In this document: positions 1 through 58,435 of the stretch, piece by piece
How positions within the stretch are numbered: position 1 is the stretch's first letter
Layout of the letters: each line of letters starts with the position of its first letter
NCBI GenBank assembly: GCA_902601705.1
Contig: CACKNV010000007.1
Span: 1-58,435 of the forward strand
Direction of reading: 5' to 3'
Length of the DNA stretch: 58,435 nucleotides
Source: an uncultured Pelagibacteraceae bacterium
GTDB lineage: Bacteria > Pseudomonadota > Alphaproteobacteria > Pelagibacterales > Pelagibacteraceae
Position numbers and translations under genes: made by a program
The notes under the pieces: model-generated
Databases searched by the model: none
What the model was told of the DNA's origin: nothing
Seen by the model: only the letters and a program-made list of their open reading frames with translations

Positions 1-759
1 ATTAAACTTTTTGGAGATTATGAGGACGCTGTAACTGATAAATCAAATACGGTCTTTCATAGCGCTTTGAGCCCTCTTATAAATTTGGGTTTAATTACAC
101 CTGAGGAAATTATTACTAAATTAAAAAAAGTTGAAAATAAAATTCCAATGAATTCTTTAGAGGGTTACGTAAGACAAATTATTGGATGGAGAGAATTTAT
201 GAGAGGAATTTATCAAAATTATGATCAAAGATTAGAAAAAACAAATTTTTTTAATCATAATCGAAAAATGAAAAAATCTTGGTATGAAGGCACTACAGGT
301 TTGGATCCTCTTGATCATGCAATCAATAATGCTAAAGATTATGGATGGTCTCATCACATCGAAAGGTTAATGATTTTAGCAAATATCATGAACCTTTGTG
401 AAATAAATCCAAAACAAGTTTATAAATGGTTTATGGAAATGTTTGTAGACTCTTCAGACTGGGTGATGGCTCCAAACGTTTACGGAATGGGTTTATTTAG
501 TGACGGTGGAATATTTGCAACCAAACCTTATATTTGTGGCTCAAGTTATTTTTTGAAGATGATGCATTTTAAAAAAGGTCCATGGTGTGATGTCATGGAT
601 GGATTATATTGGAAATTTATAGATGGTCATAAAAAATTTTTCTTAAAAAATCCTCGTCTTGCTATGATGGTAAGAATTTCTGAGAAAATGAATAAAGAGA
701 GAAAAATGAGAATTTTTAAAGCGGCAAATAATTTTATAAAAGAAAATACTAATGGTTAA
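1..759 (+). CDS. (6-4)-type photolyase/cryptochrome, C-terminal part
   Basis: The reading frame is open from the first base, so this is the last 252 residues of a gene starting outside the window. It matches the FAD-binding half of the bacterial (6-4) photolyase/CryB group (FeS-BCP, PhrB-like): FHSALSPLINLG near the start, then GYVRQIIGWREFMRG, the HHIERLM stretch, and MAPNVYGMGLFSDGG with TKPY. These enzymes use blue light and FADH- to repair UV photoproducts in DNA. Known members carry a 4Fe-4S cluster held by four cysteines, three of them clustered just before the final LYW. Here that stretch is shortened and holds only one cysteine (PWCDV), so the cluster may be absent or held differently. 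The 3' end overlaps the next gene by 8 nt, implying one operon with the DCC and DUF2256 genes. Confidence 0.85.
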   Translation: MKLFGDYEDAVTDKSNTVFHSALSPLINLGLITPEEIITKLKKVENKIPMNSLEGYVRQIIGWREFMRGIYQNYDQRLEKTNFFNHNRKMKKSWYEGTTGLDPLDHAINNAKDYGWSHHIERLMILANIMNLCEINPKQVYKWFMEMFVDSSDWVMAPNVYGMGLFSDGGIFATKPYICGSSYFLKMMHFKKGPWCDVMDGLYWKFIDGHKKFFLKNPRLAMMVRISEKMNKERKMRIFKAANNFIKENTNG

Positions 760-1111
760 AGTCTTTTTTAATAATTCATGTAACATATGTAGAGCTGAAA
801 TTAATCATTACAAGAAACACTCTGATGGTAATTTGGAATGGGTTGATGTTACTGATAATCTGGATGCTCAACAATTAACCTCAAAATCATACAAGGACTT
901 ATTAAGACGAATGCATGTAATTCAAGATGGAAAAGTAATCGATGGAGCAGAGTCTTTTTTAATTATTTGGAAAAATATACCTAAATATAATTTTTTGTAT
1001 AAAATCTTTAAGATAAAACCTTTGTTTTTCTTTCTTAATATTTTTTATGAAATAGCAGCTTATTTTCTTTTTATAAAAAATAAGCATTTATTAGATAGTG
1101 AAAAAAACTAA
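752..1111 (+). CDS. DCC-family thiol-disulfide oxidoreductase (DUF393)
   Basis: A 119-residue protein that opens with a beta strand followed by the motif NSCNICRAEI, the CxxC signature of the DCC/DUF393 family (named for its conserved DxxCxxC start). A hydrophobic segment near the C-terminus (FFFLNIFYEIAAYFLF) could be a membrane anchor. The family is thioredoxin-like and presumed redox active; no substrate is known. It overlaps the photolyase upstream by 8 nt and the DUF2256 gene downstream by 14 nt, so the three are probably translated from one message. DCC proteins occur repeatedly beside photolyase and light-stress genes, which fits a role in photo-oxidative defence, though that role is inferred from context. 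Confidence 0.8.
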   Translation: MVKVFFNNSCNICRAEINHYKKHSDGNLEWVDVTDNLDAQQLTSKSYKDLLRRMHVIQDGKVIDGAESFLIIWKNIPKYNFLYKIFKIKPLFFFLNIFYEIAAYFLFIKNKHLLDSEKN

Positions 1112-1223
1112 CTTACCAAAAAAAATTTGCCCAAAATGCAATAAAAACTTTACTTGGAGAAAAAAATGGAGGTTGAACTGGGATAGAGTTAAATATTGTT
1201 CTAAAAGATGTGCTTCTAAGTAA
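1098..1223 (+). CDS. DUF2256 small zinc-finger protein
   Basis: A 41-residue protein starting at GTG. It carries the full DUF2256 pattern: LPKKICPKCNKNFTWRKKW, then NWDRVKYCS and KRC, giving two CxxC-like pairs that should bind one zinc ion. Length and motif order fit the family, which is short and of unknown function and often sits beside photolyase or cryptochrome genes. It overlaps the end of the DCC gene by 14 nt and converges on the next gene with an 8-nt overlap of coding ends. GTG is the only usable start that keeps the whole motif. It is easily missed because it is short and lacks an ATG. Confidence 0.85.
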   Translation: MKKTNLPKKICPKCNKNFTWRKKWRLNWDRVKYCSKRCASK

Positions 1224-2346
1224 TTTTTTGAATTATCTTTGGTATATTTGATTTAAAATTAAAATAACCTTTATTAGAAAACTGCCAGCAAAATTCATCT
1301 CCTTCTCTCACTATAAAATTATAATTCAAATTCTTCTTTTTTTTTATACTTTTTAAAAATGATAAATTTTCTCCTATGGAAGGGTAAATTACATCTAGAT
1401 CTTTTATTTCATTTGTCAATTTATCAAAGTTAATTTCATCAATTATTTTAATATTTGAAAATCTATTGGCTTGGTCTTCAATAATTTTTTTTTTAAAATT
1501 GATTACCTTTTCATCAAATTTAATTTTTCGTTTTTCATTGCTGAGAAAAACACAATATATATTTTGATAATTTTTTAGATTTAAAGTTTCAATATTTAGT
1601 TCGCTTTCAAAAAATACAAGTGTTTTGCTTTTTAAATCTTCTTTAGTTATTTCTAGAGATGATAGTTTATACTCTCTCTTATCTATTAATGGTATCGCAT
1701 CCTCATTTAAACTAACGTTTTTGTATTTATTGTTAGTAAATTTAGCAATATTCCATCCTTGAGCAATATAGTGCTTTCCTTTAGTTTGAAGTCCAGCAAC
1801 CCATCTCCAACTCAGTGTGTTAGAAGCGGCATCTCCATCATATAAATATTTCATAAAAAACTCTGCACCTTTTTGCCAAGGTAAGTTTAAAGTAAATATC
1901 CAAATACTAGCGAACCACATTCTTGTATGATTGTGTAAGTAATTGTTTTCTTTAAGCTCATTCACCCAATCATTAAAACATTGTATTTCAGTTTTTCCAG
2001 ATACCGCTATCTGATAGTTTTTATCTTCCTCTATACCTTTAAGATCCTCAGTAAAGTCAGTCCAAACTTGAGGTCTAAGCTCCAACCAACCTTTCCAATA
2101 AACTCTCCAAAATATTTCTTGAATATATTTTTCAACTTTCTGATAAGAAAATTTACTTAAAACTTTTTTTACAACTTCATACTCGGTAATTAATCTATGA
2201 GAAATATAAGGAGATAAACACGAAACATTTTTTCTTTTACCAGGCCCAAAATCAAAATTTCTTAGTGTGGAATAATTTACAATCTCTTTATTAATATAAT
2301 TTTCTAAATCTTGAAGGGCTTCTTCTCTAGTTGTTTTGAAGATCAT
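1216..2346 (-). CDS. Photolyase-like FAD-binding protein, FAD domain first
   Basis: 376 residues. The first 220 or so are a photolyase/cryptochrome FAD-binding domain: VSCLSPYISHRLITE, EIFWRVYWKGWLE, HNHTRMWFASIWIF, then SNTLSWRWVAGLQTKGKHY and WNIAKFT. The usual N-terminal antenna (Rossmann-like) domain is absent. About 150 residues follow instead, rich in short beta strands and helices (TLVFFESELN, IYCVFLSNE, LDVIYPSIGENL), looking like an alpha/beta domain placed after the FAD domain. It probably binds FAD; repair versus signalling cannot be told. The start overlaps the stop of the small membrane protein upstream by 4 nt, placing it at the end of the msrA operon. It converges on the DUF2256 gene. 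Confidence 0.8.
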   Translation of the reverse strand: MIFKTTREEALQDLENYINKEIVNYSTLRNFDFGPGKRKNVSCLSPYISHRLITEYEVVKKVLSKFSYQKVEKYIQEIFWRVYWKGWLELRPQVWTDFTEDLKGIEEDKNYQIAVSGKTEIQCFNDWVNELKENNYLHNHTRMWFASIWIFTLNLPWQKGAEFFMKYLYDGDAASNTLSWRWVAGLQTKGKHYIAQGWNIAKFTNNKYKNVSLNEDAIPLIDKREYKLSSLEITKEDLKSKTLVFFESELNIETLNLKNYQNIYCVFLSNEKRKIKFDEKVINFKKKIIEDQANRFSNIKIIDEINFDKLTNEIKDLDVIYPSIGENLSFLKSIKKKKNLNYNFIVREGDEFCWQFSNKGYFNFKSNIPKIIQKIT

Positions 2347-2546
2347 TCTTCATCCTCATTTCTCCAATCATCCATAAACATTTTCCAACATGCAAAAGTT
2401 ACACAAGGAATTCCTACGCAAAAACCTAATAAAACTCCATTCTTTGAACCTAAATATAATGATGCTATTTGAGTAGTTCCAATCGGAATAACAGTTAGTA
2501 TTAAGGCAATTATTAAAAGCCTATACATATATGGTGGTTTTTTCAT
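2343..2546 (-). CDS. Small two-helix membrane protein, unknown
   Basis: 67 residues when started at the ATG at 2546, whose first base is shared with the stop of the upstream gene (TAATG), a translational-coupling arrangement. An in-frame start further upstream would only add residues overlapping the neighbour. Two hydrophobic helices are visible: MYRLLIIALILTVIPIG and LGFCVGIPCVTFACWKMF, with an acidic tail DDWRNEDEE. I do not recognise a family. It is co-directional with and overlaps the photolyase-like gene by 4 nt, so it is most likely expressed with msrA and the photolyase-like protein. Confidence 0.65.
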   Translation of the reverse strand: MKKPPYMYRLLIIALILTVIPIGTTQIASLYLGSKNGVLLGFCVGIPCVTFACWKMFMDDWRNEDEE

Positions 2547-3001
2547 TAAATAGTATTTCCTTGATCCATAGGTATTGATACTGCTGAGGTAAACCAACAG
2601 TTATTACAATTTTTTTCAGAAGCCTTTTGAACATGCCATTCATAAAACAATAATTTTTTATCTTTTGCTAATATTTCAATTTTAAAAATATGTTTTTCAG
2701 GAGTATTCATTAGTAAATTAATTTTATGTGATGAATGATTGAGCAGTGGTCTATATTGAGCTCCATAAATCATAATTCTAAATCGTTCGTACGGTCCTGT
2801 AATTTTTTTATTATCAGGATGGGCAAATAACCAAGTTTGTTTTATACCTTCGTCGTTTTTATCATTATCTTTAAGTGCCTCTAATTGTATTTTAACAACA
2901 TCATAAGGTAACAATTTTTCATTAGGACTTATAATTTCACTATTAAGCTTATTACTAAATAAAATTATGATTATGAATAAATATATTTTTTTTAATTCCA
3001 T
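2546..3001 (-). CDS. Secreted DUF4864-like protein
   Basis: 151 residues from the ATG at 3001. The N-terminus MELKKIYLFIIIILFSNKLNS is a clear signal peptide, so the mature protein is exported. The body contains VVKIQLEALKDND followed by WLFAHPDNKK and GPYERFRIMIYG, resembling the DUF4864 domain, in which a helix is followed by a conserved region around a phenylalanine-methionine pair. Function is unknown. The start lies 10 nt inside the end of msrA, and its stop overlaps the next start, so the genes from msrA to the photolyase-like gene form one tight operon. An alternative in-frame start at 3031 would put ten charged residues before the signal peptide and is less likely. Confidence 0.6.
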   Translation of the reverse strand: MELKKIYLFIIIILFSNKLNSEIISPNEKLLPYDVVKIQLEALKDNDKNDEGIKQTWLFAHPDNKKITGPYERFRIMIYGAQYRPLLNHSSHKINLLMNTPEKHIFKIEILAKDKKLLFYEWHVQKASEKNCNNCWFTSAVSIPMDQGNTI

Positions 3002-3561
3002 ATTTTTTTTAAAATTTCCTCTCTTTGACATCCTTTTTTATACATTAAATATCTTATAAAATTTTTTTCATAATAGTCTTGATGATAAGTTTCAGCTTTA
3101 TAAAATTTTTCAAATTTCCAAACTAATGTGACAATTTTTTTATTAAATATACTCTCTAATTTCCTAAATGAATTATCAATAAGTTGTTTTTGTTTTTCAT
3201 TTTCAAAAAAAATTACGGATCTATAACTTTTTCCCTTGTCACAAAACTGACCATTGGCATCAAATGGGTCTATATTTTTCCAATATATGTCTAAAAGTTT
3301 TTGGTAATCAATCTTAGCTGAGTCATAAGTGACTTCAATTGCCTCTACATGCCCCGAGTCCGTATAAATAACATCAGCATATTTTGGGTTCTTTAAGTGT
3401 CCGCCAGAATAACCAGAAATTGTTGAAATTACTCCCTCCACTTGATCGAATGACTCCTCCATACACCAAAAACAACCACCTGCAAAATAAGCTTTTTTTT
3501 CCTCAGCATGTAAAACTGGATTTATGATTATTAATGTGACGAATAGTAAAAAAATTCTCAT
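2992..3561 (-). CDS. msrA: Periplasmic peptide-methionine (S)-S-oxide reductase
   Basis: 189 residues. A signal peptide (FLLFVTLIIINPVLHA) is followed by the MsrA core AYFAGGCFWCMEESF; the catalytic cysteine is residue 30. Further family motifs are GYSGG, YADVIYTDSGHVEAIEV and FDANGQFCDKG, and YHQDYY near the end. The enzyme reduces the S-epimer of methionine sulfoxide in proteins. The signal peptide puts it in the periplasm, where it would repair damage from singlet oxygen and other oxidants. It is the first gene of a minus-strand run ending in the photolyase-like gene. Its start is 18 bp from the divergent gene at 3580, so the promoter must lie in that gap or inside the neighbour. Confidence 0.92.
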   Translation of the reverse strand: MRIFLLFVTLIIINPVLHAEEKKAYFAGGCFWCMEESFDQVEGVISTISGYSGGHLKNPKYADVIYTDSGHVEAIEVTYDSAKIDYQKLLDIYWKNIDPFDANGQFCDKGKSYRSVIFFENEKQKQLIDNSFRKLESIFNKKIVTLVWKFEKFYKAETYHQDYYEKNFIRYLMYKKGCQREEILKKIWN

Positions 3562-3579
3562 TATAAATATGTTATATTA

Positions 3580-3900
3580 ATGAATATGGAAAACGATGGA
3601 TTTATTGTCATAGAGGGAATTCATAAAAACCCTAACAATATTGATACTATTGAAGAAAAAACTAAAAAAATTCATGGCCCATTTAAAAAAAAGCAGGCTG
3701 AAATTTTTGCTAAATCTTTAATACAAAAAAACGTAGATAACTTTTACCATAGAGCCTGGGTTATTAAGGAAGGTCTAGAAATCAATGATGTATGTGAGGA
3801 ATGTAAAAAAGAGGAAGAAAGCGTTAAACAAAATTTAATTATGCATGGCTACAAGATTTGTAAAAGTTGCAATTTAGCAAAAACAATATTTCCGATTTAA
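3580..3900 (+). CDS. Uncharacterised protein with C-terminal CxxC zinc ribbon
   Basis: 106 residues, ATG start preceded by a very short upstream gap. The N-terminal part (GPFKKKQAEIFAKSLIQKN then HRAWVIKE) weakly resembles the alphaproteobacterial DUF4170 fold, where a GPF motif precedes a helix and a strand ending in aromatic/arginine residues. The C-terminal 35 residues hold two CxxC pairs, CEECKK and CKSCNL, spaced about 25 residues apart, which look like a zinc ribbon. I cannot name a function. It lies divergently from msrA and converges on the Yip1 gene, the two sharing a TTAA that gives both stops. Confidence 0.6.
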   Translation: MNMENDGFIVIEGIHKNPNNIDTIEEKTKKIHGPFKKKQAEIFAKSLIQKNVDNFYHRAWVIKEGLEINDVCEECKKEEESVKQNLIMHGYKICKSCNLAKTIFPI

Positions 3901-4418
3901 ATCCCTTTGAATAGTACTATCACTAAGAATAAGAAAAAAGCTTGAAACAACCATGAAACTACAACTACACCAAACGCTTTCCAAAGACTGTCGTAATCTA
4001 AAGCTGCTTTTACTGCTACAACCATGCAAGCAAGCATCCAAAAAGCAGAACCAATAAATGTAACTGTCATTAACTCTGGTGTAATTCCAAAAACTCTTAT
4101 TAATCCTGGTGCACTTGAAAAACCAATCGTTCTTAAAAGTTCTCCGTGATTACTTTTTGTTTTAACTCCCCCAAAAAGTTTTACCCCAACAAAATAAATT
4201 ACATAAGCCCACACATACCAGCTTAATAATGAGAGAGCTGGAGCTACTAGAAAATTAGAAGCCCCTAAATGAATTGAACCAACACCTGCAGCTAAACTAG
4301 ATAAGACTACTACAGCACCTGCTTGAAAAGTTGCATTTTTATCCTTTTCAACTTCTTCAAACAATTCAATATCAATTTTAATTGCTCTGAATATTCTATT
4401 TAAAAATGTATTTATCAT
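3897..4418 (-). CDS. Yip1-domain integral membrane protein
   Basis: 173 residues with about five hydrophobic segments: AGAVVVLSSLAAGVGS, LLSWYVWAYVIYFVG, the MTVTFIGSAFWMLACMVVA region, and WLFQAFFLFLVIVLF. The pattern, with a short amphipathic N-terminus (TFLNRIFRAIKIDIELFEEVE) before the first helix and a GFSSAPGL loop in the middle, is that of bacterial Yip1-family proteins. Their role is not known. It follows the HisN-like gene by one base and is probably cotranscribed with it. Its stop shares the tetranucleotide TTAA with the converging neighbour. Confidence 0.75.
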   Translation of the reverse strand: MINTFLNRIFRAIKIDIELFEEVEKDKNATFQAGAVVVLSSLAAGVGSIHLGASNFLVAPALSLLSWYVWAYVIYFVGVKLFGGVKTKSNHGELLRTIGFSSAPGLIRVFGITPELMTVTFIGSAFWMLACMVVAVKAALDYDSLWKAFGVVVVSWLFQAFFLFLVIVLFKGI

Positions 4419-4419
4419 T

Positions 4420-5214
4420 CTATTTTTTGGTAAACGGCTTTAATAAATTTAAAATTTTATTATGCAAAATTTTATTAGATGATGCTAGAATATTTCCACC
4501 TTTTTCTGCTGGTTCATTCTTCCAAGTTGTGACTATTGCTCCAGAATTTTTCATTATTGGTATCAAAGGAAGTATGTCATAAGGTTTTAAATTTGCTTCA
4601 ATTACAGCATCAACTTTTCCCTCAGCTAATAAACAATAATTCAGTGCATCAAACCCAGCTAATCTAAAAGACCAACCAAATTTTTTAATCACTTTGCGTT
4701 GTTTTTCATAACTCAATGTTCCGTGAAAATTTCCGATTATCTTAATTGTTTTTAAATTATTGTTATTAGATGATTTTAGAATAATTTTTTTTTTATTCTT
4801 ATAACAATAAGATTTTTTTTTATCGTTAATGTAATATTTATCTAGCTCTGGAAAATTAGCTAAACCTATCAAAGATCTTTCTTCAAAAGATAAGCTTATT
4901 AAATTTGACCACGTAGGGGCTCCAATTACAAAAGCTCTTGTGCCATCTATTGGATCGATAGACCATTTATAATTATTTGATGAAAATTTATCTTCAAATT
5001 CCTCTCCGATAATAGAGTCTTTTGGAAACTTTTTATTTATAAGTGAGCGTATATATTTTTCAAATGCTCTATCAAAATTAGTTACAGGATCATAATCTTT
5101 TTTTGACTTTGATTTATTGCTTACTACTAAACCAGATTTAGATTTTGTTTTATAAAATGAGTTCAACTTAGGTGGTAATTTTTTAAGAAAGTTGAATGGT
5201 TTGTTATAATCCAT
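4420..5214 (-). CDS. Inositol-monophosphatase family, likely histidinol-phosphatase
   Basis: 264 residues when started at ATG 5214 (MDYNKPF); upstream in-frame codons would place a spurious hydrophobic extension in the divergent promoter region. Signature motifs of the family are present: SKKDYDPVTNFDRAFE, IGEEFED for the first metal site, DPIDGTRAFVIGAPTWS for the second, and a C-terminal DILPLIPIMKNSGAIVT. The DGTRAF-G-P wording is typical of the HisN-type branch that dephosphorylates L-histidinol phosphate in histidine synthesis; Mg2+ is the cofactor. The close relatives acting on inositol phosphate or PAP cannot be excluded. One base separates it from the Yip1 gene downstream. Confidence 0.8.
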   Translation of the reverse strand: MDYNKPFNFLKKLPPKLNSFYKTKSKSGLVVSNKSKSKKDYDPVTNFDRAFEKYIRSLINKKFPKDSIIGEEFEDKFSSNNYKWSIDPIDGTRAFVIGAPTWSNLISLSFEERSLIGLANFPELDKYYINDKKKSYCYKNKKKIILKSSNNNNLKTIKIIGNFHGTLSYEKQRKVIKKFGWSFRLAGFDALNYCLLAEGKVDAVIEANLKPYDILPLIPIMKNSGAIVTTWKNEPAEKGGNILASSNKILHNKILNLLKPFTKK

Positions 5215-5249
5215 TATGTGTATATAGCTTAATTTAAAAAAAAATATAT

Positions 5250-5720
5250 ATGAAAATATCAAAAAAATTTGAACCTTTACTCGCAGGACTATTTGCTTCA
5301 ATAATTATTGGAATTCTCTCTTTCCTTAGCTTTGAAACATCCACAGGTTTTTGGTTAATGTTTTCTTTTGGATCATCTACTTTAATTGTATTAGTATTTC
5401 ATGATAGTGAATTTGCTCAACCTGCTAATGTTTTTTTTGGTCACTTATTAGCAATCGTTATAGGAATACTTTTTAATGAATTTTTAGGGATGTCTTACCT
5501 AACGCTCGGTTTATCTGTAGGGACTACTGTAACACTAATGATGTATTTTAAAATTATACACCCTCCTGCAGCCGCAAACCCTTTAATAGCATTATTTGCT
5601 GACGTTTCATTGAGTTATATTATTTTTCCTGTAATAGTTGGTTCAATAGTCATTGTTGTTTTATCTGTAATAATAAATCGGTATATCCTAAAAAAAAATT
5701 TCCCAGTTAGATGGTTTTAG
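5250..5720 (+). CDS. HPP-family integral membrane protein
   Basis: 156 residues and four hydrophobic helices. The family name motif is visible in KIIHPPAAANPLIAL, preceded by a helix containing GTTVTLMMYF. Family length is about 150-190 residues, so it is complete. Plastid and cyanobacterial HPP proteins have been linked to nitrite transport, but bacterial members vary and no substrate can be read from this sequence. The gene is divergent from the HisN-like gene, 35 bp away, and converges on tspO, sharing TTAG as a double stop. Confidence 0.8.
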   Translation: MKISKKFEPLLAGLFASIIIGILSFLSFETSTGFWLMFSFGSSTLIVLVFHDSEFAQPANVFFGHLLAIVIGILFNEFLGMSYLTLGLSVGTTVTLMMYFKIIHPPAAANPLIALFADVSLSYIIFPVIVGSIVIVVLSVIINRYILKKNFPVRWF

Positions 5721-6178
5721 TTTAATAGAAAAATTGAGCTATTTAGAATAAACGCATAGCTTGACCAAGCTAAGTAAGGTATCATTAAGTAAAAACTCAT
5801 TTTATCTCTAGAAAAATACTCTTTCATTAAAATTAAAATAAATATTAATATAATTACTAAATTTACCAGAGCTATACCAATTAAATGAAAACCAAAAAAT
5901 ACTACACTCCATGTACTATTAAAAAATATATGAATGAAGTAAATTTTTAATAATTTCTTTTCAAAAGATTTTATCCAAACTTTCCAAATCGCAAATGACA
6001 TTAAAAAATATAATGTTGTCCATACAGGAGCAAAAACCCAGCTTGGAGGATTAAAACTCGGTAAAATAATTTGTGAGTACCAGGGTTCTTTAAAAGTTGT
6101 TGTCGCATAGCTGCCGATCATCGGTGCAATAAAGGTTATTAATAGTATAATTATTAAAGATAAGTATTTATTTTTCAC
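5717..6178 (-). CDS. tspO: TspO/MBR family tryptophan-rich sensory protein
   Basis: 153 residues and five membrane helices. Conserved family features are visible: KEPWYSQIILPSFNPPSWVFAPVWTTLY, a tryptophan-rich loop binding porphyrins or cholesterol in known members, then NSTWSVVFFG and YLAWSSYAFILN. In Rhodobacter, TspO tunes photosynthesis genes to oxygen and light through tetrapyrrole intermediates, and in general the family handles porphyrin and oxidative stress. Being inside a light-stress island is consistent with that. It diverges from the SDR gene by 24 bp and converges on the HPP gene. Confidence 0.92.
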   Translation of the reverse strand: MKNKYLSLIIILLITFIAPMIGSYATTTFKEPWYSQIILPSFNPPSWVFAPVWTTLYFLMSFAIWKVWIKSFEKKLLKIYFIHIFFNSTWSVVFFGFHLIGIALVNLVIILIFILILMKEYFSRDKMSFYLMIPYLAWSSYAFILNSSIFLLN

Positions 6179-6202
6179 AACTTTATAAGATATAACTAAT
6201 TA

Positions 6203-6955
6203 ATGTCTGAAAATCATAAAAAAATTTGGATCACTGGAGCAAGTAGTGGAATTGGTAAGGCAGTTGCAGAAAAATTTGCAAAAGAAGGTTGGAAAGTTGC
6301 AGTTTCAGCTAGAAGAAAAGAATTATTAGATGAGTTGGCCAAAAATGAAAATATTTCCTCTTTTCCTTTAGACGTTACTGATAGATCTCAAATAAATAAT
6401 ACGTTTAAAAATATTTTAAATGAATTCGGCGAATTAGACATATGTTTGTTTTCAAGCGGAACATACGAGCCCAAAGACGAGCAAAGTATAGATCCAGATA
6501 AAATAAAAAATGTAATTAATGTTAATTTTTTAGGGGTTATTGATTGTGTAAAAGTTGTTGAAGATTATTTTAAAAATAAGAAATCTGGACACATTTCGAT
6601 AGTTTCCTCGATTGCAGGTTACAGAGGTTTACCAAATTCTAGTGGTTATGGTCCCTCAAAAGCTGCTCTAACTAATTTTAGCGAAAGTATTTACTTTGAT
6701 TTTAAAAAATTTGGAGTTAGGGTCTCAGTTGTATCACCAGGTTTCATTAAAACTCCTTTAACTGATAAAAATGAGTTTCCTATGCCATTTTTAAAAACCC
6801 CCGAATACGCTGCAAATAAAATTTATAATGGCTTAGTAAAAGGAAATGCTTTTGAAATTCATTTCCCAAAAGGATTAACTTTAACTTTAAAATTTTTAAG
6901 AATTTTGCCTTATAAAATCTATTTATTTTTAGTAGATAAATTAGTAAAGCGTTAA
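6203..6955 (+). CDS. Short-chain dehydrogenase/reductase
   Basis: 250 residues. The Rossmann nucleotide motif is TGASSGIGKAVAEKFAKEG at the N-terminus. The catalytic triad is visible as Ser in IVSSIAGYRG and Tyr/Lys in YGPSKAAL. The basic residues at AVSARRKELL after the second strand suggest NADPH. The C-terminal tail is hydrophobic (KFLRILPYKIYLFLVDKLV) and may dock to the membrane, which suits a lipid or aldehyde substrate. An SDR of this sort is part of the known light-stress gene clusters of other proteobacteria. It converges on the DUF3833 gene, sharing TTAA as a double stop. Confidence 0.88.
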   Translation: MSENHKKIWITGASSGIGKAVAEKFAKEGWKVAVSARRKELLDELAKNENISSFPLDVTDRSQINNTFKNILNEFGELDICLFSSGTYEPKDEQSIDPDKIKNVINVNFLGVIDCVKVVEDYFKNKKSGHISIVSSIAGYRGLPNSSGYGPSKAALTNFSESIYFDFKKFGVRVSVVSPGFIKTPLTDKNEFPMPFLKTPEYAANKIYNGLVKGNAFEIHFPKGLTLTLKFLRILPYKIYLFLVDKLVKR

Positions 6956-7476
6956 TCTTTAACAAACATTACAGTTAATTCCGCAACTTTTATTCCAAAC
7001 TTGGTCATTGTAGCTCTATTAATTGCTACGCGCTCATCTTGCATGAAAATCCAATCATCAAAAGTAATTTTAATATTTTTACCTTTGACTGGCACCAGCA
7101 ATACGTATTCAAATTTAAAAGCTGGACCATATGAATATCCTTTAGCTGTTCCAACTACATCTGAGGCTGTTCCTTCATAGTTGTGTTCATCAATTTTTTT
7201 AATAGTCCATTGACGAGTTTGTCTTTCCCCGTCATTCCAATCAAAAACTTCGTCTAAAATTAATTGAGATCCGTCCCATTTTCCGTTTAAATCAGCTTTA
7301 AATTGTCTCGTAACTTTTCCAGATCTATTTTGTAATACTCCCCAAGCTTTGACATTGCCCGATAAATAATTTTCGATAACTAGTCTTGGTTTTTGATCTT
7401 TAAAATCTGTTGGTTTCATTTTATTTGCACATCCTGTTGTTAAAATAAGTAATAATAGTACTATAAATTTTTTCAT
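6952..7476 (-). CDS. DUF3833 lipoprotein
   Basis: 174 residues. The N-terminus MKKFIVLLLLILTTGCANK is a lipoprotein signal with a good lipobox (LTTGC). The mature part has the DUF3833 pattern: a strand-rich body with NYLSGNVKAWGVLQNRSGKV, KADLNGKWDG, FDWNDGERQTRQW and FDDWIFMQDE. Its role is unknown. Because it sits last in the operon of flavin amine oxidase, DUF1365 and CFA-type methyltransferase, it is probably an envelope partner in making or handling a modified membrane fatty acid. It overlaps the methyltransferase by 4 nt. Confidence 0.88.
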   Translation of the reverse strand: MKKFIVLLLLILTTGCANKMKPTDFKDQKPRLVIENYLSGNVKAWGVLQNRSGKVTRQFKADLNGKWDGSQLILDEVFDWNDGERQTRQWTIKKIDEHNYEGTASDVVGTAKGYSYGPAFKFEYVLLVPVKGKNIKITFDDWIFMQDERVAINRATMTKFGIKVAELTVMFVKD

Positions 7477-8663
7477 GACGAATATCTATTAGACATAGAG
7501 AATTGAATCAAGTTAATGTTTCTAGACTTAAAACCCCCTTCACAATAAGATAAATAAAATTCCCACATACGCTTGAAATATTCATCAAAACCAAGTGGGC
7601 TAATTTTTTCCCAAACACCTAAAAAATTTTCTCTCCAGGTTGCTAAAGTTCTGGCATAGTCATCCGAGTAAGTATTGATTTTTTCTAGTTTAAGGTCATT
7701 TTTTTTAATTATATTCTCCATAAATTTAATTGAAGGTAAAAATCCACCTGGAAATATATATTTTTGAATAAAATCCTCATTCGCTCTGTATCTTTCAAAT
7801 AAGTCATCTTTTATCACAATGCCTTGAATTGCAGCAGTACCGTTGTAATTAAGAACATTTTTAATTGTACCAAAATATTGGTCCATGTATTTTTCACCGA
7901 CAGCCTCTATCATTTCTATTGAAGCTACATGATCGTACTTTTCCTTAAGATCTCTGTAATCCAAAAACTTTACATTAACTTTATTGTTTAAACCTGAATT
8001 AAAAATCTTCTTTTTAGTAAATTCATATTGATTTTTTGAAATCGTGATACAGTCTACGCTTACATCATAATTTTTAGCTAAGAATTCAGCAAAACCGCCC
8101 CAGCCACATCCAATCTCTAAAACATTGTTACCATCTTTTATATTCATTAAATTTATAAGCTCTTGAAATTTATTCCTTTGAGCGATTTCTAAATTATCTT
8201 TCTCGTTTTTATAGACTGCGCTGGAATAAGTGAGAGATTTATCAAGCCACAATGAAAAAAATTCATTCCCTAAATCATAATGTTTTGAAATATATTTTTT
8301 ACTCTTTGATTTTGTATTAGATGCAAACATTTTTTTCAAAAAATTTTTAATTTTTTGTAATTTTAAACTTCCTGAAAAAGAATAGATTGTATTGATATTT
8401 CTGGCTGTAAGTTCAATTAAATTTGTTAAATTTGAGGAATAAAAATCTTTTTTCATATGAGCTTCTCCTAAAGCTGAGCTTCCACCCATAACGACGTTCA
8501 GGTAAAAATTAGGATTATTAATTTTGATATCAGAAGATAATTTACTCTCTAAGTCACCAAAGTGAAAAACTTTTCCATCATAATTAATAAGTTTAAGATT
8601 TCCCTGCGAAATGTTTTTTAGTTTATTCAAGACAAATTTTTCTGAAATTTTAAATAAACTCAT
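7473..8663 (-). CDS. CFA-synthase family S-adenosylmethionine methyltransferase
   Basis: 396 residues, the usual length for cyclopropane-fatty-acyl-phospholipid synthases. The N-terminal third is the lipid-binding part; the SAM-binding domain begins at SKHYDLGNEFFSLWLDKSLTYSSA and continues through VLEIGCGWGGFAEFLAK and VASIEMIEAVGEKY, all CFA-family hallmarks. Enzymes of this fold add a methylene or a methyl to the double bond of an unsaturated acyl chain in phospholipid. In this company (DUF1365, flavin amine oxidase, DUF3833) a methyl-branching UfaM-like role is as plausible as classical cyclopropane synthesis; sequence alone does not decide. It shares one base with DUF1365 upstream and overlaps DUF3833 by 4 nt. 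Confidence 0.88.
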   Translation of the reverse strand: MSLFKISEKFVLNKLKNISQGNLKLINYDGKVFHFGDLESKLSSDIKINNPNFYLNVVMGGSSALGEAHMKKDFYSSNLTNLIELTARNINTIYSFSGSLKLQKIKNFLKKMFASNTKSKSKKYISKHYDLGNEFFSLWLDKSLTYSSAVYKNEKDNLEIAQRNKFQELINLMNIKDGNNVLEIGCGWGGFAEFLAKNYDVSVDCITISKNQYEFTKKKIFNSGLNNKVNVKFLDYRDLKEKYDHVASIEMIEAVGEKYMDQYFGTIKNVLNYNGTAAIQGIVIKDDLFERYRANEDFIQKYIFPGGFLPSIKFMENIIKKNDLKLEKINTYSDDYARTLATWRENFLGVWEKISPLGFDEYFKRMWEFYLSYCEGGFKSRNINLIQFSMSNRYSS

Positions 8664-9424
8664 TAATATTCTTCGTAACTTAAATTATTTTTTAATTTAG
8701 TATTTCTTTTTCTGTATATTGCCCCTTTTTTCCATAAAAGTAATGCTTCAAAATGTATCGAACTTATAATTTTAATTGTCATTAATGGATACTTAAAAAA
8801 ATTAAATATGAGTTGTTTGGAACTAAATTCTTTTTTTTCTCCTGTTTGGGTGGCTGTTAAAACCGTTCCTATCGAGTCTGTTTGTTTAATAAAGACTGAG
8901 AGTTTATCATTGGGATTGAGTAATTTAAAATTATAGTAAGTTTCCATATCCATAAATGGCGATACGTAAAACTTTTTTTTGCATTTTTGAGCTATTTCTT
9001 CATTATCTTTAATTTTAAAAATATATGTGTGCTGCTCATTGAAAGTATTCTTTACTTCGTAGAAAATCGCCTTCAATTGATTATCCTCGTAGCAGTAAAA
9101 AATACTTAAAGGGTTAAATACATAGCCAAAAATTCTTGGATAACAAAGTATTTTAACTTTATTAATTTCACCTTTTATATTGAATTTACTAATGTTTTTA
9201 AGAACCCACTCTTTTAAATTACTTCCGTCACGTTCTCCATGATCTTTGTCATAAAAGCTGAAAATGTTAAACTTATTATGAGAGAAAATATTTATTGAAC
9301 TGTCTAATTGATTGATTTCATCTAAATCAATTAATAATGAAAAAGTTTTATATTTTAAAAAATGTCTTACAGGTTTAAATCTTGTATGAGTTACTTCACC
9401 ATTATAAATGCAGGAGTTCATCAA
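8663..9424 (-). CDS. DUF1365 family protein
   Basis: 253 residues. Typical DUF1365 features are present: SCIYNGEVTHTRFKPVRHFL at the N-terminus, LLIDLDEI, then YPRIFGYVFNPLSIFYCYE, EVKNTFNEQHTYIF and KKFYVSPFMDMETYYNF. The family is regularly encoded between a flavin amine oxidase and a CFA-type methyltransferase, as here, and is presumed to take part in fatty-acyl modification; it has no known catalytic motif. Two ATG codons stand in a row at the start. The upstream one overlaps the oxidase stop by 4 nt, giving coupled translation. Confidence 0.9.
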   Translation of the reverse strand: MMNSCIYNGEVTHTRFKPVRHFLKYKTFSLLIDLDEINQLDSSINIFSHNKFNIFSFYDKDHGERDGSNLKEWVLKNISKFNIKGEINKVKILCYPRIFGYVFNPLSIFYCYEDNQLKAIFYEVKNTFNEQHTYIFKIKDNEEIAQKCKKKFYVSPFMDMETYYNFKLLNPNDKLSVFIKQTDSIGTVLTATQTGEKKEFSSKQLIFNFFKYPLMTIKIISSIHFEALLLWKKGAIYRKRNTKLKNNLSYEEY

Positions 9425-10647
9425 ATTTTAAAGTTATTTATCAAATCTATAGATGATTTTAATCCATCTTCATGAAATCCGTAACCAAAATAACTTCCGC
9501 AAAACCAAGTCCTTTTTTTTCCTTGTATTAATCCTAGATCTTTTTGAAGTGCGGTATTCTTTGAATTCAAATATGGGTGGGTAAAATCAACTTTTTTTAT
9601 AACAGAATTTTCGTTAATTTTACAAATAGGGTTTAAAGTTAAAAAATAGTCTTTAGATGTATCTAAATTTTGTAGTCTATTTAACCAATAGGTAATGCAT
9701 GTCTTTTCTCCATCTGAAATAGAATTCCAACTGGACCAGGCCCTTTTTTTGTGAGGCATTAATCTCTTATCAGTATGTAAATAAGCCTCATTCTTCACGT
9801 AATTAAATTTTTCCAATATATTTTTTTCCTGTTCCGTTGGTTTTTCTATCATTCTTAAACTTTGGTCTGCATGGGAAGCTAGAACTACTTGATCATAGTC
9901 AACATATTCATCGCCAATAATTACCCTGATATTGTCATCGCTTCTAATTAATTTATCCACTTTATAATTTTTAAAAATTTCTCCACTAATTTTATCTATT
10001 ACTTTTTTTACATAAGCTCTACTTCTATTTGAAACTGTGTACCATTGCGGTCTATTTTTAAATTTAAATAAACCATGATTAATAAAAAAATTTAAAAAAA
10101 ATTTTAATGGCATTTCCTTTGCCTTATTAAATGGCATTGACCAGATAGCAGCAACCATGGGGATTAAGTGATACTCGATGAAGTATTTTGATAACTTTTT
10201 TTTATTAAGAAAATTTCCTAGAGTCTCTTCTTTAATTTCACTTTCAAGAAATTTTGGAGCAGTTTTATAAAATGAAATTATCTCTCTAATCATATATAAA
10301 AATTTTAAATTAAGAAGATTTAATTTATTAGCAAAAATACCTCCTAAACCACTTCCGCTATATTCAACATTACTATTCTTAATTGATACAGAAAATGACA
10401 TGTCGCTTTTTTCATAAGGAACTTTTAATTCATTAAAAAAATTTACTAAATTTGGATAAGTAACCTCATTAAAAACAATAAAGCCTAGATCTACTGGAAC
10501 AATCTTATCATCTTCTTTTATCTCATAGGTAAAAGAATGTCCTCCAAAGTGATCTTCTTTTTCGTATAGATCAACTTTATATTTTTTTGAGAGAAAATAT
10601 GCGGAAGATAATCCTGATATACCTGAGCCGATAACAGCGATTTTCAT
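9421..10647 (-). CDS. FAD-dependent amine-oxidase-type oxidoreductase
   Basis: 408 residues. The FAD dinucleotide motif is at the very N-terminus (IAVIGSGISGLSSAYFLS), followed by DLYEKEDHFGGHSFTYEI, the second flavin motif. FIVFNEVTYPNLVNFF and the C-terminal WFCGSYFGYGFHEDGLKSS are typical of the branch found with DUF1365 and CFA-like genes. The likely substrate is an acyl chain rather than an amine. From memory, the homologous gene in Rhodobacter sphaeroides lies in the singlet-oxygen-induced RSP1087-1091 locus linked to furan fatty acid synthesis. It is first in its operon, 9 bp after gcvP, so it might also receive readthrough from the gcv operon. Confidence 0.87.
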   Translation of the reverse strand: MKIAVIGSGISGLSSAYFLSKKYKVDLYEKEDHFGGHSFTYEIKEDDKIVPVDLGFIVFNEVTYPNLVNFFNELKVPYEKSDMSFSVSIKNSNVEYSGSGLGGIFANKLNLLNLKFLYMIREIISFYKTAPKFLESEIKEETLGNFLNKKKLSKYFIEYHLIPMVAAIWSMPFNKAKEMPLKFFLNFFINHGLFKFKNRPQWYTVSNRSRAYVKKVIDKISGEIFKNYKVDKLIRSDDNIRVIIGDEYVDYDQVVLASHADQSLRMIEKPTEQEKNILEKFNYVKNEAYLHTDKRLMPHKKRAWSSWNSISDGEKTCITYWLNRLQNLDTSKDYFLTLNPICKINENSVIKKVDFTHPYLNSKNTALQKDLGLIQGKKRTWFCGSYFGYGFHEDGLKSSIDLINNFKI

Positions 10648-10656
10648 TAAAAGAGA

Positions 10657-13524
10657 TTAAGCAGCTTCATCTTTATATTCATCCATTGAAGGACATGAAC
10701 ATACTAAATTCCTATCTCCAAAAACGTTATCTACTCTAGCAACTGGTGCCCAATATTTATTATTTTTTACATACTCAGTGGGAAAAGCCGCTTCCTCTCT
10801 TGAGTAGGCATGCTTCCACTCACTGGAAGCTAATTCGACATAAGTATGAGGTGCGTTTTTCAGTGGATTATCAATTTTATCAAACTTTGATGACTCCACT
10901 AAATTAATTTCTTTTTTAATCTTTATAAGTGCATTACAAAATTTATCAATCTCCTCCAAATTTTCACTTTCAGTCGGCTCAATCATAATTGTACCAGCAA
11001 CTGGCCATGACATTGTTGGAGCATGGTAGCCAAAATCAATCAGTCTTTTTGCTAAATCCTCCTCAGAGATTCCTGAACTTGCTTTTATTGGTCGGATATC
11101 AATTATACATTCATGTGCAACATTTCCATTTTTACCAGTATAAAGAACTTTGTAATCTTTGGATAATTTTTTTGAAATGTAATTTGCATTTAAAATTGAA
11201 ACTTGTGAGGCTTTTTTCAATCCCTCAGCGCCCATCATCTTTATATACATCCAGGATATTGGAAGTATGCTTGAACTACCCCAAGGTGCAGCTGATACAG
11301 CTCCCATTCCATTCTTAGGGCCTGCCTCTTTAATAATTTCATGTGTTGGTAAAAAATCAGCTAGATGCTTAGCGCAAGCGATTGGGCCCATTCCTGGCCC
11401 GCCTCCACCGTGCGGTATGCAAAATGTTTTATGTAAATTAATATGACAAACATCTGGTCCAAATTTCCCTGGTTTTGCAACACCTACAAGTGCGTTTAGA
11501 TTTGCTCCATCCATATAAACTTGTCCGCCATGCTTGTGAATTACTTCACAAATATCCATAATTTTTTCTTCAAATACTCCATGAGTAGAGGGGTAAGTAA
11601 CCATTAAAGCAGCTAAATCTTTTGAGTGTTTTTCAGCTTTATTTTTAAGGTCGTCTATATCCACGTTTCCATCTTCGTCACAATTGACTACAACCACTTT
11701 CATCCCACACATTTGGGCACTTGCTGGATTAGTTCCGTGAGCTGAGTCCGGAATTAGACAAACGTTACGATTTTCTTGTTTATTATTTTTATGGAATTTT
11801 CTTATAGTCATTAGACCTGCATACTCTCCTTGAGCCCCAGAGTTAGGCTGTAAAGAAACTGCGTCATATCCAGTAATTTCTTTCAGATCGTTTATTAGAT
11901 CATTAAAAAGAATCTTATAACCCTCCATTTGATTTGTAGGAACAAAAGGATGTGGAAGTGAAAACTCTTTCCAAGTAATAGGAATTAATTCTGCTGTTGC
12001 ATTGAGTTTCATTGTACAAGATCCTAAAGCAATCATTGATCTATTAAGAGCAATATCACAATCTTCTAGTTTCTTTAGATATCTTAACATCTCAGTTTCA
12101 GAGTGGTATTTGTTAAAAACTGGATGAGTTAAGTATTTTGAAGTTCTTAAAAGATTTTTTGGAAGATTATTCAGTTCAACCTTAACGTCTTGTTTAATTA
12201 CTTTGGTTATTCCAAATATTTTTAACAATAAGTTAACATCATCAAGTTTTTTTGCTTCATCAAACGCAACAGATAAATGATCTTTATCAACTTTTCTAAG
12301 GTTTATATTCTCTTTTAATGCAGCTTCAAAAATAGAATTTGTTTTTCCATCGGTCTTAATTGTGACGGTATCGAAGAAATGATCTGATAAAATCTTGTAA
12401 CCACCTGTTTTGATGTTATCAGCAAAAATTTTAGCTAATTTAGAAGTTCTATTCGCTATTTTAAGTATTCCTTCGGGTCCATGATAAATTGCGAAGGCAG
12501 CAGAAATGATAGCTAATAATGCTTGGGCAGTGCAAATATTGCTTGTAGCTTTATCTCTTCTAATGTGTTGCTCCCTAGTTTGTAAAGAAAGCCTGTAAGC
12601 TTTTTTTCCATGTCTATCTTTTGATACACCTATAATTCTACCCGGCATCGATCTTTTAAATTCCTCTTTAGTTGCAAAAAATGCTGCATGAGGTCCACCG
12701 TAACCCATTGGGATACCAAATCTTTGAGCGCTACCAACAGCAATGTCAGCTCCGAGTTCAGCTGGAGTTTTTAATCTAGCTAAAGCCAATAAATCACAAA
12801 CCAAAATAGCTTTTCCATTTTTTTTATGTATTTGACTAATACTTTCACTAGGATCGTTTATCTCACCTAAAGTTCCAGGATATGATAAAACTCCACAAAT
12901 AATATCTTCATTAATTTTCGTAAGTTCTTTTTTTTCGTCACCAATGATCAACTCTAACCCAAAGGGGTTGGTTCTTGTTTTTATGAGATCAATTGTTTGA
13001 GGATTGCAATTACTTGAAATAAATATTTTTTTTGAATTAGTCTTATCTAATCTCTGGCTTAAACCTACTGCTTCAGCTGTTGCTGTTGCTTCATCCAGCA
13101 AAGAAGCATTAGCTATATCCATGCCTGTTAAATCAATTATTGATTGTTGAAAATTCAATAACATTTCAAGACGACCTTGCGCCACTTCAGGCTGATAAGG
13201 TGTATAAGACGTGTACCATCCTGGATTTTCTAAAATATTTCTAAGAATTACATTAGGTGTAATAGAATTATAGTATCCCATTCCAATAAAATTTTTAAAG
13301 ATTTTATTTTTTTTAGATATAGATTTTAATTTTTTTAAAGCATCGTTTTCTGACATTGGCTGATCAATTTTAAGATCATCTTTTAATAAGATTTTTTCTG
13401 GCACAGTATTGCTCATTAGATCCTCTAGTGACTTATACCCAACGTATTGCAACATTTTGGACTGATCTTCTTCAGAAGGACCAATGTGTCTTTTAATAAA
13501 TTCTTTTGAATTATCGTCAATCAT
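10657..13524 (-). CDS. gcvP: Glycine dehydrogenase (decarboxylating), P protein
   Basis: 955 residues, the full-length single-chain form. The N-terminal half starts FIKRHIGPSEEDQSKML and includes TPYQPEVAQGRLE; the C-terminal half holds the pyridoxal-phosphate site HINLHKTFCIPHGGGGPG, in which the lysine binds PLP. It decarboxylates glycine and passes the aminomethyl group to the lipoyl arm of GcvH. It follows gcvH directly with no spacer and is the last gene of gcvTHP, which is controlled by the glycine riboswitch ahead of gcvT. In SAR11 glycine is a required nutrient and carbon source, so this operon is central. Confidence 0.97.
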   Translation of the reverse strand: MIDDNSKEFIKRHIGPSEEDQSKMLQYVGYKSLEDLMSNTVPEKILLKDDLKIDQPMSENDALKKLKSISKKNKIFKNFIGMGYYNSITPNVILRNILENPGWYTSYTPYQPEVAQGRLEMLLNFQQSIIDLTGMDIANASLLDEATATAEAVGLSQRLDKTNSKKIFISSNCNPQTIDLIKTRTNPFGLELIIGDEKKELTKINEDIICGVLSYPGTLGEINDPSESISQIHKKNGKAILVCDLLALARLKTPAELGADIAVGSAQRFGIPMGYGGPHAAFFATKEEFKRSMPGRIIGVSKDRHGKKAYRLSLQTREQHIRRDKATSNICTAQALLAIISAAFAIYHGPEGILKIANRTSKLAKIFADNIKTGGYKILSDHFFDTVTIKTDGKTNSIFEAALKENINLRKVDKDHLSVAFDEAKKLDDVNLLLKIFGITKVIKQDVKVELNNLPKNLLRTSKYLTHPVFNKYHSETEMLRYLKKLEDCDIALNRSMIALGSCTMKLNATAELIPITWKEFSLPHPFVPTNQMEGYKILFNDLINDLKEITGYDAVSLQPNSGAQGEYAGLMTIRKFHKNNKQENRNVCLIPDSAHGTNPASAQMCGMKVVVVNCDEDGNVDIDDLKNKAEKHSKDLAALMVTYPSTHGVFEEKIMDICEVIHKHGGQVYMDGANLNALVGVAKPGKFGPDVCHINLHKTFCIPHGGGGPGMGPIACAKHLADFLPTHEIIKEAGPKNGMGAVSAAPWGSSSILPISWMYIKMMGAEGLKKASQVSILNANYISKKLSKDYKVLYTGKNGNVAHECIIDIRPIKASSGISEEDLAKRLIDFGYHAPTMSWPVAGTIMIEPTESENLEEIDKFCNALIKIKKEINLVESSKFDKIDNPLKNAPHTYVELASSEWKHAYSREEAAFPTEYVKNNKYWAPVARVDNVFGDRNLVCSCPSMDEYKDEAA

Positions 13525-13905
13525 TTAACTTGGGTTCTCCTTACAAAACTTATCATATTCGTCTTTTGACATAAGTGAGTCATACTCACCTTTATCCTTT
13601 ATCTTTAACTTAAAAAACCAGCTCGCTCCCTCAGGGTCTGAGTTAACGCTACCGGGGTCATCAGCAATAGCTTTATTTCCCTCAGTAATTTCTCCAGAAA
13701 TAGGAGAATAAACATCACTCGCAGCTTTAGTAGACTCTACAACAGCTGCTTGACCTTCTTTTTCAACGGCTTTACCTGCATCAGGAACCTCCACAAAAAC
13801 AATATCACCGAGCATTTCTGTTGCATGCTTAGTTATTCCAACTGTAGCAACGTCTCCATCTAATGAGACCCATTCGTGTTTTTTAGAAAATTTTTTTTCA
13901 CTCAT
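13525..13905 (-). CDS. gcvH: Glycine cleavage system H protein
   Basis: 126 residues, normal length. The lipoyl domain is intact: [16 protein letters not shown] at the start, [12 protein letters not shown], and the lipoyl-lysine motif [17 protein letters not shown] with lysine 60 as the attachment site. It shuttles the aminomethyl group from GcvP to GcvT. A purine-rich ribosome binding site (AGGAGG, complement of 13915-13920) lies upstream of the ATG. It sits 12 bp after gcvT and immediately before gcvP. Confidence 0.97.
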
Positions 13906-13917
13906 ATTTATTTCCTC

Positions 13918-15012
13918 CTATTTAACATAACTTTTTTTATAAAATGGAAGTCCAGAAATTTTACCCCCATATTTTTTTCCTCTTACTTCAAGCTGAATAG
14001 ATGTGCCTATTTCAGAAAATTCAGATTTAACATATCCCATTGCAACTGGAGCGTTCACACTCGGGCCAAAAGTACCACTTGTAACGAATCCTATTTCATT
14101 ATTATCGGACGAAAAGATTTTGGTATTTTCTCTAGCTATAACTTTTCCATCTGGTTTTATACCAACTCTAATTTTTTCACTTCCGTTAGCTAATAAATTT
14201 TTTATTTTTTCCCATCCATTAAAGCCTCCAACTTCTTTCCTTTTTTTTGCTATAGCCCATTTTAAATTGGCCTCCACAGGATTTATTTTTTCATTTAAAT
14301 CATGACCATATAAACATAGACCTGCCTCTAATCTTAATGTATCTCTAGCTCCTAATCCTATCGGTTTAACTTCATTTGAAATTAAGTAGTCGATGAGTTT
14401 TTCAACTTTTGTGTTAGAAATTGAGATTTCAAAACCATCTTCACCTGTATACCCAGATCTTGTTACATAAAGTTTTTCACCCTCATACTCAAAATTACTT
14501 CCTGTCATAAATTTTAATTTAGCAACACCCGGGATTAACTTTTCTAAAATCTCTACAGATTTGGGTCCTTGTAAGGCTATTAAAGATAAATCATTGTTTA
14601 AAAGATGTTTATGGTTTTTTTTTAAAAATTGAGAAATTTGTTTTATATCATTTTCCTTACAAGCTGCATTTAAGATTATACAAAAACCTTTTTCTGTTCT
14701 CGTAATAATTAAATCATCAATTATTCCGCCTTCAATATTAAGTAAAAAAGAATATTTTGAATGATTTATTTTCAAATTTTTTAAATCTGCTGGTATAATT
14801 TTCTCTAACGACTCTATTAATGTTTCGTCCCCTTCTAAAAAAAATTGCCCCATATGCGAGACATCAAAAAATCCAGCGTGTGTTCTTGTAGAAATGTGTT
14901 CTTTAACAATACCATCTTTATATTGAATAGGCATTTCATAGCCAGCAAACGGAACAAACTTTGCTCCTAAATTTTTATGATAATTGTATAAAGCTGTTTT
15001 TTGTACTTCCAT
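13918..15012 (-). CDS. gcvT: Aminomethyltransferase, T protein
   Basis: 364 residues. Typical GcvT motifs: VPFAGYEMPIQYKDGI, THAGFFDVSHMGQFFLEG, the ARDTLRLEAGLCLYGHDL stretch in the second half, and the C-terminal GFVTSGTFGPS. It transfers the methylene group to tetrahydrofolate and releases ammonia, giving 5,10-methylene-THF. It is the first gene of the gcvTHP operon. The start codon lies only 3 nt from the end of the second glycine aptamer, and there is no separate strong Shine-Dalgarno sequence, so the riboswitch helix itself probably sets access to the start. Confidence 0.96.
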   Translation of the reverse strand: MEVQKTALYNYHKNLGAKFVPFAGYEMPIQYKDGIVKEHISTRTHAGFFDVSHMGQFFLEGDETLIESLEKIIPADLKNLKINHSKYSFLLNIEGGIIDDLIITRTEKGFCIILNAACKENDIKQISQFLKKNHKHLLNNDLSLIALQGPKSVEILEKLIPGVAKLKFMTGSNFEYEGEKLYVTRSGYTGEDGFEISISNTKVEKLIDYLISNEVKPIGLGARDTLRLEAGLCLYGHDLNEKINPVEANLKWAIAKKRKEVGGFNGWEKIKNLLANGSEKIRVGIKPDGKVIARENTKIFSSDNNEIGFVTSGTFGPSVNAPVAMGYVKSEFSEIGTSIQLEVRGKKYGGKISGLPFYKKSYVK

Positions 15013-15015
15013 AAT

Positions 15016-15171
15016 AACTCTTATCTAACCCCATCTGTCTATGTACCTGAGAGATTTAATCCTTCGGTGAGGCTTTCGCCTGCTTTCCAGAGTTATTACA
15101 GTAACGGTCCTTTTGCCTGAGAGTTTCCGGGGTGGTTGCTCCTTCGGCGCCTAAATGGTCTCTCCCGTTAC
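15016..15171 (-). ncRNA. Tandem glycine riboswitch
   Basis: On the minus strand two glycine aptamers lie head to tail before gcvT. Aptamer 1 is closed by a 7-bp stem (GTAACGG at 15101-15107 with its complement at 15165-15171) and contains GGGAGAGACC, GGCGCCGAAGGAGCAA and ACTCTCAGGCAAAAGGACC. Aptamer 2 is closed by AACTCT/AGAGTT (15089-15094 with 15016-15021) and contains GCGAAAGCCTCACCGAAGG and ATCTCTCAGGTAC. Conserved core words (CCGAAGG, CTCTCAGG) appear in both. The linker is 6 nt. Glycine riboswitches on gcvT are established, including in SAR11. No terminator lies between aptamer 2 and the start, so control is most likely on translation. Confidence 0.95.
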
Positions 15172-15218
15172 GTTGTGGACTCTCTTCTAAATAAAGTAAA
15201 AAGTCAAATGCAAATTAT

Positions 15219-16082
15219 TCAAGTCTTGCTATGTTTTTTATCAAAACTCTTCAATATTATTGCCGAAATAATGACTGCGCCGCCTATAAATACACTAATT
15301 GGAGGAATTTCATTTAAAAATAACCATACCCATAGAGGTCCACATAAAGTCTCCATTAACATAAGCAAACCTACTGTGGCTGAAGCCGTCGTTCTTGAAC
15401 CAATGGTTATACATATAAATCCTAGTGCCAGTTGGGGAACACCTAATAAAAATCCCATAAAAAGATCATGCGAAGTAAATTCAAAAGAATTAGATAAAAT
15501 AGCGCCATAAATTAAACTAAAAATTCCAGAGTAAAGCATTGCAGGAACCATATCTAGATTAGAATTTTTTCGAATTATCATGACGTAAATTGCAAAATTA
15601 ATCGGAATAACCAGTGCTACTAAATTACCAAATAAAGATCCTGTTGAGATTGAATCTCCAACCATTATTAGTATTCCGCTCATAGCTAAAAAAATTGAGG
15701 ATGATCCAATCAAGGAAACTTTTTCTTTTAGATAAAAAAATCCAAAAATTGCTAAAAACATTGTTTGAGTACTAATTATAAATACGACATTAGCTACTGT
15801 GGTATTATTCATGGCAATAATAAAAGCAACAAAGCTAAAGGACATTACAAAGCCTCCTAAAATGCCTGGAGCTCCTGAGTCCTTGATTACTTTAATTGTT
15901 TTATTTTTATAAGTAAGTGATAAAAATATAATAAGTGCAAATATAAAAAAAAATGATCTTAAAAATAATATCTGCCAAACATTGGCTTCTTGAAATGATC
16001 TAACAATAAATCCACCCCAGCTTAAGCAAAATCCTCCAAATAAAAGAAGGATATATCCAGGAATTTTATAAAAAATTTGCAT
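15219..16082 (-). CDS. EamA-family (DMT) metabolite exporter
   Basis: 287 residues with ten hydrophobic helices in two EamA repeats, for example LLLFGGFCLSWGGFIVRSF and the second-repeat LCGPLWVWLFLNE followed by VFIGGAVIISAIIL. Both repeats end with the conserved helix placing a proline/glycine pair. DMT exporters move amino acids, nucleotides or drugs out of the cell; the substrate cannot be read. It starts exactly where the MATE gene ends, so the two are cotranscribed. The glycine riboswitch of gcvT begins about 50 bp downstream of its stop, so readthrough into that RNA is possible. Confidence 0.85.
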   Translation of the reverse strand: MQIFYKIPGYILLLFGGFCLSWGGFIVRSFQEANVWQILFLRSFFFIFALIIFLSLTYKNKTIKVIKDSGAPGILGGFVMSFSFVAFIIAMNNTTVANVVFIISTQTMFLAIFGFFYLKEKVSLIGSSSIFLAMSGILIMVGDSISTGSLFGNLVALVIPINFAIYVMIIRKNSNLDMVPAMLYSGIFSLIYGAILSNSFEFTSHDLFMGFLLGVPQLALGFICITIGSRTTASATVGLLMLMETLCGPLWVWLFLNEIPPISVFIGGAVIISAIILKSFDKKHSKT

Positions 16083-17408
16083 TCAAAACTTTCTTAAGAT
16101 CTTATTAAAATAAAATTTTAACGTTAAAGATCTAAATATCATAAAGCACATTAGGGAAAACCATAATCCATGATTATCAAAATATTTAGTTAGATAGATA
16201 GATGTAATGATAAAACTTGCAACAGAAATTATCATAGCATTTCTCATCTCTTTTGTTTGTGAAGCACCGATAAAAATACCATCAAGCTGATAGCAAAAAG
16301 ATGCAATAGGTGGAATTACAAGTACCCATATGAAGTGTTTATAAGATATGAATCTTAAAATCTCTATATCAGTAATAATATTAACTATTTGCTTAAAAAA
16401 AATTAAATAAAACAAAGATACTATTAATGCAGTTACAAAACTCAGTTGAATGGAATTTTTAACAACAGATAAAAAAGAGTTTTTATTTTTTCTACCAATA
16501 GTAAAACCAATTATACCTTCGGTAGAAAACGCATAAGCATCTAAAAAGAAAGCAGCTAATATTATAAACTGCATTAATATTGTGTTGACGGCTAAATAAT
16601 CTTCTCCAAATTTTGAGCCTAAATAAGTAACCCATAAAAATGAAAAAGTTAAAAACAAAGTTCTAATAAAAATATCTAAATTGATATTAAATAATCTTAT
16701 AAGTTTTGTTTTAATAACAATTTTTTCAAATCTAGGTATTAATTTAAATTTTTTAATTATAAATCGGTAAGTAAAAAAATTGAAAATAATTACTGTTATA
16801 AAACTTGCAAATAAAGTCCCAAGAGCAACACCAAATACATCTAAATTATAAGATAAAACTAAAACAGAACTAAAAACTATATTCAAAATAGATAAAGTTA
16901 CGATAATGAAGCTTGATATTTTAGTTTTTTGGATTCCAAGATAAAATCCAACTAAAATATATATTACTAACTCTGCTGGAACTGAAAAAATCCTTATATT
17001 TAAATAAGTGTTAATTAATTTTTGGGTTTCTACAGATGTATTAAAAAAATGTTGAATAGAGATACTTATTAAGGGTTTTAAAATTATAATTGCTAGAGCT
17101 ATCACCATGGCAATTACAAAATTTCTAAATAATGTTCTTACAATTTCTCTATAGTCACCCCTACCGAAGGCTTGAGAAACGATTCCCACGGTACCCATTC
17201 TTAAAAAACCAAAACTCCAAATAACCATGGTCATTACTGATGTAGCGATGCTCGTTGCAGCTAAATATTTTGTTTCTCCGAGATTTCCCATTAATCCAGT
17301 ATCTACAATCCCAACCAAAGGAATGGCTAAGTTCGAAAAAAACACTGGAATGGACAATAAGAAGATTTGTTTTTTTGAAAATTTTGTTGAAAATTTTGCT
17401 AATTTCAT
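16083..17408 (-). CDS. MATE-family efflux transporter
   Basis: 441 residues, twelve predicted helices. The N-terminal helix carries the family words FFSNLAIPLVGIVDTGLMGNLG, and the 150-residue duplicated halves with a second DIFIRTLFLTFSFLWVTYLG entry are visible. It resembles the DinF branch, which is Na+- or H+-driven and often associated with oxidative or DNA stress, but the substrate is not deducible. It begins 49 bp from the divergent TerC gene, and its stop abuts the EamA start. Confidence 0.88.
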   Translation of the reverse strand: MKLAKFSTKFSKKQIFLLSIPVFFSNLAIPLVGIVDTGLMGNLGETKYLAATSIATSVMTMVIWSFGFLRMGTVGIVSQAFGRGDYREIVRTLFRNFVIAMVIALAIIILKPLISISIQHFFNTSVETQKLINTYLNIRIFSVPAELVIYILVGFYLGIQKTKISSFIIVTLSILNIVFSSVLVLSYNLDVFGVALGTLFASFITVIIFNFFTYRFIIKKFKLIPRFEKIVIKTKLIRLFNINLDIFIRTLFLTFSFLWVTYLGSKFGEDYLAVNTILMQFIILAAFFLDAYAFSTEGIIGFTIGRKNKNSFLSVVKNSIQLSFVTALIVSLFYLIFFKQIVNIITDIEILRFISYKHFIWVLVIPPIASFCYQLDGIFIGASQTKEMRNAMIISVASFIITSIYLTKYFDNHGLWFSLMCFMIFRSLTLKFYFNKILRKF

Positions 17409-17457
17409 TTTTCTGCTTTAAAGTATTTAATTATGCTTATATACACCTCTTAGGACA

Positions 17458-18078
17458 ATGTTAGAGCAATTATTTATCACTTTTCAAATACTTATAATTG
17501 ACGTCGTAATGGCAGCTGACAATGCCATCATAATAGGTATTATTGCAGCAAACTTTGCACCTGATAATAGAAAAAAAATTATAGCACTAGGTGTAGCAGG
17601 AGCTTTTATTTTTAGGATATTTTTTGCAACCGGCGCAAATTATATTTTTGAATTTCCTTGGGTGAAAATATTAGGTGGTTTACTTTTAATATGGGTTATT
17701 AACAATTTAAGACAAGATTTTTTCGGTCTAAATAAAGTTAGATCTCCACAATTAAAATCAAAAGAACCAAAAAGTTTCGCTACGGGTGTATATCAAGTCT
17801 TGATAGCTGACTTAACTTTAAGTTTTGATAACGTACTAGCAGTAGTGGCCGCTTCTAAAGGTAACTTTCATATAATGGTTATTGGTCTTTTATTGTCAGT
17901 ATTTCTAATTGCCACTCTTGCAAGTTATTTTGCAGACTTTATTAGGAGACATAAATGGCTTGGATATTTAGGTTTAATTGTGATTTTAATTATCGCATTG
18001 CAATTAATAATTGGCGGTCTAGTGAACTACGAAGTTCTATCTATTAACGAGAAATTTAAATTCTTATTTGCAATATGA
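17458..18078 (+). CDS. TerC-family membrane protein
   Basis: 206 residues with about seven helices, the short YjbE-like form. The two acidic motifs diagnostic of the family are present: VVMAADNAIIIGIIAAN in the first helix and DLTLSFDNVLAVVAASKG in the middle. TerC homologues are implicated in manganese or calcium export across the membrane and in loading secreted metalloenzymes. The gene overlaps the renalase-like gene by 4 nt, so both are expressed together. Upstream, only 49 bp separate it from the MATE gene. Confidence 0.88.
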   Translation: MLEQLFITFQILIIDVVMAADNAIIIGIIAANFAPDNRKKIIALGVAGAFIFRIFFATGANYIFEFPWVKILGGLLLIWVINNLRQDFFGLNKVRSPQLKSKEPKSFATGVYQVLIADLTLSFDNVLAVVAASKGNFHIMVIGLLLSVFLIATLASYFADFIRRHKWLGYLGLIVILIIALQLIIGGLVNYEVLSINEKFKFLFAI

Positions 18079-19037
18079 TAGATTTTTGCATTCTTGGGTC
18101 AGGGATTGCTGGCTCTACAATTGCAAATCTTTTATCAAAAAAATACTCGGTTCATGTCTTTGATAAAGCAAGAGGTCCAGGGGGCAGATCTTCAAATAAA
18201 AGATTTAAAAAAAATTTAAGCTTTGATCATGGAGTTCAATATATATCTCCAAAATCAAAACTCTTTGCTAATTATATTAAGAAGCTTCATAAAAACAATA
18301 TATTAAAAAGCTGGGATGATAATCATTTAGATTTTACATTTGAGAAAAAACCTTTTTCAACAAAATATATAGGAAGAAGAGCTAATAACGATTTAGTAAA
18401 ATACAATTTAAAAAATATTAAGCAGTCTTTTGCTTCACCAATTGAAAAAATAGATTTTAAACAATATTTTTGGGAAATAACATTGAAAAATAAATCAAAA
18501 CATCAATTTAAATCACTTATAATTACTTGCCCATTCCCTCAACTAAAAAAATTAGCAAAACAGTATTTAGATAAAAATATTCTAAAACTCAAAGTTCAAA
18601 TGCAACCTAATATTACAGTCATGGTTGCCTTTAAAAATCAAAAAGATCTTCCAATTAGTTCAATCAAATTTGACGATGATATTTTGGCTTGGGTTGCAAA
18701 TGAAAATAGTAAAAAAAGATTTAAATCTAATATAAATTTATGGACTCTTCAGGCTACACTTAAATGGTCGAAAAAAACTATTAATAAATATAAAAATGAT
18801 AAATCAATTATGAGTCAATTGATTGCGCGTTTTGTAAAATTGACAGGATTTGAAAAAAATAAAATAATTTTTAAAAAAATTCATGGTTGGAAGTATTCAT
18901 ATAATTATGAGAAAACACCTTACTTAAGTATTTGGAATAAAAAAATTAATTTAGGTATTTGTGGAGATTGGTTAAGCGGTCCAAAAGTTGAAAATGCATG
19001 GCTAAGCGCAAATGATCTTGCTAAAAAAATAAAATAA
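18075..19037 (+). CDS. Renalase-like NAD(P)/FAD-dependent oxidoreductase
   Basis: 320 residues. The flavin motif ILGSGIAGSTIANLLSKKY is at the N-terminus, followed by VFDKARGPGGRSSNKR, the hallmark of the bacterial renalase/COG3380 branch, and SFDHGVQYI. The C-terminal LGICGDWLSGPKVENAWLSA is the closing FAD motif. Bacterial renalases oxidise alpha-dihydro-NAD(P) isomers, so a housekeeping repair role is plausible. It overlaps TerC by 4 nt and abuts the stop of the converging prpD gene. Confidence 0.85.
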   Translation: MIDFCILGSGIAGSTIANLLSKKYSVHVFDKARGPGGRSSNKRFKKNLSFDHGVQYISPKSKLFANYIKKLHKNNILKSWDDNHLDFTFEKKPFSTKYIGRRANNDLVKYNLKNIKQSFASPIEKIDFKQYFWEITLKNKSKHQFKSLIITCPFPQLKKLAKQYLDKNILKLKVQMQPNITVMVAFKNQKDLPISSIKFDDDILAWVANENSKKRFKSNINLWTLQATLKWSKKTINKYKNDKSIMSQLIARFVKLTGFEKNKIIFKKIHGWKYSYNYEKTPYLSIWNKKINLGICGDWLSGPKVENAWLSANDLAKKIK

Positions 19038-20543
19038 TTAAAAAATACCTTTACTACTTTTAGATTTATCTTTTATTGAACTTTTAACTTCTACGTTTAA
19101 ACCTATTAAATCTTTAGCATTTAGTTTAGAAAGATTTTGGACACATTTTAAAAACCGATCTGACTCTTTTTTAGAAATTATTCCATCAGTTAAAATTTTA
19201 AATTTATTAATATATTCTTTGCGTGTGAAAGGTCTTTTTCCCGCTGGATGAGCATCAGCAACATTAATCTCTTCAGATACTGTAGATCCATCTTTCATAG
19301 TTATTATTACTTTTCCACCAAAACATTTATTATCAGGATTAGGATCGTGGTATTTTTCTGTCCACCTTTTATCTTCTCTTGTTGAAATTTTTTGCCAAAG
19401 TTCAATTGTACTTTTTCTTTGCGCCCTTTGAGGTGTGTAGGATTTAACGTGATGCCATGCTCCATCTTCAAGGGCTACAGCAAAAATATACATTATGGAA
19501 TGATCTAAAGTTTCCCTACTTGCTTTTGGATCCATCTTTTGAGGATCGTTTGCTCCAGTACCAATTACGTAATGAGTATGATGACTTGTTTCAATTACAA
19601 TATTATCGACGTCACTAATATTAGAAATCTTTTTATGAAGGCTTCTAGCTAGATCAATTAAAGCTTGTGATTGATATTCTGCAGAATGTTCTTTTGTATA
19701 AGTCTCTAAAATTGCCCTTTTAGGCTCATTAATATTTGGTAATGGGACTATATATTCTTTATCTGGTCCTGATAAAACGTAAGCAATTACGCTATCTTCC
19801 CCCTCGTAAATCGGTGATGGTGATCCTTCACCTCTCATACATCGATCTACTGCCTCAACTGCAAGCTTACCGGCATGAGCTGGTGCAAAAGCTTTCCAGC
19901 TAGAGATTTCTCCCTTTCTAGATTGTCTTGTTGAAACAGTGATATGTAATGCTTGCTGAACAGATTGATAAATCAGTTCAGTTTTTAAATTCAATAAACT
20001 TCCTAAACCAGCTGCAACACTAGGACCTAAATGAGCTATATGATCAATTTTATGTTCATGTAAGCAAATACCTTTAACTAAATTAACTTGTACCTCATAA
20101 CCTGTAAGTATTCCTTTAATTAAATCTTTACCATTACAACCCTTTTGTTGTGCAACTGCTAAGATTGCAGGAATATTATCACCAGGGTGGCTATAGTCTG
20201 CTGCTAAAAAAGTATCGTGATAATCTAGCTCTCTCACGGCAGTTCCGTTGGCCCATGCAGCCCATTCGCAATCCACTTTAATTTTTGGGTTTAAACCAAA
20301 AACCGTTGCTCCTGATTTTCTAGAGTGAGCTAAAGCCATCGCTCTTGCTGAAATAACAGGTTTTCTATCAAAAGAAGCGATAGCAACTGAAGCATTATCA
20401 ATTATTCTATTGATAACCATATCAATTGCATCTTTATCTATTTTTGCTTTATCTGATGCGATCTCTGCGATTTTCCAGGCTAATTGATCTTCTTTTTTTA
20501 GATTTGATTTTGATGGATGAACTTTTACTTTTATGTCTCTCAT
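19038..20543 (-). CDS. prpD: MmgE/PrpD family protein, probable 2-methylcitrate dehydratase
   Basis: 501 residues, slightly longer than E. coli PrpD. Family motifs include [44 protein letters not shown] and [18 protein letters not shown], and the C-terminal [16 protein letters not shown]. PrpD dehydrates 2-methylcitrate to 2-methyl-cis-aconitate in propionate use; the same fold also includes cis-aconitate decarboxylases, so the call is by closest look. It is immediately upstream-adjacent to acnA with zero spacing, suggesting that the aconitase hydrates the product. prpB and prpC are not in the window. Confidence 0.85.
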
Positions 20544-23219
20544 TTAGTTGGCAAGCATATTTCTTAAAACATACTGCAAAATTCCTCCGTTTTTGTAGTA
20601 CTCAACTTCATTAGCGGTATCAATTCTACAAAGCATTTGAATTTTTTTACTAGTTCCGTCTTGATATTTAATTTCACAAGTTACTTCTTGTCTTGGTTTA
20701 ACACCTTTATCAATATTAATAACTGAAATTAATTCTGCTCCCGTAATATTTAATTTTTTACGGTCAAAACCTTCTTTAAATTGAAGTGGTAAAACTCCCA
20801 TTCCAATTAAATTTGATCTATGAATTCTCTCAAAACTTTCTGCTAAAACAGCTTTAATTCCCAAAAGCTTAGTACCTTTAGCTGCCCAATCCCTTGATGA
20901 ACCTGTTCCGTATTCTTTTCCAGCTATTACAACTAGATCATTGTTTCTTTTTTTGTATTCCATTGCAGCTTCGTAAACGCTCATTACTTTTCCATCTGGC
21001 TGTAACGTTGTAAATCCACCTTCAGTACCAGGAGCCATTTCATTTCTAATTTTTATATTTCCAAAAGTTCCTCTCATCATTACTTCATGATTTCCCCTTC
21101 TCGCGCCATATGAATTAAAATCTTTTTGTTGAATTTGGTGCTCCATAAAATAATCGCCCGTTGGACTTTCTTTTTTAATACTCCCTGCTGGTGAAATATG
21201 ATCCGTTGTTACTGAGTCAGCTAACAATAAAAGAATTCTAGCATCATTGATTGGTTTAAAACCTTCAGGTTTGTCAGGTAAATCATCAAAAAATGGAGGT
21301 CTTTTTACATATGTAGAATTTGCTTCCCAGTTATAAATATCACTATCTGTTGTATTTATAGCTTGCCATTCTTTAGGTCCTTCTGACACATTTGAATATC
21401 TTTGTTTAAACATATCTGCATTTAAAGAACTTAACATTAAATCTTCAATCTCTTTATTGCTTGGCCAAATATCTTTTAAGAAAACATCTTTTCCATCTTT
21501 ATCTTTTCCAAGAGCAGACTTATACATATCAAAATTCATATTACCTGCTAAAGCATAAGCAACAACAAGCGGAGGTGAAGCTAAGTAATTAGCTTTTACA
21601 TCTGGATTTATTCTTCCCTCAAAGTTTCTATTTCCAGATAAAACTGAAACAGCGTAAAGATCATTTTTATTTATCGCATCCGATATATTTTGATTTAAAG
21701 GTCCAGAGTTACCAATACAAGTAGTACAACCATAGCCCACTAAATTAAAACCAAGTTCATCTAAATATTTATTTAAACCAGCTTTTTCCAAATAGTCTGT
21801 CACAACTTGCGAACCAGGAGCTAAAGAGGTTTTCACCCATGGTTTAATTTTAAGTCCTTTTTCGTGGGCTTTCTTCGCTAAAAGACCTGCACCAATCATA
21901 ACGCTTGGATTAGAAGTATTTGTACAAGATGTTATTGCTGCAATTACTATATCACCATCTTTAACATTAAAGTCAGTACCTTCAACTTTTGCTTCGATAG
22001 CTTTATCTCTTTTTGCATTTTCTTTATAAACTTTTGCAAAAGCAGTTGAAGCTTCTGTAAGTAAAACTTTATCCTGTGGTCGTTTAGGTCCAGAAATGCT
22101 TGTTACTACACTGCTAACATCTAAAGAAAGAGTATCGGTAAACACAACATCATTGCTTGACCAAAGCCCTTGTTCTTTGGAGTATTTCTCTACCAAGTCA
22201 ATAGTCGCTTTATCTCTTCCAGATAAATTTAAATATTTAAGAGTTTCGTCATCTACGGGGAAGAAACCACATGTAGCTCCATATTCAGGAGCCATGTTTG
22301 CAATTGTTGCTCTATCAGCTAAAGTTAAATTTTTTAAACCTTCACCATAAAATTCTACAAATTTTCCAACCACACCTTTTTTTCTAAGCATTTCAACAAT
22401 GACTAAAACTAAGTCTGTTGCAGTTGTTCCTTCTTTCAATTTTCCTTTAAGTTCAACTCCAACAACTTCTGGAATTAACATTGAAATAGGCTGACCTAAC
22501 ATTGCAGCCTCTGCTTCTATTCCACCAACACCCCAACCTAAAACAGATAGACCATTTACCATAGTAGTATGACTATCAGTTCCAACTAAAGTATCCGGAT
22601 AAGCATATAAATCATTTCCGCTTTTTGATGACCAAACAACTTTAGATAAATATTCTAAATTTACTTGGTGGCAAATCCCTGTACCAGGAGGAACAACCCT
22701 AAAATTATCAAACGCTTTCTGCCCCCATTTTAAAAAAGAGTATCGTTCACCGTTTCTTGAAAATTCTCTTTCAACATTTTGATTAAATGATTTTCCTGAA
22801 GCGTATTCATCAACCATCACAGAGTGATCTATTACTAAATCAACAGTAGATAATGGATTAATTTTATCTGGATTTTTATTTTTATCTTTCACAGCATCTC
22901 TCATCGCTGCTAGATCAGCAATTGCAGGGATTCCGGTATAATCCTGCAGTAAAGTACGAGCAGGTCTGTAAGCTATTTCTGTGTTTGATTTTTTATTTTT
23001 AAGCCAATCTTTTAAGGCTAATATTTGTTTTTTATCTACAGTTACATCATCTTCATGCCTAAGAAGATTTTCCAATAATACCTTAAGTGATTTAGGAAGT
23101 TTTGATATTCCTTCTAATCCATTTTTTTCTGCTGTTTTTAAGTTGAAATATTTAAAATCTTTTCCTGATGAATTGAGAGTTTCAAGTGAATGAAAAGAAT
23201 TTTTACTATTAAATTTCAT
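20544..23219 (-). CDS. acnA: Aconitate hydratase A
   Basis: 891 residues, the AcnA/IRP length. The iron-sulfur cysteines are visible in TSCTNTSNPSVM and YGCTTCIGNSGPLN. Other motifs include GTDSHTTMVNGLSVLGWGVGG, VTTDHISPAGSI and the swivel-domain YGTGSSRDWAAKGT. It isomerises citrate to isocitrate, and AcnA-type enzymes can also hydrate 2-methyl-cis-aconitate. It precedes prpD without a gap and follows the LysE exporter gene by 3 nt, so it is inside a minus-strand operon. Confidence 0.97.
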   Translation of the reverse strand: MKFNSKNSFHSLETLNSSGKDFKYFNLKTAEKNGLEGISKLPKSLKVLLENLLRHEDDVTVDKKQILALKDWLKNKKSNTEIAYRPARTLLQDYTGIPAIADLAAMRDAVKDKNKNPDKINPLSTVDLVIDHSVMVDEYASGKSFNQNVEREFSRNGERYSFLKWGQKAFDNFRVVPPGTGICHQVNLEYLSKVVWSSKSGNDLYAYPDTLVGTDSHTTMVNGLSVLGWGVGGIEAEAAMLGQPISMLIPEVVGVELKGKLKEGTTATDLVLVIVEMLRKKGVVGKFVEFYGEGLKNLTLADRATIANMAPEYGATCGFFPVDDETLKYLNLSGRDKATIDLVEKYSKEQGLWSSNDVVFTDTLSLDVSSVVTSISGPKRPQDKVLLTEASTAFAKVYKENAKRDKAIEAKVEGTDFNVKDGDIVIAAITSCTNTSNPSVMIGAGLLAKKAHEKGLKIKPWVKTSLAPGSQVVTDYLEKAGLNKYLDELGFNLVGYGCTTCIGNSGPLNQNISDAINKNDLYAVSVLSGNRNFEGRINPDVKANYLASPPLVVAYALAGNMNFDMYKSALGKDKDGKDVFLKDIWPSNKEIEDLMLSSLNADMFKQRYSNVSEGPKEWQAINTTDSDIYNWEANSTYVKRPPFFDDLPDKPEGFKPINDARILLLLADSVTTDHISPAGSIKKESPTGDYFMEHQIQQKDFNSYGARRGNHEVMMRGTFGNIKIRNEMAPGTEGGFTTLQPDGKVMSVYEAAMEYKKRNNDLVVIAGKEYGTGSSRDWAAKGTKLLGIKAVLAESFERIHRSNLIGMGVLPLQFKEGFDRKKLNITGAELISVINIDKGVKPRQEVTCEIKYQDGTSKKIQMLCRIDTANEVEYYKNGGILQYVLRNMLAN

Positions 23220-23222
23220 GCG

Positions 23223-23810
23223 CTATACATAGAACAAAATCACACAAACGATAAGTAAAAAAGACATTGTATAATTAAAATTCTTAATAAATTTATCACT
23301 TGTGGCGAATTTTCTCATGTATTTTCCCATTAAACACCAAGCTGTTTGACTTCCAACAGCCATTAAAAACCAAACTAAAGTCAAAGTTATAGAATCTCTT
23401 AAATAATTGTTTTGCGTATCAATAAATAAAGAAATTGAAGTTAAACCGACTATAATGCTTTTAGGATTTATGAATTGAAACCAAAAAGTATTTAAAAAGG
23501 TTACTGGTTTTGGATCAATCTTTTTATCTTTAGTTTGTCCTGCAAAAGATAATTTATACGCCATATATAATAAGTAAATTGACCCTAATATTTTAATTGT
23601 AGTTTGAATAAATGTATACTTTTGAAAAACAGCTCCAGAAGTTAATTGCAAAAGTATAATTAAAAGTGTCCATCCGATAATTACTCCAAGCATTGTTGGA
23701 ATAGCTTTTCTAAATCCAAAATTGAAAGCTGTATAAGATGTCATGATATTATTTGGACCAGGAGAAAACGCAGTTGCAATGCCGAATAATATTAATGGAA
23801 AAAGTTGCAT
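23223..23810 (-). CDS. LysE-family amino-acid exporter
   Basis: 195 residues with six hydrophobic segments. The N-terminal FPLILFGIATAFSPGPNNIMTSYTAFNFGFRKA carries the SPGPN motif of the LysE/RhtB family. The last segment is FNYTMSFLLIVCVILFYV. Members export amino acids, homoserine lactones or related metabolites; the substrate cannot be named. It follows the cytochrome c' gene by 6 nt and precedes acnA by 3 nt, so it is co-directional with both. Confidence 0.88.
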   Translation of the reverse strand: MQLFPLILFGIATAFSPGPNNIMTSYTAFNFGFRKAIPTMLGVIIGWTLLIILLQLTSGAVFQKYTFIQTTIKILGSIYLLYMAYKLSFAGQTKDKKIDPKPVTFLNTFWFQFINPKSIIVGLTSISLFIDTQNNYLRDSITLTLVWFLMAVGSQTAWCLMGKYMRKFATSDKFIKNFNYTMSFLLIVCVILFYV

Positions 23811-23816
23811 TTAAAC

Positions 23817-24267
23817 TTAATGAGGCGCTCTAAATCTACTATGGCACGCTGTACAATTGCTCCACATTAACTCCTTTTGTACTGCTCTAAGGTCTTCTGC
23901 AGTGTCAATGGCTTTTGCAAGTTTGATCATATCATCTGAAGCTTTTTGCATTAAAGCATTAAACTTATCTTTGTTTTCCCAAATACTTGGAAGTGCTTCC
24001 GTTTTAAAACCTTCTTTTGTATTTTCAGGAAAATAATCCAATAATTTTTTATAGTTATCTGAAATTTTCTTCATTAAAGGTTTTGCCTCTTCAATTTTTT
24101 TAGATTTCAATAATATAGATATTTTTTTTTGCATTTTGATAGTTTTCACTAAACATAGCTTTTCTGCCTTTTATGATTTCTTCTACAGTCATAGCGTTAA
24201 CATAAAAGGGAAAGCTCATGAAAAAAATAAAAATAATTGTTTGTATTATTTTTATTTTTTGTTTCAT
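23817..24267 (-). pseudogene. Cytochrome c', frameshifted at an A9 tract
   Basis: The haem-binding part (KKISILLKSKKIEEAKPL onward, ending WSNCTACHSRFRAPH with its CxxCH) is a four-helix cytochrome c'. It lacks a start with a signal peptide in its own frame. In the adjacent frame an ATG at 24265-24267 opens a signal peptide (MKQKIKIIQTIIFIFF, FPFYVNA) followed by MTVEEIIKGRKAMFSENYQNAKK, the family's expected beginning. The two frames meet at nine consecutive A residues (coding strand; T9 at 24122-24130). Removing one A joins them into one protein of about 150 residues. This is either an indel error, a phase-variable tract or a true broken gene. The neighbours are DUF411 upstream and LysE downstream. 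Confidence 0.8.
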
Positions 24268-24271
24268 AAGA

Positions 24272-24754
24272 TTATATTGTCATGAATACTGAGGATTTCC
24301 CATCTTTAAGTTGATAAATAACATAGGGTTCGTCTTTATCACCTGGCATTCCTGGTGTGCCAATCGGCATTCCGGGCAAAGCTATACCGTCAATATCGGG
24401 TTGCTCTTTTAATAATTTTTCAACCGCCTCAAAAGGTACATGTCCTTCAATAAAGTATTTACCCATAATAGTAGTGTGGCAAGACTGCATTTCTACTGGG
24501 ATATTATACTTTTGTTTTATTGTATGAAGGCTTCTCATATCTGTTTGTTTAACTTTAAATTTTTCTTCCTCTAAAAATAAAACATAGCCATAGCAACATC
24601 CGCACGAAGGAGTTTTAAAAACTTCGACAACTTGTTTGGTGTTAATATTGGCTAGAGCGTCTTTTTTATCTGTGACAAAATTAAAGATATAAAAAACAGA
24701 GAATAATAATACTGTAAAAAAAGTTAGTTTGAAAATTTTTCTTTTGTACGACAT
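24272..24754 (-). CDS. DUF411 metal-binding periplasmic protein
   Basis: 160 residues. An N-terminal membrane segment (LTFFTVLLFSVFYIFNFV) serves as a signal or anchor. The DUF411 domain follows: VVEVFKTPSCGCCYGYVLFLE, with a CGCC metal motif, QSCHTTIMGKYFIEGHVP and GIALPGMPIGTPGMPG. Members of the family are linked to copper and other metal handling in the periplasm. It stands immediately before the cytochrome c' reading frame (4 nt) and diverges from cytochrome b561 by 18 bp, so it may be part of a small metal/cytochrome locus. Confidence 0.87.
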   Translation of the reverse strand: MSYKRKIFKLTFFTVLLFSVFYIFNFVTDKKDALANINTKQVVEVFKTPSCGCCYGYVLFLEEEKFKVKQTDMRSLHTIKQKYNIPVEMQSCHTTIMGKYFIEGHVPFEAVEKLLKEQPDIDGIALPGMPIGTPGMPGDKDEPYVIYQLKDGKSSVFMTI

Positions 24755-24772
24755 AATTAATTAAAATTTATA

Positions 24773-25303
24773 ATGAAAGTTCTTAACAGCAAAAGTGAGT
24801 ACGGCCTATTGGCCAAATTGTTCCACTGGATTACATTTATTGTCTTAATAGCCCAGGTTCCTTTTGGATTTTACTTAGTAGGACTTGAATTTTCTGATGA
24901 AAGAATTGAGCTTGAAAATATACATATCCTAATCGGCATAACTATTTTTTATATAACTTTGTTTAGACTTATTTGGAAATTTTTTAATCCAAGTCCATCC
25001 GAAACAAGAAGTTTTTTCAAAGGGCAAGTCTTTATTGGAAAGGCTAACCATTTTTTACTTTATTTAAGTATTTTTACTATAACTATTTCCGGTATTCTTA
25101 AGAAACTTTATATGGGAGAAACACTTAATTTTATATTTTTTAAATATGGATTTAAAAAAGATAATTTTGTTTTAGCCGATACTTATTATGAAGTTCATAT
25201 TTATGCTAATTACTTATTATTAGCACTTGTAAGTCTGCATATACTTGCAGTAATTGTTCATCATTTTATTTTTAAGGATAAAATCTTAAAAAAAATTACT
25301 TAG
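24773..25303 (+). CDS. Cytochrome b561
   Basis: 176 residues and four membrane helices. Haem-ligating histidines appear in helices 1, 2 and 4: AKLFHWITFIV, ENIHILIGITIFYI and LHILAVIVHHF, with EVHIYANYLLLALVSLH between. This is the YodB/CybB-type cytochrome b561, an electron carrier in the inner membrane which oxidises quinol or superoxide. It diverges from DUF411 by 18 bp and converges on DUF4396, sharing a TTAG double stop. Confidence 0.9.
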   Translation: MKVLNSKSEYGLLAKLFHWITFIVLIAQVPFGFYLVGLEFSDERIELENIHILIGITIFYITLFRLIWKFFNPSPSETRSFFKGQVFIGKANHFLLYLSIFTITISGILKKLYMGETLNFIFFKYGFKKDNFVLADTYYEVHIYANYLLLALVSLHILAVIVHHFIFKDKILKKIT

Positions 25304-25737
25304 TGGCAAGCTTCATTAAATTTCTTAAGTCTCCAATAATTATACGGCCAGGGCGTAACGAAACCAACAGCTAACATTATTGGCACAACCCACCAAGTTA
25401 AAATAGCTCCTCCTGTGAGGAAATAGTCGGTTGCATTCATTGCAATTTCCATACTCACCATAGAGATTAAACTCATTCCTACAGCTGTTTTAAAAGCTAA
25501 CTTTAGAGAGAAATTTTGTCTTAATAAGATAATCGTTTCTAAAATGATACTCGTAATGATCCCATTGATTATCGCTAGAACCATAATTGCTAAAACAGGA
25601 AAAGGAATTTTTGTTAATTGAAAAAATAAAATAGTTCCAAAATCACCAATAGAGCAACCAAGTAAACACCAAAATGTATTTTTGGCGCTTCTTGACCATG
25701 TATGTCTACAGCTCCAATTAAATGTTTCAGAACTCAT
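25300..25737 (-). CDS. DUF4396 membrane protein
   Basis: 145 residues with four hydrophobic helices. The family wording is visible: FWCLLGCSIGDFGTILFFQ, FKTAVGMSLISMVSMEIAMN and GFVTPWPYNYWRLKKF. The family is often found with copper or mercury handling genes, but the function is unknown. It overlaps csaA by one nt (stop/start sharing) and converges on cytochrome b561. Confidence 0.75.
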   Translation of the reverse strand: MSSETFNWSCRHTWSRSAKNTFWCLLGCSIGDFGTILFFQLTKIPFPVLAIMVLAIINGIITSIILETIILLRQNFSLKLAFKTAVGMSLISMVSMEIAMNATDYFLTGGAILTWWVVPIMLAVGFVTPWPYNYWRLKKFNEACH

Positions 25738-26072
25738 TAAGCAATATCTAAACCATTATCAGTTTTCTGAGAAGGGTGCACTAGGACAACTTTTCCGTCT
25801 TTTTCAATAGCTCCTAGCACTAAAACTTCTGATACAACGCCAGCTATATTCTTTTTTGGAAAGTTACAAACTCCTATTATTTGTTTGCCTACTAAACTTT
25901 CAGCGTTGTAGTAATGAGTAATTTGAGCTGAAGATTGTTTAATTCCAATCTCTTTTCCAAAATCAACTTTAACTACTAAAGAAGGTTTTCTAGCTTTTTC
26001 ATTAACTTTTACCTCTAAAACAGTGCCAACTTTTATTTGAACCTTTTTGAAATCATCATAAGTTATTTCCAT
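25737..26072 (-). CDS. csaA: tRNA-binding-domain chaperone CsaA-like
   Basis: 111 residues, a stand-alone OB-fold tRNA-binding domain. The motifs KKVQIKVGTVLEVKVNEKARKPSLVVKVDFG, SSAQITHYY and GKQIIGVCNFPKKNIAG are typical, and the length equals CsaA/YgjH. CsaA binds tRNA and has been proposed as an export chaperone. It is separated from the downstream substrate-binding protein gene by the terminator at 26091-26116, with 18 bp between its start and that hairpin. It is translated by AGGAAATT upstream of its ATG. Confidence 0.88.
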   Translation of the reverse strand: MEITYDDFKKVQIKVGTVLEVKVNEKARKPSLVVKVDFGKEIGIKQSSAQITHYYNAESLVGKQIIGVCNFPKKNIAGVVSEVLVLGAIEKDGKVVLVHPSQKTDNGLDIA

Positions 26073-26090
26073 AATTTCCTTTCTATAAAT

Positions 26091-26116
26091 AAAAAAGGGG
26101 GCCTAAGCCCCCTTTT
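26091..26116 (-). terminator. Rho-independent terminator
   Basis: A GC-rich perfect hairpin: GGGGGC at 26097-26102 and GCCCCC at 26107-26112 with loop CTAA, flanked by A6 and T4. On the minus strand it ends in a T6 run, so it closes the operon ending with the binding-protein gene at 26137. It stands 20 bp past that gene's stop. Confidence 0.92.
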
Positions 26117-26136
26117 AAATTAGTTAAGCAATTGGT

Positions 26137-27240
26137 TTATAGTTCTTTGTATTTACCTTTGCTCCACTCATAAAATACATAACCTGGTAAGCTCACGTCA
26201 CCTTTTCTGTCAAAGCTTAGTGAACCAATTACAGTATCAAACTTACCTTTTCTCATTACTTTAAGAACTTTAGCAGGGTCGTTTGTCCCGGCTTGATTAG
26301 CAGCTTGTTCGAATACTTGTAACGCAGCGTATGAATAAAGAACATAACCTTCTGGCTCAATACCAGCAGCTTTAAATTCTTTTACAACACTTGCTGCAGC
26401 AGGGTTATTTCTTGGATCTGGAGAGAAAGTCATTAATGTACCTTCACCAGCATTACCTGTGATATCCCAATATTCAGCTGTAACTAATGCGTCACCACTG
26501 ATTAATTTAGTTTTCATACCTTGGTCTCTCATTTGTCTTACGATCAAACCACCTTCTGTGTGATAACCACCAAGATAAACTGCATCAATGTTGTTAGCTT
26601 TTAATTTTGAAACTAAAGCAGAGTAATCTTTTTCACCTGCTGTATAAGCTTCGTACATAGCGTCTTTAAGGCCAGCTTTCTTCATATTTTTTCTAGTCGC
26701 GTCTGCTAAACCTTTTCCGTAAGCAGTTTTATCATGAAGAATTGCTACTTTTTTACCTTTGTAGTTTTCAGCTAAGAATTTACCAGCAACTTCACCTTGC
26801 TGATCATCTCGACCACAAACTCTAAAAGTATATTTACCACCTTTATCCGTTAACGCTGGATTTGTTGAAGCTGGTGAAACTTGAATAATTCCCTCTTCAT
26901 TGTAAACCGCAGAAGCTGGAATTGAAGAACCAGAGCAGAAGTGACCTGCAACATAAGCTACACCTTGACCAGCAAATTTGTTGGCTACAGCAACAGCTTG
27001 TTTAGGATCGCAAGCATCATCTCCGATTTCTAATTTAACTTTCTCACCATTAATTCCACCTTTTTTATTAACGTGCTTTAACCACATTTCAGCACCAGCT
27101 TTTAACTGAGCACCAAATGAAGCGTACTGACCAGACATAGGTCCAGCAGAAGCGACAACAACGTCAGCTTTAGCTGATACTGTTGCAAGCATTAATGTTC
27201 CGGCAATTAATGAAAGAAGTTTATTGAACGTTCTTAACAT
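26137..27240 (-). CDS. livK: Liv-type branched-chain amino acid ABC substrate-binding protein
   Basis: 367 residues. Signal peptide MLRTFNKLLSLIAGTLMLATVSAKA, then the LivJ/LivK fold: VASAGPMSGQYASFGAQLKAGAEMWL, KKGGINGEKVKLEIGDDACDP and QGVAYVAGHFCSGSSIPAS. It gathers substrate in the periplasm and delivers it to the LivHM permease encoded upstream. Unlike most Liv operons here the binding-protein gene is last, with 78 bp separating it from livF; that gap holds its own promoter and a leader shared with two other binding-protein genes. The substrate is inferred as a branched-chain or similar amino acid. Confidence 0.92.
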   Translation of the reverse strand: MLRTFNKLLSLIAGTLMLATVSAKADVVVASAGPMSGQYASFGAQLKAGAEMWLKHVNKKGGINGEKVKLEIGDDACDPKQAVAVANKFAGQGVAYVAGHFCSGSSIPASAVYNEEGIIQVSPASTNPALTDKGGKYTFRVCGRDDQQGEVAGKFLAENYKGKKVAILHDKTAYGKGLADATRKNMKKAGLKDAMYEAYTAGEKDYSALVSKLKANNIDAVYLGGYHTEGGLIVRQMRDQGMKTKLISGDALVTAEYWDITGNAGEGTLMTFSPDPRNNPAAASVVKEFKAAGIEPEGYVLYSYAALQVFEQAANQAGTNDPAKVLKVMRKGKFDTVIGSLSFDRKGDVSLPGYVFYEWSKGKYKEL

Positions 27241-27306
27241 ATTATTTCCCTTTGTTGTTAATTAATTAATTATTGATATTGAACACCTTAATTCCAATAT
27301 TGTAAA
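27241..27306 (-). promoter_or_regulatory. Promoter and shared leader of livK
   Basis: On the minus strand TTTACA (complement of 27301-27306), a 17-nt spacer and TTCAAT (complement of 27278-27283) make a sigma-70-like promoter. It is followed by an AT leader, AATTAATTAATTAAC, and by AACAAAGGGAAATAAT directly before the ATG. Nearly the same leader precedes tctC (37149) and the second Liv binding-protein gene (43959). It gives the binding protein its own transcript inside the operon. Confidence 0.6.
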
Positions 27307-27318
27307 TATGAAAAAAAG

Positions 27319-28038
27319 TTAATTTTTTGCCCCACCTTCGAGATAAGCAGCTTGTATGTCTTTATTTTTAAGTAACTCTTGACCAGGACCCTTTATGGTC
27401 ACCTTTCCGTTTACTAAAACATATGCTCTATCAGCAAGCTCCAAAGCCTTTTTTGCATTTTGCTCAACTAAAAAAATAGTAACATTTTTTTCTTTATTAA
27501 TATTTTTTATTGAAACAAAAATTTGGTTTACCAGTTTAGGTGCTATTCCAAGCGAAGGTTCATCTAATAAAAGCACTTTAGGTTTACTCATTAATGCTCT
27601 TCCTATCGCCAGCATTTGCTGTTCTCCTCCTGAAAGTGTTCCACCTCTTTGCGTTTTTCTATCCCTTAATACAGGAAATAAATCATAAACTTCCTTAATA
27701 TCATTTTCAAAGTACTTTCCTTTTTCGTTTGCATGGGCCCCTAATCTTAAATTTTCTTCTACAGTCAATCTTGAAAATATTCTTCTTCCTTCTGGAACTT
27801 GGCAAATACCCATATCAACTATTTTGTGAGGCTGTTTATTCTCAATATTTTCACCATTAAAAACTATTTTTCCACTTCTAGCTTTATTCACTCCACTAAT
27901 CGTCATAAGTAAAGTTGATTTACCTGCTCCATTAGAACCAATTAAAGAAACAATTTCACCATCATTTACATCAAGGTCAACGCCTCTAAGAGCTTGAATT
28001 TTTCCATAAAAAGTTTCAACATTAGAAATCTTAAGCAT
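27319..28038 (-). CDS. livF: Liv-type ABC transporter ATP-binding protein LivF
   Basis: 239 residues. Walker A GSNGAGKSTLLMTI, the signature LSGGEQQMLAIGRAL, Walker B KVLLLDEPSLGIAP and the switch His region FLVEQNAKKALELADRAYVL are all present. The wording ISNVETFYGKIQALRGVDLDV is the LivF type. With LivG it forms the ATPase pair of the system; the order on this strand is livH, livM, livG, livF, livK. It shares one nt with livG. It ends 78 bp before the binding-protein gene. Confidence 0.94.
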   Translation of the reverse strand: MLKISNVETFYGKIQALRGVDLDVNDGEIVSLIGSNGAGKSTLLMTISGVNKARSGKIVFNGENIENKQPHKIVDMGICQVPEGRRIFSRLTVEENLRLGAHANEKGKYFENDIKEVYDLFPVLRDRKTQRGGTLSGGEQQMLAIGRALMSKPKVLLLDEPSLGIAPKLVNQIFVSIKNINKEKNVTIFLVEQNAKKALELADRAYVLVNGKVTIKGPGQELLKNKDIQAAYLEGGAKN

Positions 28039-28829
28039 TATTCATCTACTCCTAGATAAGCTTCAATAACCTCATTGCTATTTTTAGTTTGTTCGGCAGT
28101 TCCTTCAAATATTTTTTTACCATAATTTAAAACAACAACATGGTCGGAAATTCCCATTACCACACTCATATCATGTTCAATTAATAAAATTCCTGTTTGT
28201 TTATCTGTTTTAATAAATTTTAAAAGTTTATTAAGTTCAGCTGACTCTTTTGGATTTAATCCTGCAGCTGGTTCATCTAGGCACAATAACCTTGGTTCAA
28301 TACACATTGCACGAACAATTTCTAATTTTCTTTGATCTCCGTAAGGTAGATCACCTGCGTTATCATCTGCTCTATGAGTTAGACCAATAATATCTAACCA
28401 GTACTTTGCTTTATCAACTGCTAACCGTTCTTTATCTCTATAGGTTTTAAGATTAAGTAAACCAAACAAAGAGTAACCAGAAGCTACCATTAATTCATTG
28501 TGTTGAGCGACTAACAAATTTTCAAGAACTGACATTGCTGGAAACAATCTAATATTTTGAAAAGTTCTAGCTACTTTAGCAACATAAGCTATTTTAAAAT
28601 CAGTATATTTTCTAAGTGAAATTTTGCTATCTTCTTTGTGTAAAAACATTTGACCATTGGTAGGCTTATAAAATCCTGTTAGGCAATTAAATACTGTAGT
28701 TTTTCCTGCACCATTAGGTCCAATGATGGAAGTAATTTGGTTATTTTTTGCATCAAAACTTAAATCATCTATTGCAGTCAAGCCACCGAACTTCATTGTT
28801 AAATTTTCTACTGATAATAAATTGCTCAT
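28038..28829 (-). CDS. livG: Liv-type ABC transporter ATP-binding protein LivG
   Basis: 263 residues. LivG features: FGGLTAIDDLSFDAKNNQ before Walker A GPNGAGKTTVFNCLTG, the LivG insert VARTFQNIRLFPAMSVLENLLVAQHN, the signature LPYGDQRKLEIVRAM, Walker B RLLCLDEPAAGLNP and the switch IEHDMSVVM. It is the second ATPase of the transporter. It overlaps livM by 4 nt and shares one nt with livF. Confidence 0.94.
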   Translation of the reverse strand: MSNLLSVENLTMKFGGLTAIDDLSFDAKNNQITSIIGPNGAGKTTVFNCLTGFYKPTNGQMFLHKEDSKISLRKYTDFKIAYVAKVARTFQNIRLFPAMSVLENLLVAQHNELMVASGYSLFGLLNLKTYRDKERLAVDKAKYWLDIIGLTHRADDNAGDLPYGDQRKLEIVRAMCIEPRLLCLDEPAAGLNPKESAELNKLLKFIKTDKQTGILLIEHDMSVVMGISDHVVVLNYGKKIFEGTAEQTKNSNEVIEAYLGVDE

Positions 28830-30094
28830 TTCTTATCTCCGTGCATCAGAATAGTTGGCTTCCTATTTGCTAATATTCCCTTCGGTTTAAACACCATAAT
28901 TAAAACCATAGCTCCACCAAAAGCGATCATCCTATATTGCTCTAAGTCTCTGAACATCTCCGTAATTCCAATTAAGAAAATTGATGCAAGAACTACTCCG
29001 GTTTGTGAGCCCATACCACCTAATACAACAATAGCAACAATGATTGCTGATTCAATAAATGTAAAACTTTCTGGACTTATAAATGCTTGTCGTGTCGCAA
29101 AAAATGAACCAGCGAAACCACCAAACATAGCTCCAATTGCAAAAGCAGTTAGTTTTGTATTCGTAGGATTAACTCCTAAAGATTTACAAGCGATCTCATC
29201 CTCTCTTAGAGCTTCCCACGCTCTACCAACAGGAAGTTTTCTTATCTTTAGCGTGAAGTAATTCGTTATTAAGGCTAATACTAAAATTAAATAGTATAGA
29301 AATATTATTCGATGCATTGTTGAATATTCAAGATTGAAAAACAAATGAAAACTTGTTTCTCCCTCATCTGGAGATCTTTTAAAAGGTAATCCAAAAAAAG
29401 ATGGTCGCGGTATTCCAGTGATACCGTCAGGACCGTTTGTTACCTCATACCAATTGATCAAAATAATTCTTATAATTTCTCCAAATCCTAAAGTGACAAT
29501 TGCAAGATAATCTCCTCTTAATCTTAAAACTGGAAAACCAAGTAAAATTCCAAAAAAAGCTGCAAACACTCCAGCCAAAGGTAAACAAATCCAAAAAGAC
29601 CAACCGAACGTAGTGGCAATCAGTGCGTACGAATAAGCGCCGACTGCATAAAAAGCTACATAACCTAAATCAAGAAGACCAGCTAAACCAACTACAATGT
29701 TTAAACCCCATCCTAACATGATGTAAGTTAAAATCATTATTGCTACATCCATAAAGTATCTGTCAGTAAATGGCAGAAATGGAAATACTACTGCAAACAA
29801 AATACCTGTTATTGCAAAATGTTTAGCTTTATCCTCGGTAATACTAGAAAACTTAGATGACAGTGAGGAAAAGATTTTAAATTCTGTTTTTCTTGCAGAA
29901 TTAATATTAATTAAAAATCTTCCTAAAATACATAATCCAACAAGTAAAAAAACTACTCCCCATTGTGGAGCTATGAATAGCCCCTCACCTTTTGATACAG
30001 TTCTTAAACCTACTATTGGACCAAACAAAGCTAAAGCAATTAAGCCTGTAAATAAACTATCTTTAAATGACTGAATGATATCTTTCTTTTCCAT
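28826..30094 (-). CDS. livM: Liv-type ABC transporter permease LivM
   Basis: 422 residues, longer than the usual 320 or so because of an N-terminal extension of about 100 residues holding two extra helices (GLIALALFGPIVGL and GVVFLLVGLCILG). The LivM core follows: MLGWGLNIVVGLAGLLDLGYVAFYAVGAY, LRLRGDYLAIVTLGFGEI and the EAA-like loop GRAWEALREDEIACKSLGVN. The extension matches the E. coli LivM layout. It pairs with LivH to form the channel. It overlaps livG by 4 nt and shares one nt with livH. Confidence 0.93.
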   Translation of the reverse strand: MEKKDIIQSFKDSLFTGLIALALFGPIVGLRTVSKGEGLFIAPQWGVVFLLVGLCILGRFLININSARKTEFKIFSSLSSKFSSITEDKAKHFAITGILFAVVFPFLPFTDRYFMDVAIMILTYIMLGWGLNIVVGLAGLLDLGYVAFYAVGAYSYALIATTFGWSFWICLPLAGVFAAFFGILLGFPVLRLRGDYLAIVTLGFGEIIRIILINWYEVTNGPDGITGIPRPSFFGLPFKRSPDEGETSFHLFFNLEYSTMHRIIFLYYLILVLALITNYFTLKIRKLPVGRAWEALREDEIACKSLGVNPTNTKLTAFAIGAMFGGFAGSFFATRQAFISPESFTFIESAIIVAIVVLGGMGSQTGVVLASIFLIGITEMFRDLEQYRMIAFGGAMVLIMVFKPKGILANRKPTILMHGDKK

Positions 30095-31005
30095 TAAACT
30101 TTCTCGATGTCAGGTTTTCCAAGAAATCCAGTTGGAAAGAAAATTAAAACTATAATTAAAACACTGAAAGCTGCAACATCTTTATATTCAAGTGAAACAT
30201 ATCCAGCCCAGAAGGTTTCTATAAGTCCGATTAACAAGCCGCCTAACATTGCTCCAGGCAACGACCCTATTCCGCCTAATACTGCTGCAGTAAAAGCTTT
30301 TATGCCAGCTAAAAATCCTATGTAAAAATCAATAACGCCATAATAAAGTACAAACATCATTCCTGCTACTGAAGCTAAAGAAGATCCAATTATAAATGTT
30401 ATTGAAATTGTTCTGTCAACATTAATTCCAAGTAAAGCAGTCATTGTTCTATCTTGTTCGCAGGCTCTTTGTGCTCTCCCTAAATCAGTTTTTGTGATTA
30501 AATATGTAAAAATTCCCATTAAAATAATTGTTAATACAACAATAAAAATTTGGAGATAACTAACCGTAACAATAAATTCTGAATTCTTAAAAAACTCTAA
30601 TCCTCCCGAAAATAATGGCTGCATTGGTTTTACTCTTGCTCCTTGAGAAACTTGAACATAGTTTTGTAATACAATCGACATACCTAAAGCAGATATAAGC
30701 GGAGCTAATCTAAAAGAACCCCTTAACGGTTTGTAAGCTAATTTTTCAACTGTCCAGCCATAGCAAGCTGTGAAAAGCATAGCTATTAGTAAAACTAAAA
30801 GTAAAATAATTGGTAACGCAACTCCAGTTAAACCAAAGATAATAAATGATATTAAGGCTACAAAAGCTCCAATCATAAAGATATCGCCGTGAGCAAAGTT
30901 AATCATTCCAATAATTCCATAGACCATGGTGTAACCTATCGCGATTAGTCCATAAATCGAACCTAAAGTAATCCCGTTAACTAATTGTTGTATAAAATAT
31001 TCCAT
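30094..31005 (-). CDS. livH: Liv-type ABC transporter permease LivH
   Basis: 303 residues. LivH wording: QLVNGITLGSIYGLIAIGYTMVYGIIGMINFAHGD, then LGRAQRACEQDRTMTALLGINV (the EAA-like loop contacting the ATPase) and the terminal LLIGLIETFWAGYVS. It is the first transporter gene of the operon, 3 bp after the ProC-like gene, and shares one nt with livM. Confidence 0.94.
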   Translation of the reverse strand: MEYFIQQLVNGITLGSIYGLIAIGYTMVYGIIGMINFAHGDIFMIGAFVALISFIIFGLTGVALPIILLLVLLIAMLFTACYGWTVEKLAYKPLRGSFRLAPLISALGMSIVLQNYVQVSQGARVKPMQPLFSGGLEFFKNSEFIVTVSYLQIFIVVLTIILMGIFTYLITKTDLGRAQRACEQDRTMTALLGINVDRTISITFIIGSSLASVAGMMFVLYYGVIDFYIGFLAGIKAFTAAVLGGIGSLPGAMLGGLLIGLIETFWAGYVSLEYKDVAAFSVLIIVLIFFPTGFLGKPDIEKV

Positions 31006-31008
31006 GAT

Positions 31009-31773
31009 TTATTTACTCACTCTTTTGTTTACATTTTCAAGAGCCTGGGTGAACTTAGTAAAGAATTTTCCTTTTTTCAATTCATTAAGAACCTGCATAT
31101 TAAGGCCTTTTGGGGTCTGCGAGTCCGCTACGAGTTTTTTAAAGCCTTGAGATGATTTATTTAGAGCATCCTGGCTTAAAGCTAAAAATAATTCAGCTAC
31201 ATACGTTTCAGCAAGTTTTTTGTTAATACCTTTTTTACTTAACCATTTAGAACTCGTATTGAGTATTTCATAGTATGTTGCCATTAAAGAAGCAGTAGAC
31301 CAAAACTTGTAGCTTAGTTTTTCATTTCTTACCTCTAGAACTTGCCCTAAATGTTTAAATATATTCTTAGCAAATTTACTTGGCGGACAAACAATAACTG
31401 GTCCTTTTTTAATTTCAATTGGAGGTAAAGGTATAGCTCTTGCAATATTCTTATTCTTTGTAATTTTTTTAAGTTTATCCAAATTAATTGTCGATATAAG
31501 GCTTATTATTTTTTTGTTTTTTGAAAATTTTAATTTAGGTAATATTTTATTACCAACATTAGGTGTAACGCCCAATAATATTACTGAGGATTTATCTATT
31601 ATTTCTTGATTATTGTTTAATACTTTAATTTTTCCGTAACTTTTAGATAGTTTTTTAGCTATTTTTCTATTTCTTGAAGATATATAAATTCTTTTAATTT
31701 TTAGCTTTGATTTAAAAATACCAAAAATAATTGATGATGAAATTTTACCAGTTCCTATAAATCCTAAAATCAT
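31009..31773 (-). CDS. ProC-like NAD(P)-binding oxidoreductase
   Basis: 254 residues. The N-terminal ILGFIGTGKISSSIIFGIF is a Rossmann GxGxxx motif of the P5C-reductase type, with RIYISSRNRKIAKKLS after the second strand. The C-terminal dimer domain contains TASLMATYYEILNTSSKWL, AETYVAELF and LVADSQTPKGLNMQVL, like the SPGGTT region of ProC but altered. The resemblance to pyrroline-5-carboxylate reductase is clear overall yet the catalytic C-terminal motif is divergent, so proline synthesis is not certain. It heads the first Liv operon, and its start codon is only 2 bp away from the divergent AbrB-family gene. Confidence 0.75.
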   Translation of the reverse strand: MILGFIGTGKISSSIIFGIFKSKLKIKRIYISSRNRKIAKKLSKSYGKIKVLNNNQEIIDKSSVILLGVTPNVGNKILPKLKFSKNKKIISLISTINLDKLKKITKNKNIARAIPLPPIEIKKGPVIVCPPSKFAKNIFKHLGQVLEVRNEKLSYKFWSTASLMATYYEILNTSSKWLSKKGINKKLAETYVAELFLALSQDALNKSSQGFKKLVADSQTPKGLNMQVLNELKKGKFFTKFTQALENVNKRVSK

Positions 31774-31775
31774 GA

Positions 31776-32855
31776 ATGATGCAGAATAACCAAGCTATTC
31801 CTTTTAATAAAGAAAATTTTAAACAGATATTTTCAATACCGTTTATATCTGTCATCATAATATCAATACCAAGTGCTATAATAGCTGAATATTTTAATAT
31901 TCCATTAGCCTGGTTTTTAGGACCAATGCTAATAACTTCTTTAGCTTCATTAATGGGTCTTAAAACTAAAATGCCAAGGTTAGTATTATCATCTATATTA
32001 ATAATTCTTGGTCTTTATATTGGTAACTACATAGACAAAGATTTATTCAGTCAAATGCAAGATTGGATCTGGACATCTTTTATTATGTTAATTTACATAA
32101 TTTTAAGTGTTCTAATCGTTTCAAAATATTTAGAAAAGTTTTCTAAATATGAAAAAAAAACATCTATTTTTTCAGCTGCACCAGGGGCACTAGGTCCACT
32201 GATGATTTTAGCAGAGGATGCAAAAACTGATTTAAGCCAAGTAGCTACATCTCATCTAATAAGATTAATTATAATAATAACAGTCTTTCCATTCATCGTG
32301 AATAGTTTTTACGATGTCGATAACGTTAATATTTCTGAAAAGGTAATTTCTAACCAAAATTTATATCACTTAATGATTTTAATTATATCGTCTGTTATTT
32401 TAATTTTATTTTTTGAAAAGATTAAAGTTCCAGCTGCTTTATTAACAGGAACTTTAGTGGCAAGTGGCTTATTGCAAATTACAGAAGTTGCGAGTTACCA
32501 AGTGTCTCCTGATATCATTAATTATTGTTTATTAATTCTAGGATCCTCGGTGGGATGCAGATTTGCCGATAAGACATTTGGTGAAATTGGACGAAATGCA
32601 TTGCATAGTTTTGTGGCAACGTTCTTATTGGTAATATTAGGTGTAGCTGCATCAATTGTTGCAGGTCTTGTGATTGATAAAAACTTTTTTACCTTATTAC
32701 TCTCCTATTGCCCTGGAGGAATTTATGAAGTTGCAGTAATTGCAATTTTCTTTGATTTAGATCCTGAGTTTGTCTCATTTCATCACATTATTAGATTGCT
32801 AATGATTTTGTTTACTGTTCCAGTAATATTAAAAATAATTTCTAAAAAAGCCTAA
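31776..32855 (+). CDS. AbrB-family integral membrane protein (COG3180)
   Basis: 359 residues and about ten helices in two similar halves. The recurrent family phrases are NIPLAWFLGPMLITSLAS in the first half and KVPAALLTGTLVASGLLQI in the second, with FSAAPGALGPLMILAEDAK and YCPGGIYEVAVIAIFF as the paired loops. These are typical of the membrane AbrB-duplication family; some members were misnamed ammonia monooxygenases. Function is unknown. Two ATG codons are tandem at the start. It is head to head with the ProC-like gene with 2 bp between starts, so its promoter must lie inside that gene. Confidence 0.82.
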   Translation: MMQNNQAIPFNKENFKQIFSIPFISVIIISIPSAIIAEYFNIPLAWFLGPMLITSLASLMGLKTKMPRLVLSSILIILGLYIGNYIDKDLFSQMQDWIWTSFIMLIYIILSVLIVSKYLEKFSKYEKKTSIFSAAPGALGPLMILAEDAKTDLSQVATSHLIRLIIIITVFPFIVNSFYDVDNVNISEKVISNQNLYHLMILIISSVILILFFEKIKVPAALLTGTLVASGLLQITEVASYQVSPDIINYCLLILGSSVGCRFADKTFGEIGRNALHSFVATFLLVILGVAASIVAGLVIDKNFFTLLLSYCPGGIYEVAVIAIFFDLDPEFVSFHHIIRLLMILFTVPVILKIISKKA

Positions 32856-32872
32856 ATTAAACTCTTCTTTTT

Positions 32873-32901
32873 TTGACACATATAGATCAATTCAGTACAA
32901 A
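32873..32901 (+). promoter_or_regulatory. Sigma-70-like promoter for doxX, near-leaderless
   Basis: TTGACA at 32873-32878, a 17-nt spacer and TACAAA at 32896-32901. The -10 ends 5 nt before the ATG of the DoxX gene (32907), so transcription would start at or very close to the start codon. Confidence 0.6.
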
Positions 32902-32906
32902 TTTAT

Positions 32907-33293
32907 ATGGCAAATTTAATAGACTTAATAGGAAGGCTTCTTATCTCCGCTTTATTTTTGATTTCAGCTTACAATAAAATTTTTAGTATTGATGGAACAA
33001 TGAGTTGGATGGAGGGATTTGGAGTTCCAGGATTTTTATTATATCCAACTATTGCTTTAGAAATTATTTTACCTTTGTTTGTCATCATTGGATATCAAGC
33101 AAGAATATCAGCAGGTATTTTAGCTATATTTTGTATAGCAACAGCATTTTTGTTTCATTATGATTTTGTTGATCAAATGCAAACTATTGCTTTTCTCAAA
33201 AACTTAGGATTAGCAGGTGGTTTTTTATTTATTGTGGTCAACGGAACAAAAAATTGGTCAGTTGACAAAGAAAAAAAATACGTAAGGTTATAA
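32907..33293 (+). CDS. DoxX-family membrane protein
   Basis: 128 residues, four helices. DoxX features: DLIGRLLISALFLISAYNKI at the N-terminus, YPTIALEIILPLFVIIGYQAR, and FLKNLGLAGGFLFIVVNG near the C-terminus. DoxX proteins act with oxidoreductases in the membrane in several bacteria, possibly in thiosulfate or oxidative-stress responses; no specific reaction can be assigned. It has its own promoter with almost no leader, and is followed by a bidirectional terminator at 33301. Confidence 0.88.
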   Translation: MANLIDLIGRLLISALFLISAYNKIFSIDGTMSWMEGFGVPGFLLYPTIALEIILPLFVIIGYQARISAGILAIFCIATAFLFHYDFVDQMQTIAFLKNLGLAGGFLFIVVNGTKNWSVDKEKKYVRL

Positions 33294-33300
33294 TAAAAAA

Positions 33301-33328
33301 AAACCCACTTAAATTAATAAGTGGGTTT
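33301..33328. terminator. Bidirectional rho-independent terminator
   Basis: A 10-bp perfect stem, AAACCCACTT at 33301-33310 with AAGTGGGTTT at 33319-33328, loop of 8 nt, with A-tract on the left and T-tract on the right. It lies between the converging DoxX and outer-membrane genes and can serve both. Confidence 0.9.
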
Positions 33329-33351
33329 AATTTTTAATTTAATATTATCTA

Positions 33352-33999
33352 TTAAAATTTATAACCAATCGAGAACTTTGCAGCGTAATCTTCAAGATCA
33401 GCAACAACTTTGTTACTAGCCGGTGAAACAGCTTCATAAGTTTCGAAATTAGTATAAGTAAACTCACCTTTGTAATACAAATTATTACCGAAAGGTAAGT
33501 CTCCTTTAGTTCCAAGACCTACTGTGAAACCTAAAAGATCTCTGTTCGGATATGTAGAACCTGAATTTAGAGACTCAAGAGTATCAACAGTTACACGTTG
33601 AAGACCTAACTTAGTATGAATAGGAAATGATCCTAATGTACCTGTTGGAATATCAGTGTAAAATTGAAAAACATTGGATAACTCGGCCTGAGCTTTGTAT
33701 GTTCCAGAATCACCCTCTGAGTTAGAGTCTGTTCTAGACTTACTTCCCATATCTCTTGTTGGGATATAAGAAAGACCTACAGTTAAACCGCTGTCTGCTA
33801 TCATTTCAACAAAAACTTCTGGGACTACAACTGTCTCGTCGTGAGATCCAGTGTTTACTTGACCGCTTGATCTTGTTGTCTCTTCACCATCACCGCCAAC
33901 ATTGTGAGCGGCACCAGTGATACCTATACCCATCTCAGCTTTCGCTGAAAAGGATGTTACAAAAAATAATAAACTAATTATTGAAAGTAGTTTTTTCAT
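33352..33999 (-). CDS. Outer-membrane beta-barrel protein
   Basis: 215 residues from ATG 33999; an upstream in-frame ATG would give a charged 21-residue extension before the signal peptide, so it is rejected. Signal peptide MKKLLSIISLLFFVTSFSAKA. The mature part is a series of alternating polar/hydrophobic strands (GLTVGLSYIPTRDMG, GLQRVTVDTL, LLGFTVGLGTKG, NLYYKGEFTYTNFE) ending in FSIGYKF, a C-terminal aromatic residue typical of barrel insertion. Specific porin function is not deducible. It has a purine-rich site AAGGAAAAAA ahead of the ATG and is closed by the terminator at 33301. Confidence 0.85.
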   Translation of the reverse strand: MKKLLSIISLLFFVTSFSAKAEMGIGITGAAHNVGGDGEETTRSSGQVNTGSHDETVVVPEVFVEMIADSGLTVGLSYIPTRDMGSKSRTDSNSEGDSGTYKAQAELSNVFQFYTDIPTGTLGSFPIHTKLGLQRVTVDTLESLNSGSTYPNRDLLGFTVGLGTKGDLPFGNNLYYKGEFTYTNFETYEAVSPASNKVVADLEDYAAKFSIGYKF

Positions 34000-34178
34000 T
34001 TTTTTCCTTAATTTATAAATTAACGTTAAATGTCTATTACAGTAGATTTTCTCATCATACAATCTCCTATATAACGTTATTTTATAGGTTTTTTTGCTTT
34101 GTTGCTTTTCTGCAACACTAATACATACTGGCTATACCAACCCTAAATTGTAATAATTATAGAATATTTAGACTTATG

Positions 34179-35678
34179 TTAACTTTTTTTCCTAAAACTT
34201 CCATATAACTGCCAAGCAATGATTAATAATATTGCTATCAAAATACAAATAGTCAGAGGTCTGTCCCATAAAAATGACCAAGATCCATCACTTATAAGAA
34301 GAGATCTTCTAAGATTTTCCTCCATTAATCCGCCTAATACAAAGGCTAAAATCAATGGCGGCATTGGAAAATCATAAAGCCTAAGTATGGTTGCTACTAC
34401 TGCAATACCTATCATCAAGAAAATATCAAAGTTATTGAAAGACATTAAATAAATTCCAGTTACTGAGAAAAATAGAATCATTGGTATTAGGAAAGTTCTT
34501 GGAACTGCAAGAATTCTAGCTATGTAAGGAATTAAAGGAAGATTAAGAATTAATAATACTACCATTCCTATGTACATTGACATAATAACAGACCAAAAAA
34601 TGTCTGGATTAGTTTCATACAATCTTGGCCCTGGCTGAATACCAAAACCTAATAAAGCTCCGAGCATTACTGCTGTTGTTCCACTTCCTGGAATACCTAA
34701 CGTAAGTAATGGTACAAATGAACCAGAGCAAGCTGCATTGTTTGCGGTTTCTGGTGCGGATAAACCTTGCACACTTCCTTTGCCAAATTTTTCTTTTTCC
34801 TCACTTTTTACAAAATTTCTCTCCATTCCATAAGCTAAAAAAGAAGCAATCGTTGCTCCGGCTCCAGGTAAAACTCCAATAATAAATCCTAGAACTGAGG
34901 AACGAGGAATAGTTGCAGCCATTTGTTTTGTTTCCTCTTTATTCACTTTTATAGATCCTAAATCTGTTAATGAAATTTGTTTTGCGGCTTTAGCAGGATC
35001 GTTTCCTTTTATAATAATAGTTAAAGCTTCGCTCATCGCAAATGTAGCCATCACAACTAAAACGAAGCTTATACCGTCTGACAAGTTCATAGTATTAAAT
35101 GTAAATCTTGGGATATCAGATAAAGTATCTTGGCCGACAGATGCTAACATTAATCCTAATACACACATCATCATAGCTTTTAAGAAGTTTCCTTTTGAGG
35201 AAAAAGCTGCAACTGCAGTCAAGCCTAGTATCATCAAACCAAAATAGTCAGGTGATCTAAAAGATAAACTCACTTTAGATAAACTTGGTGCAGCAATTAA
35301 TAAAAAAATTGCTGAAATTGTTCCACCTGCAAAAGAGCTATAGGCTGCAATAGCTAAAGCTTTACCAGCTTTACCTTGTTGTGCCATTGGGTAACCATCA
35401 AATGATGTTGCTACTGTGCCGGGAACTCCTGGCGCGTTAATTAAAATTGAGGAAGTTGAACCACCAAACACAGCTCCATAATAAACTCCAGCCATCAAAA
35501 TTAAACCTGTAGCGGGATCAAAACCATAGGTGATTGGTATCATTAAAGCGATTGCAGTCATTGGTCCTAAGCCTGGTAGCATTCCTATGATAGTCCCAGC
35601 AAAACATCCTATCATTACCATCATTAGATTTTGAAAAGATAAAGCAGTCTTTAATCCGATTAATATTCCTTCAATCAT
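34179..35678 (-). CDS. tctA: Tripartite tricarboxylate transporter large permease TctA
   Basis: 499 residues and ten or more helices. The TctA motif GMLPGLGPMTAIALMIPITYGFDP is present, followed by AGVYYGAVFGGSTSSILINAPGVPG, and VLPGAGATIASFLAYGMER repeats it in the second half. It moves organic acids across the membrane with Na+ or H+, with TctC as periplasmic binding protein. It is the last of tctC-tctB-tctA and overlaps tctB by 4 nt. Confidence 0.94.
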   Translation of the reverse strand: MIEGILIGLKTALSFQNLMMVMIGCFAGTIIGMLPGLGPMTAIALMIPITYGFDPATGLILMAGVYYGAVFGGSTSSILINAPGVPGTVATSFDGYPMAQQGKAGKALAIAAYSSFAGGTISAIFLLIAAPSLSKVSLSFRSPDYFGLMILGLTAVAAFSSKGNFLKAMMMCVLGLMLASVGQDTLSDIPRFTFNTMNLSDGISFVLVVMATFAMSEALTIIIKGNDPAKAAKQISLTDLGSIKVNKEETKQMAATIPRSSVLGFIIGVLPGAGATIASFLAYGMERNFVKSEEKEKFGKGSVQGLSAPETANNAACSGSFVPLLTLGIPGSGTTAVMLGALLGFGIQPGPRLYETNPDIFWSVIMSMYIGMVVLLILNLPLIPYIARILAVPRTFLIPMILFFSVTGIYLMSFNNFDIFLMIGIAVVATILRLYDFPMPPLILAFVLGGLMEENLRRSLLISDGSWSFLWDRPLTICILIAILLIIAWQLYGSFRKKS

Positions 35679-36145
35679 CCCATTATTCCTATGTATTTTA
35701 ATAATGGATCTCTAAGATAAACGGCTAACACTCCGTGTAAGAGATACATAAAAATTGCAACGAAAGGGAAAGAAAAAATTATAATATATTTCCACCTTCT
35801 TTCTCCTAAAAAATAATATGAAAATACTAAAAAAAGTGAAGTTGATAAAAAGAAACCAACTTTTAGTATTGTAGCGCCATAAACAATCATTGTGAGCACT
35901 AGTAAAATTGTCTTTTTAAATTCTAAATATGTAGGATCAACCTCAATTGGTTTTTGATCTGGTAAAACAATTTTGAGACCAGAAAAAAACATTCCAGCAT
36001 AACCTAAGTAAATTGGAAACGTTTTGGCATTAAAAGGAGCGCCTTCATCGAAGGCAAAAACTTGTATTTGATGAGCGGTGTATAAATAAAATGCAGATAA
36101 AACAAAGAAGAGCAGCGAAATAATTTTTACTGAGTTTATTTTCAC
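35675..36145 (-). CDS. tctB: Tripartite tricarboxylate transporter small permease TctB
   Basis: 156 residues, four helices: VKIISLLFFVLSAFYLYTAH at the N-terminus, with AKTFPIYLGYAGMFFSGLKI next and MYLLHGVLAVYLRDPL near the end. The spacing of helices and a periplasmic loop after helix 1 are as in TctB. It is placed between tctC (23 bp upstream) and tctA (4-nt overlap). Confidence 0.86.
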   Translation of the reverse strand: MKINSVKIISLLFFVLSAFYLYTAHQIQVFAFDEGAPFNAKTFPIYLGYAGMFFSGLKIVLPDQKPIEVDPTYLEFKKTILLVLTMIVYGATILKVGFFLSTSLFLVFSYYFLGERRWKYIIIFSFPFVAIFMYLLHGVLAVYLRDPLLKYIGIMG

Positions 36146-36168
36146 TGCTCTTCCTTAAAGTTAACTAA

Positions 36169-37149
36169 CTAGATTACGCCTAGTTTTTTCATTAACTTTG
36201 TCATTTCTTTTGTTTGTTTCTTTAAGAAACTGTCAAATTTACTACCTGGGTTGTAAATATTTACCCAAGCATTTCTTTTTCTAACTGTTTCCCATTCTGG
36301 AGTTTTTTGAACATCGCCTAGCATTTTAGCAATTTTCTTAACATCTCCACTTGGCATACTCTTAGGAGCAAAGAAACCTCTCCAGTTAACAAACTGAACA
36401 TCGAATCCTTGTTCTTTTAGAGTTGGAACTTCTGGAGCATCACCCACTCTGTTAGGAGCTGTAATACCAATAATTCTTACTTGGTCTCTAGCACCCATTA
36501 CTTCTCCCAAACCAGTTGAAAGAATTTGAGTTTCCCCAGATAAAAGTCCAGCTAAAGCTTTACCGCCAGCATCGTAAGGTACATACACTACGTTGTTAGG
36601 GTTTGCTCCAGCTTCTTGAAATGCAAGTGCTCCAATTAAATGGTCCATGCTTCCTCTAACAGAACCGCCAGCCATTTTAATTGACTTAGGATCTTTTTTG
36701 TAAGCATCAACTACATCTTTAAAGTTTTTGTATGGTGAGTTTTTAGCAACAGCGATTGCGCCGTAGTCACCAATTACACCAGCGATTGGCTTTACATCTT
36801 TGTAAGATAATACGCCAGATCCTTTTACATAACCTTTATGTCTAGTGATTGATCTTAACACTAGAGGCGTTGATTGAACTAGTACAGTTCCCTCAGGCTT
36901 CGAATTAATTATGTAAGATAGGGCTTTTCCTCCACCACCACCTGACATATTTTCGTAAGAAGCGCTTTTTAGAAAACCAGCTTTAGTTAAAGCTTCACCA
37001 GTTCCTCTAGCAGTTCCATCCCAACCACCGCCAGCACCGCCGCCGATAATGAAGTGTAACTTGTCGACTGCGAAACTAGTTGATGAGATCGAAGTTAAAA
37101 GAACAGTTGCGAAAACTAAGCTGATTAATTTTTTCAAATTATTAAACAT
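36169..37149 (-). CDS. tctC: Tripartite tricarboxylate transporter binding protein TctC
   Basis: 326 residues. Signal peptide MFNNLKKLISLVFATVLLTSISSTSFA, then the TctC/Bug motif LHFIIGGGAGGGWDGTARG (the glycine-rich loop), DAGGKALAGLLSGETQILSTG and the C-terminal DVQKTPEWETVRKRN. It binds a small dicarboxylate or tricarboxylate in the periplasm for the TctAB permease encoded next. It has the strongest promoter and leader of the three genes. Its position beside a glutarate-hydroxylase-like gene raises a C5-dicarboxylate substrate as a hypothesis. Confidence 0.92.
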   Translation of the reverse strand: MFNNLKKLISLVFATVLLTSISSTSFAVDKLHFIIGGGAGGGWDGTARGTGEALTKAGFLKSASYENMSGGGGGKALSYIINSKPEGTVLVQSTPLVLRSITRHKGYVKGSGVLSYKDVKPIAGVIGDYGAIAVAKNSPYKNFKDVVDAYKKDPKSIKMAGGSVRGSMDHLIGALAFQEAGANPNNVVYVPYDAGGKALAGLLSGETQILSTGLGEVMGARDQVRIIGITAPNRVGDAPEVPTLKEQGFDVQFVNWRGFFAPKSMPSGDVKKIAKMLGDVQKTPEWETVRKRNAWVNIYNPGSKFDSFLKKQTKEMTKLMKKLGVI

Positions 37150-37216
37150 ATTATTTCCCTCTGTTAATTAATTAATTAATTGCAAGTATTAAAAATGAAT
37201 GGCGTGGTAGAGTCAA
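37150..37216 (-). promoter_or_regulatory. Promoter and shared leader of tctC
   Basis: On the minus strand TTGACT (complement of 37211-37216), a 17-nt spacer, TTTAAT (complement of 37188-37193), and about 12 nt further the leader AATTAATTAATTAATTAAC, then AGAGGGAAATAAT before the ATG. The design matches those of livK at 27240 and the second Liv binding-protein gene at 43959. Confidence 0.7.
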
Positions 37217-37242
37217 CAACTCTTATTTAAAATAATTCTAAA

Positions 37243-38139
37243 TTAATTGAAAAAAGTTCCTCTAATTCTTAATAATTCTCTAGATAATCCAGAATGTTCA
37301 TTAAATGCTTTTCTTCCATGTAGCCAAAAATAATTATTAGAAAAAATTGTTGATCCAACTGGTAACGGGAAAATAACTTTATTTTTACTTTCCTCCAATG
37401 CATCAGATAGTCTTTGTAGAAATAAACCTTGTTCCATATTTTTTGGTTCAGGAAATTGATCAATATAAGAAATTGTAGGCTTACCATTTTTATCTTTTGA
37501 AAACACAGGATGTTCAACTTTATAATCTACATTTTTACTTTTAGGTGATCCCCATGTAAAATTTTGTTGCCCAACAGGGTCATTACTTAATTGATCTAAA
37601 TGTTCCCAGTCATCTAAATGTAAAATTACACTCTCTCCTCCACTTACATTTTGTTCCTCCATTTTAGTCATAATAAGCCAATCTGTTTTTTCTTTTACAT
37701 AAGTTCCATCAGTGTGAAGATCTAATTTTGTGTAAGCTTTTCTTAAATAAGAGTCACTACTGTCCTGATGTTTTACAAAAAATCTTGCATAATATTTATC
37801 TGTCATAGAATCAAAATTAGGGTTGCCAACTAAGTGAGCAAGTCCAGTTGATAGTTTAACTAAAAAGTCTTTATCAAATTTCTTATTACCAATCTCTGGT
37901 TCAACAATTACAGTTCCAGTTTCTCGATCATTAAGAATTTTTACTAACGTTTGACTCAACTTATTTTCAAATACTTCATCTAAACTCCTGGCTAAGCTAA
38001 ATCTTGAAAAAGGTTTGTATTCTAAAGATAATATTGTGTGTTTCTTAAAAGGGAAAATAAGTCTATCTAAGTCTTTTTCTTGAAATTTTATCACCTTCAC
38101 TCTCTTGGAGCTTTGGTGATCAGATATACTAAAACTCAT
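37243..38139 (-). CDS. glaH: GlaH/CsiD-like glutarate 2-hydroxylase
   Basis: 298 residues, the CsiD/GlaH length. The Fe(II) site is visible: His142 and Asp144 in KLDLHTDGTYV, and the distal His274 in FWLHGRKAF, followed by GLSRELLRIRGTFF with the 2-oxoglutarate-binding arginine. E. coli GlaH converts glutarate and 2-oxoglutarate to L-2-hydroxyglutarate and succinate. The match is to this family as a whole; the glutarate specificity is inferred. It lies last in the operon that runs from the second Liv system through azlC and azlD, and 13 nt after azlD. lhgO, its usual partner, is not in the window. Confidence 0.82.
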   Translation of the reverse strand: MSFSISDHQSSKRVKVIKFQEKDLDRLIFPFKKHTILSLEYKPFSRFSLARSLDEVFENKLSQTLVKILNDRETGTVIVEPEIGNKKFDKDFLVKLSTGLAHLVGNPNFDSMTDKYYARFFVKHQDSSDSYLRKAYTKLDLHTDGTYVKEKTDWLIMTKMEEQNVSGGESVILHLDDWEHLDQLSNDPVGQQNFTWGSPKSKNVDYKVEHPVFSKDKNGKPTISYIDQFPEPKNMEQGLFLQRLSDALEESKNKVIFPLPVGSTIFSNNYFWLHGRKAFNEHSGLSRELLRIRGTFFN

Positions 38140-38152
38140 AAACTTATATTAC

Positions 38153-38479
38153 CTAAAAATTATTCAAAAAACTCAAAAAAATTGCTGATAAAATGGTTGG
38201 GATTACTAAATTTTTCTTAGTAAAAATAAAAATTCCTACACAAGTAATTAAAACAATTAATCTGATTACTAATTCAGAGTCAGACAAAACTCCAGCTGGA
38301 AAAATTATCATTCTTCCAAGTAAAGCTGCTAAAGTTGAATAGGCTACACAATTAAACCATTGAAAAACTTTAGATTTAACACTTACTTTCTCAGATGTTA
38401 GCGCTCCCATAAATCTTGAAATAAACGTTGCTAAAGAAGTAGCAATGATTGCTAATATAATTATTTGGCTACTAACCAT
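38153..38479 (-). CDS. azlD: AzlD-family branched-chain amino acid permease subunit
   Basis: 108 residues from ATG 38479, preceded by a strong ribosome binding site GGAGGAAAAA. Four helices: IIILAIIATSLATFISRFMG, the middle AYSTLAALLGRMIIF, VIRLIVLITCVGIFIFT and IPTILSAIFLSFL. It is the small partner of AzlC; the pair exports branched-chain amino acids in Bacillus and Corynebacterium (BrnFE). It overlaps azlC by 8 nt. Confidence 0.85.
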   Translation of the reverse strand: MVSSQIIILAIIATSLATFISRFMGALTSEKVSVKSKVFQWFNCVAYSTLAALLGRMIIFPAGVLSDSELVIRLIVLITCVGIFIFTKKNLVIPTILSAIFLSFLNNF

Positions 38480-39173
38480 TTTTTCCTCCAAATAAAAAGG
38501 CAATAGTCCCAGCAATAAGGCCAGCAAACAAAAGGGCCCATTCAGTTGAAATCAAATATATTGATGGGCCTAAAATAGTTCCTCCAATTACAGCAATAGA
38601 AACACTTAAATTTTTCATTGCACCAATCATCATACAAAAGAAATAAACTGGATTCACAATAGCTAAACCAATTAACATGTCTTTATTCAAATAATCCGCT
38701 GAAAGATAACCAGCTACTGTCATTATGATTGCAGTAGACCAAGTTCCTATACCAATACCAATCCAAAAATCTATACGATGTTTTTTATCAATTTTTTTGT
38801 AACTATCTTTTGCAATTAACCAAGAGCTAACTGCTAAGAAATGACATGATAAATAGTATTTCCATTTTGGTTGAGATTTGTGCTCAAGTAAAGGAAACAA
38901 AGATACAGTCATTGGATAAAGTCTAAAATTAACTAACCATACTGCTATAAATATATTTAAAATTGATGCACCTACCAATAATGACTCTGCCATTACTAAT
39001 TGACCTGGTAAAGCGTAAGTAAATAAACTCGAGGCAGCGCTTTGTTGTAAATTAAAACCTGCATCTTTTAACAAAGCCCCCAGTGCAATGAAACATGCTC
39101 CCAATGGGATGGCTGGACTTTTTGTACCTTTTAATGATTTGAGGCCTTGTAAAAAAGTTTTGGGGTTAATCAT
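38472..39173 (-). CDS. azlC: AzlC-family branched-chain amino acid permease
   Basis: 233 residues. AzlC wording: KSPAIPLGACFIALGALLKDAGFN, LVMAESLLVGASILNIFIAVWLVNFR and YPMTVSLFPLLEH, with five or six helices after. Works with AzlD. Placement in one operon with an importing Liv system is notable, since AzlCD is known as an exporter. Its start shares a base with the stop of livF2. Confidence 0.88.
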   Translation of the reverse strand: MINPKTFLQGLKSLKGTKSPAIPLGACFIALGALLKDAGFNLQQSAASSLFTYALPGQLVMAESLLVGASILNIFIAVWLVNFRLYPMTVSLFPLLEHKSQPKWKYYLSCHFLAVSSWLIAKDSYKKIDKKHRIDFWIGIGIGTWSTAIIMTVAGYLSADYLNKDMLIGLAIVNPVYFFCMMIGAMKNLSVSIAVIGGTILGPSIYLISTEWALLFAGLIAGTIAFLFGGKNG

Positions 39174-39958
39174 TAACCGCCTAAGAACAGTCTTCCTACG
39201 TCTGGATTTTTAAGTAGATCATTGCCTTTACCTGCGATTGCAGTTTGACCTGAAACTAAAACGTACCCTATGTCTGCAAACTCTAACCCTTTTTTTGCAT
39301 TCTGCTCTACTAGAATTATTGTTTTCTTCTCTGCTTTTTGAAGATCTTCTAAGATTTCAAATACCATACCGATATATTTAGGTTCTAAACCAATTGAAGG
39401 TTCGTCTACTAAAAGTACTGAGGGTTTCATTACTAATGCTCTTGATATTTCTAATAACCTTCTCTCACCTCCTGATAAAACTTTTGCAGGTTGGTTTCTT
39501 CGATTTCTTAATCTATCATACTTTTGGAATATTCTTTCTGCTTCTTCGTAAGCTTCATCTTGCTTATCCTTAATATATCCCCCCATTAAAAGATTTTCTT
39601 CAACTGTCATATCGGGAAACACCGAATTATCTTGTAAGATATAAGCGACACCAACTTTGCTTAATTTTTCTGCTGGCGTTAATTTGGTAATTTCATTTCC
39701 TTCTAATTCAATTTTTCCATCAAAAATATTTGTGAAACCATAAATAGAATGAAGTATTGTTGATTTACCCGCTCCGTTGGGCCCAATTAAACATAGAGAC
39801 TGGCCTTTGCTAACAGTTAAATCAAAGTTATGAAGAATTTCCATTTTTCCATAGCCAGCGTTTAGACCTCTAATAGTTAAATGAACATCACTAGGAGACA
39901 GCTTGTTTAGCTCTTCTAAACCAGGTGCTTTACCTAATACATCGTATTGATTTGCCAT
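39173..39958 (-). CDS. Liv-type ABC ATP-binding protein LivF (second system)
   Basis: 261 residues with an N-terminal extension of about 25 residues (MANQYDVLGKAPGLEELNK). Walker A GPNGAGKSTILHSIYG, signature LSGGERRLLEISRAL, Walker B SVLLVDEPSIGLEP, and IILVEQNAKKGLEFADIGYVL. It is the LivF of the second Liv operon and shares one nt with its LivG and with azlC. Confidence 0.93.
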   Translation of the reverse strand: MANQYDVLGKAPGLEELNKLSPSDVHLTIRGLNAGYGKMEILHNFDLTVSKGQSLCLIGPNGAGKSTILHSIYGFTNIFDGKIELEGNEITKLTPAEKLSKVGVAYILQDNSVFPDMTVEENLLMGGYIKDKQDEAYEEAERIFQKYDRLRNRRNQPAKVLSGGERRLLEISRALVMKPSVLLVDEPSIGLEPKYIGMVFEILEDLQKAEKKTIILVEQNAKKGLEFADIGYVLVSGQTAIAGKGNDLLKNPDVGRLFLGG

Positions 39959-40692
39959 TATTGTGCTCCTAAATAAGCATCAACCACTCGCTTATCATTT
40001 TTAATTTGATCAGGTGAACCTTCTGCCAACATTTTACCGTGCGCTAAACAGAAAATTCTTTGCGCTAAACTCATTATTACCTTCATATTATGCTCAATAA
40101 CCAATAAAGTTATTCCATAATCTTTGTTAATTTTAATCAACCTATCTATAATTCCATTAATTAAAGTTGGATTAATTCCAGCTGTAGGTTCATCTAATAA
40201 AAGCATTTTTGGTTCATTCATAAGAGCCATTGCTAATTCTAATAATTTTTGTTGCCCAAAAGAAAGATCCCCTGCTCTTAAATTTCTTTTTTGGTAAAGA
40301 CCCACAAAGTTTAAAATGTTTTCTGCTTTCTCAGTAAGGTCTTTAGGTATTTTCGCAAATATAAATCCAGAGTCACTGGCCTTATGACTGATTAGCATGT
40401 TTTCAACACAGTTTAATTTTGTATAAATTTTTGTTTGTTGAAACGTTCTTAACAAACCTAATTTAGCAACTGCAGGGACAGGCATTTCTGAAACTTCTGT
40501 ATTATCAAAAATAATTGAACCTTGATCAATAGGATGTGTTCCTACAATCGAATTAAATAAAGTTGTTTTGCCAGAACCATTTGGTCCAATTAAACCTACT
40601 ATAGATCCTTGTTCTACAGAAACAGAGATATCTACATTCGCCTGGACACCTCCAAAAGATTTACTTACATTTTTAACTTGTAAAATACTCAT
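39958..40692 (-). CDS. Liv-type ABC ATP-binding protein LivG (second system)
   Basis: 244 residues. Walker A GPNGSGKTTLFNSIVG, LLRTFQQTKIYTKLNCVENML in the LivG insert, signature LSFGQQKLLELAMAL, Walker B KMLLLDEPTAGINP and VIEHNMKVIM. It pairs with the LivF above and overlaps livM2 by 4 nt. Confidence 0.93.
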   Translation of the reverse strand: MSILQVKNVSKSFGGVQANVDISVSVEQGSIVGLIGPNGSGKTTLFNSIVGTHPIDQGSIIFDNTEVSEMPVPAVAKLGLLRTFQQTKIYTKLNCVENMLISHKASDSGFIFAKIPKDLTEKAENILNFVGLYQKRNLRAGDLSFGQQKLLELAMALMNEPKMLLLDEPTAGINPTLINGIIDRLIKINKDYGITLLVIEHNMKVIMSLAQRIFCLAHGKMLAEGSPDQIKNDKRVVDAYLGAQ

Positions 40693-41753
40693 TTTAATTC
40701 CACCTGAGCCTTTCGATCTTTTTCATCAATGACTTCACCAAACCTTTCAGGGTATTTTTCTCTTAACCAACCCATTAATCCCTCAGGGAAATAAATTACG
40801 ATCACGACAATTAAAACTCCTAGGGCAACGTATTGCCAACCTAAAATTAGTGTCCATAGACCTTCTTTGAAGAAATGGAATAAAGTTGCACCAATTACTG
40901 GTCCCCATAAAGTTCCTTTACCACCAAGTATTGCCATTAGCACCATAAATACTCCCATCTCTCTTCCATCAAACGCAACATCAGTAGAGTCTATATATCC
41001 AATTAATCCACCCATGATTCCACCCGCTAGACCACAGAAAAATGCAGAACACATCCAACCCGTAATTTTGTACTTCATCGTTTGGATGCCCATTGCCTCT
41101 GCTTTGTCCTCATTATCTCTTATTGCATTTAAAATTAATTTAAATCTAGATCCGTAAATATATTTAACAAAAATAAATGTACCGATTAATAATGCAAAAC
41201 TTAAAAAGTAAAAAAACTTTCCTCTGGCTTCAGTGTCAACTATTTCTGCAGGAAAAGGTGGTGTAGTAAATCCTTGACCGGCTCCAATAATTTCTATTCC
41301 TCCAGCAATTTCACCTGCAGCGATACCTAAACCTAAAGTACAAATCGCAAAGTAATGTCCTCTCAAACCTAAAATTGCATAACCTATAGCTCCTGCGACA
41401 ATGGCAGGTATAATAGCTGAAACTAATAATCCGACACCTATTCCTTGAAAATATTGTGCTGTAGAGTGCACGAAAGTTTTTTCTCCACCGCTTTCTGTCC
41501 ATTCTGCTAATGGGAAAAACATTCCCACTTGAACTGAAGCGGTTAAATACATTCCCAGACCATAGAAAAGGATGTTTCCAAAAGTATTGTAACCCATTTC
41601 TCCACCCTGTAAATTCCAAGTCATCGCCAAAACGATTAAGACGCAAAGATATGTGAGCTGAACTTTAAAAGCTGAGAACAAATAAGGTGCGGCTAAACCT
41701 AAAATAATTAGACCAGAATATAATATTAAATCTTTTTGTTTTATATTGCTCAT
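40689..41753 (-). CDS. Liv-type ABC permease LivM (second system)
   Basis: 354 residues. LivM motifs: YLCVLIVLAMTWNLQGGEMGYNTFGNILFYGLG, LGLRGHYFAICTLGLGIAAGE and the ATPase-contact loop FKLILNAIRDNEDKAEAMGI. The C-terminal WLREKYPERFGEVIDEK is a cytoplasmic tail. It pairs with LivH, whose gene ends 1 bp upstream of its start. Confidence 0.92.
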   Translation of the reverse strand: MSNIKQKDLILYSGLIILGLAAPYLFSAFKVQLTYLCVLIVLAMTWNLQGGEMGYNTFGNILFYGLGMYLTASVQVGMFFPLAEWTESGGEKTFVHSTAQYFQGIGVGLLVSAIIPAIVAGAIGYAILGLRGHYFAICTLGLGIAAGEIAGGIEIIGAGQGFTTPPFPAEIVDTEARGKFFYFLSFALLIGTFIFVKYIYGSRFKLILNAIRDNEDKAEAMGIQTMKYKITGWMCSAFFCGLAGGIMGGLIGYIDSTDVAFDGREMGVFMVLMAILGGKGTLWGPVIGATLFHFFKEGLWTLILGWQYVALGVLIVVIVIYFPEGLMGWLREKYPERFGEVIDEKDRKAQVELK

Positions 41754-41754
41754 T

Positions 41755-42648
41755 TTATTTTAAATACTCCCTTTTTTTTGAAAGCTTGAATCTTCTGTAA
41801 ACTAATATGAAAACTAGAAGCATAAACACTGCTCCAATTCTAAATTCTGTTCCTAAAATATAATCTGCAAACTCCTCAAATAATCCTAATCCCATACCTG
41901 AAAGTGCTACTGCTGGTAAATTTCCAAGACCTGCTACAATAACTATCATGAAAGATCTGACTGTATAAGGAAGTCCTACGTAAGGGTGAAGTGTAAGTGT
42001 TATTGATATTAGAGCTCCAGCAATACCACATAACGCTGCATTAATACCAAACGTTGCGGCATAAACTTTTTCTGTATCTACACCAAGAATTTTTGCTGCT
42101 CTTGCATTTTGAGCCGTAGCTCTAATAGCTCGTCCAAGTCTAGATTTTTTCATGTAAACAACAAGAGCAACTGCATATAAAACACTAATAAAAGCAGAGA
42201 ATATTTTTGAATTTGGTAGAGTAACTGAATTGTCAAATAACATTGTTGTTCCATATTCTGACTGTGCCACAACTACGTCAGCACCAAAAATAAAATTCAT
42301 TAACTGTTGAAATACAATTGCGATACCAAAGGTTGCTAAAATTGAAATGAATAAGTCTCGATCCACAACTTTATTAATCACTAATTTATATAAAAGGACT
42401 CCTACAAAATACATTATGATTGGAGAAACAATTACCCCCCAAGCTGGATGAATTCCTACAAGGTACATTGTGTATGCGATATAACCTCCTAGAATTACTA
42501 AATCACCTTGTGCAATATTGATGATATTCATTACTCCCCATTGAAGAGCCATTCCGTAAGCAATTAATGCGAATAAAATTCCTAGGAGAATACCGTCCAA
42601 TGACGCTTGGACCATTAACATTGGAGCTTTAAAAATAAGAAAGTCCAT
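41755..42648 (-). CDS. Liv-type ABC permease LivH (second system)
   Basis: 297 residues. LivH motif: SLDGILLGILFALIAYGMALQWGVMNIINIAQGDLV, GRAIRATAQNARAAKILGV (ATPase contact) and FILVYRRFKLSKK at the C-terminus. It is the first permease gene of the operon and is separated from the binding-protein gene by a 69-bp gap carrying a terminator hairpin. Confidence 0.92.
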   Translation of the reverse strand: MDFLIFKAPMLMVQASLDGILLGILFALIAYGMALQWGVMNIINIAQGDLVILGGYIAYTMYLVGIHPAWGVIVSPIIMYFVGVLLYKLVINKVVDRDLFISILATFGIAIVFQQLMNFIFGADVVVAQSEYGTTMLFDNSVTLPNSKIFSAFISVLYAVALVVYMKKSRLGRAIRATAQNARAAKILGVDTEKVYAATFGINAALCGIAGALISITLTLHPYVGLPYTVRSFMIVIVAGLGNLPAVALSGMGLGLFEEFADYILGTEFRIGAVFMLLVFILVYRRFKLSKKREYLK

Positions 42649-42670
42649 AAAATTTCAAAACTTATAAAAG

Positions 42671-42698
42671 AAAAGCCCCTAGAAAACTAGGGGCTTTT
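42671..42698 (-). terminator. Intra-operon attenuating terminator
   Basis: A perfect 12-bp stem, AAAAGCCCCTAG at 42671-42682 with CTAGGGGCTTTT at 42687-42698 and loop AAAA. Read on the minus strand it ends in a T-rich run. It stands between the binding-protein gene and livH of the same operon, so most transcripts would stop here and only part read into the permease genes. Confidence 0.88.
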
Positions 42699-42717
42699 TC
42701 TAAATAATCAGAAGTTA

Positions 42718-43959
42718 TTAACTTCTTTCAGACCACTTAGGTATTGGATGGTAGAACTTATCTGAAGCCCATTTTGTTGGAGCAACAACTTTGTTCTCAC
42801 ACTCATCACCTTTGCATCTTACTTGGAACAAGATCATTGGTTTAGCAGTATTTTGACCACCAGGACCAAATTTAATGTTTCCATAGAAAGTTTGCATTTC
42901 AGTTGTCTTAAGAGCATCTCTTACCGCATCTCTATCAAAAGAATTTGCTCTTTCGAATGCATCTTTAAATACTAACAATGCTGCAGAAGATTCAGCTGAT
43001 TGGTACGGCGGAGCATAACCAAATTCTTTTTTAAAGTCTTTGTCATACTTCTTACCTGAACCAAAAAACTTATCTTTGTAAGATAAATTTTTATGCCACT
43101 GAGAAGCGCACAATGCGTATTCTGATTTCTTTCCGTGTTGTTTAGAAAGTTTAGCAGCATCACAGTGTGTCATCGCTAACATAGGAACATCAACTTTCAT
43201 TTCAGAAATTTGTCTGATTGCAGTTAACGCACCTTTTGTGTGACCTGATACAACAAGCACATCTGGCTTAGTAGCTTTTACTTTAGCTAATGTAGCTGCC
43301 ATATCGTTAAGTTCTTTTGGTAGTTTGTCATCGATGATGATCTCAGATCCAGTTCTTTTCGCTGCATCTAAAATACCAAGTCTCACGTCTTGTGAGAAAG
43401 CATCTTGTTCAAACGCTTGAGCAATTCTTACTCCTTTACCACCGTTTTTCTCTACCGCTAAATCTATAGCTACTTCAAGGTATTGGTTAGCTGGTGATAA
43501 CACCGCGAACAAATATTTGTATCCTTTTGTAAATAAAGATCTAGATGCACCATTTGCTTCAACCATAGGAATTTTATATTTCTCGGTTACCGGTGCAATG
43601 GCTTTCGTTAAACCTGAACTGTATGGTCCAAGCATGTAATGAACGCCATCTTGTTTAATTAGTCTTTCAGCTAACTGAGCGGCTCTCTTTGGATTTGACT
43701 CATCATCATAATAAATGATTTCAAACTTATATTTCTTACCTTGTACTTCTACTCCACCCATGCTGTTAATTCTATCAACGGCCATGTTGTAACCGTTTTG
43801 AGTATGAACACCATTAGATGAGTATTTACCTGTAAGAGATATTGCAGAACCTAACACAATGTATTCACCTTCTACTTTTGCAAAAGAAGAAGAGAAAGAA
43901 ACAAGTGCTAAAGTTATAGCTGAAATAGATGTAATAAATAGTTTAACTAGTTTATTCAT
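42718..43959 (-). CDS. Liv-type ABC substrate-binding protein (second system)
   Basis: 413 residues. Signal peptide MNKLVKLFITSISAITLALVSFSSSFA, then VLGSAISLTGKYSSNGVHTQNGYNMAV, DSMGGVEV-like loop, YYDDESNPKRAAQLAERLI and LGPYSSGLTKAIAPVTEKY. The overall plan is that of the amide/urea/branched-chain binding family. Its C-terminal third carries YAPPYQSAESSAALLVFKDA and TTEMQTFYGNIKFGP. It has a strong promoter and the shared leader and is followed by a terminator, so it would be made in excess of the permease. Confidence 0.9.
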   Translation of the reverse strand: MNKLVKLFITSISAITLALVSFSSSFAKVEGEYIVLGSAISLTGKYSSNGVHTQNGYNMAVDRINSMGGVEVQGKKYKFEIIYYDDESNPKRAAQLAERLIKQDGVHYMLGPYSSGLTKAIAPVTEKYKIPMVEANGASRSLFTKGYKYLFAVLSPANQYLEVAIDLAVEKNGGKGVRIAQAFEQDAFSQDVRLGILDAAKRTGSEIIIDDKLPKELNDMAATLAKVKATKPDVLVVSGHTKGALTAIRQISEMKVDVPMLAMTHCDAAKLSKQHGKKSEYALCASQWHKNLSYKDKFFGSGKKYDKDFKKEFGYAPPYQSAESSAALLVFKDAFERANSFDRDAVRDALKTTEMQTFYGNIKFGPGGQNTAKPMILFQVRCKGDECENKVVAPTKWASDKFYHPIPKWSERS

Positions 43960-44030
43960 TATTTCCCTCTTTGTTGTTAATTAATTAATTAAAATTAAAT
44001 AATTAAAACAAGAAAAGAAGTTTTTGACAA
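43960..44030 (-). promoter_or_regulatory. Promoter and shared leader of second Liv binding-protein gene
   Basis: On the minus strand TTGTCA (complement of 44025-44030), a 17-nt spacer and TTTAAT (complement of 44002-44007). The leader runs AATTAATTAATTAAC and AACAAAGAGGGAAATA up to the ATG at 43959. Same plan as at 27240 and 37149. Confidence 0.7.
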
Positions 44031-44043
44031 CAGTAAGAATTGA

Positions 44044-44670
44044 TTAAAAATTCTGTGTCGCAGCAATGTAAACTGCTAAAATTAGAAGAACACACGCAGA
44101 AATTGTATTTAATAGCTTTGGTTTGCTTCTCAACCATAAAGAAATTTTTTCAGCTGCTAATCCATAAATCATTAAAGTTAAAAAATCTAAAACAACATAG
44201 GTAATTAATAAGACTAAAAACTGTGAAAGAATATTTGAACTGAAATTAATAAAAGTAGGAAAAATTGTTCCAAAAAATAAAAGTGCTTTTGGGCTTAAAC
44301 CTGCAACTAATAATCCATCTTTATAAAACGATAGTGGTGATTTTAAATTTTGATCTTTAGAATTAAAACTTTTTATTTTAGAATTAAAAGTGTCATAGGC
44401 TAAATAAACTATATAAAATATCCCTGCCCATTTTAAATAGTAAAGGACTTGAGGATTATCACTTAAAAAAGATCCAATTATAAAAACTACTAAAATAGCT
44501 TGGATAGTATTTGCAGATATATCTCCTAAAGCAGTCCAAACAGATCTATTTAATCCATAGTTTAATGTGTGTGATACTATTACAACTCTCGGCGGTCCTG
44601 GAGAAATAAATAAAAATAAAATGATTTGTAAAAATATTATATAGTCTGTTGGAAACATTTGATTAGTCAC
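44044..44670 (-). CDS. LysE-family amino-acid exporter (second)
   Basis: 208 residues, six helices. LysE words: YIIFLQIILFLFISPGPPRVVIVSHTLNYGLNRSVWTALGD (SPGP motif; the usual N after it is P here), then FYKDGLLVAGLSPKALLFFG. It exports amino acids or related small molecules. Its start is 13 bp from the divergent TIGR03643 gene. Confidence 0.85.
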   Translation of the reverse strand: MTNQMFPTDYIIFLQIILFLFISPGPPRVVIVSHTLNYGLNRSVWTALGDISANTIQAILVVFIIGSFLSDNPQVLYYLKWAGIFYIVYLAYDTFNSKIKSFNSKDQNLKSPLSFYKDGLLVAGLSPKALLFFGTIFPTFINFSSNILSQFLVLLITYVVLDFLTLMIYGLAAEKISLWLRSKPKLLNTISACVLLILAVYIAATQNF

Positions 44671-44683
44671 TATATATAAATTT

Positions 44684-44980
44684 ATGAAGAAAAAAAGTTT
44701 TATCCCTCAAACAAGAGTTAAAAATCCTGAGCCAAAAGAAAAGGATGATAATTGGATTATTTGGGCTGCGTGGGCCGATAGGATTACTTTTGAAGAGATT
44801 AAAGAAAAAACTGGAAAGAATGAGTCTCAAGTAATTAAAATAATGAGGAAAAATTTAAAACCAGGTTCTTTTAGGTTATGGAGAAAAAGAGTGCATAATA
44901 CTAGCATCAAACATAGAAAAAAATTTCAATTAGGTAGAAAAAAACTTAGAGAAAAAATTAAATTAACTGATATATATTAA
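44684..44980 (+). CDS. TIGR03643/DUF2805 family protein
   Basis: 98 residues. Family wording is exact: DDNWIIWAAWADRITFEEIKEKTGKNESQVIKIMRKNLKPGSFRLWRKRV, continuing TSIKHRKKF. Its helix-turn-helix-like middle is basic, so nucleic acid binding is plausible, but no function is established. The family is often found with light-stress and photolyase genes. Two bases separate it from grxC, so they share a message. Confidence 0.88.
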   Translation: MKKKSFIPQTRVKNPEPKEKDDNWIIWAAWADRITFEEIKEKTGKNESQVIKIMRKNLKPGSFRLWRKRVHNTSIKHRKKFQLGRKKLREKIKLTDIY

Positions 44981-44982
44981 TT

Positions 44983-45237
44983 ATGAAAAAAGTTACAATG
45001 TATACTGGCAATCCTTGCTCATTTTGCGCGGCAGCAAAAGCTTTATTAAAAACAAAAAATGTTGAGATAGAGGAAATTGATATTTGGGCAGATCCAGCAA
45101 ATGCTAAAGAAATGCTAAAAAGAACGAATGGCGTAAGAACTATTCCTCAAATTTTTATTGGCGATCATTACATTGGTGGGAATGATAAACTTCAAGAAGC
45201 TAATCGAAACGGAGAATTAGATAAGCTTTTAACTTAA
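44983..45237 (+). CDS. grxC: Glutaredoxin 3
   Basis: 84 residues, the standard GrxC length. The active site is NPCSFCAAAKALL (Cys12, Cys15), followed by RTNGVRTIPQIFIGDHYIGGNDKL, the cis-proline and glutathione-binding loop. It reduces disulfides with glutathione, whose synthesis genes gshA-gshB lie further right. It converges on the ribokinase gene, sharing TTAA as double stop. Confidence 0.94.
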   Translation: MKKVTMYTGNPCSFCAAAKALLKTKNVEIEEIDIWADPANAKEMLKRTNGVRTIPQIFIGDHYIGGNDKLQEANRNGELDKLLT

Positions 45238-46136
45238 TTTATATCTTTTAAAAAGGGCATAGCATCTCCGGCCCCAAGTTTTGTCGTAGAAATCCCAGCA
45301 ACTTTATTTGCTAATTCTAAACACTGTTTAATCGGTTTTCCCTTAGATAAGCCAAATGCTAAAGCTCCATTAAAAGCATCTCCTGCTCCGGTCGTATCAA
45401 TAGCTTTTACATTGCTTGCTTTTAAGTAAATTTCCTCTTTTCCATCTGAATAAAATAGTCCTTTTTCTCCAAGAGTAATTATTGTTTTTTTTACTCCTAA
45501 ATTAGTTAATTTATCTGCAGCTTGTTTCGCTTCTTTTTCATTTGTAATTTTAATACCAGTATAAAATTCTGCTTCTGTTTCATTTGGAGTAAAATAATCA
45601 ATACAATTATAAAATTCTTTTGTAATTTCAGACGCAGGTGCTGGATTTAAAATGGTTAAACATCCATTTTCTTTAGCGGTTTTCAAACAATGTAATGTGA
45701 CATCTTTCGGAATCTCTAATTGGGTTAACAAAATTTTAGAATTTTTTATTAAATTCATTTGTTTTTCAATTTCATGTATCTTTAAAGAACTTGGGGCACC
45801 TACAATTACATTGATTGCATTTTTCCCGGAATTTTGATCAACTAAAATACCAGCTACGCCAGTTTGTTGGCTATTGTCTTGAATTATATTTTTTGTAAAA
45901 ATTTTATTTTTTTCAAGCGTTTTAAGAGCTAATTCTCCGTATGCGTCTTTACCAATTTTACTTATAAAATTTACATTTCCACCAAGTCTTGCAATCGCTA
46001 TAGCTTGATTACAACCTTTCCCGCCTGGGCCGATATTATACTTTTTTCCCAAAACAGTTTCGCCTATCGATGGAATTTTAGGACCAGAAAAACTTATATC
46101 AGCAACAAAAATTCCTAAGACTGTTATTTCGCTCAT
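45234..46136 (-). CDS. rbsK: PfkB-family sugar kinase, probable ribokinase
   Basis: 300 residues. The N-terminal motif GPGGKGCNQAIAIARLGG and the ATP/anion-hole motif DTTGAGDAFNGALAFGLSKG are typical; the NPAPAS and NETEAEFYTG stretches are characteristic of ribokinase. It phosphorylates ribose at C5, though deoxyribose or another sugar is possible. It shares one nt with the ccdA gene upstream. Confidence 0.88.
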   Translation of the reverse strand: MSEITVLGIFVADISFSGPKIPSIGETVLGKKYNIGPGGKGCNQAIAIARLGGNVNFISKIGKDAYGELALKTLEKNKIFTKNIIQDNSQQTGVAGILVDQNSGKNAINVIVGAPSSLKIHEIEKQMNLIKNSKILLTQLEIPKDVTLHCLKTAKENGCLTILNPAPASEITKEFYNCIDYFTPNETEAEFYTGIKITNEKEAKQAADKLTNLGVKKTIITLGEKGLFYSDGKEEIYLKASNVKAIDTTGAGDAFNGALAFGLSKGKPIKQCLELANKVAGISTTKLGAGDAMPFLKDIN

Positions 46137-46852
46137 TAACCAAGCTTAGCGAGAATTGGGAAGGTCGTCAAAATATAATAACTTATAACTTGAATATAAT
46201 TTGTGGTAATCAAAATGCCAGTGATTAAAAGTATAGCTCCACCAGATTTTGTAATAGTTCCATAATATTTTCCAAAACCTTTTTTAGTAACCAAAAATTT
46301 ACTCATGTAATATCCTGACAATATGAATGGGATAGCTAATCCTAAAGAGTAAAATGATAGTAATAAAATTCCTTTACTAATTGTAGCCTCAGTGGCAGAT
46401 AAAGCAATTATAGATCCTAAAACTGGACCAATACAAGGTGTCCAGCCAAATGCAAAAGCTGCACCAACTATGAAAGGAAATGCATAATTATCTTTATAAT
46501 TTGAATTAGTTTGAATCCTTTTTTCAGTATTTAAAAAAGAAAAATTTAAAAAACCTATCATCTGTAATGAAAAAATAATTATTATTAATCCTGCAACTAT
46601 TCTCAATTCGTTAGAAAACAAAAGAAGCACGTTTCCTATTGCTGAAGCTGCTGCTCCAAGTGTTATAAAAACAAAAGAGAAACCTAATGAAAAAAGAATG
46701 GTTTTAGTCAAAACTATTGATTTATTTTTGTCTATTTCTCCTAAATCTTTTCCAGTAATATAAGAGATATAACCAGGGATAATTGGAAGTACGCAAGGAG
46801 TGAGAAAACTTATAAATCCAGCCCCAAAAGCGAATGCAAGTTTAATGATCAT
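46136..46852 (-). CDS. ccdA: CcdA/DsbD-type cytochrome c biogenesis thiol transporter
   Basis: 238 residues and six helices. The paired cysteine motifs are in FLTPCVLPIIPGYISYI (helix 1) and FGWTPCIGPVLGSIIALSA (helix 4). CcdA carries electrons from cytoplasmic thioredoxin to the periplasm for cytochrome c and disulfide reduction. Short form without the DsbD periplasmic domains. It diverges from the small membrane gene by 50 bp and shares one nt with rbsK. Confidence 0.9.
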   Translation of the reverse strand: MIIKLAFAFGAGFISFLTPCVLPIIPGYISYITGKDLGEIDKNKSIVLTKTILFSLGFSFVFITLGAAASAIGNVLLLFSNELRIVAGLIIIIFSLQMIGFLNFSFLNTEKRIQTNSNYKDNYAFPFIVGAAFAFGWTPCIGPVLGSIIALSATEATISKGILLLSFYSLGLAIPFILSGYYMSKFLVTKKGFGKYYGTITKSGGAILLITGILITTNYIQVISYYILTTFPILAKLG

Positions 46853-46902
46853 ATAGCTTTTATATTTGCCTTTGAACTTTACCGCAATTACAATATTGGC
46901 TC

Positions 46903-47247
46903 ATGATTATAAAATACGTAGGTTTTTTATTCACTCTTTTGTGGTCATATACTTTCATTAAGTCTCAAAGTATTTTTAAAAAGGGATCAGGTATTTTAAT
47001 TACTTTATTTGTAACAAATATTTCTTGGTTCACTTTTATAGCAGCTTGCTTTTATGGTCTTAAAAATTTTAGCTTTTACCATGCTTTACTTGGCATAGCT
47101 CTATGTATAATTCTAGTTCACTTGGCTTTTTCTCGATTAACTTTATTCATTAATAATAAATTTCAGGATAAAAATACTCTTTTGAAAGTTAAAACATTCA
47201 TTGAATACTTAATTTTAATAATTGTTGGATATTTTATTTTTTTTTAA
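46903..47247 (+). CDS. Four-helix membrane protein, unknown
   Basis: 114 residues and four hydrophobic segments: KYVGFLFTLLWSYTFI, LITLFVTNISWFTFIAACFY, YHALLGIALCIILVHLAF and TFIEYLILIIVGYFIFF. No family recognised. It stands alone between two divergent/convergent neighbours, with TTAA shared as double stop with the phosphatase gene. Confidence 0.6.
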   Translation: MIIKYVGFLFTLLWSYTFIKSQSIFKKGSGILITLFVTNISWFTFIAACFYGLKNFSFYHALLGIALCIILVHLAFSRLTLFINNKFQDKNTLLKVKTFIEYLILIIVGYFIFF

Positions 47248-47801
47248 AAAGTATTAATTTTAGATAGAACTTTAAAATTCTTGTCAGTAATTACTAATTC
47301 GCCAGATCTGGTTGTTTCTCCAGTAATAGCTAAAATAATTACATAATGCGTAACCAAAACTAAATTTCCACCTTTACCATTCCAATTATTTACATAAATT
47401 TTTAAGTCCTGAATTTGCTGTTTTTCATTTTGGTCATATGGCGGAGTATAAGTAGAATTTAATGCGGAAAATTCTTGAAAATCTCCAAAAGCGTATTTTG
47501 CGGTATCTTTACATCTGCACCACTGACTTGATAAAACCTTATCAATTTTAATTTCATTTTCTCTAAACAGTCTGCCAATTTTTTTTGATTGATTAATACC
47601 CATTATGTCGAGATTTCTTTGAGTTTTACAATCCTCAATTTTAAATCCTTCTGGGTCTCCGCCTCCTGGCGCTTTAGCATGTCTTATTAAAATAATTTTA
47701 TCTCCATCTTGAGCGGGTTTCAAGTTGATTTCGTTTGCTTGAAGTTGAAATGAGAAGAATAAGAAACTTATCTTTAGTAGGGAAATAATTTGCTTCTTCA
47801 T
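47244..47801 (-). CDS. Periplasmic histidine-phosphatase (SixA-like)
   Basis: 185 residues. Signal peptide ending FSFQLQA. The phosphohistidine motif is ILIRHAKAPGGGDPEGF, with RNLDIMGINQSKKIGRLF and VLSSQWCRCKDTAKYA in the middle and LVLVTHYVIILAITG near the end supplying the second histidine. It is a secreted phosphoglycerate-mutase-like phosphatase of unknown substrate; a phosphoester in the periplasm is likely. About 134 bp separate its start from the FkbM gene. Confidence 0.85.
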   Translation of the reverse strand: MKKQIISLLKISFLFFSFQLQANEINLKPAQDGDKIILIRHAKAPGGGDPEGFKIEDCKTQRNLDIMGINQSKKIGRLFRENEIKIDKVLSSQWCRCKDTAKYAFGDFQEFSALNSTYTPPYDQNEKQQIQDLKIYVNNWNGKGGNLVLVTHYVIILAITGETTRSGELVITDKNFKVLSKINTF

Positions 47802-47935
47802 GGTGGATGGAAAGTTAATCTTACAAATTTATGTAGCCTTGGTCTAGAGGACATGGCAATATAAAATTATCTTTTTGGGAGGTTGCAAACAAAGTCTTTT
47901 TACGTGTGTGTATATATTTTGAGTTGAATAACACG

Positions 47936-48664
47936 CTATTTTCTAACAAAAATATAGTTGATTTCTGATTTATCAACAAGATTAAATTTATTTCTTTTTA
48001 AAATGTTAATAATTTTTTTTCCTTTATCTTTTGATCGTTTATTAAAATTTATTATTTCAACACAAATTACTTTTATATTAAATTTTCTAAAATCAAGTGA
48101 TTTTAAAACTTCTAATTCATGTCCCTCAATATCAATATTAAGAAAATCAATTTTAAATAAATTGTTTTCTTTTAAAATGTCACCTAAGGTATTTGTTAAT
48201 ACTTCTTTAATTTTAAAATCTTTTTTTTTAATTTTAAAGTGAGTGCTTAACCAGCTCTTATGACTTAGATCAAGTGTATTTTTTGAATCCAAATCCCCTA
48301 AAAAATATAATTTTTTCTTTTTTCTACTATTTGAAACTGCAGAACAAATATTTATGTCTGATGGTCTAGCGTAATCAAATAATTCAATTGTCAAGGGATT
48401 TAAGTCTATATTAATTCCTCTCCAGCCTTTTTTGTAAAGCTGGAAGGTATTGTTTAATCTTGTTGGATGAAAACATCCTAGATCAACATAATTGCCTTTA
48501 AAATTTTTATCAAAAAATTTTAATATTTTTTTTTCTTCCCCAAATTGAGAGCTGTTAAAGAGAAACTTATAGTTTCTAATATAGATATTATAAAAAAAAT
48601 ATAATTTTTTAAAAAATGAATATTTTTTTGCAAAACTAAGTAAAGTAGATTTTTTTGTTGACAT
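47936..48664 (-). CDS. FkbM-family methyltransferase
   Basis: 242 residues. FkbM signature: NYVDLGCFHPTRLNNTFQLYKKGW, GINIDLNPLTIELF and LNIDIEGHELEVL, with a further aspartate at VEIINF. These SAM enzymes methylate hydroxyl groups on sugars or small molecules, commonly in surface polysaccharide work. It starts one base inside the stop of msrB and is the last of cysE-msrB-FkbM. Confidence 0.86.
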   Translation of the reverse strand: MSTKKSTLLSFAKKYSFFKKLYFFYNIYIRNYKFLFNSSQFGEEKKILKFFDKNFKGNYVDLGCFHPTRLNNTFQLYKKGWRGINIDLNPLTIELFDYARPSDINICSAVSNSRKKKKLYFLGDLDSKNTLDLSHKSWLSTHFKIKKKDFKIKEVLTNTLGDILKENNLFKIDFLNIDIEGHELEVLKSLDFRKFNIKVICVEIINFNKRSKDKGKKIINILKRNKFNLVDKSEINYIFVRK

Positions 48665-49038
48665 TATTTGGGTTTAAAAATTAAACAAATACCGTTGTTA
48701 CAGTATCTTTTTCCTGTAGGTTTTGGTCCGTCATTAAAAACATGTCCGTGATGACCGCCACACTTTTTACAATGATACTCTGTTCTTGGGTAGCCTATGT
48801 GCATATCTGTTTTTTCCTCGAAAACATCTGGAAGAGATTTGAAAAATGAAGGCCAGCCTGATCCACTTTCATATTTTGTGTTTGAGTCAAAAAGTTTAGT
48901 TCCACATCCAACACAATGATAAGATCCTTCTCTCTTCTCGTTATTTAATGGGCTACTACCAGGAGACTCGGTCCCTTCTTGTTTTAATACGTAATTTTGC
49001 TCTGGAGTTAAATTTGGATCCCAATCTTTATTACTCAT
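48664..49038 (-). CDS. msrB: Peptide-methionine (R)-S-oxide reductase
   Basis: 124 residues from ATG 49038. MsrB motifs: [31 protein letters not shown] with the first zinc Cxx[30 protein letters not shown] (second CxxC, histidines) and [11 protein letters not shown], holding the catalytic cysteine; the usual wording is RYCINSASLxF, so the tail is variant. It repairs the R-epimer and complements the periplasmic MsrA at 2992; no signal peptide, so this copy is cytoplasmic. It overlaps cysE by 8 nt. Confidence 0.92.
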
Positions 49039-49606
49039 CTTTAACTTTATCATCAACGCCGTAAGGTCTAAAGCTTCCTTTATTTTCTAACTTAACTGCT
49101 TTTGCAGGTATGCCTACCATTGTAGCGTTTTCAGGGACATCTTTTACAACAACTGCGTTAGCTGCAATTCTTGCACATTTTCCTACAATAACAGGGCCGA
49201 TAATTTGTGCACCCGAACCAATAACAACTTCGTCTCCAATTGAAGGGTGTCTTTTTTCATGACGTTGTCTTTCACTATCAATACTTGGCGAACTTCCGCC
49301 CAATGTCACTGTATGATAAATTGTAACATTATTTCCAATCTCTGATGTTTCCCCAATAACTACGCCCATACCATGATCGATAAATAAGTTTTTACCAATT
49401 TTTGCACCTGGATGAATTTCTATTCCTGTAAAAAATCTAGATGTTTGTGAAATTATTCTCGCAATAAGATGAAAGCCTGCGATGTGAAAAAAATTTGCTA
49501 TTCTATGAAGTAAAACTGCTTTTACTCCAGGATACGTTAGAATGATACTTAGTATCGATTTCGCCGCAGGGTCTCTTTTTTTAATAGATTCTAAGTATTC
49601 GTTCAT
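49031..49606 (-). CDS. cysE: Serine O-acetyltransferase
   Basis: 191 residues from ATG 49606, the short form of CysE. The N-terminal helices contain [30 protein letters not shown]; the left-handed beta-helix hexapeptides start at [30 protein letters not shown] and GVTLGG-like [10 protein letters not shown]. It makes O-acetylserine for cysteine synthesis. An upstream in-frame start would run into the divergent VOC gene, so it is rejected. It overlaps msrB by 8 nt. Confidence 0.93.
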
Positions 49607-49661
49607 AGTTGATATATAATGACTACTTGTAAAATTTAAAGGAGAATATATATAAAGCGTT

Positions 49662-50057
49662 ATGAGTAGTTCCTTCCATTTAGCCATCCCAGCAGGGGAT
49701 CTAGAAAAAGCAGAAGCTTTTTACACAAAAATATTAGGATGCAAAACAGGTAACCGAGAAAAAGGTAAATGGGTAGATGTTGATTTTTGGGGTAATGAAC
49801 TCACTTTGCATCAAACATCTATGAAACTTCCTAGAGAAAGACATGATGTAGATATGGGAGATGTTCCTGTTCCTCATTTTGGAGTACATTTAAAAAAAGA
49901 AATATATGAGAAAATTAAAGCTAATATTGAACTTAACAAAATCAAATTTATAGATAAACCATATACAAGATTTAAAGGAACAGAATTTGAGCAAAATACA
50001 TTTTTTGTTGAGGATCCAAACGGAAATGTACTAGAGTTAAAAACGTTTGAGCAGTAA
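49662..50057 (+). CDS. VOC/glyoxalase-fold protein
   Basis: 131 residues. VOC-fold features: [52 protein letters not shown] and [18 protein letters not shown], the last being the classical VOC C-terminal metal motif (E). Could be a glyoxalase or extradiol-like enzyme; substrate not deducible. It is divergent from cysE by 55 bp and overlaps the gshA start by 11 nt. Confidence 0.85.
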
Positions 50058-51390
50058 TTTAAAAGCGACTATCGAAAATAAAAGACAGTTAATTCAATAT
50101 TTCATCGACGGGATTAAAAAAAGCAATAATCAAAGAATTGGTGTTGAGCACGAAAAATTTCTTTTTAATAAAGATGATCTAAAAAGAATTGATTACAAAA
50201 AACTAAAACAAGTTTTTGAAATTCTTAAAGATAAAGGTTGGGAGCCTGAGCATGAGAAGGATAAAGTAATTGGTTTAAAAAGAGAAAAACAAAAAATTAC
50301 CACTGAACCAGGATTCCAATATGAATTATCAGGTGCTCCTTTTAAAAACATACATTCAGTTTGTTCAGAAAATAATTCTCATTTCAATGAACTTAAAGAA
50401 GTTTTTAGCTCAGCTTCTATTACTACTTCATCTATTGCATATGATCCTTTTAATAAATTAGTTGAAATCCCAAAAAGCTCTAAAGAGCGTTACAAAATTA
50501 TGACATCAGAAATGCCAAAAGGTGGCAAGCTTAGTTTAGATATGATGTACAAAACTGCAGGTATTCAGATAAATTATGATTATACATCTGAAGAAGATTT
50601 TGAAAAAAAATTTAAAATTGGAAACTATTTAGCTCCATTAACTATTGCTCTATTTGCTAATTCTCCATTTAATGAAAACAAATTTTCAGGTTTTTTGTCT
50701 TATAGAGGAAAGGTTTGGCAAGAAACAAGCAGAGGTGGGATAATGCCAATTACTTTCGAAAAAGTTAATTTTGAAAAATATATTGATCATGCAATCAATT
50801 ACCCAATTTTATTTCTTAAAAAAAAAGGAAAATATTACTCACCTAACGGTCAAACTTTTAACGACTTTTTAAATGGTAATTTAAATTTTTTAAAAGGAGA
50901 AAGGCCTACTTTAGAAGATTTTGAAAATCACTTAGGTACTATTTTTACTGATATAAGATTAAAGCAAGTAATAGAATTTAGATCTTTAGATACATGTAAT
51001 TTTGGCTGTATTTGTAACGGCCCATCTTTCTTTACTGGATTAATTTATGGGTCTTTAGATGAAACTTATGAAATAATTAAAAATTGGAAAAAAGAAGAAG
51101 TAATGGAAGCATATTTAAAAGCGCCTAAACAAGGATTAAACACTTTACTTCACAATAAAAAACTAATTGATTGGGGAAAAAAATTTTTAGATCTATCTAA
51201 AATAGGTTTAGAAAAAAGAAATGAGCTTAATAAAAGTGGAAAAAATGAAACAATCTACTTAAAACATATAGAGGAAATAATTAAAAATAAAAAAACTAGA
51301 GCAGAAATGTTGATCGAACAATTTAATAAAACAAAAAACTTAAACTTCTTAATAAATCATGACGAAAATTTTAGCTATTCAGGGTTCTAA
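50047..51390 (+). CDS. gshA: Glutamate-cysteine ligase
   Basis: 447 residues, plant/alphaproteobacterial type (GCS2 family). Motifs: NQRIGVEHEKFLF, KITTEPGFQYELSGAPFKN and LGTIFTDIRLKQVIEFRSLDTCNFG. It joins glutamate and cysteine in the first step of glutathione synthesis. It starts at TTG inside the VOC stop region; no ATG is available near the expected start. It overlaps gshB by 32 nt. Confidence 0.93.
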   Translation: MSSNLKATIENKRQLIQYFIDGIKKSNNQRIGVEHEKFLFNKDDLKRIDYKKLKQVFEILKDKGWEPEHEKDKVIGLKREKQKITTEPGFQYELSGAPFKNIHSVCSENNSHFNELKEVFSSASITTSSIAYDPFNKLVEIPKSSKERYKIMTSEMPKGGKLSLDMMYKTAGIQINYDYTSEEDFEKKFKIGNYLAPLTIALFANSPFNENKFSGFLSYRGKVWQETSRGGIMPITFEKVNFEKYIDHAINYPILFLKKKGKYYSPNGQTFNDFLNGNLNFLKGERPTLEDFENHLGTIFTDIRLKQVIEFRSLDTCNFGCICNGPSFFTGLIYGSLDETYEIIKNWKKEEVMEAYLKAPKQGLNTLLHNKKLIDWGKKFLDLSKIGLEKRNELNKSGKNETIYLKHIEEIIKNKKTRAEMLIEQFNKTKNLNFLINHDENFSYSGF

Positions 51391-52276
51391 TCTTAAAAAG
51401 GTAAATATCAAAACAGATACGACTATTCTATTAGCCACAGAGGCACAAAAAAGAGGTTATAAAATATATTACTTTGAACCAGAGAATTTAAGTTTTTTAA
51501 ATGGAAAAGTTATAGCTTCCTGCAAACATATTAAAATCCAAGATAATAAAAAGAAATTCTACTCAATAATAAAGACCATTAATTTTAACATAGAAAAATC
51601 AAAGGTTATACTAATCAGAAATGATCCGCCTTTTGATAATCGATACTTATATACAACGTTCTTACTCAACCATATTTCCAAAAAAGTTAAGATAATTAAT
51701 CATCCATTTGCAGTAAGGAATGTTTCGGAAAAGCTATTCTCTATTAATTTTATGAGGTATATGCCTCCTACCTTAATCAGTGAAAATCTTAATGAAATAA
51801 GAAGCTTCTATAAAAAACATAAAGCTGTAGTAGCTAAACCTATCAATGGTTTTAGTGGAAATAACGTTATTTTAATTAAGTCATTTAATGCTGGTAAAAT
51901 TAAAAAATTACTTAAATCTCATAATCATTTATTTTTTCAAAAGTTTTTACCCGGGGTTTCTAAAGGGGATAAAAGAGTTTTTATAATAAAAGGAAAAATT
52001 GAAGGCGCTATATCTAGAGTACCTAAAAAGGGAAGTATTTTATCTAACATGAGTAAAGGTGCTCACGCAAAGTTAACTAAACTTACAAAAAAAGAGATTA
52101 GAGCAAGTAAAGATATAGGAAAACTATTAGTCAAAAATAACATACATTTTGCTGGAATTGATTTTGTTCAAGAAAAATTAATTGGTGATATTAATGTTAC
52201 CAGCCCTACTGGTATGGCGGCTTATAAAGAATTATCCGGAATAAACCTTGCAAAATCCTTCTGGAATAATATTTAA
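51359..52276 (+). CDS. gshB: Glutathione synthetase
   Basis: 305 residues, with the prokaryotic ATP-grasp form: VILIRNDPPFDNRYLYTTFLL, VVAKPINGFSGNNVILI and GDINVTSPTG near the end (GshB motif). It adds glycine to gamma-glutamylcysteine. Together with gshA, cysE and grxC it makes a compact glutathione block. After its stop comes the promoter of the SAM-controlled metY transcript. Confidence 0.93.
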   Translation: MTKILAIQGSNLKKVNIKTDTTILLATEAQKRGYKIYYFEPENLSFLNGKVIASCKHIKIQDNKKKFYSIIKTINFNIEKSKVILIRNDPPFDNRYLYTTFLLNHISKKVKIINHPFAVRNVSEKLFSINFMRYMPPTLISENLNEIRSFYKKHKAVVAKPINGFSGNNVILIKSFNAGKIKKLLKSHNHLFFQKFLPGVSKGDKRVFIIKGKIEGAISRVPKKGSILSNMSKGAHAKLTKLTKKEIRASKDIGKLLVKNNIHFAGIDFVQEKLIGDINVTSPTGMAAYKELSGINLAKSFWNNI

Positions 52277-52283
52277 TTTCGTG

Positions 52284-52311
52284 TTGACAGAAAGATAAAA
52301 TTTTGTAATAA
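52284..52311 (+). promoter_or_regulatory. Sigma-70 promoter for metY
   Basis: TTGACA at 52284-52289, 16-nt spacer, TAATAA at 52306-52311. The predicted start, about 7 nt on, coincides with the first stem of the SAM-II aptamer at 52319. Confidence 0.8.
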
Positions 52312-52318
52312 AGCTTTT

Positions 52319-52368
52319 AGCGCCGAGTTAAGGCAACTTGCGGGCGCTTAATAAATCCAGCTAAAGCG
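52319..52368 (+). ncRNA. SAM-II riboswitch aptamer
   Basis: P1 stem AGCGCC (52319-52324) with GGCGCT (52343-52348). The internal CGAGTTAAGGCAACTTGC and the trailing TTAATAAATCCAGCTAAAGC follow the SAM-II consensus (pseudoknot partner AGCTAAA). SAM-II senses S-adenosylmethionine in alphaproteobacteria and SAR11. The 3' part GCTAAAGCG (52360-52368) is perfectly complementary to CGCTTTAGC in the terminator (52387-52395), making an antiterminator. Confidence 0.9.
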
Positions 52369-52381
52369 CACAAGTCTAACG

Positions 52382-52410
52382 ACCACCGCTTTAGCCGGTG
52401 GTTTTTTTTT
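52382..52410 (+). terminator. SAM-II-controlled terminator
   Basis: Stem ACCACCG (52382-52388) with CGGTGGT (52396-52402), loop of 7 nt, then T-run at 52402-52410. Its stem and loop bases 52387-52395 are those paired with the SAM-II 3' part in the antiterminated state. When SAM holds the aptamer, the terminator forms. Confidence 0.92.
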
Positions 52411-52439
52411 GGATTAATCTAAAACTAAACCGGGTATTT

Positions 52440-52484
52440 GAACCATATTGTACACCTGGCATATGCCGAAGTACTAAAAAGGAG
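52440..52484 (+). ncRNA. SAM-V riboswitch aptamer
   Basis: Behind the terminator: CATATTGTACACCTGGC, ATATGCCGAAGTACTAAAA and AGGAG. The stem GTAC (52450-52453) pairs with GTAC (52471-52474), enclosing a GGC/GCC hairpin, and CCT (52455-52457) can pair with AGG of the ribosome binding site (52480-52482). This matches SAM-V, known from SAR11 in tandem with SAM-II before metY; the ligand-bound form hides the Shine-Dalgarno sequence. Confidence 0.85.
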
Positions 52485-52543
52485 AAGATGAACAGAATTA
52501 ATTTCGTTCATTCTTCTCTAGAAAAACGGAGAAAAAATGAACG
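52481..52543 (+). promoter_or_regulatory. Twin RBS-start modules with a shared pairing arm
   Basis: Module A is GGAGAAGATGAAC (52481-52493), with start ATG 52488. Module B is GGAGAAAAAATGAACG (52528-52543), with ATG 52537. Between them lies the arm CGTTCATTCTTCTC (52505-52518). The arm can form 12 bp plus one bulge with module A, or about 8 bp plus a partly paired extension with module B. Only one can exist at a time, and either hides a start site. This is read from complementarity alone. Confidence 0.5.
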
Positions 52544-52655
52544 AGACATTAAGAGAAACAGTAAGGAGGAAAATCAATGGCTGATTTTAAACATCCGGAA
52601 ACTATTGGCTTACATGGTAGTGATTACAGAGCTGATCCTACTACAACAGCCGTAG
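52488..52655 (+). CDS. Possible leader ORF overlapping metY, 55 aa
   Basis: ATG at 52488 is directly after the SAM-V ribosome binding site (GGAG, 3-nt spacer). The frame encodes a basic 55-residue peptide starting MNRINFVHSSLEKRR and runs 79 nt into metY in another frame before stopping. No homology recognised. It may be a regulatory peptide or simply a translated leader; the close RBS gives modest support. Confidence 0.35.
   Translation: MNRINFVHSSLEKRRKNERDIKRNSKEENQWLILNIRKLLAYMVVITELILLQQP
52537..52584 (+). CDS. Possible 15-residue leader peptide coupled to metY
   Basis: ATG 52537 with an upstream GGAG opens MNETLRETVRRKING, ending at TGA 52582-52584, which overlaps the metY start (52577) by 8 nt. 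The metY ribosome binding site AAGGAGGA (52563-52570) lies inside this frame. Ribosomes ending here could restart at metY, so it may couple metY translation to the leader. Confidence 0.35.
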   Translation: MNETLRETVRRKING

Positions 52656-53869
52656 CAGTTCCAATTTACCAAACAACTTCTTACCAATTTAAAAATGCAG
52701 AACATGCTGCAAATTTATTTGGTTTAAAAGAATTTGGTAACATTTATACACGTATCATGAACCCGACAGTTGATGTTCTTGAAAAAAGAGTTGCAGCGCT
52801 TGAAGGCGGTGTAGCTGCATTAGCGGTAGGTTCAGGTCAAGCAGCATCAGCAATGTGTATTCAAAACTTAGCACAGGCTGGAGATAATATAGTTGCTTCA
52901 ACCGACTTATACGGAGGTACAGTAAACTTATTTAAAAATACTTTAAGACAGCAAGGTATTGAGGTTAGATTTGCAGATCCTGCAGATCCTAAAAACTTTG
53001 AAAAAGTTACTGACGATAAAACAAGAGCTTACTACGGTGAGTCTTGTCCAAATCCTTATCTTCGTGTGTTCCCAATAAAGGAAGTATCAGATATCGGTAG
53101 AAAAAAAGGTATTCCTTTAATTATCGATAACACAGCTTCACCAGTTATATGTAAACCTTTAGCTCATGGTGCTGCAATCGTAATGCACTCTTTGACTAAA
53201 TATATTGGTGGTCATGGAACTTCAATAGGTGGAATTATTGTTGATGGTGGAAACTTTGACTGGATAAAAGATAGAAAAAGACAACCATTAATAAATGAAC
53301 CTGATCAAAGTTATGGTGGTGCAATATGGGCAGATGCAGTTCCTCAATTAACAGGAGCTAACATTCCTTTTGTAATCAGAGCGAGAGTGGTTTTATTGAG
53401 AGACTTAGGTGCTCCTTTAAGTCCATTCAATGCTTTCCAAATTATTCAAGGTTTGGAAACTGTGGCTCTTAGAATGAAACAACATTGCAGTAATGCAGAA
53501 AAAGTAGTTTCGTTCTTAGAAACACAAAAGAAAGTTAAGAATGTGATCTACCCTACTAACCACCAAGGTGAGATTAAGGAAAGAGCTAAAAAATACATGC
53601 AAGGCGGATATGGTTCTTTAGTTGGTATGGATGTAGGCACAAAAGAAGCTGGTGCTAAATTCATTGATAACTTAAAGATGTTATATCACGTTGCTAATAT
53701 TGGTGATGCTAGAAGTTTAGCAATTCATCCAGCTACTACAACGCACAGTCAGTTAGATGATGCAGCGTTAGCAGCAGCAGGAGTAACGCCAGGTTATGTA
53801 AGACTGTCAATTGGTATCGAACATCCAGATGATATCATTGCAGACATTAAACAAGCTTTAGCTGCTTAA
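52577..53869 (+). CDS. metY: O-acetylhomoserine sulfhydrylase
   Basis: 430 residues. Motifs of the Cys/Met metabolism PLP family: PETIGLHGSDYRADPTT at the N-terminus, RIMNPTVDVLEKRVAALEGG, AVGSGQAASAM, LIIDNTASPVI and the PLP-lysine region VMHSLTKYIGGHGTSIGG; the C-terminus holds SLAIHPATTTHSQL. It makes homocysteine from O-acetylhomoserine and sulfide (or a reduced sulfur source). Strong ribosome binding site AAGGAGGA, 6 nt from ATG. Transcription is set by SAM-II and translation probably by SAM-V and its leader structures. Confidence 0.95.
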   Translation: MADFKHPETIGLHGSDYRADPTTTAVAVPIYQTTSYQFKNAEHAANLFGLKEFGNIYTRIMNPTVDVLEKRVAALEGGVAALAVGSGQAASAMCIQNLAQAGDNIVASTDLYGGTVNLFKNTLRQQGIEVRFADPADPKNFEKVTDDKTRAYYGESCPNPYLRVFPIKEVSDIGRKKGIPLIIDNTASPVICKPLAHGAAIVMHSLTKYIGGHGTSIGGIIVDGGNFDWIKDRKRQPLINEPDQSYGGAIWADAVPQLTGANIPFVIRARVVLLRDLGAPLSPFNAFQIIQGLETVALRMKQHCSNAEKVVSFLETQKKVKNVIYPTNHQGEIKERAKKYMQGGYGSLVGMDVGTKEAGAKFIDNLKMLYHVANIGDARSLAIHPATTTHSQLDDAALAAAGVTPGYVRLSIGIEHPDDIIADIKQALAA

Positions 53870-53912
53870 TAATTGATTTAGTGGTCCTGATTATTTATAT
53901 TGGGGCCACTAA

Positions 53913-54281
53913 ATGATCAAACAAATCAAGTCATCAGAAATAAAAAAATTTATAGACAGCAATCCAAATACTGTTTTACTAGATGTGCGAACAGAAGAAG
54001 AATGGAATACAGTTGGTAGGCCCGATACAAAAGATCTTGGTATTGAATCCTACTTTATTACAATTTCGCAAGACTCAAGTTTTTTAGAAAATGTTAAAAA
54101 AAATATAGATAAAAAAAAACAAGTACTGGTAATGTGTGCTGCGGGTGGAAGATCAATTGTTGCTGCTAATCTTTTAGCAAATGAAGGTTATAATACTTTA
54201 AATGTATCTGATGGCTTTAGTGGAAATGGTCAAGATCCTGGCTGGAAAAACTTTGAACTACCTTCTATTATAGATAACTGA
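53913..54281 (+). CDS. Rhodanese-like domain protein
   Basis: 122 residues, a single rhodanese domain. Motifs: NTVLLDVRTEEEWNTVGRPD at the N-terminus and the active loop VLVMCAAGGRSIVAANLLANEGY, with Cys at MCAAGGRS. It transfers sulfane sulfur. It follows metY by 43 bp and fits a sulfur context. Its coding end overlaps the converging lipoprotein gene by 24 nt. Confidence 0.9.
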   Translation: MIKQIKSSEIKKFIDSNPNTVLLDVRTEEEWNTVGRPDTKDLGIESYFITISQDSSFLENVKKNIDKKKQVLVMCAAGGRSIVAANLLANEGYNTLNVSDGFSGNGQDPGWKNFELPSIIDN

Positions 54282-54668
54282 TTTTTTAGCTATATTTTCA
54301 ATTAAAGATATTTCCTTTGCTTTGCTTTTTTTAGGGAATATTTGCACTATTTTTTTTAACTTCTTTACTGATGAGTCATTTGCCACTGATATTTGTTTTT
54401 TTGCGATGGTACAAAATTCAGACTTTGTTATTTGAATATAAGAAATGCAAGCTTCTCTTTTCTTCTCAGGCTTTTTCTCTTCTGCAAAAGCAATAGCGTG
54501 TTCTAAAGGAGTTTTTCCTGTTTGTTTTTTTACTCCGTAACTTATCGCCGAATTTACTGAGGACTGAACAATTCTTCCATTTGATGCGCCTGTACTTAAT
54601 AACGCTATGGACTCAGCACAACTATTAAGTAAGAAAAGTAACGATAGTAAAGATAGTATTTTTTTCAT
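54258..54668 (-). CDS. Small lipoprotein, unknown
   Basis: 136 residues from ATG 54668. The N-terminus MKKILSLLSLLFLLNSC is a lipoprotein signal with lipobox LLNSC. The body has GRIVQSSVNSAISYGVKKQTGKTPLEH and lysine-rich segments; two cysteines occur at EACISYI and EFCTIAKK. No family recognised. It converges on the rhodanese gene with a 24-nt overlap and is followed upstream by the 193-bp repeat region. Confidence 0.7.
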   Translation of the reverse strand: MKKILSLLSLLFLLNSCAESIALLSTGASNGRIVQSSVNSAISYGVKKQTGKTPLEHAIAFAEEKKPEKKREACISYIQITKSEFCTIAKKQISVANDSSVKKLKKIVQIFPKKSKAKEISLIENIAKKSVIYNRR

Positions 54669-54734
54669 GATTTTTGATTTTTGTATATCTGATTCAATCA
54701 AAAAAAAAAGTTAATAATAATTATTGCAAATTTT

Positions 54735-54927
54735 ATCAAGAACATATTAACTTAATTAAAGATGCTATGTTTTCTTCATCAAACGAGCCTGGCGGAACCT
54801 CTTATAGACACAGATTAGAAGATCCAAAATTTACCTTTGCCGGAAAAACTGGTTCATCACAGATAAAAAGATTTACAGAAGCACAACGAGAAGCTGAAGT
54901 AAAACAAGAGAGCTTACCTTACAAAGA
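54735..54927 (+). repeat. 193-bp direct repeat, copy 1 (orphan mrdA fragment)
   Basis: Identical base for base to 56120-56312. It holds the KTG-motif segment of PBP2 (AMFSSSNEPGG to QESLPYK) in an orphan position, upstream of the truncated gene. The left edge is followed by unrelated AT-rich sequence, and the right edge joins into the mrdA 5' remnant, sharing ACAAAGA at the junction with the original. This is the signature of a duplication or chimeric join. Confidence 0.95.
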
Positions 54928-56502
54928 GTTATAAAGAAACAAAAACCATGGGAACCAGTGATTGTTTCTGAAAATTTAGATTGGTCTGATTTTTCAAGAA
55001 TAAATTTATTTTTACATGAACTTGAAGGAGTGGAACCTATCGTCTCTGTTGCAAGAACTTATCCTGATAACTCATCAGCTCATATTTTAGGTTATGTATC
55101 TCAAATAAGTGCTAAAGATTTACAAACAAAAGAATACCTTAAGGAGTTAGCTGTTCCAGGTATGGCAATTGGTAAAACTGGTCTAGAAAGAAAACTTGAT
55201 GAACAGATAATTGGTAAAGTTGGTTATCAAAGGTATGAGGTTAATGCTTTTGGTAAAAGGATAAGAGAAATTAAGATTGATGAAGGTCAGGCTGGAAAAA
55301 GTTTTAAAACAACTTTAGATTACGAAGTACAAAAATATACTAACGAACTTTTAAAAGATAAAGCAGCCGCAGTTTGTGTGATGGATGTATATAATGGAGA
55401 TATCGTATCTTTAGTCTCCTCTCCAACGTTTGAACCTAATGAATTTGTTCATGGATTAGATAAGGACTATTGGAATAGTTTAATAAAAAACGATAAGAAG
55501 CCTCTAGCGAACAAAGCATTATCAGGATTATATCCTCCTGGATCTACGATTAAAACTTTGGTGGCATTAAGTGCTTTAGAAAATAAAATTATTAGACCTT
55601 TAGATACTTTTAGATGTAAAGGAAAAATAGAGTTATATGGTGAAAAATTCCATTGTTGGGAGAAAGATGGTCACGGAATTGTAAATCTTAGAAAAGGAAT
55701 TCAAAGGTCTTGCGATGTTTATTTTTATGAAGTTGCTAGAAAACTTGGCGTTGATCGATTATCAGAAACTGCAAAGCGATTTGGTTTAGGAAAAAAAGTT
55801 TTAAGTGATTTTATTGAGGAAAGATCAGGAGTAGTACCAAATACAAAATGGAAAAAAAAATTTATAGGACAAAATTGGTACTTAGGTGAAACTTTACACT
55901 CTGGAATTGGACAAGGATACTTTCAAAGCACTCCTTTGCAGCTATGTTTAATGACAGCCCAAATAGCAAACGGGGGATTTGAGATAAAGCCAAGAATAGT
56001 AGTTGACGGAAATAATGACAACTTAAGAAATTATTTAAAACATAAAAATGAAAATCCAAACGAACCTCTTCCTACAGATTTACTGGTATCAAATTTTGAC
56101 TTAAAACCTTTATTTAAAAATCAAGAACATATTAACTTAATTAAAGATGCTATGTTTTCTTCATCAAACGAGCCTGGCGGAACCTCTTATAGACACAGAT
56201 TAGAAGATCCAAAATTTACCTTTGCCGGAAAAACTGGTTCATCACAGATAAAAAGATTTACAGAAGCACAACGAGAAGCTGAAGTAAAACAAGAGAGCTT
56301 ACCTTACAAAGATAGAGACCATGCACTATTTGTAGCATTTGCTCCCTACAAAAATCCCCAATATGCAATCAGTGTTTTAGTAGAGCACGGTGGTTCAGGC
56401 GGTAAAGCTGCAGCACCAATTGCAAAAAAAGTGATTAAAAAAGTTCTTGAAAGACATGAGTTGAGAAGAAGTGTTAATAATCAAATTGGGGAGACAGTAT
56501 AA
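54928..56502 (+). pseudogene. mrdA: Penicillin-binding protein 2, 5'-truncated
   Basis: The frame runs open from the junction at 54928 (KKQKPWEPVIVSEN) to the stop at 56502. In all, about 525 residues remain; the N-terminal membrane anchor and start of the pedestal domain, about 100 residues, are missing. No ATG is found near; GTG 54958 is the first usable start. The transpeptidase is intact: STIK at about residue 196 from GTG, RSCDVYFYE about residue 253, and KTGSS about residue 447. PBP2 crosslinks lateral-wall peptidoglycan with RodA. The gene overlaps rodA by one base. Loss of the anchor would be lethal or silent, so a wrong assembly join is a real possibility. Confidence 0.85.
56120..56312 (+). 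repeat. 193-bp direct repeat, copy 2 (in place in mrdA)
   Basis: The in-place copy within the C-terminal half of the PBP2 transpeptidase domain. It is identical to 54735-54927. Its flanks are continuous coding sequence on both sides, so this copy is the original. Confidence 0.95.
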
Positions 56503-57626
56503 TGTTACAACCTAGATCGATTCAAACTTCACTTGGTATTAGAGATAAAATATTGTCTCTGGATTTTATTTTGATAATTTCAATTCTGGTTTTAGGAGTT
56601 ACAAGCATGTTTGCTATGTATTCAACAGACGGCGGAGAATTTAAATATCATACGAATAGTCATATTTTGAGATTTTTTGTATTTTTTGGAATGTTTTTTT
56701 TCGTATCGTTTATTTCTATAAGGTTTTGGCATGAAACAAGTTATTTAATTTATATCGGAGTATTTATTTTATTACTTGGAGTAAAGTATTTTGGATTAAC
56801 ATCGTCAGGATCAAAACGATGGTTAGATCTTTATTTTATGAATCTTCAACCCTCAGAATTAATGAAAATAGGTTTAATTTTATTTTTAGCAAAATATTAT
56901 CATCGTATTTCAATAGAAGGAGTTAATAGTTTCAGATATTTACTTCTGCCTATAACAGTTCTCGTTGCTCCTGTAATCTTAGTCGCAACCCAACCTGACC
57001 TTGGAACATCCATTTTAATTGCTGCAGGCGGAGTGGTTGTAGCATGGTTAGCAGGTGTGAGAGCAAAGTTCTTTACAATATCTGGAGTCGCAATGCTAGC
57101 TTTACTGCCAATAGCCATTTCATTTTTAAAGCCTTATCAAAAATCAAGAATTTTAACTTTCCTAAATCCTGAAAGAGATCCACTTGGAGCTGGATATCAA
57201 ATTATCCAATCTAAAATTGCTATTGGCTCGGGAGGATTATTTGGAAAAGGCTTCTTAAATGGGTCTCAAAGTTACCTGGACTATTTGCCAGAAAAGCACA
57301 CTGATTTCATTTTTACACTTTTTTCAGAAGAATTTGGATTTTTCGGCTCATTATTTATTTTATTACTATATGCCATAATAATCTCAAGGATTATTAGAAT
57401 TGGAAATATTACTAGAAGCAATTTTGGCAAATTATATTGCTATAGTTTTGCTACAGCTTTCTTTATTTACGTTGTCGTTAATATGATGATGGTACTAGGT
57501 TTGCTACCCATAGTGGGATCTCCATTACCTATTCTTTCATATGGTGGATCTTCGATGATGGCAATCATGTTTGGGCTTGGAATCGTTATGTCTTGCAAGA
57601 TATATAAGGATGTCCCAGTCAACTAA
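56502..57626 (+). CDS. rodA: Rod-shape peptidoglycan glycosyltransferase RodA
   Basis: 374 residues and ten helices. SEDS-family motifs: GSKRWLDLYFMNLQPSELMKIGLILFLAKYY, QPDLGTSILIAAGG, LNPERDPLGAGYQIIQSKIAIGSGGLFGKGFLNG, LPEKHTDFIFTLFSEEFGF and GSPLPILSYGGSSM. It polymerises glycan strands with PBP2. The start shares one base with the mrdA stop. Confidence 0.96.
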   Translation: MLQPRSIQTSLGIRDKILSLDFILIISILVLGVTSMFAMYSTDGGEFKYHTNSHILRFFVFFGMFFFVSFISIRFWHETSYLIYIGVFILLLGVKYFGLTSSGSKRWLDLYFMNLQPSELMKIGLILFLAKYYHRISIEGVNSFRYLLLPITVLVAPVILVATQPDLGTSILIAAGGVVVAWLAGVRAKFFTISGVAMLALLPIAISFLKPYQKSRILTFLNPERDPLGAGYQIIQSKIAIGSGGLFGKGFLNGSQSYLDYLPEKHTDFIFTLFSEEFGFFGSLFILLLYAIIISRIIRIGNITRSNFGKLYCYSFATAFFIYVVVNMMMVLGLLPIVGSPLPILSYGGSSMMAIMFGLGIVMSCKIYKDVPVN

Positions 57627-57706
57627 ATCAAAGCCTAAAATGATCTAATTTTGTATAAATAATTACTTGTATATTTTTCAAATAGGTGATTAGCTATAGC
57701 AAATTT

Positions 57707-58159
57707 ATGTTTGGTGATAAAAAAATTAAAATAAAAGATTCAGAACGATCGTTAATAAGCGAAACAGTAAGTATTGAGGGCACTATAAACAGTTCAGGAG
57801 CAATAGACGTAGCCGGCTTAGTTAAAGGGCCAGTTTATTCAAAAGAGTTAATAGTTCGAGATACAGGTTCAATTACTGGTACAATTGAGGCCGATGATGT
57901 TGAGATACATGGTCACTTAGATGGAAAAGTAACTGCACAAAATATTGTTATTGGTGCTACAGGGACAGTAAAAGGTGATATTGAATTTGGTAACAACCTA
58001 AGAACTGAAAATGGAGCTGATATTGATGGTTACATCAAAAAAACAAATAGCTCTAAATCCAAGCTGACAGGTGACTTCTTGTTCAAGAAAAAAGATAAGA
58101 AAGAGACTTCTGAGACAGAGGAAAGACCAGACGTAGTAAATAAAGAAGCGATCGCCTAA
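57707..58159 (+). CDS. Bactofilin
   Basis: 150 residues from ATG 57707; an upstream GTG adds seven residues. The bactofilin beta-helix is clear: SLISETVSIEGTINSSGAIDVAGLVKGPV, then repeated strand turns (SITGTIEADDVEIHGHLDGKV, GTVKGDIEFGNNL). Polymeric cytoskeletal protein, here next to rodA-mrdA, suited to cell shape control. The C-terminus is a charged tail. Confidence 0.92.
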   Translation: MFGDKKIKIKDSERSLISETVSIEGTINSSGAIDVAGLVKGPVYSKELIVRDTGSITGTIEADDVEIHGHLDGKVTAQNIVIGATGTVKGDIEFGNNLRTENGADIDGYIKKTNSSKSKLTGDFLFKKKDKKETSETEERPDVVNKEAIA

Positions 58160-58204
58160 TCTACCGCACTACTAATTTTCTAAACATTACAATATAATTC
58201 TCAT

Positions 58205-58435
58205 GTGGAAAATTATAAATGTAAGTCTGTGGGCATAATAGGTTCCGGCATTCAAGGTGTTTGTACGGGACTTCAACTAATTAAAAAAGGAATTCCAGTC
58301 ACAATATTTGATAGACATGATCCTTTGTCAAAAGAATTTAAAGCTGCCTCTTACGGTAATGCAGGTCATTTTTCTCCTTATGCAGTTTTACAATTTAATC
58401 GCCCTGATGTTTTATATGATGTACCTAAGATGCTA
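58205..58435 (+). CDS. DadA-like FAD-dependent oxidoreductase, 5' part
   Basis: A GTG start opens a 77-residue reading frame running off the window edge. It holds the flavin motif VGIIGSGIQGVCTGLQLIKKG, then TIFDRHDP and AASYGNAGHFSPYAV, which is the DadA-type D-amino-acid dehydrogenase start. Start choice rests on the family pattern; an ATG two bases earlier is out of frame. The window ends in frame. Confidence 0.75.
   Translation, partial: MENYKCKSVGIIGSGIQGVCTGLQLIKKGIPVTIFDRHDPLSKEFKAASYGNAGHFSPYAVLQFNRPDVLYDVPKML

Follow-up and report, generated by a model that had tools for sequence, protein, structure and literature searches.

The leader of metY in the window (the whole stretch of 58,435 nucleotides analysed here, which we take to be SAR11-type DNA) raises the question of why near-identical ribosome-binding sites, each with an ATG, occur twice below one SAM-V riboswitch, and which of them serves a gene. 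A preliminary description held that an arm lying between the two modules can pair with either of them, and that SAM may choose which leader start is open and so set reinitiation at metY. We put the probability at about 0.68 that the array forms a three-strand expression platform through which SAM-V controls translation indirectly, and in which the GGAG of module 1 (GGAG1) is a decoy copy of the gene's Shine-Dalgarno (SD) sequence. The conserved arm switch probably lets SAM turn methionine genes off.

The features of the locus are given in Table 1. They follow one another in the order SAM-II-like stretch, terminator, SAM-V, module 1, arm, module 2, ORF2, and metY, and upstream of the array are encoded members of the glutamate-cysteine ligase and the glutathione synthetase family. 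The nearest relatives of the window's metY are in uncultured Pelagibacteraceae records and in HIMB058. A consensus scan of positions 52200-52700 returned the terminator, together with an overlapping shorter match, as the sole terminator-like site; it lies between the SAM-II-like stretch and SAM-V, as in a tandem arrangement. By its covariance score the SAM-V stretch is a member of RF01826, and SAM binding is predicted. The placement of P2a in the table is one that we infer, following PMC6061858 (this and the other papers cited here were available as excerpts). The coordinates and letters previously given for both modules and the arm proved right when the sequence was read directly: the near copy in module 2, GGAGAAAAAATGAACG, spans 52528-52543, and the arm letters CGTTCATTCTTCTC occupy 52505-52518, with the pairing stretch extending to 52519. 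The metY ATG is 96 nt downstream of GGAG1. A gene for a small rhodanese-domain protein (53913-54278) directly follows metY, and elsewhere the window contains a glycine riboswitch (15095-15177, minus strand; 65 bits, cut-off 32).

Table 1. Features of the metY leader and gene in the window.
Feature	Coordinates	Strand	Basis and remarks
Degenerate SAM-II (SAM_alpha) aptamer-like stretch	52310..52385	+	RF00521, 20.1 bits (sub-threshold; cut-off 36)
Intrinsic terminator 3' of the SAM-II stretch	52381..52410	+	8-pair stem and T run; consensus scan
SAM-V riboswitch aptamer	52423..52487	+	RF01826, 69.9 bits (cut-off 41); GGAG1 in its 3' end
CC, proposed 5' strand of P2a, opposite GG 52481-52482	52443..52444	+	15:53 pair counts
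Module 1 (S1)	52481..52493	+	GGAGAAGATGAAC; GGAG1 and ATGAAC; putative decoy ribosome-binding site, 5' strand of hairpin A
Shared arm	52506..52519	+	Predicted partner of module 1 in hairpin A and of module 2 in hairpin B
Module 2 (S2)	52528..52539	+	GGAG2 52528-52531, ATG2 52537-52539; putative real ribosome-binding site
ORF2, 15 codons	52537..52584	+	MNETLRETVRRKING; stop overlaps metY start
SD of metY itself, AAGGAGG	52563..52569	+	Sequence
metY, O-acetylhomoserine sulfhydrylase	52577..53869	+	TIGR01326, 567 bits (cut-off 495); PF01053

Alternative folds were computed with pseudoknots outside the model, and SAM binding was mimicked by blocking four bases. Pairing of the arm with either module, as had been claimed, is borne out by these predictions. 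Hairpin A, formed by module 1 and the arm, has 13 pairs with one bulge, three further inner pairs, and an energy at 37 C of -16.9 kcal/mol (z -3.4); two of 200 shuffles of the 65 bases from 52481 fold as well. Hairpin B, formed by module 2 and the arm, has 15 pairs that cover GGAG2 and ATG2 (-15.9 kcal/mol, z -3.3), and one of 200 shuffles was as good for the same stretch without its first four bases, GGAG. The earlier estimate for the second pairing (about 8 bp plus a weak extension) was too low. At 20 C, the minimum energies of the two folds are -24.9 and -24.9, and the predicted fold of the window switches from hairpin A to hairpin B when GGAG1 is blocked or omitted. Folding thus predicts two exclusive helices, one of which closes an SD, as in an anti-SD/anti-anti-SD pair; in the window the SD that is closed is that of ORF2.

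The four bases of GGAG1 are common to hairpin A and the 3' end of SAM-V. The three-way exclusion of SAM-V, hairpin A, and hairpin B suggested in the preliminary description therefore stands, in that the strands are shared and the structures mutually exclusive. It is also physically plausible, because GGAG1 lies within the SAM-V 3' end: in the excerpts of PMC6061858, SAM binding was no longer detectable once this end had been shortened by 2 nt (metY) or 3 nt (bhmT), and P2a is proposed as a helix of nucleotides 14-15 with part of the SD. Given the effect of these truncations, hairpin A and SAM binding should compete. Two further roles were considered for the repeat and rejected: hairpin A as a terminator, since the scan gives the SAM-II terminator only, and the inverted repeat as an operator or protein site, since stem sequences vary among lineages with the pairing kept.

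In the proposed mechanism, GGAG1 and the bases following it would, without SAM, pair with the arm once the arm is transcribed, and the resulting hairpin A would leave GGAG2 free. With SAM, the aptamer would hold the first two Gs of GGAG1 in P2a and the arm would be released; hairpin B would then close GGAG2 and ATG2, and translation would be off. This translational switch would act downstream of the SAM-II terminator checkpoint. In leaders of bhmT and of methionine-synthase-like genes, GGAG2 would directly serve the gene for the enzyme. In the window it would serve ORF2, and metY would be translated by coupling, given the overlap of the ORF2 stop with the metY start.

SAM-V was found in 131 of 169 genomes of the window's genus; in a sample of 398 genomes from the order (completeness >= 80%), 206 had it. 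Across the class, 12 of 385 genomes had a match at E <= 0.001; five passed the cut-off, three of them in the window's family, and the two outside the family had best scores of 43.1 and 43.0 bits. The 312 loci collected were reduced to distinct leaders, which comprised 101 platform leaders, 115 simple leaders (an SD followed by the start of metY or mmuM), and 2 others. The platform leaders precede ORF2-metY (67), bhmT (31), or a methionine-synthase-like gene (3), and all 101 of these SAR11 leaders share one plan: SAM-V with GGAG at its end, a stem, an arm of CUCC type, a loop mostly of 8 nt, a second GGAG (GAGG once), and an ATG. The loop is exactly 8 nt long in 74 leaders, and the spacing from GGAG2 to ATG is 5 nt in 80. 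The regular expression used for leaders demanded a GGAG or GAGG preceded at 5-12 nt by a pyrimidine-rich tetramer and followed by an ATG, and did not demand pairing between module 1 and the arm. The short gap between arm and GGAG2 is thus built into the search and is weak evidence for hairpin B. All leaders not classed as simple met the expression except two, one of which (L276) is a simple metY leader on reading. The other, L247, has a SAM-II/SAM-V array, hairpin A, and the arm, without a second GGAG or a recognised bhmT start, and is possibly a decayed platform.

Platforms occur in the window's genus, in that of HTCC1062, and in two more genera with one example each (bhmT in L287; methionine-synthase-like in L286). 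The bhmT leader of the HTCC1062-matched genome (L245) is among the 101; in it, GAGG replaces GGAG2. A strict platform pattern, which misses the window itself (its arm ends in CTCT), was found in 46 of 398 genomes of the family and 6 of 399 of the HTCC1062 genus. Gene labels were assigned from short protein motifs, with a profile check on one protein each. The L264 protein scored well over the cut-off of Pfam S-methyl_trans and the L286 protein just over that of Meth_synt_2, but both fell below the NCBIfam cut-offs, so the names bhmT and methionine synthase are given by similarity. The methionine-synthase-like gene behind the platform SAM-V in L239, L240, and L286 is a distant, cobalamin-independent type. 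ORF2 (RETxRxxING type) stands before metY either directly or after bhmT (L077, L084-L087, L141); among close relatives, some have bhmT between the platform and ORF2 and others do not.

Covariation was assessed by exchanging strands between eight clusters of leaders (75% identity) with 20,000 permutations. Module 1 and the arm covary: cognate strands pair at -24.3 kcal/mol versus -16.5 kcal/mol for non-cognate strands, one permutation was as good, and the cognate partner was best in six of the eight clusters. With GGAG/CUCC removed, four permutations were as good, and the cognate partner was best in three clusters. For hairpin B, covariation over the eight clusters was not significant in any of three cuts (4031, 1198, and 11176 permutations as good), and the control of module 1 against module 2 was flat (9057). 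Over 19 leaders, the fit of module 2 to the arm was only moderately better than that of 69 ordinary ribosome-binding sites, and mixed (median percentile 0.25; ranks 0 to 59). Conservation and covariation of the arm in relatives, proposed earlier as a check, are therefore found in part: the arm is kept and covaries with module 1, but not significantly with module 2.

Within metY leaders (66, with L002 set aside), the stem cells are paired in 857 of 858 cases for hairpin A, 395 of 396 for the core of hairpin B, and 394 of 396 for its start-codon part; changes in the stems are mostly to G-U. The arms end in CTCC in 59 of these leaders; in the remaining seven, including the window's, one base is changed. 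The apical loop, by contrast, occurs in 26 variants, with indels as well as sequence changes. A C-rich tetramer (CCCT, CCTC, CTCC, TCCC, or CCCC, picked after the loops were seen) is present in the apical loop of 24 of 28 distinct bhmT and methionine-synthase-like leaders (including L006, L007, and L011), versus 5.3 expected by shuffling, and in 5 of the 26 metY loops.

The aptamer itself differs between platform and simple leaders. In our own numbering, fitted to the excerpts of PMC6061858, the putative pair 15:53 is C-G in all 84 distinct platform leaders scored; in the 109 simple leaders it is U-A (84) or U-G (25) and never C-G. The remaining one of the 194 aptamers, that of L247, also has C-G. 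Aptamers with unusual letters were left out of these counts, and the expression gave none in L280, L289, and L292 and other stretches in several loci. Within the HTCC1062-matched genome, the pair is C-G in the leader of bhmT and U-A in that of metY. In effect, GGAG in the platform would lie one base further inside the aptamer, where P2a could take in both Gs; this would be expected if SAM has to compete with hairpin A for them. The tandem arrangement alone does not explain the difference, since the terminator signature upstream of SAM-V, found in 81 of 81 platforms and 0 of 23 mmuM leaders, is also present in 46 of 86 simple metY leaders. The link between 15:53 and the platform may stem from shared descent, with few origins, and the 84 cases are not independent events.

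With GGAG1 blocked, predicted accessibility of GGAG2 was below 0.02 in 99 of the 101 leaders, versus 31 of 303 with a shuffled middle; a drop of more than 0.3 was seen in 64 of 101 leaders (13 of 31 for bhmT alone) versus 33 of 303. In the folds, capture of GGAG1 is thus predicted to close both sites, and release of GGAG1 allows the second to open. At equilibrium, many bhmT leaders are not mainly in the open state: mean GGAG2 accessibility with GGAG1 free was 0.52 for ORF2-metY, 0.35 for bhmT, and 0.23 for methionine-synthase-like leaders, falling to 0.22 for metY leaders in a longer transcript, and many leaders are predicted to be largely closed even then. The ON state may therefore need kinetics. 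In nascent RNA ending before GGAG2, the pairing probability of GGAG1 with the arm exceeded 0.5 in 101 of 101 leaders. Hairpin A would thus be favoured first, because GGAG1 is predicted to pair with the arm before GGAG2 is transcribed, and this order may decide the outcome in the cell. Like the kinetic order, the direction of the SAM effect and the coupling through ORF2 are what we infer from these predictions.

Hairpin A might also be a conserved leader hairpin for stability or insulation, with hairpin B merely a by-product that arises because an anti-SD arm is next to an SD. Significant covariation in hairpin A only is consistent with this, and the arm-GGAG2 gap, being demanded by the search, says little for hairpin B; yet all non-simple leaders but two met the expression, the loop is mostly of one length, arm pairing to the start-codon part of module 2 is almost fully kept, and pair 15:53 changes along with the platform, all of which make a by-product improbable. 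A standby role for GGAG1 is likewise unlikely, if somewhat less so: GGAG1 would recruit the 30S subunit, translation would start at the downstream AUG, SAM-V would hide GGAG1, and the hairpin would provide spacing, as proposed for Sinorhizobium meliloti metA. In that leader, according to the excerpts of PMC9373788, the riboswitch SD is needed though the start, AUG2, is 74 nt downstream. In the SAR11 platforms, GGAG1 lies 55-76 nt before ATG2 among the leaders listed. Against standby, ATG2 has a GGAG or GAGG of its own, mostly 5 nt away, and hairpin A covaries to bury GGAG1, the opposite of what a landing site needs.

The least probable reading is the one first put forward, in which SAM picks between translation of ORF1 (the frame of module 1) and ORF2, and reinitiation sets metY output. 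ORF1 ends at the ATGA of ATG2 in 45 of 67 metY leaders; in the other 22 it stops after 2-4 codons or runs on, and in the window it continues for 55 codons. The stretch from GGAG1 to ATG2 is open in the ORF2 frame in 15 of 67, eight of which have ATG1 in frame, and this speaks against the decoy platform. A conserved frame from the first start, as expected for a leader peptide, was not found in the 67 metY and 31 bhmT leaders. No ATG occurs 3-12 nt past GGAG1 in 11 of 31 bhmT leaders; two of these have GTG or TTG and nine have none of the three. GGAG-AAG-ATG is retained in 65 of 66 metY leaders, and its 3-nt spacer is a short one for initiation. Neither the ORF1 frame nor the bhmT leaders that have no ATG after GGAG1 support a choice by SAM between the two starts. 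The likeness of the two modules would be better explained by both fitting one arm, start codon included.

The effect on metY through the leader, also part of the preliminary description, fared better in one respect. The distance from the ORF2 ATG to that of metY is 40 nt (65 leaders) or 37 nt (2), i.e., 1 mod 3 in 67 of 67, and because this frame is kept throughout, ORF2-metY translational coupling is plausible. The SD of metY itself, on the other hand, is predicted to be open in both states (mean accessibility over the 67 leaders 0.69 with GGAG1 free and 0.63 with it blocked), so control of metY needs coupling through ORF2 or is weak. For the enzyme genes, the stretch from GGAG1 to the gene start is interrupted by a stop in the gene's frame in 29 of 31 bhmT leaders (not L255 and L287) and in all three methionine-synthase-like leaders; because of it, GGAG1 cannot serve those genes by an in-frame start. 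In these leaders the aptamer GGAG does not behave as the gene's own SD, which direct occlusion would require; in direct-occlusion SAM-V, the SD is typically within ten nucleotides of the start codon, according to the excerpts of PMC2704228.

With SAM-V direct occlusion (RF01826; excerpts of PMC6061858), the proposed decoy platform shares the aptamer, the GGAG at its 3' end, capture in P2a by SAM, and an OFF state with SAM. The published 3'-end SD belongs to the downstream gene, whereas here it would be a competitor strand and the gene would use a second SD downstream. The tandem leader of Candidatus Pelagibacter ubique bhmT (PMC9481103, PMC11508383) has SAM-II, a terminator, and SAM-V in series; the window carries such an array, with a degenerate SAM-II-like stretch, before metY. 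In their available excerpts, PMC11508383 labels an SD within the SAM-V domain and PMC9481103 has SAM-V controlling access to the ribosome-binding site, and neither mentions the arm or a second SD. The S. meliloti metA SAM-II leader, as excerpted from PMC9373788, is similar in having an SD and AUG1 in the riboswitch and the real start downstream, but no shared arm is described there, the only SD-like sequences at AUG2 are GAG and GGA, and the two AUGs are separated by a terminator. We found no description of an arm or second SD below SAM-V in the excerpts of PMC6061858, PMC2704228, PMC5069961, PMC9481103, PMC11508383, and PMC9373788.

The new element would be the use by SAM-V of anti-SD exchange with a decoy ribosome-binding site; the type of mechanism itself is known from other riboswitches. 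Three-strand anti-SD/anti-anti-SD exchange occurs in translational riboswitches such as TPP thiM and cobalamin btuB. The SAM-V platform resembles these in using a three-strand exchange to control an SD, but here the strand in competition closely duplicates an entire ribosome-binding site, and the aptamer is SAM-V.

We consider it reasonably likely that the SD assigned by published work in tandem leaders, including that of HTCC1062 bhmT, is a decoy. It would be a copy of the true ribosome-binding site that a compensating change of P2a from U-A to C-G has moved one base further into the aptamer, and SAM would act indirectly, through the shared arm. With stems that differ, this one platform would have been adapted to bhmT, to a methionine-synthase-like gene, and to ORF2-metY. 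Were this so, a single riboswitch class would have two translational outputs, direct occlusion and decoy exchange, distinguished by a single aptamer base pair. This would explain why near-identical ribosome-binding sites come twice, and would change which site counts as the bhmT SD in the SAR11 model strain. It would also offer those who study mechanism a naturally occurring RNA switch from some of the ocean's most abundant cells, with two states that are nearly isoenergetic in the window.
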